IMG/VR virus record: IMGVR_UViG_3300030103_000827
Span: 1 to 37,771 of that record
Reading direction: 5' to 3' (one strand)
Source of the DNA: a virus
Length of the DNA stretch: 37,771 nucleotides
Below the pieces are notes generated by a model. The model was not told where the DNA came from, did not search any database, and was given only the letters and a program-made list of their open reading frames with translations. This document shows positions 1 through 37,771 of the stretch, piece by piece; within the stretch, counting starts at the first letter, position 1; the number at the start of each line of letters is the position of its first letter. Position numbers and translations under genes: made by a program.

Positions 1-1
1 A

Positions 2-82
2 GATGATGGTAATAATTACATTTGGAACGAGAACGCATACCAAGGAGATAACACCAAAGGGTGGGAACTTGTAAATGAGTAG
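2..82 (+). CDS. Tail fibre protein, C-terminal end only (5' truncated)
   Basis: An open frame enters from the left edge and ends at TAG 80-82. The 26 visible residues include DDGNNYIWNENAYQG and end WELVNE, a Gly/Asn/aromatic composition typical of the tip of phage fibre proteins. Its last bases overlap the next start codon by 8 nt (ATGAGTAG), so the two genes are translationally coupled. The domain type cannot be judged from this stub; the fibre role is inferred from the downstream tail genes and from the fibre gene cut by the right edge. Confidence 0.6.
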   Translation, partial: DDGNNYIWNENAYQGDNTKGWELVNE

Positions 83-788
83 CGAACTTAAAGTAGATAC
101 TATATCAGAAAAGACTTCAGCTAATGGTGTAACTATTGATGGTGTCAAACTCAAAGATAATGCAGTAGAAACAAATACTATATCAGAGGGAACATCTGGT
201 AGTGGTGTAACAATAGATAGCGTATTAGTAAAAGATGGTGTAGCTCATAGTGGGTTAGTATTATTAGATACATTAACTGCTTCTGATAGTGCTAGTTTAA
301 TATCTGATAATTTTGTAGATGATAGTTTGTACAACAGTTATAAAGTTGTTTGTGAATATATACTACCTGCTACTAATAATACTAATATGCTAGTTACTTT
401 TAGGCAAGGTGGAGCTAGTGGCTCTGACATTACAGGAACTTATGATGGTGCTAAATACAGAATAGGTGCAAACACTACTTCAAACAATACAAATTATTCA
501 GACCAAGCTGGAACAAACTATATAGAAATGGCTTTTGGATTAAGAAATCCTGCTACTACAGCTCTATATTCTGCTACTTATGATTTTTTTATGAACACTA
601 CAAGTAAAGGTTTTCCATATTTTGTAGGGCAAATTGTTGTAAATAGTGCAACAAATAGTGGAGATACTTATTTTTGGCATTTAACTGGTATGAGATATGC
701 AAGTGATGTTGCTACAGGTTTAAAATTTTATATGGGTAGTGGTAATATAACAAGTGGAAAAATATATATTTATGGGGTTAAAAAGTAG
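75..788 (+). CDS. Tail fibre-like protein with N-terminal repeats
   Basis: The 237-residue product begins with two imperfect repeats of about 25 residues: DTISEKTSANGVTIDGVKLKD and NTISEGTSGSGVTIDSVLVKD (each cited in part). Short beta-rich repeats of this kind are common in structural and fibre proteins of marine phages. The rest (about 60-237) is rich in Thr, Asn, Gly and Tyr with no charged core, as in a beta-sandwich receptor-binding tip. It overlaps the preceding fibre gene by 8 nt and stops directly against the ATG of the next gene. A fibre or fibre-tip role is inferred from composition and position; I recognise no enzyme motif. Confidence 0.6.
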   Translation: MSSELKVDTISEKTSANGVTIDGVKLKDNAVETNTISEGTSGSGVTIDSVLVKDGVAHSGLVLLDTLTASDSASLISDNFVDDSLYNSYKVVCEYILPATNNTNMLVTFRQGGASGSDITGTYDGAKYRIGANTTSNNTNYSDQAGTNYIEMAFGLRNPATTALYSATYDFFMNTTSKGFPYFVGQIVVNSATNSGDTYFWHLTGMRYASDVATGLKFYMGSGNITSGKIYIYGVKK

Positions 789-1079
789 ATGGCACAATCA
801 ATAGAAGAAATTAAAGCAGGTTTTGAAGCACCAACACATAACATTGTTAATGGAGAACAAGTAGATTTAAGTGCTGAAGAAATTGAAGCTACTCTTAATT
901 TTTGGGCAGAGAACGAAAGAGCTAGACAACTTAATGAAGAAGCTAATGGTTATAAATTTAAAAGAGCTGCTGAATATCCATCAATACCAGACCAGCTTGA
1001 TGACATCTACCACAATGGAATAGATGCTTGGAAAGCTACTATCAAAGTAACTAAGGACAAATACCCAAAGCCTAGCTAG
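789..1079 (+). CDS. Small tail-fibre-associated protein
   Basis: The 96-residue protein has an acidic helical N-terminal half (SIEEIKAGFE, SAEEIEATLNFWAENERARQ) and a C-terminal stretch AEYPSIPDQLDDIYHNGIDAW followed by IKVTKDKYPKP. The YPSI.DQLD.IYH.G...W pattern is widespread in small proteins encoded next to phage tail fibres and resembles fibre-assembly or adaptor proteins; that family assignment is from memory. The ATG directly follows the preceding TAG. Its own TAG supplies the first G of a GTTTAAAC site at 1079-1086. Confidence 0.6.
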   Translation: MAQSIEEIKAGFEAPTHNIVNGEQVDLSAEEIEATLNFWAENERARQLNEEANGYKFKRAAEYPSIPDQLDDIYHNGIDAWKATIKVTKDKYPKPS

Positions 1080-1107
1080 TTTAAACAAGTATGCTACAAT
1101 ACAATTT

Positions 1108-1251
1108 ATGGACTTCATATTAGGATTTTTATTAGGTTATTTTTTAAAAGAAATTAGTTTATATCTTAAAAGATTAGCTATCCCTACTCAAAATAATTGG
1201 GATAAAGAATGGGATTGGATGACTCCTCTTCAGGAAGATGACTTACCATAA
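1108..1251 (+). CDS. Small membrane protein of the lysis cassette
   Basis: This 47-residue frame starts MDFILGFLLGYFLKEI, one hydrophobic segment that could span a membrane, followed by a basic patch (YLKRL) and an acidic, Trp-rich tail (NWDKEWDWMTPLQEDDLP). It is the first gene of a tightly packed small-gene series; its TAA is directly followed by the next ATG. No good Shine-Dalgarno is visible. A helper or regulatory membrane role in lysis is inferred only from position and topology. Confidence 0.5.
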   Translation: MDFILGFLLGYFLKEISLYLKRLAIPTQNNWDKEWDWMTPLQEDDLP

Positions 1252-1419
1252 ATGACACACAACAATGGCTACACACAGAAGGAATTGCTCAATATGGTCA
1301 TTGAACGACTTGATAGATTAGAAGAAAAACTAGATGCAAAGCTAGATAAAGCAGAGTTTTATAAAGTATTAACGCTACTTGTAGCACTGGGTGGAGTTGT
1401 TGCAGCTATTGTAATGTAA
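1252..1419 (+). CDS. XhlA-like small membrane protein (coiled coil + C-terminal TM)
   Basis: The 55-residue product has a heptad-patterned helix (LLNMVIERLDRLEEKLDAKLDKAEF) and then one hydrophobic segment, VLTLLVALGGVVAAIVM, ending at the C-terminus. An amphipathic coiled coil followed by a C-terminal membrane anchor is the layout of XhlA-type proteins that work with phage holins. It is coupled on both sides: its ATG follows the preceding TAA and its own TAA overlaps the next ATG (TAATG). Assignment rests on architecture and lysis-cassette position. Confidence 0.55.
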   Translation: MTHNNGYTQKELLNMVIERLDRLEEKLDAKLDKAEFYKVLTLLVALGGVVAAIVM

Positions 1420-3089
1420 TGCTAAGAATACTCTTAGCTATCTTTTTATTAATACCTTTACCTGTGTTCGCATACCACACAGAAACACAAACACCTTATG
1501 GTATTACTAACAGTTTAAACAATGATGGTAGCATCACAGTTAGTTGGCAAGAGAGTGATGGGTTAGAAGATAATCAACCAGAATATTACATAGTATATAT
1601 AGGGCTAACAGAAACTGCTGATGATGTATCAGTGCAAACTACATTTGGATTTACAGAAGCATTATCATGGCAAAGCCATAGCTTTACAGCAGAGTATTTA
1701 TATAACAATTTGTCTGTAGATAATCAAAAGATATACGCAAAAGTAAAAGCATTTCACGATACCAATGGTACAACTAGCGACTTTACACAAGTAGAAAGTG
1801 TCATGTATGACTATGAATATGTACCTGCATCTACTACTACAAGTTCTACTACTACAAGTTCTACCACTACATCTAGCACAACTACTACTACAACTGTGCC
1901 ACCACCTCCACCACCACCTCCACCACCAGAACCTGTTGAGGTTGTAATGGATGATGGTTCTGTAGCAGAATATGAAGTTTATGAAGTAGAAGATGGCACT
2001 GTTGATAGAGATAATCAGCGTAAAGCTAATGAAGAATCGTATGGTTGTTATATGACTGATGCACAAATAGAGCGTGGAGATTGTGATATACCAGAAGAAG
2101 AACCTGAAGAAGAAGTTATAATAGTTGTTGATGAAAAATCAGATACCAAAGAAGAGCTTCCTGATGATGATGATATGGTACTTGAAGTGGAGCTTGAAGA
2201 TGAAGTGGAAGAACTTGAACTTATTGAAGAAGAAGATATTATTGAAGAGGAAGTTAAGATTGATATTGAGAAACTTGAAGAGGACTTTAAGTTTGAGGAA
2301 GAAGTCTTTGATTTAGATGAGATAGTTATAGAGGAGGATATTGATGAAGAAGTTGAAGAGATTACAGAGGAAGTTTTGGATGAGCCAATACAGGAAGATG
2401 TTGAGGAAATCGTAGAAGATGAGTTATATGAAGAGATACCTGGAGATGACATCATCAGAGAAGAAGAATTTCAAGAGGAAGATGTCAAAGACCAGGATAG
2501 TGAAGAACTCACAGAAGAAGAAGTAGCTGTAGAAGTTGCTGAAGTAGAAGAAGTCATAGAAGACATTGTCATAGAAGAAGTTACTACTGAAGAAGTTATA
2601 GAAGTTATAGAACAAGTTAATGACATTGGTGTACAAAACTTAGACCAGGCAACAGAAGAAGTACAAGAAGTAGTACAAGCTGTTGTTGAAGAAGCAATAG
2701 AAAATGTAGAAGATTTATCTGAAGAGCAAGTCGCAGTTGTGGCAGAAGTATTACAAGTAGAAGAAGATGATGTTGAGATTATAGCTGAAGCTGTTAAAGA
2801 AGATGAGGTCGTAGCAGAAGCTGTAGAAGAATATGTAGAGAGAGCTGTAGAGAACGCAGATGTAGAAAACTACACACTTGCTGATGTAGTTACAGAGGTA
2901 CAGTACGAAGCGTTCTTAGAAAATCCAATAGAAACATTTGTAGATTTAGATTTTGAAGGTATAACAATAAGTAACATAGGAAATGATATGACACAAGACC
3001 AAAAAGAAAAAGCACAAGAAGTGGTAGTGCCAGTTATTTTGACTAGAATAGTGAGTATCGCAGCTTTTGTGATGAGGAAAACAATATGA
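1419..3089 (+). CDS. Secreted FnIII-like protein with poly-Pro linker, Glu-rich repeats and C-terminal anchor
   Basis: The 556-residue protein has a clear signal peptide (1-18, ending PLPVFA), a beta-rich region at about 20-135 resembling a fibronectin type III fold (ITVSWQ, YYIVYIG, KIYAKVKAF), a Thr/Ser linker (138-159), ten prolines (161-170), and about 290 very acidic residues (215-505) built from EE/EV repeats. It ends with a hydrophobic segment VVVPVILTRIVSIAAFVM plus RK at about 535-554, suitable as a membrane anchor. Thr-rich linkers leading into poly-Pro are typical of surface proteins of low-GC Actinobacteria. It lies between small membrane proteins in the lysis cassette, so a wall- or envelope-spanning role at lysis or in superinfection exclusion is possible. 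No enzyme motif is seen. The frame is unbroken and the start is fixed by TAATG overlap. Confidence 0.75.
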   Translation: MLRILLAIFLLIPLPVFAYHTETQTPYGITNSLNNDGSITVSWQESDGLEDNQPEYYIVYIGLTETADDVSVQTTFGFTEALSWQSHSFTAEYLYNNLSVDNQKIYAKVKAFHDTNGTTSDFTQVESVMYDYEYVPASTTTSSTTTSSTTTSSTTTTTTVPPPPPPPPPPEPVEVVMDDGSVAEYEVYEVEDGTVDRDNQRKANEESYGCYMTDAQIERGDCDIPEEEPEEEVIIVVDEKSDTKEELPDDDDMVLEVELEDEVEELELIEEEDIIEEEVKIDIEKLEEDFKFEEEVFDLDEIVIEEDIDEEVEEITEEVLDEPIQEDVEEIVEDELYEEIPGDDIIREEEFQEEDVKDQDSEELTEEEVAVEVAEVEEVIEDIVIEEVTTEEVIEVIEQVNDIGVQNLDQATEEVQEVVQAVVEEAIENVEDLSEEQVAVVAEVLQVEEDDVEIIAEAVKEDEVVAEAVEEYVERAVENADVENYTLADVVTEVQYEAFLENPIETFVDLDFEGITISNIGNDMTQDQKEKAQEVVVPVILTRIVSIAAFVMRKTI

Positions 3090-3268
3090 CAAAAAAAATA
3101 TGGAATTGGTTTATAGAAATAGTTAAGGAAACATTGAATTTATCCTGGACTTTAGTAGGTTTAGTTATTGCTACGCTTACATTGACTGGTTCTGCACAAC
3201 AAATCACAGGGTTAGCCACTATAATTACATTATGTATATGGTTACTAACAATAGGATTTAGAAAATGA
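3086..3268 (+). CDS. Small two-TM holin-like protein
   Basis: The 60-residue protein has two hydrophobic segments (about 18-34, LNLSWTLVGLVIATLTL, and 40-57, ITGLATIITLCIWLLTIGF) with short charged ends, the class II holin layout. Its ATG overlaps the stop of the secreted Glu-rich protein, and its TGA overlaps a following ATG at 3265, so it is part of one coupled lysis transcript. A second, better holin candidate lies at 3974. Family unknown; function from topology and neighbours. Confidence 0.6.
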   Translation: MTKKIWNWFIEIVKETLNLSWTLVGLVIATLTLTGSAQQITGLATIITLCIWLLTIGFRK

Positions 3269-3345
3269 TATGTGGATTATGTTCAGGTAGTTGTGCTACT
3301 TGTCCATTAGGAGGAGGACTAAGAAATGAAGTTAACTGTAGTTAG
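3265..3345 (+). CDS. Cys-rich micro-ORF (26 aa)
   Basis: The frame MICGLCSGSCATCPLGGGL... has Cys at 3, 6, 10 and 13 and one more near the end. Its ATG overlaps the preceding TGA (ATGA). It contains the strong Shine-Dalgarno of the DUF5675-like gene (AGGAGGA around 3309) and overlaps that gene's start at 3326. It may be a real coupled micro-protein or only a translated leader. No start-specific ribosome site is seen apart from coupling. Confidence 0.3.
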   Translation: MICGLCSGSCATCPLGGGLRNEVNCS

Positions 3346-3916
3346 AACACAGTTTGGTACAGATGCAACTAATGGATTGTTATTTATAGATGGTATCTTT
3401 GAGTGCTATACACTTGAAGACCAGTACCAAGCAGTAAAAGTTATGCACGAGACTTGCATACCAGAAGGAACATACGACATACAGTTTAGAAAGACAGGTG
3501 GATTTCATGCTAAGTATACTGAACGCTATAAGAATGCCCATTATGGTATGTTGCATATACAAGATGTGCCTAACTTTACCTATATTCTTATACACACTGG
3601 TAACACTGATGAACATACATCAGGTTGTTTGATTGTAGGAGAAACACAACAAGATTTAGAAGTATCTAAGGATGGGTTTATTGGCAGCAGCACTGTGGCG
3701 TACAAAAAAATGTATTCAAAAGTGGCAGGTCAATTACTACAAGGTAAGCCAGTAACAATAGAATATACAACAATAAACAACTTGTTTAAACAACCAGAAG
3801 ATAATGTTGCTAAAGACCACACAGTATTAGCTACCACAGTTTATGATAAATTGCAGGAAATAAATGGAAATGTTTTGACAATAAAAGCAAAACTAAATGG
3901 AAGGATAATACAATGA
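3326..3916 (+). CDS. DUF5675-like lysis-cassette protein, putative cell-wall enzyme
   Basis: The 196-residue protein matches the DUF5675 pattern: CYTLED (27-32), CIPEGTYDI (44-52), YGMLHIQDVPNFTYILIHTGN (in part) and TSGCLIVG (98-105). The IHxGN...SGC arrangement recalls the His/Cys active-site layout of L,D-transpeptidase folds, but the activity of DUF5675 is not established. It follows holin-like genes and precedes an r1t-like holin, the place where an endolysin is expected, so peptidoglycan processing is a reasonable inference. The start has a strong Shine-Dalgarno (GGAGGA, 9 nt upstream). A GTTTAAAC site at 3784 encodes LFKQ in the C-terminal extension (about 150-196), which lies outside the conserved region. 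Confidence 0.7.
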   Translation: MKLTVVRTQFGTDATNGLLFIDGIFECYTLEDQYQAVKVMHETCIPEGTYDIQFRKTGGFHAKYTERYKNAHYGMLHIQDVPNFTYILIHTGNTDEHTSGCLIVGETQQDLEVSKDGFIGSSTVAYKKMYSKVAGQLLQGKPVTIEYTTINNLFKQPEDNVAKDHTVLATTVYDKLQEINGNVLTIKAKLNGRIIQ

Positions 3917-3981
3917 TAGGTGGACCAGACTTAGATGTTGAGTATGCGTTAGCAAAAGAGAACGAAGAAGACAATGATTAA
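3913..3981 (+). CDS. Coupled acidic micro-ORF (22 aa)
   Basis: MIGGPDLDVEYALAKENEEDND starts with ATGA overlap on the preceding stop and ends 8 nt inside the next gene. It has no recognisable motif. It may only serve to carry ribosomes from the DUF5675-like gene to the holin start. Length and lack of its own Shine-Dalgarno keep confidence low. Confidence 0.3.
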   Translation: MIGGPDLDVEYALAKENEEDND

Positions 3982-4255
3982 AAGATTTAAAAGAGCAAGA
4001 AACCAGGATGGTACATTCAAGAAGGATGTATGGTGGACACCTTGGTCTGATTCATGGGAGTATAAAATGAGTGAAGAACTCAAAGATATGTTGGAGCGAA
4101 CAGCTTGGACATTCATTGAAGCGTTCATTGGTGCTTTAACAGTTGCTCCATTAGTTGGTGTAGAAGCTGAAACAATTCAGTTAGCTGCGTTAGCTGGTGG
4201 TGGTGCAGCTTTAGCAGTCATTAAAACATACGCTAAGAAACAAATTACAAAGTAA
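3974..4255 (+). CDS. r1t-like holin
   Basis: The 93-residue protein has a charged N-terminus with WWTPW, then ERTAWTFIEAFIGALTVAPLVG (about 41-62, cited in part) and a second hydrophobic segment (67-86, TIQLAALAGGGAALAVIKTY) ending in KKQITK. The ER(T/A)xxTF..A pattern before two membrane segments is typical of r1t-type holins of actinophages, which form the membrane lesion that starts lysis. It closes the lysis cassette. Confidence 0.75.
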   Translation: MIKRFKRARNQDGTFKKDVWWTPWSDSWEYKMSEELKDMLERTAWTFIEAFIGALTVAPLVGVEAETIQLAALAGGGAALAVIKTYAKKQITK

Positions 4256-4276
4256 TAAATTATCACACTGGCTCTG

Positions 4277-4303
4277 TATAATACAAGTACAGGGCAAAGG
4301 AGG
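4277..4303 (+). promoter_or_regulatory. Possible promoter and RBS for the metallophosphoesterase
   Basis: TATAAT at 4277-4282 is preceded by TG and followed by a consensus-like AAAGGAGG Shine-Dalgarno (about 4296-4303) before ATG 4309. No convincing -35 box is visible. The gene is in the only spacer (53 nt) between the lysis cassette and the early genes, which supports independent transcription. Confidence 0.4.
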
Positions 4304-4308
4304 TAAAC

Positions 4309-5478
4309 ATGCCTAACATACCTGAAGAATGGGGTAATAACTTTTACAAGTCAGGGTGGCAACCAGGACTAGAAGTTAATGAGCAGACTGGCATAGGTGA
4401 AATCACACATGTTGGAACTGACCCTAATTACAGGAATAAATTAGATTCTATATTGCTTGAATGGGGGTTTGACCCTAAGCATTACGAGATAGAAGGTTCT
4501 GTTCGTGCATCCAGTTGGAATGTACAACTCAAAGGTGGTAAGACAGAAACCTTTTATGCGTTTAAGGGTATAGTAAAAAAGAAAAGACCTGGACATGACA
4601 AATATTTTCAGGCACTGTTTAAACAAGCAGCTAAGAAACCACCTATCGTAAAAAAATATAATGCTGGAGACACAGCGTTTATGTGGTTTATGTCTGATTG
4701 GCAACTTGGTAAGAAAGACTTTGGTGTAGAGAACACTATTAAAAGATACGATAGAGCATTACAAGATGCTGTCAATAGAATAAAAGACTTGCGTAGATTA
4801 GGTAATGAGATAGATGAGATATACATGGTAGGTTTAGGAGACCTAACAGAAAACTGTACTCCACACTTCTACGAATCACAACCACACAATGTAGAACTTA
4901 CATTAATAGAACAGTACGCATTAGCTAGGTCTATGATTATGAAAACTATTGATACATTTCTACCACATGCACCTAAGTTAATCTTGGCAGGTGTTCCTGG
5001 TAATCATGGTGAGATGTCAAGAACCAGTAAAGGACAAGTATCTACAAATAGATTAGACAACTCAGACACAATGCACTTACAAATCTGTGAAGAAATTATG
5101 TCTGCTAATCCTGACAGGTACAGCAAGGTAGAAGTAAATGTGCCTTCTGGCTTTCACCAAACGCTGGTCATCAAGGGTAAGACAGTTGCCTTTACACATG
5201 GACACATGACTGGTGGCTCAGGTAATCCAGAAAACAAAATAGAAAATTGGTGGAAGGGTCAGATGTATGGGTGGCTTCCAGTAGGAGATGCAGAGATACT
5301 TGTAACAGCACACTACCATCATTTAAGAATGAAACAACAAGGTGATAGAACTTGGTTTCAAGCACCATCAATAGATAAGAGTATAGATTTTACAGAGAGA
5401 ACTGGTTTGTGGTCTCATCCTGGCGTCCTTACTTTCACTATAAGTAACAAAGGGTGGGATAACTACTATCCTTTATAG
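4309..5478 (+). CDS. Calcineurin-like metallophosphoesterase
   Basis: The 389-residue protein carries the metal-binding motifs of the calcineurin/Mre11 superfamily in order: SDWQ (129-132), GLGDLTEN (175-182), GVPGNHGE (228-235), FTHGH (295-299) and VTAHYHH (332-338). In the first motif the usual DxH is DxQ, as in several phage members from memory. Related phage enzymes act on DNA ends or phosphodiesters during replication or recombination; the substrate here is unknown. Residues 1-120 form an extra N-terminal domain with no recognised motif, containing LFKQ (103-106) encoded by a GTTTAAAC site at 4617. It converges on, and overlaps by 6 nt, the leftward nuclease gene, with no terminator between them. 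Confidence 0.85.
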   Translation: MPNIPEEWGNNFYKSGWQPGLEVNEQTGIGEITHVGTDPNYRNKLDSILLEWGFDPKHYEIEGSVRASSWNVQLKGGKTETFYAFKGIVKKKRPGHDKYFQALFKQAAKKPPIVKKYNAGDTAFMWFMSDWQLGKKDFGVENTIKRYDRALQDAVNRIKDLRRLGNEIDEIYMVGLGDLTENCTPHFYESQPHNVELTLIEQYALARSMIMKTIDTFLPHAPKLILAGVPGNHGEMSRTSKGQVSTNRLDNSDTMHLQICEEIMSANPDRYSKVEVNVPSGFHQTLVIKGKTVAFTHGHMTGGSGNPENKIENWWKGQMYGWLPVGDAEILVTAHYHHLRMKQQGDRTWFQAPSIDKSIDFTERTGLWSHPGVLTFTISNKGWDNYYPL

Positions 5479-5958
5479 ACGATTAAAAGGTAGCTGTTTA
5501 AACAACTTATCATTACCTTGAAAATCTTTTTCTGGATATGTACCCCAATGCTCCATGTCGTTCCACATTCTTTGGATTTCTACAAAGGGTATCCACTTGA
5601 ATCCTTTGTAAAAACTATTGTAATAATATATACCAACATCTACTTGTTTAAACTGCTTGGCTTTCTGATACATTTGATATAGCTTTTGGTAATCATCTAA
5701 CTTCAACTTAGTTGTACCTTTAACTTCACACAATCGCAGTTCGTTTTGTATGTACACTAGGTAATCTGGATTAATAACTATGAATGTATAGAACCAGAAC
5801 AATGGCATGGTGTGTTCCCATGGGCTAGTGCCAGTCTTCATCCATGTCTGATTCTTAACAAGTCCTAACTGTTTTAAATACAGTTCAAACATGTCTTCTG
5901 GTTCTTTACCTACTTCGTCTGCAACCCTGTCGTGATATGGTCTATCGCTTTGCTCCAT
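5473..5958 (-). CDS. PD-(D/E)XK nuclease
   Basis: The 161-residue protein shows the nuclease core NPDYLVYI (63-70) then LCEVKG (76-81), giving D65 and E78-x-K80, followed by a helix with DDYQKLYQMYQKAK (Q91 in the expected place) and the strand VGIYYY. This is the PD-(D/E)XK arrangement of small phage endonucleases and resolvases. It is the last gene of the leftward early cluster and probably works in recombination or DNA processing with the annealing protein. Two GTTTAAAC sites (5496, 5646) encode KLFKQ and QFKQ. The start overlaps the preceding stop (TAATG). Confidence 0.75.
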   Translation of the reverse strand: MEQSDRPYHDRVADEVGKEPEDMFELYLKQLGLVKNQTWMKTGTSPWEHTMPLFWFYTFIVINPDYLVYIQNELRLCEVKGTTKLKLDDYQKLYQMYQKAKQFKQVDVGIYYYNSFYKGFKWIPFVEIQRMWNDMEHWGTYPEKDFQGNDKLFKQLPFNRL

Positions 5959-6326
5959 TAAAAAGGTGCTCCATCTTCCCTCTCTGTGTCATCACCTTTA
6001 AACATTTCTTTAAGCATGTTGCGTATACGCTTTACTTCTCTTAATCGCATGTCTTCTATCTTTTGTATCAATGCTTCTAATTCAGGTAACACAAGTGTTG
6101 CTTCATATTTTTCTTTGCTATTTACAAAAGTTATATCACAGTTATATAAGTCTGAATAATTTAAATAGATAATTCCTTGTACATTTGGTGTTGCAAATTC
6201 TATACCACCTCGTTCTTTATGTAGTTGTTTAAACACCCAATCGTATATATTTATTTCTTTCTTATTAAATATATTTATCACCCCTTGGTATCCATAGTCT
6301 GCTTCTTTTTTAAAATGGGATTTCAT
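5958..6326 (-). CDS. Early protein with SSB-like acidic C-terminal tip
   Basis: The 122-residue protein is of unknown family. It has a mixed alpha/beta N-terminal part (YQGVINIFNKKEINIYDWVFKQLHKE, cited in part; FKQ from GTTTAAAC at 6227), a helical region with many Leu, Glu and Arg (83-112), and ends DDTEREDGAPF. An acidic run followed by a terminal PF is the hallmark of single-stranded DNA-binding protein tails that recruit repair and replication partners. It overlaps the upstream gene, which ends in a similar way, by 17 nt. An ssDNA-related role is inferred. Confidence 0.5.
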   Translation of the reverse strand: MKSHFKKEADYGYQGVINIFNKKEINIYDWVFKQLHKERGGIEFATPNVQGIIYLNYSDLYNCDITFVNSKEKYEATLVLPELEALIQKIEDMRLREVKRIRNMLKEMFKGDDTEREDGAPF

Positions 6327-6615
6327 CTTGTTTACCTCCTTGGTCTGCTTTCTTTACAAGTGCATGGCATACCTTCCATTCCCACTTGTAAATGTTACCT
6401 TCTTCTACTTGCTTGTATCTTGCACCACAATACTTATTACCTTCTGTGTCTGTATAAAATATAGAGTTGTTTAAACAAACAGAAGGTGCTTTGCATTTTG
6501 TGTCTGGCTCTGGTGGTATATCAAAGTTATAATTAGGATACCTCTTTTGCAATTTAGCTTTGAGTTTATCCACATTAATTGATATACCATCCTCTATAGC
6601 CACTCTGTAGGGCAA
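6310..6615 (-). CDS. Small Cys-containing protein with DEIPF tail
   Basis: The 101-residue protein has four Cys in a spread arrangement (CKAPSVCL, YCGAR, KVCHAL), compatible with a zinc site, and ends KQDEIPF, nearly the DDIPF tip of bacterial SSB. The middle (FYTDTEGNKYCGARYKQVEEGNIYKWEW, cited in part) looks like a beta sheet. It overlaps the annealing-protein gene by 22 nt and the next gene by 17 nt. An ssDNA-binding role is inferred from tail and context. A GTTTAAAC site at 6469 encodes CLNN, a different reading frame of the site from FKQ. Confidence 0.5.
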   Translation of the reverse strand: MPYRVAIEDGISINVDKLKAKLQKRYPNYNFDIPPEPDTKCKAPSVCLNNSIFYTDTEGNKYCGARYKQVEEGNIYKWEWKVCHALVKKADQGGKQDEIPF

Positions 6616-7490
6616 TCAGTGTCTCCCCATGCAGTCCAACCACAACCTTTGTTGCTTTGGTATGTGCTACAACTCCATGAAGGTATCTTTGCAAATCGTT
6701 CATCACTTGCTTTCTTCTCTCTGTTGTCCTCTATCCAGTCTGGGCTATTACACTCTGGGCATGTCCTTACTACTGTTGTAGTAACTTCACCAAATACATC
6801 TTCTACAATATCTGTATCATTACTTGGCTCAAACTCTGGTATTAATCCTTCAAACAAATCAAGGTATGCTCCAATGGTATCGTTATCCCACTGCTCTACA
6901 TCTTTGTTATGTCCAGCACCAATAAATTGTTTCCATGCTTTTGATTTAACTTTATCTTTTATATCATCTGCTAATCCAAAGCCATCTATAATTTTTGCTA
7001 TTTGTTTAGCGTTGTTTAAACTGGTTTCTTTATTGTATCCAATATCCTCTTCAAACTTAGCTATTGATTCTTCTGTTATAGCTTTTACTTCTTCGCTGGT
7101 TTTGTTTTCTTTCTTACGCTTATCAACCTTTGTAACTTTGACATCTTCATTACCAACCTTCATCATCTCTTCTGCACTTGGTCGCTTTTTGTTGCTACCT
7201 TGGTACTTCCAGTTAGCCAGTGCTCTACCCAAAGCAGATGTCTCACAGTTCTCCATCCACGCATCAGCGTTAGCAAATCCACCTTGTCCTTTAGTTTCTT
7301 GTGCTATGCCTGTTGCTACTGGTCTTGCATCCTCTGCTTGTTTAAACACAGACGCTTGTATGGTTACACACTGACCATCTGGTGTAATGTGTAGAATTTC
7401 TGTTTCTATTCTGCCTTCTGGATTGTCCTTCCAAAATACTTTAAGTCTATCTTCAACAGTTTCATATTCTGCTGGATTAAATTTAGCCAT
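6594..7490 (-). CDS. ERF/Rad52-like single-strand annealing protein with C-terminal zinc ribbon
   Basis: The 298-residue protein contains NPEGRIETEI (23-32), VTIQASVFK (42-50) and the diagnostic MENCETSALGRALANW (79-94), close to the ENCETSAIGRAL signature of ERF/Rad52-type phage annealing proteins. A Lys/Glu linker and helical region follow, then four Cys (C244, C247, C274, C283) able to bind zinc. Such proteins anneal complementary ssDNA during recombination-dependent replication; the PD-(D/E)XK nuclease and SSB-like proteins downstream fit that pathway. GTTTAAAC sites at 7014 and 7340 encode SLNN and VFKQ, the latter in the conserved domain. The exact superfamily cannot be settled by eye. 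Confidence 0.7.
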   Translation of the reverse strand: MAKFNPAEYETVEDRLKVFWKDNPEGRIETEILHITPDGQCVTIQASVFKQAEDARPVATGIAQETKGQGGFANADAWMENCETSALGRALANWKYQGSNKKRPSAEEMMKVGNEDVKVTKVDKRKKENKTSEEVKAITEESIAKFEEDIGYNKETSLNNAKQIAKIIDGFGLADDIKDKVKSKAWKQFIGAGHNKDVEQWDNDTIGAYLDLFEGLIPEFEPSNDTDIVEDVFGEVTTTVVRTCPECNSPDWIEDNREKKASDERFAKIPSWSCSTYQSNKGCGWTAWGDTDCPTEWL

Positions 7491-7798
7491 TATTCCTCTT
7501 CCTGTTTGCTCTCTATAATTTTGTAAACTCTTTGTCTACTAACTTCAATTATCTCTGCAACATTTATAACAGACAATACCTTGTTTGTTATTATGTAGTC
7601 TATAAGACTAGCTCTTTGCTCTGACAATTTTCTTTCTAATCTTCTGTGTGTCTTCATCATTTCTGTTAGATGAACTAATCTTTCGTCATGCTTACCTTGT
7701 GGTATTAAATCAAAGTCTATCTCTACACCATTAATGTAACTAACCTTGCCATCACTACCAGTAATATCAGAATCATTTATTATTTGAAACTCAGTCAT
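7490..7798 (-). CDS. Small helix-turn-helix protein
   Basis: The 102-residue protein has a charged coiled-coil-like helix (38-65, DERLVHLTEMMKTHRRLERK, cited in part) followed by a C-terminal HTH at about 73-97 (VLSVINVAEIIEVSRQRVYKII, cited in part; AEIIEVSRQRVYK is the turn and recognition helix). It ends QEEE. It is the only stand-alone HTH protein I see in the window and has no GTTTAAAC site in its own gene. It is therefore a candidate reader of the iterated GTTTAAAC palindrome, though this is speculation. Starts and stops abut its neighbours. Confidence 0.65.
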   Translation of the reverse strand: MTEFQIINDSDITGSDGKVSYINGVEIDFDLIPQGKHDERLVHLTEMMKTHRRLERKLSEQRASLIDYIITNKVLSVINVAEIIEVSRQRVYKIIESKQEEE

Positions 7799-8014
7799 TT
7801 ATTCTTCTTCCTCCTTACCTTCACTATTCATATTCTGTACTTGTTTGTTATATTCAACTGCGAACTGCTCCAACAATGCGTTAGCTTTAATTGGATTAGC
7901 TTTGATTAAGACTTTACTTTTAATAACTCGTGCTCCACCACAAGAATTAGCTAAGTCTATTGACCACTTCTTTAGATTCTCAGGGGTAAAGAATCCCCCA
8001 CTGCCATCTGGCAT
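7799..8014 (-). CDS. Small early protein, unknown
   Basis: The 71-residue protein begins MPDGSGGFFTPENLKKWSID and has an amphipathic helical C-terminal half (ANALLEQFAVEYNKQVQNM) ending in GKEEEE. Several early proteins here end in EEE or EEEE because the next gene's Shine-Dalgarno (GGAGG, GAAGAAG) is read through as Glu codons. No family recognised. It lies immediately upstream of the HTH gene in the same transcript. Confidence 0.55.
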   Translation of the reverse strand: MPDGSGGFFTPENLKKWSIDLANSCGGARVIKSKVLIKANPIKANALLEQFAVEYNKQVQNMNSEGKEEEE

Positions 8015-8041
8015 ACTGTCTCCTTATCTATTAGTAGTTGT

Positions 8042-8203
8042 TTAAACTACTGTGTCTTCTATTTGAATCTCAATTAACTTGACGATAAACATACCACCTA
8101 AGTCTTTGAGTTCTCGTACTTTACATTGTGCGTCATACTTGTTGTCGTACTCCCAAGTCATAACTCCACCATACACACTCGTGCTTCGTACTTGATATAT
8201 CAT
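8042..8203 (-). CDS. Small early protein (53 aa), stop inside GTTTAAAC
   Basis: This frame reads MIYQVRSTSVYGGVMTWEYD... and ends EIQIEDTVV. It has a good Shine-Dalgarno (GGAG, 4 nt before ATG) and alternating charged/hydrophobic residues typical of a small beta protein. DNKYDAQCKVRELKDLGGMFIVK (cited in part) looks like a folded core. The last codon and stop, GTT-TAA, are formed by the GTTTAAAC site at 8040-8047. No family recognised. Confidence 0.6.
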   Translation of the reverse strand: MIYQVRSTSVYGGVMTWEYDNKYDAQCKVRELKDLGGMFIVKLIEIQIEDTVV

Positions 8204-8272
8204 AGTGCTCCTATGTAATCTCCTGTTTTCATTTTAGTCCTGACTTTCTCTATTGTAAACTACTGTTGAGGT

Positions 8273-8310
8273 ACAAGGTGCAAGTACAATGAACAAAACT
8301 TACACCTTGT
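8273..8310. other. Inverted repeat abutting a GTTTAAAC site
   Basis: Arms ACAAGGTGCAAGT (8273-8285) and ACTTACACCTTGT (8298-8310) pair at 12 of 13 positions around a 12-nt loop. The right arm ends with the first two bases of the GTTTAAAC at 8309-8316. It lies in the 119-nt spacer between two leftward genes. No U-run follows in the leftward direction, so it is not a standard terminator; it could be an operator or an mRNA processing hairpin. Confidence 0.5.
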
Positions 8311-8322
8311 TTAAACATGTAC

Positions 8323-8589
8323 CTACTCTTCTTCTTCCTTTGCTTTTAATTGTTTTGTATACACTTCACTTCCACAAGTGTTACAAGTAAACTCGCTTTG
8401 ATACTCTGCTTTGCTACTCATCTTGATAGCTATACATGTAGTACACCATGCTTGTTTAAACACTTCTTCTTCATCATCTAACTGAACTATTTCATCTACT
8501 AAATCACTGCCACTAAGACTTTGTATATGTTCTTCAGCGTCTTCTAATGTAGGTTCATCTACTTCTATCACTACTCTAAATACTGGCAT
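8323..8589 (-). CDS. Small zinc-ribbon protein
   Basis: The 88-residue protein has a beta-alpha N-terminal half (MPVFRVVIEVDEPTLEDAEEHI, cited in part) and two CxxC pairs, CTTC (49-52) and CNTC (70-73), forming a zinc ribbon, followed by a charged tail ending KEEEE. The GTTTAAAC site at 8454 encodes VFKQ just before the first Cys pair. Possibly a nucleic-acid or protein-binding accessory factor. Its start overlaps the preceding stop (TAATG). Confidence 0.55.
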   Translation of the reverse strand: MPVFRVVIEVDEPTLEDAEEHIQSLSGSDLVDEIVQLDDEEEVFKQAWCTTCIAIKMSSKAEYQSEFTCNTCGSEVYTKQLKAKEEEE

Positions 8590-8936
8590 TATTCTTCCTC
8601 CATTCCTGTCGTCTCTCCCATTGTCTTACCAAATCCCATCTCTTTAAGTTTGTTTAAACAGTGCTCTGTGTACTCACCATTTTGTGTAATCCATCCATAG
8701 TCCATCATGTCTTGCACTTGGTCTGCTATTGCCTTATCACTGTCCAGATATTCTCTATATGCCTTCTGGTCTGCTTTCCTAATCAAAGTTCTAAAGAACA
8801 TTGTGCATTGTTCAAAGTTAAGATGACCTTGTTTAAACAAACTCGTCATAATTTTAATGTAATTTTTGTCGTTGTGTTTACCTGCGTCCATCAAGGTCTG
8901 GTTTACATACCCTTGATATTTTCTTACATCACTCAT
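8589..8936 (-). CDS. Early protein, paralogue-like partner of the 9951-10193 gene
   Basis: The 115-residue helical protein shares a layout with the 80-residue product encoded at 9951-10193: GHLNFEQ...FFRTLI here against GELDYEG...LFSKLI there, then a helical stretch and a C-terminal G.yT.H.L...KEMG against GKITQHGLDSIEG. Two GTTTAAAC sites (8652, 8831) encode CLNK and LFKQ. Function unknown. The Shine-Dalgarno AGGAGG is present just before the start. Confidence 0.55.
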   Translation of the reverse strand: MSDVRKYQGYVNQTLMDAGKHNDKNYIKIMTSLFKQGHLNFEQCTMFFRTLIRKADQKAYREYLDSDKAIADQVQDMMDYGWITQNGEYTEHCLNKLKEMGFGKTMGETTGMEEE

Positions 8937-8954
8937 TGTTTACCTCCTGTTTAA

Positions 8955-8992
8955 ACAGCTAGGGAGATGGGGCTGTAACATCTCCCTGCTGT
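8955..8992 (-). other. Strong hairpin adjoining a GTTTAAAC site
   Basis: AGGGAGATG (8961-8969) pairs with CATCTCCCT (8979-8987) and is extended by ACAGC/GCTGT with one bulged T. The outer AC belongs to the GTTTAAAC at 8949-8956. It lies between two leftward genes, just upstream of the AGGAGG ribosome site of the 8589-8936 gene. With little U-run it is more likely an mRNA processing or partial termination element than a full terminator. Confidence 0.55.
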
Positions 8993-9001
8993 CATCTGCT
9001 T

Positions 9002-9934
9002 TTACGCTTCTTCCTTCCATGTGTTTCTTTGTAGCACTCCACTTCTAGTTATCTCCCAATAACCTACAAGTGTTTCGCATGTACCATCAGTGTAATTAAA
9101 TGTAGTAGTCCATTGTTTTCTTCTCTTGTCTTCTGGATTCCTACCTTTATTCTGAGATATACCATCAGCGTTGTACCTACCTGCTCCTATTCCTGTCTGC
9201 AAGTCTGCTAATCGTATGCCTTGCCATCTCTCTGTATCCCAGTCAGATTCTATACCTGCAAGGAGACCTTCCAATATATCTTCTGCTCTCTCATTGTCAT
9301 AGTCTGGTTCAAACTTACCATCCTCATCCACATCATAAGAATTATGTGCTTCCAATATATCTTCTGGTGTATCTTTGGTAATCTCTTGCACCTTGTTTAA
9401 ACTAGCATCCCAGTAGTACCTACCAGTTCTGCATTTAGTTCTGTCCAACAAAGATGGAAAATGTTTTAAGATATCTGGATGCTTACCATCTACCCAGTTG
9501 CCTTTGTACCTTCTTGCTATCTCTCCAGATTCTTCAGCTACTAACAGCATGTTTAAACACTGTTGTGCTAATTGAATAATCTGTTCTTTGTTATCAAAGT
9601 AAATAGAAAAGTTTGCTTGTTCTCTGTCTCTTCTATTTTCTTTATCCCTAGTAGCATACCCAGTAAGACTGATACCACCTGAATGTCTATCTGTTGTAAG
9701 ATATAATCTTTGTTTAAACACAGAGCTACCATGTCCATAGATACCATTGACATCAAAGTCTACGAAGTCTACCTTGTCTTGTAGTTCGTACTCTCTTACA
9801 GGTTTGTAACCATCTGTACTCTTCCATGGTTTGTTGCCATCTACTGCCACAGATTCTACATCAGCATTAAACTTCTTTGCGTCTGCAATATCCATAGCTT
9901 GTCCTTTAGTTATTGTTTCTTTTATTTGTGTCAT
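9002..9934 (-). CDS. Large early protein, unknown
   Basis: The 310-residue acidic protein is not recognised. Visible features: a Lys/Asp-rich N-terminus, a beta-rich central part (VDFVDFDVNGIYGHGSSVFK, then LYLTTDRHSGGISLTGYATR), helices around 117-135, and an aromatic-rich C-terminus (TTTFNYTDGTCETLVGYWEI). Three GTTTAAAC sites (9395, 9551, 9712) lie within it, more than in any other gene, encoding SLNK, CLNM and VFKQ. The start is preceded by a GGAGAG Shine-Dalgarno, with the GTTTAAAC at 9936-9943 as the spacer. It is probably DNA-metabolism related from its position only. Confidence 0.55.
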   Translation of the reverse strand: MTQIKETITKGQAMDIADAKKFNADVESVAVDGNKPWKSTDGYKPVREYELQDKVDFVDFDVNGIYGHGSSVFKQRLYLTTDRHSGGISLTGYATRDKENRRDREQANFSIYFDNKEQIIQLAQQCLNMLLVAEESGEIARRYKGNWVDGKHPDILKHFPSLLDRTKCRTGRYYWDASLNKVQEITKDTPEDILEAHNSYDVDEDGKFEPDYDNERAEDILEGLLAGIESDWDTERWQGIRLADLQTGIGAGRYNADGISQNKGRNPEDKRRKQWTTTFNYTDGTCETLVGYWEITRSGVLQRNTWKEEA

Positions 9935-9935
9935 T

Positions 9936-9943
9936 GTTTAAAC
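9936..9943 (-). promoter_or_regulatory. GTTTAAAC as the SD-to-start spacer
   Basis: On the leftward mRNA the stop and ribosome site of adjoining genes read TAAGGAGAG, then TGTTTAAACA, then the ATG at 9934. The palindrome fills the spacer between Shine-Dalgarno and start codon, so a DNA-binding site has been accommodated without lengthening the 16-nt gap. Confidence 0.6.
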
Positions 9944-9950
9944 ACTCTCC

Positions 9951-10193
9951 TTACTTTTCTTGTAACAACATTTGTTCTTGCTTGACTCCTTCTATTGAAT
10001 CAAGTCCATGTTGTGTAATCTTGCCATCTTTAGATATTAGATTGAGTTCTATTATCTGTTTAGCTGTGCGTCCATAGTGTCCTTGTAATGTCCATGCTCT
10101 GCCACTCTTTATTAGTTTGCTAAAGAGATTCAAAGTACCTTCATAATCAAGTTCACCTGATTCGTATAAAATTATCTGGGTTACTTCGTCCAT
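9951..10193 (-). CDS. Small early protein of a family seen in T7-like marine phages
   Basis: The 80-residue protein reads LYESGELDYEGTLNLFSKLI (in part) then SGRAWTLQGHYGRTAKQII. The pattern LF..LI..G.AW.LQGHYGR.A..LI is one I recognise from small hypothetical proteins of T7-like cyanophages and marine podoviruses (DUF7417-like, from memory). Function unknown. The start ATG directly follows the GTTTAAAC at 10194-10201, with GGGAGGAG upstream of it. Confidence 0.6.
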   Translation of the reverse strand: MDEVTQIILYESGELDYEGTLNLFSKLIKSGRAWTLQGHYGRTAKQIIELNLISKDGKITQHGLDSIEGVKQEQMLLQEK

Positions 10194-10201
10194 GTTTAAA
10201 C
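10194..10201 (-). promoter_or_regulatory. GTTTAAAC combining a stop codon and an SD spacer
   Basis: On the leftward strand, GGGAGGAGT is followed by GTT-TAA-AC and then ATG. The site provides the final Val codon and stop of the 59-residue upstream protein and the spacer before the start of the next gene. Confidence 0.65.
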
Positions 10202-10375
10202 ACTCCTCCCATTAACTTCATCTTGTAGTAATTTAAAGTCAGCCTCAATACCTTCGTACATTTTCTTCCATGCACCATGTATTAAATCGTTTTGTAAATC
10301 TTTGAGCTGTTGCTCTGCTAAAAATTTACTTGCTCTATTTACTATCTCTAGTATTTGTTTAATTGTTTCTTCCAA
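10196..10375 (-). CDS. Small helical early protein (59 aa, TTG start)
   Basis: The frame begins (TTG)EETIKQILEIVNRASKFLAE and ends LLQDEVNGRSV. The TTG start is supported by a perfect AAGGAGG (complement of 10383-10389) 7 nt upstream. The product is one long amphipathic helix series, probably a small dimer. The last codon and stop, GTT-TAA, are formed by the GTTTAAAC site at 10194. No family recognised. Confidence 0.6.
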   Translation of the reverse strand: MEETIKQILEIVNRASKFLAEQQLKDLQNDLIHGAWKKMYEGIEADFKLLQDEVNGRSV

Positions 10376-10533
10376 TTTGCTACCTCCTTGTTTGTTTGTC
10401 TGTGGATTCTGGAGAGATAAGCTAGGTGTGCGTTTACTTGTTTAGCTCTTAGCTCCTTGGCATCTAACCTAGAAAGCGACCTTAATCTCTCCATCATCCT
10501 CAGCATATTGAAAGGAGTAAATAATTTATTCAA
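10348..10533 (-). CDS. Small basic early protein, first of the downstream early operon
   Basis: A 61-codon frame from TTG (10533), or an internal ATG at 10506, gives a strongly basic helical protein (MERLRSLSRLDAKELRAKQV, then IHRQTNKEVANWKKQL). It overlaps the next gene by 28 nt and lies about 55 nt after a likely leftward promoter. No clear Shine-Dalgarno fixes the start. A DNA- or RNA-binding role is possible from charge only. Confidence 0.4.
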   Translation of the reverse strand: MNKLFTPFNMLRMMERLRSLSRLDAKELRAKQVNAHLAYLSRIHRQTNKEVANWKKQLNKY

Positions 10534-10587
10534 TCATTCACTTATACATAAATCTACCAGCTTCCAGATATATACAACACCTATTTA

Positions 10588-10615
10588 CATATAATATTTG
10601 TTTAGTTCTTGACAA
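10588..10615 (-). promoter_or_regulatory. Leftward early promoter candidate
   Basis: On the minus strand TTGTCA (10610-10615) is separated by 16 nt from TATATG (10588-10593). It lies between the terminator at 10774-10791 and the first gene of the downstream early operon, where a promoter is required. A GTTTAAAC site (10626-10633) lies 10 bp upstream of the -35 box. Confidence 0.45.
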
Positions 10616-10641
10616 CTTTCTCTTTGTTTAAACATCATGAT

Positions 10642-10660
10642 AGATACCACTATATATTGT
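10642..10660. repeat. 19-bp repeat, copy 1
   Basis: AGATACCACTATATATTGT here matches AGATAACACTATATATTGT at 11964-11982 at 18 of 19 positions, in the same orientation. Both copies lie upstream of leftward early genes. Read leftward they contain ACAATATATAGTG, which could hold -10-like hexamers. Confidence 0.6.
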
Positions 10661-10762
10661 ATGCTCTATTTGCCTCTGTATTACTCTATTATGACAACAC
10701 TGGGTAACAGTTCCAGAACAGGTATCGTGCTCTTAAATCGTCTGTATCGTGGGCTTAGGTAT

Positions 10763-10793
10763 AAAACAAAAAACCCCTGATTTCTCAGGGGCT
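10763..10793 (-). terminator. Rho-independent terminator (leftward)
   Basis: Read leftward, CCCCTGA (complement of 10785-10791) pairs with TCAGGGG (complement of 10774-10780) around a GAAA tetraloop and is followed by TTTTTTGTTTT. This is a textbook intrinsic terminator about 35 bp after the SprT-like gene, separating it from the rest of the early cluster. Confidence 0.9.
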
Positions 10794-10826
10794 CTCTGTA
10801 CACTAAGGGGATAGTGTTATGCTTGT

Positions 10827-11564
10827 TTAAACATAGCTTCCTATGGTTATGTCTGATTCTATATAAGCCACACCTTGACACACTGGGCATGTTATATCTC
10901 TTACTTTTCTAAGAACACCTGAGCTCATGTAGAACACAGTGCCATGACCTTTGAGCCTTGCTTTGTCGCTAGTACCTTCGCACCATACATCATTACACAC
11001 ACATTTAATTTGTCGTGTGCTTTGCTTTTTACCTTTGTAGATAAATTTAGTATATGGATACTTACCATTCTTTTTTAACCATCCAGCTATTACCTGAATA
11101 AACTCTTCTGATACTGTGGTGGCTGTTGGAATACCAGCTTGTTTAAACACTCCAAATACTCCATCAAGAAACTCTCCTTTATGACCAGTCCCTTCGTGTA
11201 AGACAGCATGAGTAATCTCATGAGCTGTAACCATGAGAACCTTAACAGTTTCGTCAAGCTCTCTGGATATCTCCACCTTCCTAGTTTCTCCAGTAGCTGA
11301 AGCTCCTAGGTAATGACATTGACCTAATACAGAATTGTAATTCTTATTAGACCTTCCTCTTGTATCTGAGATATGAACCTTGATACCATCCTTGCCCATG
11401 GCTGAAGAATATCCAATATTCTTTTTAGCTAATTCTTTGATACAGAACTTAGCGAAAGAATTTAAGTAGTCTTCGGCTGTTACCTTTTTGCTCACTGGTA
11501 ATTCATTTATCCATTTTGGATATGCTTCTTTAGTTATAGTCTTGAACTCACTTCGTGATTTCAT
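10827..11564 (-). CDS. SprT-like zinc metalloprotease domain protein
   Basis: The 245-residue protein carries TAHEITHAVLHEGTGHKGEF (113-132): HExxH (115-119) with a third His at 128, the metal-binding arrangement of SprT-like proteins. A C-terminal zinc ribbon follows (CVC at 188-190, C195, CPVC 226-229). SprT/SPRTN proteins are linked to handling of DNA-protein crosslinks; many actinophages encode a similar protein of unknown function. It is the first large leftward gene after the control region, so it is probably expressed early. A GTTTAAAC site (11141) encodes VFKQ just after the active site, and another (10825) forms its last Val codon and stop. Confidence 0.75.
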   Translation of the reverse strand: MKSRSEFKTITKEAYPKWINELPVSKKVTAEDYLNSFAKFCIKELAKKNIGYSSAMGKDGIKVHISDTRGRSNKNYNSVLGQCHYLGASATGETRKVEISRELDETVKVLMVTAHEITHAVLHEGTGHKGEFLDGVFGVFKQAGIPTATTVSEEFIQVIAGWLKKNGKYPYTKFIYKGKKQSTRQIKCVCNDVWCEGTSDKARLKGHGTVFYMSSGVLRKVRDITCPVCQGVAYIESDITIGSYV

Positions 11565-11629
11565 TATTTATCTCCTTCATTGTTTGTTGATACAAAATTC
11601 ACAAGCACCTTAGTTTGTGAATATCTCAT
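11564..11629 (-). CDS. Leader micro-ORF (21 aa) coupled to the SprT-like gene
   Basis: MRYSQTKVLVNFVSTNNEGDK is preceded by GAGGAGATACATA and its TAA overlaps the next ATG (TAATG). It contains the SprT gene's Shine-Dalgarno (GGAGATAAATA). It could be a leader peptide ensuring coupling. No sequence family. Confidence 0.35.
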   Translation of the reverse strand: MRYSQTKVLVNFVSTNNEGDK

Positions 11630-11739
11630 TATGTATCTCCTCTGTTTGTTAACACCAGTATACAGAACTCACAGTTTAAACAAGGTATTTCTTTTAGATT
11701 TATTTAGATATTAATTAATGGGCTATCTCCTGTTTGTTT
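11569..11739 (-). repeat. Three ribosome-site cassettes, AACAAACA...GGAGATA
   Basis: The leftward leader contains three similar blocks: AAACAAACAGGAGATA (complement 11724-11739), AACAAACAGAGGAGATA (complement 11634-11650) and CAACAAACAATGAAGGAGATA (complement 11569-11589, cited at 20 or so bases). The lower two precede ATGs at 11629 and 11564. The upper one has no ATG after it (next codons GCCCATTAA), so it may be the remnant of a lost micro-gene. Confidence 0.5.
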
Positions 11740-11819
11740 ATTTTAAAACCAGTACATAACCTATACATACCTAGCCATAGTTAGTACATTGTTTAAACAC
11801 ACAGAAACAAAGTACAATA

Positions 11820-11825
11820 ATTATA
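11820..11825 (-). promoter_or_regulatory. Leftward -10 box candidate for the SprT operon
   Basis: Read leftward this is CTGTATAAT, a perfect TATAAT preceded by TG. No good -35 box lies at the usual distance. The GTTTAAAC at 11791-11798 would fall just downstream of the start site, a position suited to repression. Confidence 0.4.
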
Positions 11826-11963
11826 CAGTGAGGTAGTCAATAATATAAGTAACATTAGTTGGGGGGGTTTAATGTGCACCCCTTAATTACTATTGATGTA
11901 CCCTCTAAATATATTCTGTTAAGTAGGTACAAGATATAGTGGTACTACATATAGTGGTGTACC

Positions 11964-12000
11964 AGATAACACTATATATTGTGTATACAATATCTAGTGT
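11964..12000. promoter_or_regulatory. 32-bp inverted repeat with copy 2 of the 19-bp repeat
   Basis: ACACTATATATTGT (11969-11982) and ACAATATCTAGTGT (11987-12000) are inverted repeats with 13 of 14 matching positions around GTAT. The left arm is part of the 19-bp repeat also found at 10642. This could be an operator or an origin-associated element. Confidence 0.6.
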
Positions 12001-12232
12001 ACTAGAGGTATGTACAGCTAACCCTGTGCCACTCCCTCCCAAAACCAGAATGAACTAAAATAAGTAGCATTTAAATATGTGGAATAATAGCCTATTACGC
12101 TAGTTACCATGGTCCTGCTAATCCACTTTATTTACTGATGTATTGTCAAAGGTCCTTTTCTTAAAGCAGGAAGAACCTCTTGCTTGTTATCTGTATCTTA
12201 TCATACCACAAAATTTAATGGTAGTATTATTT

Positions 12233-12308
12233 TAGGGGGTTGCGTATCATAGTAGGAGTTTCCTCCTTTCGCCTACGCCCTGTCTGCGACCCCCTAGTTT
12301 TACTTGTT
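12233..12308 (+). other. G+C-rich long hairpin, terminator-like
   Basis: TAGGGGGTTGC (12233-12243) pairs with GCGACCCCCTA (12286-12296) with one G-U pair, enclosing alternative smaller stems (GTAGG/CCTAC or AGGAG/CTCCT). It is followed by GTTTTACTTGTTT. It is much richer in G+C than its surroundings. It may be a terminator isolating the control region, or a small structured RNA. It lacks a T-loop and anticodon layout, so it is not a tRNA. Confidence 0.55.
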
Positions 12309-12330
12309 TATATTTATTTTATGGTATAAT
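12304..12330 (+). promoter_or_regulatory. Rightward extended -10 promoter for the packaging operon
   Basis: TTGTTT (12304-12309), a 15-nt spacer, and TGG-TATAAT with TATAAT at 12325-12330 give a strong extended -10 promoter. The same layout (15-nt spacer, TGn TATAAT) occurs at 32083-32109 before the scaffold and capsid genes. Confidence 0.6.
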
Positions 12331-12335
12331 TGTGT

Positions 12336-12413
12336 AGCTACATTCGTAGCTTTTCAGGATACCTCCTGATTGTTTGTTCAGTCAGCCCATCACGCAAGTG
12401 ATGGGTAAGACTG
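12336..12413 (+). ncRNA. Three-hairpin leader RNA
   Basis: Directly after the promoter there are three hairpins in a row: AGCTAC-ATTC-GTAGCT (12336-12351), TCAGGA-TACC-TCCTGA (12354-12369), and CCCATCAC-GCAA-GTGATGGG (12386-12405), the last extended by CAGTC/GACTG (12379-12383, 12409-12413). All stems are perfect. The GCAA loop is of the stable GNRA class. This looks like a structured 5' leader or the start of a longer ncRNA. Confidence 0.55.
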
Positions 12414-12426
12414 TTACAATAACCCC

Positions 12427-12516
12427 ATGGATATACATGTACAAGATTGTGATAAGTGTTGGAATCCTTTTTGGGAAGACGAACTAACTGAAGGTCTTTG
12501 TACTGACTGTCAATAA
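12427..12516 (+). CDS. 29-aa zinc-knuckle micro-protein
   Basis: MDIHVQDCDKCWNPFWEDEL... ends GLCTDCQ, giving two CxxC pairs (8-11 and 25-28) 13 residues apart, a minimal zinc ribbon. There is no Shine-Dalgarno; TACAAT at 12415-12420 lies 6 nt before the ATG, so a leaderless transcript is possible. The frame sits between two blocks of RNA hairpins. Confidence 0.45.
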   Translation: MDIHVQDCDKCWNPFWEDELTEGLCTDCQ

Positions 12517-12529
12517 AAAAAATTTTTTT

Positions 12530-12725
12530 ACACTATAGTGCGAGGGCAACATTACACTATACACACCTAGGAAAGTCCTAGGTATTGTATGAGGATACAA
12601 TTAGAAAAGAAATATGCTAAATCATATAAGACTTTGTAGTCAAGTGATTTGTGTAATTCATTTTCTTTCATAACAGTTGTGGACACGACTGTACGAACAG
12701 AACTCCACGCAAGTGGAGTTTTGTG
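12530..12725 (+). ncRNA. Structured RNA with predicted four-way junction
   Basis: Helix P1 ATTACAC (12551-12557) / GTGTAAT (12651-12657) encloses P2 ACCTAGGA-AAG-TCCTAGGT (12565-12583), P3 ATTGTAT-GAGG-ATACAAT (12584-12601), and P4 AAATCA (12619-12624) / TGATTT (12645-12650), which caps with GACT-TTGT-AGTC (12630-12641). P2 and P3 abut with no spacer, and P4 abuts P1. Two more hairpins follow: ACAGTTGT-GGAC-ACGACTGT (12673-12692) and AACTCCAC-GCAA-GTGGAGTT (12701-12720), the latter followed by TT. There is no long frame here. The RNA lies just upstream of the small basic proteins and terminase. Family not recognised. Confidence 0.6.
12701..12723 (+). terminator. Terminator-like hairpin with GCAA loop
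   Basis: AACTCCAC (12701-12708), loop GCAA, and GTGGAGTT (12713-12720) form a perfect 8-bp stem ending in a short T-run (TTTT, 12719-12722). The short T-run suggests partial termination or attenuation before the packaging operon. The core CACGCAAGTG is shared with the hairpin at 12386-12405. Confidence 0.5.
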
Positions 12726-12756
12726 GTATTATAAAGAAATATAGTTAGGAGATAAT

Positions 12757-12822
12757 ATGCCAAAAGGTTATGGTTATGGTATGAAGAAGAAAAAGAAACC
12801 TTCTAAGAAAAAAAGAAAATGA
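12757..12822 (+). CDS. Lys-rich micro-protein (21 aa)
   Basis: The frame reads MPKGYGYGMKKKKKPSKK and ends KRK. An AGGAGAT Shine-Dalgarno lies 6 nt upstream. Micro-proteins starting MPKGYGYG and then poly-Lys are common next to capsid or terminase genes of marine phages (from memory). The strong positive charge suggests nucleic-acid binding. The TGA overlaps the next ATG. Confidence 0.6.
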   Translation: MPKGYGYGMKKKKKPSKKKRK

Positions 12823-12995
12823 AAAAAATTAAGGGAGTTGATGTTTCTAGTTTAACTACGAGACAACAACAAACTATGAAAAAACATAGTAAGCATCATA
12901 CAAAAAAACATATACAATTTATGACAAACAGTATGAAGCGTGGTGCTACTTTTACTAAAGCACATGAAAATGCTATGAAGAAAATAGGTAAATAG
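12819..12995 (+). CDS. Small basic protein (58 aa)
   Basis: The product contains SLTTRQQQTMKKHSKHHTKKH and ends FTKAHENAMKKIGK (first stretch cited in part). The pattern L..RQ...MKKHS.HH..KH.......M..G..F..AH..AMKK is one I recognise from uncultured marine phages next to packaging genes. Lys, His and Gln dominate. It starts by ATGA overlap. Function unknown; DNA binding is likely from charge. Confidence 0.65.
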   Translation: MKKIKGVDVSSLTTRQQQTMKKHSKHHTKKHIQFMTNSMKRGATFTKAHENAMKKIGK

Positions 12996-12997
12996 TT

Positions 12998-13255
12998 ATG
13001 CCAGAGTATCAAGGTAAGTCAGTAAAACTTAATAGTCCTTCTAGGATTAGTAAAGGCGAACCTGGACATGGGCGTAAAAAATTTAAAGTCTTTGTTAAAG
13101 ATGGAGACAAAGTTAAAAAAGTTATGTTTGGCGACCCAAACATGGAAATACGCAAAGATAACGCAGAAGCAAGAAAATCGTTTCGTGCAAGGCACAAATG
13201 CGATACAGCAAAAGACAAGACTACACCTAGGTACTGGTCTTGCAAAATGTGGTAA
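12998..13255 (+). CDS. Small basic protein of a marine-phage family (85 aa)
   Basis: The product has GHGRKKFKVFVKDGDKVKKV (in part), FGDPNMEIRKDN and a C-terminus FRARHKCDTAKDK...RYWSCKMW. The KFKVFVKDG..VKKV.FGDPNMEI...N...RKSFRARH.C and YWSCKMW pattern is common in cyanophage and pelagiphage genomes. Cys 69 and Cys 82 could pair or bind metal with His. Function unknown; the place beside terminase suggests a packaging or capsid-interior protein. Confidence 0.7.
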   Translation: MPEYQGKSVKLNSPSRISKGEPGHGRKKFKVFVKDGDKVKKVMFGDPNMEIRKDNAEARKSFRARHKCDTAKDKTTPRYWSCKMW

Positions 13256-13263
13256 GGAGTATT

Positions 13264-13422
13264 ATGGCAGCTAAAAAAGGTTTATATTACAACATGAACA
13301 AAAGAAAAAAAGCTGGTACTAGTAGGTCCAAAAAAAACTCTACTATAAGTAAAAAAAATTATAGTGAGATGAAAAAAGGTTTTCCTAATAGTAAAAAAAA
13401 TAAAGCTAAACGAAAAAAATAA
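13264..13422 (+). CDS. Small basic protein MAAKKGLYYN... (52 aa)
   Basis: I choose the ATG at 13264 over an in-frame upstream ATG at 13240 because AAGGAG lies 6-11 nt before it and because the N-terminus MAAKKGLYYNMNKRKKAGTS matches a small protein common upstream of terminase in marine phages. The rest is Lys/Ser/Asn-rich (STISKKNYSEMKKGFPNSKK). Probably nucleic-acid binding. Confidence 0.7.
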   Translation: MAAKKGLYYNMNKRKKAGTSRSKKNSTISKKNYSEMKKGFPNSKKNKAKRKK

Positions 13423-13518
13423 TTGATTATTAAATGCCCTCGTTGTGGTGGAGACCTTCTACCACAAAAGGACATGAAGTGTACTAACAAAGATTGTAAA
13501 AATTATGGAAAAAAATAA
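13423..13518 (+). CDS. 31-aa zinc-ribbon micro-protein (TTG start)
   Basis: The frame reads (TTG)IIKCPRCGGDLLPQKDMK and then CTNKDCKNYGKK, with Cys pairs CPRC and CTNKDC. The TTG follows the previous stop immediately (TAATTG), so translation would rely on coupling. It overlaps the terminase start by 14 nt. Zinc-ribbon micro-proteins recur in this genome, which supports it. Confidence 0.45.
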   Translation: MIIKCPRCGGDLLPQKDMKCTNKDCKNYGKK

Positions 13519-15427
13519 ACTCTGTTACGCAGCAGGATGTAAAAGAGTGCTTAGTGGTAAGCGTAGAAAATATTGTAGTGATAGGTGTGCTAACAGAATA
13601 CAAACACAAAAGAAAAGGGCAAAAGCAAAAGGTATTCAGTGGGAACAAAAAGAAGAAGATTTAATTATACCTAGCAAAAAAAATGTACAAAGTCGTAGAG
13701 GTGTTGTATATAACGATTTAAAAGAATCAGGTTTAGGTAAAGATATACTTAGCCAAAAAACAACAATACAAGATGTAGCTAAAATATTAGATACTTCTAT
13801 AGCTGCAGTATCAATGGCGTATCAAGCATACATAGAAGATTTAGAAGAAGAAGAAGCTAGAAAAACTTGGGAGTTACCACAAGTAGCAGAAAAATCATTA
13901 GAAGATTTTAGAGATTTTAGAGATAGATATTTTCAAACAGAAACAGGAGACCCATACGAAACACCAGACTTTCACATCAAGTGGATTAATTCTATATTAG
14001 AAGCTATTGAACAGGGTAATCAGCAAATGATATTATCCCCACCTAGACATGGTAAGACTGATTTGTTAATACACTTTGCTGTATGGCTTATATGTACAAA
14101 ACCTAATATTAGAATTTTGTGGGTTGGTGGTAATGAAGAGATTGCAAAGAATGCAGTTAGTTCTGTATTAGACCAATTAGAAAGTAATGAATTATTAATT
14201 GAAGAAATATGTGGACCAGGACCTAAATTTAAACCAACAAGCAGAACAGGTAAGTCTTGGTCGCAAAATGGTTTTACTGTTGGTACTCGTACTGTTACTG
14301 GTATTAAATCTCCTACCATGGTTGGTATAGGTAGAGGTGGTAAAATTTTGTCAAGAGACTGCGATATTATTATTGCTGATGACATAGAAGACCACAGTTC
14401 TACTATGCAACCTGCATCAAGAGAAAACACAAGAAATTGGTGGACTACAACATTGTCTAGTCGTAAAGAGGAACATACAGCTATGGTAGTTATAGGTTCA
14501 AGACAACACTATGACGATTTATATTCACACTTGTTAGATAACGAATCATGGCTAACTATTGTAGAAGAAGCACACGACACAGCTTGTAACTTAACAGATT
14601 GGGATGAAAAGCTACATACAGATTGTATGTTGTGGGCTAAAAAAAGAACATACAAGTGGCTTATGGATAGAAAGAAAGCTGCTGAAACTACAGGTGGTAG
14701 AGCTATTTATGAAATGGTATATCTTAATGTAGCTATGCCAGATGGTATGAGTTTATTTGATAGACCAGAAATAGAAGAGTGTAGAGACCAAAACAGAGAC
14801 ATAGGACATATACCACACAATGTAAGATTAATTGCAGGTCTTGACCCTGCGTCTACAGGGTATCAAGCTGCATTTTTATGGGGATATGACCAAAGCACAG
14901 ACAAGTTGTACATGATAGATATGGAAAACAGTTTAGGTGGTGGTATACCAGTAGCATTAGAAATAATTCAACAATGGTACAAAAAATATAATCTTGCACA
15001 TTGGGTTATAGAAGAAAATGGTTTTCAAAGAGCAATACGACAAGATAAATCAATTCGTGAGTTTTCAGGTAAGCATGGTATATTTTTAGAAGGTACGCAG
15101 ACTTATGGTAACAAGCATGACCCAGTGTATGGTGTTACAGCCATGAGACCATTGTTTGAACAGAAGTTAATAAATTTACCTTATCGTAGCTTTGAAGCAC
15201 AAGAAAAGGTAAACTTATATACAAGTCAGTTAGTATATTTTAGTTCTGCACAAAACAAAAGTAGAAGTGTAGGACAAAAGTCTGACTTAGTTATGGCAAG
15301 TTGGTTTCCAATGAAAACAATAAGGCGTTTACAAAAAGAAAGACTTGCTACAATGGGTATGGAATATGAACCTAGCTTTAGTGGATACTCAGGGCTAGAC
15401 ATAGATATAGATGTTTGGAGAACATGA
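13505..15427 (+). CDS. terL: Terminase large subunit with N-terminal zinc-finger/HTH extension
   Basis: The 640-residue DNA-packaging motor has a Walker A SPPRHGKT (178-185), a Walker B CDIIIADDIED (286-296), and nuclease acidic residues in AGLDPASTG (D447), VIEENG (E503/E504) and KSDLVMAS (D594). Before the ATPase there is a Cys4 finger (C7, C12, C24, C28) and an HTH-like stretch TTIQDVAKILDTSIAAVSMA (86-105), followed by an acidic linker. Sequence-specific DNA recognition is normally done by a separate small subunit, which I cannot find, so this extension may take its place. The motor acts at the portal encoded next, with ATGA overlap. Confidence 0.92.
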   Translation: MEKNKLCYAAGCKRVLSGKRRKYCSDRCANRIQTQKKRAKAKGIQWEQKEEDLIIPSKKNVQSRRGVVYNDLKESGLGKDILSQKTTIQDVAKILDTSIAAVSMAYQAYIEDLEEEEARKTWELPQVAEKSLEDFRDFRDRYFQTETGDPYETPDFHIKWINSILEAIEQGNQQMILSPPRHGKTDLLIHFAVWLICTKPNIRILWVGGNEEIAKNAVSSVLDQLESNELLIEEICGPGPKFKPTSRTGKSWSQNGFTVGTRTVTGIKSPTMVGIGRGGKILSRDCDIIIADDIEDHSSTMQPASRENTRNWWTTTLSSRKEEHTAMVVIGSRQHYDDLYSHLLDNESWLTIVEEAHDTACNLTDWDEKLHTDCMLWAKKRTYKWLMDRKKAAETTGGRAIYEMVYLNVAMPDGMSLFDRPEIEECRDQNRDIGHIPHNVRLIAGLDPASTGYQAAFLWGYDQSTDKLYMIDMENSLGGGIPVALEIIQQWYKKYNLAHWVIEENGFQRAIRQDKSIREFSGKHGIFLEGTQTYGNKHDPVYGVTAMRPLFEQKLINLPYRSFEAQEKVNLYTSQLVYFSSAQNKSRSVGQKSDLVMASWFPMKTIRRLQKERLATMGMEYEPSFSGYSGLDIDIDVWRT

Positions 15428-17208
15428 AAACAGCAGACGAGTTATACGCAAGAGTTTATGAATTAAGAGCTATGCACTCTGATTATGTAAGCGACAAAGA
15501 TAACATCAGAGCAATAATGAATGGTGGTGCAGATGGATTAAAAGCACTACTAGGCAAAGATATGCGTGATATGGATTATAAACAATTACCTGCACCTAAT
15601 TTGTTAATGTCTGCACTAGAAAGATTTGCACAAAAATTAGGTAGAGCACCAGATTTAAAAGTAGATATATACAACGATAAAGATTCTGAAAGAGCTACTA
15701 AGAGAGCAGAAAAACTAGAAAGAATTGTACATGCGTATGATGATATGCAAAAACTTGATAAACAATTACCACAAGTAGGTAGGTGGCTACCAGGTTATGG
15801 ATTTGTTGTATGGATATTAAAAGAAAAAAAAGATGCTAATGGCATACCATATCCTGTTGCAGAGATAAGAGACCCATACTTGTGTTACCCTGGTTATTTT
15901 GGTGTAGACCAACAACCAAAAGAGTTAGCAGTAGTACAAAGAGTACCTCATAAAACACTTGCAGAAATGTATCCAAAACACAAAAATGTAATTCTTGATG
16001 AAGTAAACACTGAATATAACACTATGGCATACATGTCTAGTTATGATGAAGGCTGGGCTAATGCAGATGGTACAGGTAAAGTAGTTGCAGAATATTATGA
16101 CGAAGAAGGCACTTATGTATTTTTACCAGAAAATAAAATTATTTTAGATTTTATTCCTAATCCACTTAAATCAGGACCAAGATTTGTTATAGCAAAGCGT
16201 TACAGCTTTGACCAAATGCAAAGTCAATTCCATCATGTAATTGGCTTAATGGCAAATATGGCAAAAATCAATGTTCTATCTGTTATTGCTATGGAAGATG
16301 CTGTGTTTACAGAAACCAACATCATTGGTGAGATAGAATCTGGACAATATAGAAAAGGTAGATTCGCAGTCAATTACTTGACACCTGGTTCGCAAGTTAG
16401 TAAACCAACTAATAATTTACCTTATCAGTTGTTTCAACAAATAGATAGACTTGAAAGACACCTAAGACTAGGTTCTGCTTATCCAGTATCAGATGATGGA
16501 CAAAGCCCTAATGCTTTTGTTACTGGTAGAGGATTAGAAGAACTAGGACAGTCTGCATCACTACATGTAAGAGAATATCAAACAGTATTAACTGATGCGT
16601 TAGAAGAAATAGATTCTAAAAGACTTGAATGGGATGAAATTATGTACAGTGGTCAAAGAAAACCTATTGCAGGTTTTAGACAAGGCACTGCATTTAAAGA
16701 ATCCTACGACCCTGGTTCAGATATAGCAAAGATGTATAAGACTAGAAGAGTATATGGTGTTATGGCAGGATTTGATGAACCACAAAAAATAATTACAGGG
16801 TTGCAATTAAAGCAACAGGGTGTAATAGATATGCAAACGCTACAAGAAAACCTTGATGGTTTAGATAATATATCTCAAATACAAAACAGAGTAAACTCTG
16901 AAAAAGCAGAAAATGTATTATTTGAATCATTAATGGCACAAGCTGCACAAGGTAACGCTAAAGCTACTATGGCAGCTATAGAGATTAGAAAGAATCCACA
17001 AAATATGACAAGTATATTGGATAAATTCTTTACACCAGAAGAACCAGAAATGACACCACAAGAAGCAGCATTAACTGGTGCAGGAGCACCACAAATACCA
17101 CAGGCAGAACCAGATATAGCTAGTGTTCTTGCACAACTAGGTGGAGGATTACCACCAGAACAATTAGCTGCTGGACCAGAAGTACCATTAGGAGGACCTC
17201 TTGGCTAA
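15424..17208 (+). CDS. Portal protein
   Basis: The product (594 residues from the ATG at 15424) forms the dodecameric vertex through which DNA enters and leaves the capsid. I choose this ATG because it overlaps the terminase stop (ATGA); the in-frame TTG at 15415 is less likely. Visible portal-like features are the N-terminal YKQLPAPNLLMSALERFAQKLG (in part), the wing/clip beta region (GFVVWILKEK, VAEIRDPYLCYPGYFG), and a helical stem and crown (ENVLFESLMAQAAQGNAKAT). It ends in a Pro/Gly/Ala-rich tail. Assignment rests on position after terminase, size and pattern resemblance. Confidence 0.85.
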   Translation: MKTADELYARVYELRAMHSDYVSDKDNIRAIMNGGADGLKALLGKDMRDMDYKQLPAPNLLMSALERFAQKLGRAPDLKVDIYNDKDSERATKRAEKLERIVHAYDDMQKLDKQLPQVGRWLPGYGFVVWILKEKKDANGIPYPVAEIRDPYLCYPGYFGVDQQPKELAVVQRVPHKTLAEMYPKHKNVILDEVNTEYNTMAYMSSYDEGWANADGTGKVVAEYYDEEGTYVFLPENKIILDFIPNPLKSGPRFVIAKRYSFDQMQSQFHHVIGLMANMAKINVLSVIAMEDAVFTETNIIGEIESGQYRKGRFAVNYLTPGSQVSKPTNNLPYQLFQQIDRLERHLRLGSAYPVSDDGQSPNAFVTGRGLEELGQSASLHVREYQTVLTDALEEIDSKRLEWDEIMYSGQRKPIAGFRQGTAFKESYDPGSDIAKMYKTRRVYGVMAGFDEPQKIITGLQLKQQGVIDMQTLQENLDGLDNISQIQNRVNSEKAENVLFESLMAQAAQGNAKATMAAIEIRKNPQNMTSILDKFFTPEEPEMTPQEAALTGAGAPQIPQAEPDIASVLAQLGGGLPPEQLAAGPEVPLGGPLG

Positions 17209-17437
17209 AAATCCAGCAGAAGTAAATGCACAATTTTTTAATATTATAAATAGTGAAGATTGGGATATACCTGAAGTAGATGCAGACCCTATGATAGTCA
17301 GAGATTTATTAGCACAAGGTGATGTTCCTTTAGGTGCTTTTATATTGCCTACACCATTACCTGGTATATGGTTTAGTATAAGTATGGGATTTGAAATAGA
17401 AAATCCAGATGAGGATGACAATAATGCCAGGTGGTAG
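17201..17437 (+). CDS. Small acidic protein after the portal (TTG start)
   Basis: The 78-residue product (TTG)AKNPAEVNAQFFNIINSEDW contains a short hydrophobic stretch VPLGAFILPTPLPGIWFSIS and an acidic end. The TTG is supported by AGGAGG 6-10 nt upstream. It overlaps the portal stop by 8 nt. Function unknown; probably a minor structural or assembly protein. Confidence 0.55.
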   Translation: MAKNPAEVNAQFFNIINSEDWDIPEVDADPMIVRDLLAQGDVPLGAFILPTPLPGIWFSISMGFEIENPDEDDNNARW

Positions 17438-17759
17438 AAAACCAAAAGTAGATGGTGCATATCAAGATTTAACATTAAAACCTATTCCAGGTTCTGATAA
17501 ATTTGGTGGCTATACACAACAAGAAGAACAAATAGCTGCAGTAGGTTCACCACCTTCTGATATGTTGATACCACAAGATGCAGCAGCTATGCAATATAAA
17601 CCAGAAGATATATTTTCTAAAGGTACTGAAAGACAAGATGAAGCAGGAACATTTGATAGTACACCACAAGATGTTGTTAGTTTACCTGTAGGAACAGACA
17701 CACAAATACTTGTAGAGCTAATTAAGGAAAAAGCACCAGTAACTATACAGAGGTTTTAA
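17424..17759 (+). CDS. Small Pro/Gln-rich virion-region protein
   Basis: From the ATG at 17424 (MPGGRKPKVDGAYQDL) the product has 111 residues; an in-frame ATG at 17409 would add five. It is rich in Pro, Gln, Asp and Thr and looks largely unfolded until a C-terminal helix (DTQILVELIKEKAPVTIQRF). It overlaps the next ATG (TAATG). No family recognised; assembly cofactor of the large protein downstream is a guess. Confidence 0.5.
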   Translation: MPGGRKPKVDGAYQDLTLKPIPGSDKFGGYTQQEEQIAAVGSPPSDMLIPQDAAAMQYKPEDIFSKGTERQDEAGTFDSTPQDVVSLPVGTDTQILVELIKEKAPVTIQRF

Positions 17760-20700
17760 TGAACATTTATAATAAATGGAATAAAGACTTCTACAATAAA
17801 CATGACGAATATCTTGCATATAACAAAAGAAAAGATGCAACTAAAGTCAATACAGATATAGATGCTATAACTGCTAACTTTCAACAATTAAAAGATTTAA
17901 CACCATTAGAAATGGACGAATTAGTTGCTTCAGCAGCAGAGTTAAATGTTACACCACAACAATATTATGAATTGTACAAAACAACTAAACCTATACAAGT
18001 AAACATAACTAATGGTAAACCTAATGCTGTTACAGATTTTTTAAAAAAAGTACAAAAAACAATTCGCAATAATCAAAAAATATACGATAAAACAAAAAAA
18101 GATTTAGGTTACGACAAAGGTGGCAAGGCATTTACTGGCACATTGTTTATGGGATTAAATTCTATATTTGATGCTTTACAAAGAGGTGGAGTTAATAATT
18201 TGTCTAATGTATATTTTGAAACAGAAGAAGAGATACTTGCAGAAAAAGGATTAACTAGACAAGATATTATAGAATTTGAAAAAAAAGGTCGTAATGAAAA
18301 CCAAGGTGAATGGAAAGTAAAAGGAATACAAGCACAAGCATTTGCAAGAACTGTATCTAAGTTAACAGATGCAGGTGCAGAATCATTGTTAAATGTTTTA
18401 GGTTTAGATACACCAACAGAATCAATTAAAGATTTAAATGAAAGCACAAAATCTTGGTTAGCTACACAAGGAATAGTAGATGCAGATGGTGAAGGTTATT
18501 TACAGAAAACAGATATAGAAGCTGCTATACAAGCAACAAAAGAAAATACATTAGATGAAATTAAAATACAAGAAAAGGAACTACAAAGAGAACTTACATC
18601 AACAGAAAAAGCAAGTCTAGCTTTAAACAACTGGTATGAAATTGTTACAGAAGATGTGTCTGATAATCCATTAATTAATTTATTAGGAGAATCTACGCCA
18701 GTAGCACAAAACAGAAAGTTAAGAGAAGGATATGAGAAAGCACAAATATCTTCTAACTTAGGTGATTTTGGTAGTTATTTAATTACAGGAAATATGCCAG
18801 GTAGGTATGCACCACAAAATGTTATGTATGAAGAAACACAAGAATTATACGATTTAAAAATATTACAAACAGAACAAGCATTTGATTCAGGTGAAATATC
18901 TATAACAGAAAAAAATAAATTAGTAGACAAATTAGAAGACGAAAGAGATGAAGAGTTAAATAAAATAGCATTTGAACCTAACAAAGGTTTAGCAGGAACA
19001 ATGGGTGGACTTATGAATTTAGTAGCTATGTACTACACAGACCCATTTGTTATGGCATTAAAAGGTGTTGGATTAGGTGGTAAAGTTCCAGAAAAGTTTG
19101 ATGAAGTTCTTGCTGGTGCACAAAAAGAAATGAAACGATTTGTTGATGAAGGTGGAAGTGTAGCAGAATTTTGGCAAAACAATGATGAGATACTTGATGG
19201 TTTATCTACTGTTATTGTAGAAGCTAACAAAGCTGGACAACCTACATTTTTAAATATGATTAATTCAGGATTTAATCATAAGTTTGCAAAGACTTTATCT
19301 GATGCAACTGACCCTGCAATTATTAGAGATAATCTTATAGATGGTTTTAATAATCAATATGTATCAGATATGGTGTTTGGAAAGTCGTCATTAGGCAGTA
19401 CAGGACAATTTAGAATACAGTCAAAAGTTGTATCAGATAATTTAATTAGAGCTTTTGGTGATAAAGATTTAGATAACAGTATAACTGCAACAGGTAGAAG
19501 AGGTGGAACATTAAAAGAATTAATTAATGGTACTGATGTTAGATTGCCTAATCGTGGACAAGTGGATTTAAGAAATATACAAGAAGCTGTAGTAATGTTT
19601 TCAAGAGTAGGTAATGTATTTAAAGTTCCAGAATCTCGTTTAAACAAACTTCTTAATGATTTTTATACTGCAGCAGATGAAGGTTTATATACAAAAGCAC
19701 AAGATATTTATTATGATGGTTTACTTAGAACAGAAGGTGCATTACAACTTAGATATTTGTATGGATTATCTGATACAGAAATAACAGAATTTTTTGGAAG
19801 AATGAAACAAGGTCCAAGAATGTTTAGTGATGATGTAGGAGATTTTTTAACACCATCAAGAACAGATGAGTTTTATCCAGTAGATGAAATAGACATTCTT
19901 ACAAAAAAACAATTTAGTGGACAAGTAGAAGGTGTAGAAGTACCACAAGAATTTGTAAGAAACTCTATAGAATTAATAAATCAATTTAAAGGTTATACAA
20001 TAGAAATACCTGATGTAGTTGGAATAATTAAAACTACATCACAAAGAAGAAGACTAAGAGCATCAGCTTTAATAGAAAAAGAAGGTATTGATAAAGTCTT
20101 TAATAAAGCAAGAGAAGCATTTGAAAAGGGTAAACCAGGAACATTTTGGGATGAATCAACTCCTATGGGTGAAGAAATATCAGCTATAGCTAAAGGACTA
20201 GGAGACCCAGGATTATTGTTTAAAGGTCAAGAAGGAGTTTTATCAGCAATAGAAAAAGGTACATTTGGATTAGTAAGAGGTGTGTTTTATCCATTACAGT
20301 TGTTAGGTAGATTTTCATATCCAGCAAAACTTACAGTAGATGGACACCTTAGAGCAGCGTTATTAGGAGTTAGGTCTGCATTTAGAAGTCCATTTAAATT
20401 TCTTAGATTCTTACTTAATGATGTAAATGGTGTTGTAGCTAGAGCAATAGGTTACACACCTGAAACATCTTTAGTTGGTCCATATAAAATAACCAGACCA
20501 TTGGAATTTAAAAATAAAAAGTTACAAGGATTAAATGAAAAATTACCACAATCTGTAAGAAAAGCATTAGGTGTAATGCAAGATAATGCAGAATATGGAA
20601 TACCTGAACTACAATCTTTATCCTCTGCTTCACCAACATTTGCTTTTGGTAGAAGATTTCCTGATACAGGATATATATTAATGAATAAGTTAGGTGGCAA

Positions 20701-23700
20701 AGATGTTCCTATGCCAGATGGAGTACAAGCATTTAAGCTGTCAGATGATTATATAGAAGCTGTGCAAGAATATTTGTTTGAGTACATTGATGATGATTTA
20801 GCTATGATAACAGCAGCGTTAATGAGAAAAGGTTTAGACTATACAGATATTGCTAAGTTTTATCAAGACACACCAGCAGTACAAACTATTATAGAAGATG
20901 CTAACAAGATGATGCAATCAAGAAACTTGTATGCAAAAGGAACATTACCTATTGTTACTAAACCAGAAGACTATGCTGCTTTATCTAAACATTATGTACA
21001 AAGTATAAATAACTTTACTGGTGGTAGTGCAGACATGATAGAAATAATAGCTACAGGTAAAGTAGGTAGAATAGATTTGCGTAGCACTGATTCTATGACA
21101 CCAGAAAATTTAGCTGTATATAATGCAAAAATTAAAAAACTTACTTTAAAAAATCAAAGTAAAATGCCTAATCAAGTTCCTAAAATGAAACCTGAGTTAG
21201 ATGAAAGAACTGCGTATCAAAGAGGATTAGACTCATTGTTTTTTGCTACTGCACAAATGGAAGCAGACTTGATTAGAGTGCCTTTGTTTAAACAAGCATA
21301 CGAACATTTTATAGAAGCAGGTATACCATTTACATCTAAGCAAGGTCTGAACAAAATTATGGCAGCACATAAAGACCCAGAATCATCAGTTAAATTAAGT
21401 GATGATATATTTAAAATGGTAGAAAAAGAATACAACGCTATAAAAGATTTAGCACCAGATATAGCTGTAACAGAAAGAACAGTGCCAGTAAAAGTATTTG
21501 ATAATGGTGATTCACTATCAATAATTGCATATAGCGATAATGGGCAAAAACAAATTACATCATTAAAAAGAATAGATACATTTAATGACGAGCTTGTATT
21601 TGATTTAAATTTATATAATACAGAACTTAAAGTATTTAAAAAACAATCTGCTGTTGCTGACTACAGACTAGGTGATGATGGAGATAAAATAGGTGTTTAT
21701 AATTTTTCTGTAAATAAATCTGAAGCAATTATTAATGGGTCTATACCAGACAAAGAATTACTTGTAAGAGCTGTAACTAATGCACTAGATGACAGTGTAA
21801 ATGCAGAAGCATTAGTAGATGATGCTATAGAATATTTAGCTAGTAACCAAGGTAAATTTGATAAAGTTATTACTAAAAAAGAATTGTTTCAAGTATTAGG
21901 TATTGATGGTTCTACACCAAATATTGTAGGAATAAAAGTTAAATTACAAAAAGGCAAGACAACTAAAAAAGTTAAAAATGCACAAGGAGAAATAACACAT
22001 GATGTAGGTATTACTACATTAAACAGAGTATTAGGTAAAAAAATATCAAGACCAATACTTAGAAAAAAAGCAGATGTAGAGGACGCTATAGATAGAGCTT
22101 ACGAATATATACAAGCTAATCCAGAAGGTTGGAGTATAGATTTAGGAAGAAGCAAAAATACAAACATACCTGGTTATTATGTATCACCATACAAAACAAA
22201 AGAAGTTGTTTTAGATACACCTGTAACTAGAAAACAAATAGAAGATTTTATTCTTAAAAATAAAACATTACTTAAAAAAGAAGACCATGTGTTAGGTGGT
22301 TGGGTAGATACAAGTAATGGTAAATTAAATTTAGATGTTTCTATAAAAGTTAAAAAAGGTGTTGCTGCACAAGTAGTTGATGGAACAGATGAAGCTCTTG
22401 CTAAAGCACAATACATAGCAATACTAGGAGACCAAAAAGCTATTGGTAATATAACTACTGCTGGATACCAAGGTGCTATACCAAGTAATACTGCAGGTGC
22501 AGTAGATGTAATAAGAAGAGCAGGTCAAGATTTACTTATAGGTTCTAACAAAAAAATATTAAAACCTAATGTAGCTATAACATTACCTAGAGCTGGTGCA
22601 GTTATTGGAAATGATGTATTACAAACAGCAGGAATTAAAGCAATAGTAGATGAAAAAGCAGGTGTAGTTAAATTACTAAAACCACAAAGCAATCCAATAC
22701 TAGACAGAACATTTAGTGGTGATTATCAATCTATGTTAGATTTGTCAGATATAAAATCTGCATCTACACCAAGAGTAATGTCTATGGAAGATTTGCATGA
22801 AAGAGCTGTAGAGTATGCTTTTGAGTTGCACTCTAGGTTACTGTATAACTTAACAGAACGAGGGTTTTTTTCACAAGCATATAGAGTAGGTTTCGCATTC
22901 TTTGAAGCATGGCGTGAAGTATTAGGTAGATATTACAATTTAGGTTTAGCTAATCCTAAAGCTATAGCACAAATTGGATTTGGTTACAGAAAAGGACTAG
23001 AACATAATTTTATATATGAAGACCCTTCAGGTGAAAAATATCTTATTGTTCCTGTAGGTGGAACACCATTTGAAGATTATGTAAAGTCTGAAGGTAGAGG
23101 TGCGTTTACAGATGATATGGCACTTGCTGATTCTAAAATTATTGCTAAAAGAGGTATACCACTTAGTGCGTTAAATGTAGGTGGTGGTGGATTGTTTCCA
23201 CCAGTAGGACCTGCATTAGCATTACCTACAGGAATATTGGTAAGAGATAAACCTAAAGCTAAAAAGAATTTAGAAAAGTATGTGTTTGGTGGGTTTGAAT
23301 TAACAGGTGCTAGGTATGATTCATTAGAAGATATACCAGGAATATTGTTAGAAACTACAATACCATCAGTTGGTAAAAACTTATTAAACCAAGTAGCTAC
23401 TAATTTAGACACAGCAGGATTAGACGAAGACCAATGGTTATCATCTGTTAGCACAGCTTATCAAGTTGCAGGTATATTAAGACCAGATTTAGCAGATGAC
23501 CAAGAAGCATTAGAAACTGTAGCTATGACACTAGCAGCTAACTTCTTTCAATTAAAAGCATGGGATAGATTTGTAAATCCATTTATACCTAGATTATCTG
23601 TATTGTACGCAATAGAAGGTAACGAAGTTGCATTTGCAGAATGGTATGGTTCAAAGGGTGAAGATAGTGGTTTGGTATATAACAACTTTGTAGAGTTGTC

Positions 23701-24604
23701 AGTCATACATGGTTTTTATCAAGATATAAAAGATGAGTATGTAATGACACTAGGACCACAAGGTGAGTTCTATGCTTTATTAGAAGTAGCTAAATTATTA
23801 GGATTAGATAACAGAGATTTATCAGAAGGGTTTACTTCTACTGCATTACAGATAAAAGGTAAAAATATATCTGAAGGTGGTATCTTGCCAAGAACTACAC
23901 CAGAATATGATTTTGTATTAGACAATCCAGAACTAGCTGCAGATTATGGACCAGTGTTAGTATTGTTTGCACCAGGATTAGACGAGGGTAATGTTGAGTA
24001 TGGTGGTGTTAGCTACATATCTAATTTAGGATTATTTTCACCTAAAACCCCAGATGAATTTTATGTATCAACACAGACATTTCTTGCTAGTTCAATAGAG
24101 GTAGCAACAAAAGATTACTGGTCTAAAGTTATAGACAATACAACTACTGACGCTGGTGAAAGAGTTGCTAGGAAAAAAGCTAAGTTTGCATTAATAGAAG
24201 CAGATTTAGCACAAATGTTTCCTATGGCTTATGGTAATTCTGCAGAATTAAATAAAGTATTAGGTTCTGATTTTGAAACAGGAGTGCCTAATGATGTGTT
24301 AATAGATTATTTACAAAGAGCTATTAAAGACCCTAGGTTAAATAACTTTGATAACAGAGATGAGATAGCATTGTATCTTAACTACAGAGCACAAGCTATA
24401 GATGCAGTAGCAGATAAAAGAGGTTATCCTATAGAAAAAGATGCTATGAGATGGATTAGCAGAGATGATTCAATACAAGCACAAGAAGTGCGTAATCAGT
24501 TGTATACTAAAGCACAAGAAATAGGAAGAAATAATCCTAAATTTTTGGTAATATTTGATAAAGTATTTGCTTACGAATTAACTAGATTTGGATTAGAAGG
24601 ATAA
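17759..24604 (+). CDS. Giant cysteine-free virion protein (2,281 aa), probable ejection/internal protein
   Basis: The frame is intact over 6.8 kb, the largest in the window. There is no tape-measure repeat pattern, and no sheath or tube genes follow, so I read it as a podovirus-type internal or ejected protein. Features: long helical N-terminal 400 residues, a hydrophobic Gly-rich stretch at about 410-440 (GTMGGLMNLVAMYYTDPFVM), a second at about 855-890, and a segment at about 1475-1570 (GYYVSPYKTKEVVL, then VLGGWVDTSNGKLNLDVS, A...DQKAI) resembling a domain I associate with multidomain (polyvalent-type) phage proteins. I see no Cys. GTTTAAAC sites at 19638 and 21286 encode RLNK and LFKQ. 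TAATG couples it to the gene before. Confidence 0.6.
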   Translation: MNIYNKWNKDFYNKHDEYLAYNKRKDATKVNTDIDAITANFQQLKDLTPLEMDELVASAAELNVTPQQYYELYKTTKPIQVNITNGKPNAVTDFLKKVQKTIRNNQKIYDKTKKDLGYDKGGKAFTGTLFMGLNSIFDALQRGGVNNLSNVYFETEEEILAEKGLTRQDIIEFEKKGRNENQGEWKVKGIQAQAFARTVSKLTDAGAESLLNVLGLDTPTESIKDLNESTKSWLATQGIVDADGEGYLQKTDIEAAIQATKENTLDEIKIQEKELQRELTSTEKASLALNNWYEIVTEDVSDNPLINLLGESTPVAQNRKLREGYEKAQISSNLGDFGSYLITGNMPGRYAPQNVMYEETQELYDLKILQTEQAFDSGEISITEKNKLVDKLEDERDEELNKIAFEPNKGLAGTMGGLMNLVAMYYTDPFVMALKGVGLGGKVPEKFDEVLAGAQKEMKRFVDEGGSVAEFWQNNDEILDGLSTVIVEANKAGQPTFLNMINSGFNHKFAKTLSDATDPAIIRDNLIDGFNNQYVSDMVFGKSSLGSTGQFRIQSKVVSDNLIRAFGDKDLDNSITATGRRGGTLKELINGTDVRLPNRGQVDLRNIQEAVVMFSRVGNVFKVPESRLNKLLNDFYTAADEGLYTKAQDIYYDGLLRTEGALQLRYLYGLSDTEITEFFGRMKQGPRMFSDDVGDFLTPSRTDEFYPVDEIDILTKKQFSGQVEGVEVPQEFVRNSIELINQFKGYTIEIPDVVGIIKTTSQRRRLRASALIEKEGIDKVFNKAREAFEKGKPGTFWDESTPMGEEISAIAKGLGDPGLLFKGQEGVLSAIEKGTFGLVRGVFYPLQLLGRFSYPAKLTVDGHLRAALLGVRSAFRSPFKFLRFLLNDVNGVVARAIGYTPETSLVGPYKITRPLEFKNKKLQGLNEKLPQSVRKALGVMQDNAEYGIPELQSLSSASPTFAFGRRFPDTGYILMNKLGGKDVPMPDGVQAFKLSDDYIEAVQEYLFEYIDDDLAMITAALMRKGLDYTDIAKFYQDTPAVQTIIEDANKMMQSRNLYAKGTLPIVTKPEDYAALSKHYVQSINNFTGGSADMIEIIATGKVGRIDLRSTDSMTPENLAVYNAKIKKLTLKNQSKMPNQVPKMKPELDERTAYQRGLDSLFFATAQMEADLIRVPLFKQAYEHFIEAGIPFTSKQGLNKIMAAHKDPESSVKLSDDIFKMVEKEYNAIKDLAPDIAVTERTVPVKVFDNGDSLSIIAYSDNGQKQITSLKRIDTFNDELVFDLNLYNTELKVFKKQSAVADYRLGDDGDKIGVYNFSVNKSEAIINGSIPDKELLVRAVTNALDDSVNAEALVDDAIEYLASNQGKFDKVITKKELFQVLGIDGSTPNIVGIKVKLQKGKTTKKVKNAQGEITHDVGITTLNRVLGKKISRPILRKKADVEDAIDRAYEYIQANPEGWSIDLGRSKNTNIPGYYVSPYKTKEVVLDTPVTRKQIEDFILKNKTLLKKEDHVLGGWVDTSNGKLNLDVSIKVKKGVAAQVVDGTDEALAKAQYIAILGDQKAIGNITTAGYQGAIPSNTAGAVDVIRRAGQDLLIGSNKKILKPNVAITLPRAGAVIGNDVLQTAGIKAIVDEKAGVVKLLKPQSNPILDRTFSGDYQSMLDLSDIKSASTPRVMSMEDLHERAVEYAFELHSRLLYNLTERGFFSQAYRVGFAFFEAWREVLGRYYNLGLANPKAIAQIGFGYRKGLEHNFIYEDPSGEKYLIVPVGGTPFEDYVKSEGRGAFTDDMALADSKIIAKRGIPLSALNVGGGGLFPPVGPALALPTGILVRDKPKAKKNLEKYVFGGFELTGARYDSLEDIPGILLETTIPSVGKNLLNQVATNLDTAGLDEDQWLSSVSTAYQVAGILRPDLADDQEALETVAMTLAANFFQLKAWDRFVNPFIPRLSVLYAIEGNEVAFAEWYGSKGEDSGLVYNNFVELSVIHGFYQDIKDEYVMTLGPQGEFYALLEVAKLLGLDNRDLSEGFTSTALQIKGKNISEGGILPRTTPEYDFVLDNPELAADYGPVLVLFAPGLDEGNVEYGGVSYISNLGLFSPKTPDEFYVSTQTFLASSIEVATKDYWSKVIDNTTTDAGERVARKKAKFALIEADLAQMFPMAYGNSAELNKVLGSDFETGVPNDVLIDYLQRAIKDPRLNNFDNRDEIALYLNYRAQAIDAVADKRGYPIEKDAMRWISRDDSIQAQEVRNQLYTKAQEIGRNNPKFLVIFDKVFAYELTRFGLEG

Positions 24605-24605
24605 T

Positions 24606-25610
24606 ATGCCAGGACCATACGACACGACAACAACTACTGTACCACAAGGACCATTTGGTGGTGTAGGCAGTGGACAAGGAGCAGGTAATAATAGCTCTAT
24701 AGATGAAGATTTTTATGTAAGAATAGAAAGTATATTAGACACAGCCACTACAACAAATAAAACACCATTAGGTAATGGCTACTTAAAAGAATATGAAGTA
24801 GAAACAGGAATAACTGACCCAGAAGAAGGACCAGTTGTAAAGAATATATCTGCTGAAGAGTTTTTAACAAGTGATGAATGGCAATCACAAAGAAGAGAAA
24901 TACTAGGAACAGGTGCTGCGTATAAATATATATATTTTCCTACAGATGTAGGAGCACAAGCAAGGCAACTAACACCATATCTTAGAGTACAAACTAAAAA
25001 TTTATTATCTTCTGCAGGTCTTATAGATTTAAATAAAACTGTAGGTGCAGAGATAGATGATGAGTTTCTTAAAGGATTGAAAGCAGCTATGGAATTTAGT
25101 ATGAATAATGGTGGTACATTTTCATGGACAGCAGGAATAAAATTATTAGCAGGAACTACACAAGCTGCTGCTTTAGGTGGATTAGGTGGTGGATATACAT
25201 TTGGAGATGAAGCACTGGATGAGTATGTAGAAGAATTAAAAAAGAAAGCAGAAGCTAGAAAAGGTGCTCCATTGTCAGATTACGAAAAACAATACATAAC
25301 TGGTAAATTAGTTGAAGGACCAGTAGAACAATTTAAACAATCACTAACAGGACTAGGAGCAGGTTCTGCACCAACATTAGGTTATGATATTACAACAGGT
25401 CAAGCTATACAAACACCTGGTATGGAAGCAGAAGAACCAGATGTAAGTATACTTTCAGAAGGTGGACAAGATGTATTAGATGAAATCTTTAAACCTAGAG
25501 AAGAATTACAAAGACAAGCAGATATAGAAGATGACACATTCTATAGAATGCAGAGAAATCTAGCAGGATTAAAAACTGCTGAATCGCAACCAGTACAGAG
25601 GTTAACATAA
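24606..25610 (+). CDS. Virion-region protein, unknown (334 aa)
   Basis: The product begins with a Thr/Gly-rich unstructured segment (DTTTTTVPQGPFGGVGSGQG), then a helical domain with a Gly/Ala-rich hydrophobic stretch (GIKLLAGTTQAAALGGLGGG, about 178-197) that might contact membrane, and a charged helix. It ends PVQRLT and overlaps the lysozyme ATG. It has no Cys. Probably an internal/ejection protein, from context and composition. Confidence 0.5.
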   Translation: MPGPYDTTTTTVPQGPFGGVGSGQGAGNNSSIDEDFYVRIESILDTATTTNKTPLGNGYLKEYEVETGITDPEEGPVVKNISAEEFLTSDEWQSQRREILGTGAAYKYIYFPTDVGAQARQLTPYLRVQTKNLLSSAGLIDLNKTVGAEIDDEFLKGLKAAMEFSMNNGGTFSWTAGIKLLAGTTQAAALGGLGGGYTFGDEALDEYVEELKKKAEARKGAPLSDYEKQYITGKLVEGPVEQFKQSLTGLGAGSAPTLGYDITTGQAIQTPGMEAEEPDVSILSEGGQDVLDEIFKPREELQRQADIEDDTFYRMQRNLAGLKTAESQPVQRLT

Positions 25611-26356
25611 TGGATGTAACACAAGAAGCAATAGAAATAATTAAAGCAGAAGAAACACTGCAATTAGAAGCATACAGAGATGGTCAATCAATATCTATTG
25701 GATATGGTCATAGTAATACAAGTGGTGGTGAACAATTTGAATTAGGCGATACTATTACAGAAGAAAAAGCTAATGAATTATTGTTAGCTGATTTAGAAGA
25801 GATTGAAAGAATTGTTAATCAAAGAATGAAAAATTATAATGTTGTATTAACACAAGGTCAATATGACGCTATGATTGTGGGAACATACAACAGACCAGAA
25901 AATTTAAAATCAAAAAAAATATATACTACTTTAGCTAGTGGTGATATGGATGCTATAAAAAAAGCGTGGGATAATACAATATCAGATAACGATAGGGAAG
26001 ATTATCCTGGCTTAGTAAAAAGATTAGAAGCAGAATTAAATCTTATTGATAAAGTAGAAGAACCTACAACTTCAGAACCACAAGACCCAGACAGAGGAAT
26101 ACCAGCACCTAGTGAGACATTTGTTCCTGACAGTCTACCAGTTACTAGAGCAACACCACAAGTAAACGAAGACTATTATACACAAGTACCAGTATCTGCA
26201 CAGAATGTTTCATACGCTAGAGTTAAACAAATGTTAGAAGCACAAGTAAATAAACAAAAAAAATCAGCAGGTCATTCACCAGTAATTCCTGGTGTACCAC
26301 CAAAAATTAATTTTAGTGATGCTGTACGAACTGCATTGAAACTACTAGGTAGATAA
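25610..26356 (+). CDS. Virion-associated GH24-type lysozyme
   Basis: Residues 1-140 match T4-type lysozymes: AEETLQLEAYRDGQSISIGYGH (13-34, cited in part) places catalytic Glu15 and Asp24 8 residues apart; the usual third residue Thr is Ser29, one position closer. GQYDAMIVGTYNRP (about 82-95) matches the conserved C-lobe. A Pro/Thr-rich linker and basic tail (150-248) follow, which soluble endolysins usually lack. It is encoded among ejection-type proteins far from the lysis cassette, so it probably opens the peptidoglycan during DNA entry. The Thr-to-Ser change leaves activity plausible but unproven. Confidence 0.75.
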   Translation: MDVTQEAIEIIKAEETLQLEAYRDGQSISIGYGHSNTSGGEQFELGDTITEEKANELLLADLEEIERIVNQRMKNYNVVLTQGQYDAMIVGTYNRPENLKSKKIYTTLASGDMDAIKKAWDNTISDNDREDYPGLVKRLEAELNLIDKVEEPTTSEPQDPDRGIPAPSETFVPDSLPVTRATPQVNEDYYTQVPVSAQNVSYARVKQMLEAQVNKQKKSAGHSPVIPGVPPKINFSDAVRTALKLLGR

Positions 26357-26481
26357 TGGCAGAAAAATACAAAGTAAAAACATTTATGGAATACAATGCT
26401 GAACGAGGCGTTAATGTAACTAAAAAAGAATACGCACCACTTGTTGAAGAAATAGCAAAGTTGTTTAAACAAGGTGAGTAA
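26356..26481 (+). CDS. Small protein (41 aa) between lysozyme and the HPr-domain protein
   Basis: The frame MAEKYKVKTFMEYNAERGVN... ends EEIAKLFKQGE. It starts on TAATG overlap with the lysozyme and overlaps the next gene's GTG by 8 nt. It is short, charged and helical. LFKQ is encoded by the GTTTAAAC site at 26463. Function unknown. Confidence 0.5.
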   Translation: MAEKYKVKTFMEYNAERGVNVTKKEYAPLVEEIAKLFKQGE

Positions 26482-29410
26482 ATATAATTCTATAGAAGAT
26501 GTTATTAAAGCTAAAGATGCTTTATTAAATATATTATTTGAACCAGCAGTTACAGTAGAAGAAGGTCTTACTGTAATGCAACAAATTAGAAAAGATGCGT
26601 TAATTACATTTATGACTAATGATTTATCTCATGGCAATTTAGAGTATGATGTTGTACAAAAACTTACAAGAGATTTAGTTTTAGGTTTAAATGGAAGTAA
26701 AGAAAAAGTTGGTCTAAGGTTAATGGATTATATATCAGGAGCTATAGATTTATACAACGATTTAGAAGCAGATGGTTTAAAAAATTTACCAGCTAGTACA
26801 TTAGATAATCTGTTTACTGAGGAGTTTCATCCTGATTTATTAGAAGTATTTGATATAGAAAGAAAAATGTACACACAAACTGTAAATTATAGACTTAATG
26901 ATTTTCCTTATACAGCACAAGAAATGAAACAAGCAGGTTTAGAAAAAACTCCAGGTGCTGCAATACCTGGAAGAAGAATAAAATTTAGAGATGAAGACAT
27001 TGTTACTATGGTACAGCAAATAGTTAAAAATGAAATCCATCATAGTATTAGACATGTTATGCCAGAAAGTTTTGAAATGAGAACTATATTAGTTAATCAT
27101 CCACAAATACATAGGGAACTAGGTGCTATGGCAGAAGCAGGACAAATTAGTAAAGAAATATTAGATGATTTATACACCTTTAAAATATATGGATTTGAAG
27201 TAAATGGTTATGAAGACTTTTATACAGCTCTTGCCTATTTAGATGGTGAGTTTAAAAAGAGAGCACCTGAGTTTATATATGGAACAAAGAGCAATAATAG
27301 ATTTTATAAAGATGACATACAGATGAGAACAACAGATAAATACTTTGCTTATCTTGGTTATGGGTCTTATGAAGATTCTTTTTATCACAAATTTAATACA
27401 AAAATAAATCAAATGTTTAACGAAATAAGAAAAGAAATTAAAAATGAAAACTACGAAGAGTTAGTTACTAAAAAAATAGAAGAAGCAGGATTTGTTAGTG
27501 AATCAGAAATGCTTGATTACGCAGCAGGAAGAGATTATGGACAATATGAGTTAGGTAAAAATTTAGGTAATTATGAAGGTGTAAATGCACAATATAACGA
27601 AATACTACAAGTTTACAATGATACAGTAGAAGAAGTTATTTACAGTAAAATGGGTGATTTAATAGACATGCAATTAATAGAGTATGGTAAGTATGGTGTA
27701 TTTACTACAAAAGTAGACAATGCTACTGAGATACCAGTTAATTCTAAATTACCAGTATTTGTTTCAGAAATAAAAGAACAACCTGTAATAGACACACCTA
27801 CAAATGTAGTAGACGATGCACCAAAACAACCTAAAGTAAAAGAACCAAAAGCTAATATAAAAAAATTAACACAAATAAATTTACAAATACAAGACCCTGA
27901 TGGATTACACGCTAGACCAATAGCTATGATAAATGATTATTTAACTGAAAAAGGTATTACTGCTTATGTAAAACACAAGGGTACTTTAAAACCATTTAGT
28001 TTTATAAGAGTCTTAACAAAAGGAATTAAATACAATGAAACATTTGAAATATATTTTCCTAAAGATGTTAATACAGAACTCTTTGTAGACAACATGATAT
28101 TACTAGGTGTAGGTGATGAAGTAAATCCTAGAGGTGGAACTATAAGAACTGGAGATGATGTTATATCTAATCACAGCACAAGAGTTAGAAATGTTGCAAC
28201 ACAGTATCACAATATTATGGGATTAGAACAACCAGAATTTAAACCAGCAGTTGTATTTAGTGAAGAGTTAGGTGCAGCAGCAGCAGATATATTTGACCAG
28301 TTGCCTATGTTTGATGAAGCAGCGTTGCCATATTATAAAAATTTTATAGAAGAAACTAATGTGCAGTATCAACTGTTGTTAGAAGGAGGTTTAGAATTTG
28401 AAATAGTAGACTATGACCCATACACACCTAATAGGTCAGGGCATAATCAAATGATTACTGATATGGAAAATGGTAGATTAAAAGTATTAGCAACAGATAC
28501 AGGTTTTGGAGATGATACAACAGATATAAGAAATCCTATGTTAGCTGAATCAAAACACACAGATGTAAGAGGAAGAGTAATGCTAGAGAATGATGTCTTT
28601 AGAGCTGTACATGACACATTTGGACATGGTATGAGAGGTAATACTTTTGGTCCAATAGGTGAGTACAACGCATGGTTAGCTCATAAAGAGATGTATTCAA
28701 GAGATGCACAAAGAGTAATGACTACAGAAACATTAGGTCAAAATACATATACAAATTATGGACAACACATGAGAGATGTAGATGGTAACTTAATACCAAA
28801 AGGAGACCCTAACTATATTAAACCAGGAGATAGACCATTTGCTCCACAAAAAGTAGCTATAGCTCCAGAGCCACTAATTGATGCTGCAGCTACAGTTGTA
28901 GAAGATGCTGTTGATTTAGTAGATAATGAATCTATGAATAAGGTAACTCAGTTAGCAAATACAAATCCTGAAGTAGCTAATAATTTATGGAATCAATCTA
29001 AGAAGATTGTAGGTAAAACATTTAATGTTGGTACTGGAGTATTAGACCCAGGTGATGTAATTCTTACACAAGGTATGGCTAGGATGTTACCTAGATTAGG
29101 ATTAGCTGCTATATCAGGACCTGCACTAGCAGCTTATATGTTTTATGAGTTGTCAGTATTAGCAGTAGATGCAGTACAAGCAATAGATAAAGCTAGACAA
29201 AACCAAGGAATAGAATTATTAGATTACGATAATACAAATTCAGATATAGACTGGAAACAATTAGGTAAAGATGCGTGGTCAGAGTTTGGAGATGTATCAG
29301 ATACATGGTCATTGTCATGGAAAATAAGTGAACCTATAATAAATAAAGCATTTGAAAGCTATGGTAAACTTGACAATAGGTTATACGAAGCAGCTATGGA
29401 GGCTAAATAA
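26474..29410 (+). CDS. 978-aa virion protein with HPr-like domain and H-x4-H domain
   Basis: The GTG start is set by overlap with the preceding gene. Residues 1-410 are helical and unrecognised. Residues about 466-545 resemble the HPr phosphocarrier of the PTS: LQIQDPDGLHARPIAM holds GLHARP (477-482, His479 and Arg481 at the active-site positions), and FSFIRVLTKGI (508-518) aligns with the SIMGVMSLGI segment so that Ser509 falls on regulatory Ser46. Residues about 590-770 form another domain with VHDTFGH (712-718), GPIGEYNAWLAH (726-737) and TTETLGQN (750-757), a possible two-His/one-Glu metal site. A Gly/Ala-rich hydrophobic stretch lies near 880-910. No Cys is seen. I infer a multidomain protein carried in the virion and injected. 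Confidence 0.7.
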   Translation: MSKYNSIEDVIKAKDALLNILFEPAVTVEEGLTVMQQIRKDALITFMTNDLSHGNLEYDVVQKLTRDLVLGLNGSKEKVGLRLMDYISGAIDLYNDLEADGLKNLPASTLDNLFTEEFHPDLLEVFDIERKMYTQTVNYRLNDFPYTAQEMKQAGLEKTPGAAIPGRRIKFRDEDIVTMVQQIVKNEIHHSIRHVMPESFEMRTILVNHPQIHRELGAMAEAGQISKEILDDLYTFKIYGFEVNGYEDFYTALAYLDGEFKKRAPEFIYGTKSNNRFYKDDIQMRTTDKYFAYLGYGSYEDSFYHKFNTKINQMFNEIRKEIKNENYEELVTKKIEEAGFVSESEMLDYAAGRDYGQYELGKNLGNYEGVNAQYNEILQVYNDTVEEVIYSKMGDLIDMQLIEYGKYGVFTTKVDNATEIPVNSKLPVFVSEIKEQPVIDTPTNVVDDAPKQPKVKEPKANIKKLTQINLQIQDPDGLHARPIAMINDYLTEKGITAYVKHKGTLKPFSFIRVLTKGIKYNETFEIYFPKDVNTELFVDNMILLGVGDEVNPRGGTIRTGDDVISNHSTRVRNVATQYHNIMGLEQPEFKPAVVFSEELGAAAADIFDQLPMFDEAALPYYKNFIEETNVQYQLLLEGGLEFEIVDYDPYTPNRSGHNQMITDMENGRLKVLATDTGFGDDTTDIRNPMLAESKHTDVRGRVMLENDVFRAVHDTFGHGMRGNTFGPIGEYNAWLAHKEMYSRDAQRVMTTETLGQNTYTNYGQHMRDVDGNLIPKGDPNYIKPGDRPFAPQKVAIAPEPLIDAAATVVEDAVDLVDNESMNKVTQLANTNPEVANNLWNQSKKIVGKTFNVGTGVLDPGDVILTQGMARMLPRLGLAAISGPALAAYMFYELSVLAVDAVQAIDKARQNQGIELLDYDNTNSDIDWKQLGKDAWSEFGDVSDTWSLSWKISEPIINKAFESYGKLDNRLYEAAMEAK

Positions 29411-31203
29411 TGGCATTAACACCACTAGAAGAGAGACAATTACTAATGGATTTGGTAAGTGGTCGTATATCTAAAGCTGAATATGATGAAATAAGATACA
29501 ATCAAAGGATTAGAGATATAAAAAAATCTAATAATCAACCAGTTAATCCATTAACAGAGACAGAAAAAAGTTTATTTACTAGGGCTATGGCAAACCAACC
29601 AGAACCAGCACCACAAGTTATTGATGTAACAAGTAGAAGTGCAGGTATTACTAATCAATTTGGTACACCTCCACAAGATAAAGATAAACTTGTTGTTACA
29701 GATACTATAGGTGGAAGACCTGATGATTTTGTACCAGACGAAGAAGAACAAGAATATTTAGAATCAGTAGTTACTACTACACCTACAACTAAAGCTAATA
29801 AATATAATTTATTAGGACAACTAGGACCAGAAGGTGAAACAAACCCAGATGCACCAGAAGGAGGACCATATATTTATGACAATGCACCAGGAGATGGAGT
29901 TAATTTAGGATTAGATGCACAAGGAAAACCAATAACAAAAGCACCACCTAGTGGCTCTGGTAGTGGTAATGGTAGTGGTAATGGCTCTGGTAATAATGAT
30001 GTTGTTAATGATGATGTAGATACAACTACAAGTTTTGTAGACAGTCAAATATGGGAGTATGGAGGTAACAAGTTTGTAGTATGGCAAGTTCCAGGAACTA
30101 TGATGTTTATGCGTTACGCAGCATCTGATTCAGAATTAGATGGGTTATACAGTGGTAGAGAAAGACCAGATGTAATACAGGCATCAGACACTATGTGGAC
30201 AAGCTCAGTATTTTTTGGAAATGTAAATGAATTAGATGAGAAGGTTATTACTACTGGTGATAGTCCTTTTGTAGGATTCGTTGACAATTTTGAAAAAGCA
30301 ACATTAGGTAGACCATGGCTTAAAAATGATGATGAAATGTTTGCTTTATGGGTAGAAGGATATGTAGAAAATAGAGACATAACAACTGAAGAATGGTCTA
30401 ACACAGAATGGTGGAACAATAGTACAAAGGAAGAAAGAGATTGGCTAGTAACTTCTAAAGGTAGAGGTATTGGAGATGCTGATTTTCCTGCTGATGCTAA
30501 AACATTACTAGACCAAAATAGAATTTTATATTTACAAACTATGAAAAATGCTGGTATTGCTAATGCAGATAATATTAGAGACGCTAATGGTAATTCATTA
30601 GCTGAATGGTTTGCAGATAAAGTTACATTTGGAGAGTTTGATGCAGTAAAAGCTACTGAACAAATACAAGCATTATCAGATGTAACATCAGGAATACAAG
30701 TTGATGAAAGAATTACAAACTGGTTAGAAGGTAAAGGCGAAGTAGACCAAACTAGGACTGGATACTCTGCAGCTAGGGCATTAGCACTAGAGTGGTTAGG
30801 TCCAGTGTATGGTGCATTAGATGAAGCTACATTACAAGACTATGCAGGAATAATAAGAAACGCAGAGAACCCAGATGTAGGTGCAGATTTATTACAACAA
30901 GAATTAAAAGCACAAAGAAAAGTTTTATTTAATTCAGATATATATGACGAAAACTTAACATATAAACAAATAGCAGCACCATGGCAAAACTATTCATTTC
31001 AATTTTTAGGAGAAAGAATAAACGAAACATCACAAAACTGGTTAAATGTTTTACTTGCAAATGACCAAAACACTGCAGACCAAGAACTAACTGCTTATGG
31101 TTTAAACAACAACATAGCAAAAGTAGTAGATGATTTATCTGACAGTGTTGCAAGTTCAGTTGGTGTAAGTCAAACAGGAGTACAGAGAGGATTTAGTACA
31201 TAA
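29410..31203 (+). CDS. Virion-region protein with Gly/Ser/Asn linker (597 aa)
   Basis: The protein has a helical N-terminus (TPLEERQLLMDLVSGRISKA), a disordered Pro/Thr-rich part, a GSGSGNGSGNGSGNN linker (about 182-196), and a Trp-rich C-terminal domain (IWEYGGNKFVVWQVPGTMMF; EEWSNTEWWNNSTKEERDW). No Cys. It overlaps its neighbours by single bases (TAATG). Probably a member of the internal protein set; no family recognised. GTTTAAAC at 31100 encodes GLNN. Confidence 0.5.
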   Translation: MALTPLEERQLLMDLVSGRISKAEYDEIRYNQRIRDIKKSNNQPVNPLTETEKSLFTRAMANQPEPAPQVIDVTSRSAGITNQFGTPPQDKDKLVVTDTIGGRPDDFVPDEEEQEYLESVVTTTPTTKANKYNLLGQLGPEGETNPDAPEGGPYIYDNAPGDGVNLGLDAQGKPITKAPPSGSGSGNGSGNGSGNNDVVNDDVDTTTSFVDSQIWEYGGNKFVVWQVPGTMMFMRYAASDSELDGLYSGRERPDVIQASDTMWTSSVFFGNVNELDEKVITTGDSPFVGFVDNFEKATLGRPWLKNDDEMFALWVEGYVENRDITTEEWSNTEWWNNSTKEERDWLVTSKGRGIGDADFPADAKTLLDQNRILYLQTMKNAGIANADNIRDANGNSLAEWFADKVTFGEFDAVKATEQIQALSDVTSGIQVDERITNWLEGKGEVDQTRTGYSAARALALEWLGPVYGALDEATLQDYAGIIRNAENPDVGADLLQQELKAQRKVLFNSDIYDENLTYKQIAAPWQNYSFQFLGERINETSQNWLNVLLANDQNTADQELTAYGLNNNIAKVVDDLSDSVASSVGVSQTGVQRGFST

Positions 31204-32069
31204 TGGCTAACATAACTACAGCAGGTTTTAATAATTTGAAAGAAGCATCTAGGAAAAAATTTGGTAATTTATTGCCAGATGAATTGTTAAACATTTATGT
31301 TACAGCTTTTGTTGAATCAGGTAATGATTCTCAACAAGCAATACAAGCAGTTCGTACATCTAATGCTTATCAAACTTTTTATCCTGGTAATTTAAATCCA
31401 GATGGTATTACTACTAAATATACAGAAGCAGAATACACACAATTAATAGATGGTTTCAAAAGAAAGTTTGAAGCAATAGGAATTAATCCAGATGTTATAT
31501 TAAGTAATGACAGAAAGAAACAATTAGTAGATAATATTGTCTCACCTGATGAGTTAGGTACAAGAATAAACACTGTGTATACAAACATACTTTCAGGTAT
31601 ACCAGCAGTAAAAGAATACTATCAAAGAAATTTTGGAAGAACATTAACTGATGAAGAAATTATAGCTAGTGCTATTGACCCACAAATAGGACAACAATTA
31701 ATAGCAGGTACTATATCAGCTAGAGATATTGTATCTCAAAATATTGTAAGAGCACAGATAGGTGGACAAGCATTATTAGCAGGAACAGATATATCTATAG
31801 AAGCTGTAGAAGCACTAAGGCAACAAGGCATTGACCCACAATCTGCAAGACAAGCATTTAATCAAGTACAAAATATTCAACAACAAGCACTAGCACAAGG
31901 TAGAGATATACCAGATGTACAAGACATAGTAGAAGGATTAGAACTTGGTGATGTGCAAGACTTTAGACAGGTATCAAATATACTTAGACAACAATTAGCA
32001 GGTAGCTCTGCACAAGCAGGTGCAAGAACTACACAAGCAGGTGCAGTAACTGGTCTTATAGAACAATAG
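31203..32069 (+). CDS. Helical virion-region protein (288 aa)
   Basis: The product is almost all helix. Its pattern (FYPGNLNPDGITTKYTEAEY, then FKRKFEAIGINPDVI) recalls a protein I have seen in actinophage virion operons, where it precedes scaffold and capsid genes. The C-terminus is Gln/Ala-rich (QNIQQQALAQGRD; SSAQAGARTTQAGA). It has no Cys. It is the last gene before the capsid promoter. Confidence 0.5.
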   Translation: MANITTAGFNNLKEASRKKFGNLLPDELLNIYVTAFVESGNDSQQAIQAVRTSNAYQTFYPGNLNPDGITTKYTEAEYTQLIDGFKRKFEAIGINPDVILSNDRKKQLVDNIVSPDELGTRINTVYTNILSGIPAVKEYYQRNFGRTLTDEEIIASAIDPQIGQQLIAGTISARDIVSQNIVRAQIGGQALLAGTDISIEAVEALRQQGIDPQSARQAFNQVQNIQQQALAQGRDIPDVQDIVEGLELGDVQDFRQVSNILRQQLAGSSAQAGARTTQAGAVTGLIEQ

Positions 32070-32071
32070 TT

Positions 32072-32109
32072 GTTTAAACAGGTTGCATAATAATAAACTG
32101 TGATATAAT
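32072..32109 (+). promoter_or_regulatory. Scaffold/capsid promoter with GTTTAAAC upstream
   Basis: TTGCAT (32083-32088), a 15-nt spacer, and TGA-TATAAT (TATAAT 32104-32109) form an extended -10 promoter like that at 12304. GTTTAAAC at 32072-32079 lies 3 nt before the -35 box, a typical operator position. A leader of about 165 nt follows before the scaffold start. Confidence 0.6.
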
Positions 32110-32278
32110 AATTATGACCCTATTCCTAGGTCTGGGGGTAAAACTTGACCAGGAGACATACGATTACTGTCTTGATGCCTACTAACAAGACATGGAAAAT
32201 AAATAATAAGTAGTAAAGGCTCAGTGCATTACATAGATGGCACTTGTAAAAATATTATTTATAGATAGGAGACAGCAA
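32110..32278 (+). promoter_or_regulatory. Structured leader of the capsid operon
   Basis: This untranslated stretch contains the hairpin TGTCTTG (32168-32174) / CAAGACA (32186-32192) and a weaker GGTC/GACC pairing upstream. A frame starting at 32237 could add 14 residues to the scaffold, but the ATG at 32279 has the better ribosome site. The long leader before a highly expressed operon suggests mRNA stability or regulation. Confidence 0.4.
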
Positions 32279-32728
32279 ATGTCTGAAAATATTGAGAACA
32301 CAGAAGGTTCAGTAGAATCTGACAAGAATTGGAAAGCAATTCGTGAAGAGAACAAAGCTCTTAAAGAGGAACTTGTATTACTACAGTCCAAAGAAAGAGA
32401 CAGTTTGTTTGAACAAGTTGGATTAGATAGAACCAAGGGTGTTGGTAAAGCTGCAGATTTGATGTACGAAGGCGACCTTGAAGTAAATGCTTTAAAGGAA
32501 TTTTTGTCTGAAGAATTTGGAGAAGATGTTGTTAGTGGACAACAAGACAGTATTCGTAATACAGTAAACGAAGGTCAAAATAGACTTGATGCGTTACAGC
32601 AACAAGCACAAGCCATTAACGAAGCTCCAAGTGTTTCTGACCAAATAGCCCAAGCACAAAAAACTGGCAGAGTTAGAGACAGTATTGCGTCTAAAATGAT
32701 GGCTCTTGACGAGCTAAAAGATAAGTAA
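32279..32728 (+). CDS. Capsid scaffolding protein
   Basis: The 149-residue acidic protein is coiled-coil (DKNWKAIREENKALKEELVL, in part), with a Gln/Ala-rich centre and a charged helical C-terminus (VRDSIASKMMALDELKDK), the usual composition of scaffolds whose tail binds the capsid protein. It lies directly before the major capsid gene. I choose ATG 32279 (TAGGAG 8 nt upstream) over ATG 32237, which would add a non-acidic extension. Confidence 0.75.
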   Translation: MSENIENTEGSVESDKNWKAIREENKALKEELVLLQSKERDSLFEQVGLDRTKGVGKAADLMYEGDLEVNALKEFLSEEFGEDVVSGQQDSIRNTVNEGQNRLDALQQQAQAINEAPSVSDQIAQAQKTGRVRDSIASKMMALDELKDK

Positions 32729-32755
32729 TATCTAGGAGAACAATCCTCCTAGATA
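32729..32755 (+). other. Perfect hairpin between scaffold and capsid genes
   Basis: TATCTAGGAG (32729-32738) pairs completely with CTCCTAGATA (32746-32755) around AACAATC. The stem contains an AGGAG sequence. No U-run follows, and the capsid ribosome site (TTAGGAG) lies 6 nt downstream, so it probably protects or processes the capsid mRNA and sets the scaffold-to-capsid ratio. Confidence 0.6.
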
Positions 32756-32773
32756 AAGATTTAGGAGAATAAA

Positions 32774-33772
32774 ATGGCAGCTATAGGCTCACCAGACCCA
32801 ATCTCAGTTAGTGAGATTAACAATTTTACTGGTGAACTCTTTAAAGTTGGTGCTAGAAGAACACCTCTACTATCCATGGTGGGTGGTTTAACAGGTGGTA
32901 AACTTCTTAACTCTCCAGTATTCCAAACCCAAAAAGTGGATACACCTACAGTAAACAGCTACACAGCAGTTGCAGAAGGTGGAACTCCAGCATATTTTGG
33001 TAGAAGCAGAAGTTCAGCAATAGACTGTGTACAAATCTGGAATCAAGGTGTGAAACTCACATACTCAGCTCTAGGTTCAACAGGATTTTTGAACTCCCAA
33101 GCTATGGAATCTGGAACAGCAGCTTTTGAAGGTTCAAACCCAGTCAATGATGAAATGGCATTTCAAATAGAAGAACTACTCAGCAAAATCGCAAGAGAAG
33201 TTGAGTTTGAATTCTTTAATGCTACTTTCAATGATGGAACAGATGGAAACCCAAGAGAAATGCGTGGCATTAATGAGTGGGTAGCATCAGGTAATGGTTC
33301 ATCTACATTTGATAACCAAGTTTCATCTGCAGACACAGCATTAGATTATGATGCAATAGCAGAGATACTTAAAGTTATGTATGATAATGGTGCTCCAATG
33401 CAGAACCCTGTTCTTTTTGCAAGACCAGCTTCTATTCTTGATTTAAACCAAGGATTAGCAGCTTCAGGTAATGCACAAATGGCAGTATTACCAAGAGATA
33501 GAAATATCGCAGGTGTAGATATTGATACAATTATCACACCATTTGGTAACATTGGATTAGTTGTGAACGAATTCGTTCCAGCTTCTAAAGCATTTGTCCT
33601 TGACTTATCCTACCTTGATGTTTGTTTCTTAAACATCCCAGGTAAGGGTGCAGTATTCGTAGAGGATACAGACAATGATGATGCAGCAGCAGTATCAAAG
33701 CGTGTGTACATGGAAATTGGTCTTGAAAAAGGTCCAGCAGAATACCATGGCGTAATCACAGGCGTTATTTAA
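32774..33772 (+). CDS. Major capsid protein
   Basis: The 332-residue protein is the shell subunit. It has an N-terminal FTGELFKVGARRTPLLSMVG, a long central region with DEMAFQIEELLSKIAREVEF (in part; matching the E-loop/spine helix of HK97-fold proteins) and ARPASILDLNQGL, and a C-terminal VYMEIGLEKGPAEYHGVITG. The pattern resembles DUF5309/SU10-type capsid proteins. It follows the scaffold, has a strong Shine-Dalgarno (TTAGGAG) and uses more C-ending codons than its neighbours, as expected for the most expressed gene. Confidence 0.85.
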   Translation: MAAIGSPDPISVSEINNFTGELFKVGARRTPLLSMVGGLTGGKLLNSPVFQTQKVDTPTVNSYTAVAEGGTPAYFGRSRSSAIDCVQIWNQGVKLTYSALGSTGFLNSQAMESGTAAFEGSNPVNDEMAFQIEELLSKIAREVEFEFFNATFNDGTDGNPREMRGINEWVASGNGSSTFDNQVSSADTALDYDAIAEILKVMYDNGAPMQNPVLFARPASILDLNQGLAASGNAQMAVLPRDRNIAGVDIDTIITPFGNIGLVVNEFVPASKAFVLDLSYLDVCFLNIPGKGAVFVEDTDNDDAAAVSKRVYMEIGLEKGPAEYHGVITGVI

Positions 33773-33785
33773 TAATAAAATAGGA

Positions 33786-33817
33786 CTTATGGGCAGAACC
33801 ACCACTCTGCCCTAAGT
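33786..33817 (+). terminator. Hairpin after the capsid gene (partial terminator)
   Basis: GGGCAGA (33791-33797) pairs with TCTGCCC (33806-33812) around an 8-nt loop; ACTTA and TAAGT extend the stem past a bulged T. A weak T-run follows. It probably reduces read-through from the abundant capsid mRNA into the connector gene. Confidence 0.5.
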
Positions 33818-33836
33818 TCTGCTACAATCAAATATC

Positions 33837-34781
33837 ATGAGCACAACCATAGGCAACCTAGTAGATAGAGTATTTAGAGAATATTTAGAACCAAATGATG
33901 ATATACAATCATTTACTAATTTAAGACTTGCAGTATCTGACACAACATCTACAACAATATCTTACGAAGCAGATTTTTTAACAACTGAAGAAGAAGATGC
34001 TATGGGTGGAGGTTCGTTTATAGAAATAAATCAAGAGCTTATGATGGTTGTATCACTTAATACAGCAGATGAAACATTAACTGTTGTAAGAGGTGCAAGA
34101 GGAACAACTGCTGCTACACATGCACAGGGAGACCTTGTAAAAATTAATCCACCTTTTATAAGACTTAATGTTTTTAACGCAGTAAAGGACCAAATAGAAA
34201 ATTTATATCCAACATTATTTGCAGTAGAAGTACAAAGCATTACAACTGCAAATGGGTATGTAGCTTTAACTGGTGGTGATGACAACAGAATTGTTGCACC
34301 ATTAAAAGCAGTATCTCAATATCAATCATTAGCTAGTGGTAGTGAAACTACAGTGCAATTTAGAGGAGTGTCTATAGAATTAATAGATGTACCTACAACT
34401 GTAACTGCTAGTGGTAAAGTTGTACAATTTTCAGGTATACAATCTGGTGTGTCTGTGCATTGTACATTTAAAAAGAAATTTGGTGAAGTATCTAGCGAAT
34501 TATCTACACTTGCAGATGTAGGTTTAGAAACAGAATATGAACCTATCATAATGGCAGGAGTAGCAGCACAGATGATAGCTGGTAAAGATATACCTGCAGC
34601 GACTACTGAGTACATTACTGATGCAATACAAGCAAATGCTTATCCAGTAGGTTCATCATCTAATATAAGAAACTCTTTGTTGCAGTATCAACAAATATTA
34701 ATACAACAAGCTAGAAAAGATTTAAGAGCTAGATACCCAGAACCTGTCAGTTTAAACAGCGTGGTGTATCCAAGTGCCTAG
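33837..34781 (+). CDS. Head-tail connector / adaptor protein
   Basis: The 314-residue protein has an N-terminal helical VDRVFREYLEPNDDIQSFTN (in part), a beta domain with EINQELMMVVSLN and LTVVRGARGTTAATHAQGD (a common phage motif for small beta-barrels), and a helical C-terminus. Its position directly after the capsid gene suggests an adaptor or connector protein. It overlaps the next gene's GTG start by 8 nt. GTTTAAAC at 34750 encodes SLNS. Confidence 0.55.
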   Translation: MSTTIGNLVDRVFREYLEPNDDIQSFTNLRLAVSDTTSTTISYEADFLTTEEEDAMGGGSFIEINQELMMVVSLNTADETLTVVRGARGTTAATHAQGDLVKINPPFIRLNVFNAVKDQIENLYPTLFAVEVQSITTANGYVALTGGDDNRIVAPLKAVSQYQSLASGSETTVQFRGVSIELIDVPTTVTASGKVVQFSGIQSGVSVHCTFKKKFGEVSSELSTLADVGLETEYEPIIMAGVAAQMIAGKDIPAATTEYITDAIQANAYPVGSSSNIRNSLLQYQQILIQQARKDLRARYPEPVSLNSVVYPSA

Positions 34782-36744
34782 AGTACCTACCACTGCTGAT
34801 GTATCTAATCCAAAAAGAAAAGGATATGATTTTAGATTAGATAACTTATTATTTAGAACTTCTATTTCTGCTGATAGACAATTAGTTATTAGAAGTGCAG
34901 AGTTCCCTAACCAACAAATAGATTTAAGACAGAACCCAGAAGACATAACAACTAACATAGGTCAAATATTTTCTCGTAATGATTTTTCTGGTGGTCAAGG
35001 ATTAGATTATGCACACAAAAGAAACAATGCAGACAAAGATGTAACTAGATATTTTGATAGCAAAAGTGTTGATGTATTTCATGGTGATGATGAATCATCT
35101 TACAATGTACATTTACTACATACAACAGCACCAGAAAGTTTAAGTTTTTCTAACACAAATAATTATATAGCACAGCTAACAAATGGTAATTTGTATGTAA
35201 CAGATGGTACAACTGTTCATGAAAGTACAGACCATGGGGATAGTTGGACACCTATTGTAGCAGGAACTAATGGAGCAACACATAACTTTACTGGTATAGC
35301 ATCAGTTGGTAATCACATATATTTAACTACAGCAAATGGTACAACAAGTTCTCAGCTAATTAAATATGATGGTAGTTCTTGGAGTACATTAACTACAGCA
35401 CAAGCTAGTTCTGCTGGTCTTACTGGTATATGGTTTGCAAAAGGTCAGTTGTTTATATCTGGTGATAATGGAACAGTAGAATTATTATGGGGTATAACAC
35501 CATTCCAACAAACATGGACATCTACAGACTTACAAGATTCAGATGCAATAGTTACATTTGAAGACAGTCATCACATATCACAAGTTGTAGACGCAGGTGC
35601 AGTTGTACTAGCAGCATCTACCAATGGAGATATATATTCTATCAAAGATGTATCTGGAACTATGACATTGTTTGGTCAAACAAATATACCATTTGAAGAA
35701 GTACATTGTATTGCAGCAACAGAAGGTATTGTATTTTTTGGTACTAAAGAAAAGTCCAGAAGTGTAGGTAGATTTTACAAAGCAGATTTAGTAACAGCAG
35801 ATAATTTGTATGTGTTAGCTAATAGACAGTTAGTCAAAGAATGGATTATAGACAGTGTAGATACAACACCTAAGTTTATGTTTGTAACAAGAGACAGTGT
35901 ATATACAGGTATAAAAGAAAGTAGCAGTGAAAGTTTCTTATGGAGATATTACCTACCAACTACAGGATTTGCTAGAGATTTAAAGATGGGTGCAAGTGGA
36001 CATATTACTGGAATAACAAATGCTAATGGTAAGTTTGTTGTTGCAGTAGCAGGTTCAGATATACACAGAGAAACATCTTTGTTTGAGGATGAAGGTTATC
36101 TTATAACACCTAACATAGATTTCTTTACATCTGAAGTAAAACAATGGGTAGGTACAGTTGTAGAACATGATGAGATAACAGACACAAGAAGGGTACAAAG
36201 TTTTATTAGCACAAAAGAAGGAACAATAGATTCACCTACAAGTACATTATGGGAGTTAGCTAACGACAGTACCCAAGGTTTTGGTGGAGAAGAGATACAG
36301 ATTAACAGAAACGCTAGGTATCTTAACATGAAAATAGTATTAAAGTCATCAGACGATAAGACTGGTACACCAGTATTTAGAAGTTTATCTGCAAGAGCAT
36401 TACCTAGACCACAGCTAGTAGTAATAGATATACCTGTAAATATTTCTGACCAGGTAGAAAGACCAAATAGAAAAAGAATAAAAGTACGCAATCTTGGAGA
36501 AGCAGTATATCAAGAGCTAAAGCAAAAAGAGGGAGACAGCGTTACATTAGAGCTGTTTAGCCCACAAGAAACTATTAGAGGAGTTGTAGAGAGTGTTGCA
36601 TATCCTGTAATAAATGATGCTAATATAGGTTCTGTAACACAATATTGTACTGTTAGAATAAGAGGTGTAAGAGCAGAAGATATTGCATCATTATTTACTA
36701 ATACAGCAGGAATTGGTACATTAGGAGTAGTAAGATTAGGATAA
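34774..36744 (+). CDS. Large beta-rich tail protein (nozzle/propeller-like)
   Basis: The 656-residue protein has a GTG start overlapping the upstream gene by 8 nt. Residues about 110-460 are built of repeated beta units (LTNGNLYVTDGTTVHESTDH; IASVGNHIYLTTANG; FAKGQLFISGDNGTVELLWG; DAGAVVLAASTNGDIYSI), like a seven-bladed propeller or the nozzle proteins of short-tailed phages. The C-terminus has more beta strands (LVVIDIPVNISDQVERPN). No enzyme residues seen. A tail tip or nozzle role is inferred. Confidence 0.6.
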   Translation: MPRVPTTADVSNPKRKGYDFRLDNLLFRTSISADRQLVIRSAEFPNQQIDLRQNPEDITTNIGQIFSRNDFSGGQGLDYAHKRNNADKDVTRYFDSKSVDVFHGDDESSYNVHLLHTTAPESLSFSNTNNYIAQLTNGNLYVTDGTTVHESTDHGDSWTPIVAGTNGATHNFTGIASVGNHIYLTTANGTTSSQLIKYDGSSWSTLTTAQASSAGLTGIWFAKGQLFISGDNGTVELLWGITPFQQTWTSTDLQDSDAIVTFEDSHHISQVVDAGAVVLAASTNGDIYSIKDVSGTMTLFGQTNIPFEEVHCIAATEGIVFFGTKEKSRSVGRFYKADLVTADNLYVLANRQLVKEWIIDSVDTTPKFMFVTRDSVYTGIKESSSESFLWRYYLPTTGFARDLKMGASGHITGITNANGKFVVAVAGSDIHRETSLFEDEGYLITPNIDFFTSEVKQWVGTVVEHDEITDTRRVQSFISTKEGTIDSPTSTLWELANDSTQGFGGEEIQINRNARYLNMKIVLKSSDDKTGTPVFRSLSARALPRPQLVVIDIPVNISDQVERPNRKRIKVRNLGEAVYQELKQKEGDSVTLELFSPQETIRGVVESVAYPVINDANIGSVTQYCTVRIRGVRAEDIASLFTNTAGIGTLGVVRLG

Positions 36745-36745
36745 T

Positions 36746-37771
36746 ATGACAGCACAAGAGAGTAAGATAAGTAACGCATACGAAAGTACAATAACATCTG
36801 CATTGACAGCAGATGCAAGTAGCATAACTATAGCAGTAGATGCAGCACCAACAGATAGTAGCAACACAGCTATATCTGGAGCTGTTGTTATGTATTTAGT
36901 TTTAGACCCAGATAGTGATAGTCAAAGAGAATATGTAAAGGTAACTAATATATCTGGAACAACATTAACAGTTACAAGAAACATTGATACTGGTGGTGGA
37001 GGATTAAGAACTCATGCTGCTGGTGCAAAGATTAGACAAACTACACAAGCACAACACTTTGATGATATACATGACAGAATAGATAAAGTTATAAACGAAG
37101 ATGGTAGCAGTTTAAACACAACAACTGGTGTAGTTAAAGATGAAGATAACATGTCAAGCAATAGTGCTAGTCATCTTGCAACACAACAATCAATTAAAGC
37201 GTATGTAGATAGTCAAATACAAACAGAAGAAACTATAGAAGATTTTGTTGGAGGTATGGTTACAGGTAATACAGAAACATTTATTGATGTAACATACGAA
37301 GATAGTGATGGCACAATGGATTTTGTTGTACCTGTAAAAGATGAAGATAACATGGCTAGTGATAGTGATACACACTTAGCAACACAACAATCAATTAAAG
37401 CGTATGTTGATACACAAATAACAGCAGAAGATTTAGATGTAACAGCAGATAGTGGAGGACCTATATCAGTTGATTTAGATACAGATACTTTGGATATAGA
37501 AGGTGGCACTGGTGTAGAAACTGCTGCAAGTGCAAATAAAATTACAGTAGCAATTGATAACTCTGTTGCAACTCTTACAGGAACACAAGAACTAACAAAT
37601 AAAACTATTAATTTAGAAAATAATACAGCAATAGTAGAGTATGCAGTAACTGTTGTTAACCCAGGTTCTGGTAATAAATTTTATATAGATGGTCAAGCAC
37701 AAGCTACAATATCTTTTAGACCAGGAGTTGTTCATAGATTTAATTTATCTCATAGCTCTACTTCTGGACAT
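36746..37771 (+). CDS. Tail fibre protein, 3' truncated
   Basis: The frame runs 342 codons and leaves the window. The N-terminus (about 1-110) with LTVTRNIDTGGGGLRTHAAG (in part) and FDDIHDRIDKVI resembles the virion-attachment part of short-tail fibres; two copies of a segment KDEDNM.S.S..HLATQQSIKAYVD.QI follow (nt about 37136-37218 and 37336-37420). TGTQELTNKTINLENNTAI and HRFNLSHSSTSGH are typical of marine phage fibres. The rest, including the receptor-binding tip, is missing. Confidence 0.7.
   Translation, partial: MTAQESKISNAYESTITSALTADASSITIAVDAAPTDSSNTAISGAVVMYLVLDPDSDSQREYVKVTNISGTTLTVTRNIDTGGGGLRTHAAGAKIRQTTQAQHFDDIHDRIDKVINEDGSSLNTTTGVVKDEDNMSSNSASHLATQQSIKAYVDSQIQTEETIEDFVGGMVTGNTETFIDVTYEDSDGTMDFVVPVKDEDNMASDSDTHLATQQSIKAYVDTQITAEDLDVTADSGGPISVDLDTDTLDIEGGTGVETAASANKITVAIDNSVATLTGTQELTNKTINLENNTAIVEYAVTVVNPGSGNKFYIDGQAQATISFRPGVVHRFNLSHSSTSGH

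What the first reader, a model, noticed from the sequence alone, without database searches (positions are those of the whole stretch)
27869..28108. HPr-like phosphocarrier domain inside a phage virion protein
Residues 466-545 of the 978-residue protein hold GLHARP with His479 and Arg481 at the positions of HPr His15/Arg17, and FSFIRVLTKGI aligns with the HPr segment around Ser46, placing Ser509 30 residues after the His (31 in HPr). The strand/helix order also fits. A domain of this kind in the ejection-type set could, once injected, take or block phosphate from host PTS-like enzymes, or be only a reused fold.
Basis: partly seen in the sequence, partly recalled or inferred. Interest (0 to 1): 0.88.

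Follow-up and report, generated by a model that had tools for sequence, protein, structure and literature searches.

The report
HPr-like cassette in phage ejection-type protein
A marine phage protein encoded among its structural genes carries a real copy of the bacterial phosphate carrier HPr, in a slot that related phages fill with other modules joined by the same short DNA sequence, so it may be a delivered part that meddles with host metabolism.

Summary
Residues 462-545 of the 978-aa ORF (window 26474-29410) form an HPr domain: Pfam and NCBIfam profiles, a profile search of the PDB, and an AlphaFold model whose best fold matches are all HPr (VIA Z 10.4; His479 = His15, Arg481 = Arg17) agree. 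About 19 related marine phage contigs carry it. The active-site His is invariant and GLHARP is intact in 14 of 16 distinct copies. The Ser46 equivalent is Ser only here and in one relative, so that part of the match is not a conserved feature.

Two things go beyond the finding. The domain occupies a swap slot: phages with 86-96% identical capsid proteins carry a very different HPr copy, or none, there. Modules are joined by an in-frame linker conserved as DNA (28 bp, 40 distinct contexts), and HPr modules also occur in other linker proteins beside GNAT and other modules.

Most likely this is an exchangeable effector cassette of a polyvalent, probably ejected, virion protein that mimics host HPr and acts on the PTS. 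Ejection, phosphorylation, host and target are all untested.

The parts
26474..29410 (+). 978-aa ORF: N-terminal part, linker, HPr-like domain, HDxFGH domain (phrog_3170), C-terminal tail
26474..27789 (+). N-terminal part (residues 1 to about 438), variable between close phages (24-26% identity where capsids are 86-96%)
27790..27817 (+). 28-bp junction block encoding DTPTNVVDD; 20-bp core ACACCTACAAATGTAGTAGA at 27794-27813, conserved as DNA
27857..28108 (+). HPr-like domain, residues 462-545
27908..27910 (+). codon of His479, equivalent of HPr His15
27914..27916 (+). codon of Arg481, equivalent of HPr Arg17
27998..28000 (+). codon of Ser509, position of HPr Ser46; not conserved in relatives
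28181..28873 (+). HDxFGH domain (phrog_3170), residues 570-800, shared with other large phage proteins
28892..29407 (+). C-terminal tail (residues 807-978) with the protein's most hydrophobic stretch near residue 880; common to all family members
25610..26356 (+). Phage lysozyme gene directly upstream
17759..24604 (+). 2281-aa ORF of the same block, function unknown
32774..33772 (+). SU10-type major capsid protein, downstream in the same block

Best explanation
The feature is a true HPr-fold domain used as an exchangeable effector cassette inside a polyvalent, probably virion-borne and ejected, phage protein. Shown: HPr homology and predicted fold, the conserved His/Arg/Pro active-site loop, the module-swap slot, and the DNA-conserved junction. 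Inferred: the protein is packaged and enters the cell with the DNA, where the cassette acts as an HPr mimic. It would meet host PTS enzyme I (or the nitrogen-PTS enzyme I), accept phosphate on His479 or occupy the HPr-binding site, and so disturb PTS signalling or sugar uptake early in infection. Loss of the Ser46 site in most copies would free it from HPr-kinase control.
For: HPr profiles, PDB profile search, model and fold matches. The DxxGLHARP loop is the most conserved stretch of an otherwise fast-changing domain. The slot is swapped between phages with near-identical capsids and the junction is kept as DNA. HPr modules recur in other linker proteins, one beside a GNAT domain over its Pfam cut-off, and injected polyvalent proteins with ART and GNAT domains are described (PMC5512222, PMC7824862). 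Families of the two weak host leads nearly all carry HPr, and the one tested carries enzyme I.
Against: No proof of packaging, ejection or phosphorylation. Arg481 is lost in L014 and L100, and more distant copies have LHAQP or WHNTP, so not all copies can be ordinary phosphocarriers. The host is unknown, and the two MAGs with terminase relatives show no HPr or enzyme I themselves. Several members of the family do without the domain.
Confidence: 0.42

Rival explanations
1. HPr-like regulator without phosphotransfer: the cassette binds some host protein that normally sees HPr (as Crh or HPr bind transcription factors, glycogen phosphorylase or Rsd) and works by binding alone.
For: Arg loss in two copies with the His kept; HPr is known to act by binding: solved complexes with CcpA, Rsd, glycogen phosphorylase and a fructose regulator are among the fold matches.
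Against: Strict conservation of His with Gly-Leu before it and Pro after it in the main family suggests that the phosphorylation centre matters.
Confidence: 0.22
2. Structural reuse: the HPr fold is only a compact spacer or scaffold within the virion protein, with no PTS role.
For: Small stable domains are used as spacers; many relatives lack it or carry other modules there; Ser46 and sometimes Arg are lost.
Against: Conservation is concentrated on the active-site loop, not on the core, which a spacer would not need.
Confidence: 0.23
3. The protein is not in the virion at all but is a late-expressed protein made in the infected cell, where the HPr domain acts late or helps assembly.
For: No direct proof of packaging; non-virion assembly factors also sit in such gene blocks (for gene order; general knowledge).
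Against: Constant place in a block with lysozyme and giant ORFs between portal and capsid genes; a second domain shared with phage proteins annotated as large polyvalent or structural proteins.
Confidence: 0.13

Closest known systems
HPr / PTS-HPr family (PF00381, TIGR01003), including NPr and Crh
   Same: Fold, strand/helix order, GLHARP phosphorylation loop with His, Arg and Pro in register.
   Different: Embedded in a large multidomain phage protein instead of a free protein of about 90 aa or a PTS fusion; Ser46 site not conserved; third helix short or missing in many copies; fast-evolving.
Polyvalent proteins of phages (Iyer et al. 2017, PMC5512222)
   Same: Large multidomain phage proteins with variable effector-like domains (ART, GNAT and others), thought to be delivered with the DNA.
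   Different: HPr is not mentioned in the main text of that survey; here modules are bounded by a junction conserved as DNA.
Shufflons and other cassette systems bounded by short repeats (general knowledge)
   Same: Short repeated in-frame DNA sequences bounding swappable protein segments.
   Different: No inversion or dedicated recombinase was seen; exchange here is between phages, and ordinary homologous recombination may suffice.

Membership tests
PTS-HPr (PF00381) | Match to the family profile | tested here: met
   Borderline for the window (22.9 bits against 23; 23.4); over the cut-off for L002 (26.1) and the L173 module (29.6).
PTS-HPr (PF00381) | HPr open-faced beta-sandwich fold | tested here: met
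   Predicted model; all leading PDB matches are HPr or Crh, VIA Z 10.4 over 83 residues.
PTS-HPr (PF00381) | His15 phosphorylation centre with Arg17 and Pro18 | tested here: met
   His479, Arg481, Pro482; His 16/16 and GLHARP 14/16 in distinct relatives.
PTS-HPr (PF00381) | Regulatory Ser46 (defining for HPr of low-GC Gram-positives, not for all HPr) | tested here: not met
   Ser in the window and L002 only; Gly, Gln or Ala in the others.
PTS-HPr (PF00381) | Accepts phosphate from enzyme I and PEP | not testable with these tools
   Needs a biochemical assay.
PTS-HPr (PF00381) | Free-standing small protein or part of a PTS fusion | tested here: not met
   Residues 462-545 of a 978-aa phage ORF with no other PTS domain recognised.
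Phage polyvalent protein | Large multidomain protein with variable domain architecture in a phage structural gene block | tested here: met
   Slot contents differ between close relatives; conserved synteny.
Phage polyvalent protein | Contains domains already known from polyvalent proteins | tested here: inconclusive
   The window protein itself has only the HPr match in Pfam; its second domain, phrog_3170, occurs in a protein annotated 'large polyvalent protein'; GNAT occurs in the linker protein L218.
Phage polyvalent protein | Packaged in the virion and delivered into the host | not testable with these tools
   Inferred from position only.

The most novel reading that the evidence does not exclude
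Marine phages use a shared library of effector modules, HPr among them, that are swapped in frame between genomes at a short junction kept identical as DNA. The HPr module is delivered with the virion and works as a phosphoryl-accepting decoy for the host PTS or nitrogen-PTS, the first virion-borne HPr.
Probability: 0.28. Interest if true: 0.87.

Novelty: new variant of a known kind. Interest (0 to 1): 0.68.

Why it matters
Phages are known to inject proteins that alter transcription, nucleotides and restriction; an HPr mimic would add the central sugar/nitrogen phosphorelay to the list of early targets. The conserved GLHARP loop gives a single-residue test (His479). Apart from HPr, a short sequence kept as DNA at the joints of many different phage proteins offers a handle for finding a whole set of swappable modules, most without known function.

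Tried and rejected
Chance motif: rejected, since sequence profiles, PDB profile search and predicted fold agree. Host contamination or a stray host gene: rejected, since the domain lies inside a phage ORF with conserved phage synteny. Most other HPr matches in the phage collection look like host or prophage sequence, many on unannotated records; this was not checked further. Ser46 as a functional site: rejected as a family feature. HPr as the regular partner of the HDxFGH domain: rejected, as my HPr profile did not find it in the more distant loci with that domain. Host assignment: a genome scan with the C-terminal tail found nothing; one with terminase found two MAG contigs of different classes, possibly misbinned; no tRNA genes. 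Actinomarinales phages were considered from memory and dropped, with no evidence beyond weak capsid, portal and terminase likeness to actinophages. The fold of the HDxFGH domain: no usable PDB match. BFVD gave no viral HPr fold at E <= 1e-3, a weak absence only. Literature searches on HPr in phages or virions found nothing relevant in the held library. A first alignment of the domain used wrong coordinates for several members and was discarded (the right one is).

Full report
Observation. Pfam PTS-HPr matches the region at E 8.8e-5 and 22.9 bits against a cut-off of 23, and at 23.4 bits in a six-frame search; TIGR01003 matches too, below its cut-off. No other Pfam family matches the protein at E <= 1.

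Relatives. A first relative, L002, shares 66% over the C-terminal half and has DPAGLHARP and the Ser equivalent; its domain alone scores 26.1 bits in Pfam. A profile of just these two domains finds HPr chains first in the PDB at E 0.002. Scans with the HDxFGH domain and with the C-terminal tail gave the wider family; 20 of 32 ORFs collected, from 19 contigs including this one, hold the domain. Scanned one by one, 12 of 21 members match Pfam PTS-HPr at E <= 0.1. A viral scan with the domain alone returned only contigs of this family.

Active site. In 16 distinct phage copies the His is invariant and GLHARP is intact in 14; L014 has GLHMIP and L100 has GLHAGP. Among ten representatives under 85% identity, Asp474, Gly477, Leu478, His479, Pro482 and Gly503 do not vary within the domain, Arg481 is 8/10, and the Ser46 position is Ser in only 2/10. 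The rest changes fast: pairwise dN/dS of the domain runs from about 0.3 to 1.2 (short sequences, rough values).

Fold. An AlphaFold model from 15 phage sequences (mean pLDDT 81.4, pTM 0.72) has the order strand-helix-strand-strand-helix-strand-helix. Foldseek's first 34 PDB matches are all HPr or Crh (best E 1.2e-4, probability 1.00). VIA gives Z 10.4 over 83 residues at 2.4 A; the top 31 rows are HPr or Crh (Z 6.0 or more) and the first unrelated row is at 5.7. The register, model 12-94 to HPr 2-88, puts His479 on His15. BFVD holds no match at E <= 1e-3.

Context. The relatives keep the order 2281-aa ORF, 334-aa ORF, lysozyme, this protein, 597-, 288- and 163-aa ORFs, capsid protein, as far as each contig reaches; the lysozyme was not detected in L098, L101 and L107. 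The second domain, phrog_3170, is shared with very large proteins of phages reported from cyanobacteria and with proteins annotated 'large polyvalent protein' and 'structural protein'. Ejection is inferred from this, not shown.

Swap slot. The window phage and L117 have 96% identical capsid proteins and 88-89% identical neighbours (334- and 288-aa ORFs), yet 25% identity in the N-terminal part and 41% in the HPr domain. L117's HPr is instead 73% identical to that of L100, whose capsid is only 48% identical to L117's. L013 and L093, with 86-87% identical capsids, have other sequence in the slot, as do L101 and L105. So the module moves independently of its genome.

Junction. The peptide DTPTNVVDD before the HPr module is encoded by the same DNA in otherwise diverged relatives: of 24 TPTNVV occurrences found by peptide in the family, 21 have the identical 18 bases; codon usage alone would give about 7% per occurrence, though the occurrences are not independent. 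The 20-bp core ACACCTACAAATGTAGTAGA occurs exactly in 93 stretches of IMG/VR, against one near match (3 mismatches or fewer) in 1.2 Mb of more distant phage loci. All 106 occurrences examined lie in the same reading frame of an ORF, often two or three per protein. In 40 contexts whose flanks are under 60% identical, conservation runs from -4 to +24 and drops to background outside. The codon just before the searched core is GAC 29 times and GAT once, although GAT makes up 78% of Asp codons in the family. That codon was not part of the search, so the conservation is at DNA level, by recombination or by constraint. The core holds the dyad CTACA-AA-TGTAG. The segments between junctions fall into recurring classes.

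HPr elsewhere. HPr modules next to junctions also occur in other linker proteins: L173 (GLHMRP, 29.6 bits, over the Pfam cut-off) and L162 (GLHARP, 22.5 bits), and more weakly L218 (LHAQP, beside a GNAT domain over its cut-off) and L157/L158 (WHNTP). The His is kept in all of these. L173 also holds the module that fills the slot of L013.

Reading. The simplest account is a set of exchangeable cassettes in polyvalent phage proteins, with HPr as one of them. Iyer et al. describe polyvalent proteins with ART, lysozyme and RelA/SpoT domains (PMC5512222), and a later paper states that ART and GNAT domains occur in such injected proteins (PMC7824862). The survey's main text mentions neither HPr nor PTS. 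Phage protein-domain shuffling in general is known (PMC10684548, abstract start), but that text does not mention linkers or ejection. The nitrogen PTS controls (p)ppGpp accumulation in Caulobacter (PMC4848567, abstract start), so an HPr mimic would have a sensible target. What the domain does biochemically is untested; Arg loss in some copies argues that at least those do not transfer phosphate in the usual way. How the junction is used is also untested. The window encodes a phrog_284 exonuclease, which would fit recombination at short homologies, but that link is inference.

Host. Unknown. The terminase has relatives on contigs of a gammaproteobacterial and a Rhodobacteraceae MAG. These two genomes gave no HPr or enzyme I match, but their families almost always have HPr (39/41 and 38/39) and, in the one family tested, enzyme I (20/21). 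The two contigs disagree on host class and may be misbinned.

Noticed in passing
window 27790-27817; L107, L111, L098, L160 and others: A 28-bp in-frame linker block (DTPTNVVDD) conserved as DNA at module joints in about 80 viral loci, often two or three copies per protein, with an internal dyad CTACA-AA-TGTAG.
   Followed up: partly
window 28181-28873 (phrog_3170 domain): The HDxFGH domain is predicted with high confidence (pLDDT 89) but has no usable PDB fold match. Its invariant HxxxxH and later Glu recall the iron ligands of aromatic amino acid hydroxylases, which are also two of Foldseek's top three but insignificant hits (E 0.13 and 1.3; VIA none).
   Followed up: partly
window 25610-26356: The lysozyme just upstream is also unusually variable: 33-34% identical in L115/L117, where the capsid protein is 96% identical.
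   Followed up: no
window 13505-15427: The terminase has an N-terminal cysteine-rich stretch (CYAAGCLRPLPPKASKYCSTRC) that looks like a zinc-binding finger and is conserved in four phages.
   Followed up: no
L013 8960-9880, L173, L101, L105, L128: Other slot modules have motifs that look like ADP-ribosyltransferase, ParB-like (GDGNHRLRAY, L105) and Nudix (L128, weak Pfam hit) domains. Only GNAT in L218 passed a Pfam cut-off; the rest are by eye.
   Followed up: partly
window 4309-5478 and whole window: An exonuclease (phrog_284) is the only DNA-metabolism gene recognised among the proteins scanned; no polymerase or tRNA gene was found.
   Followed up: no
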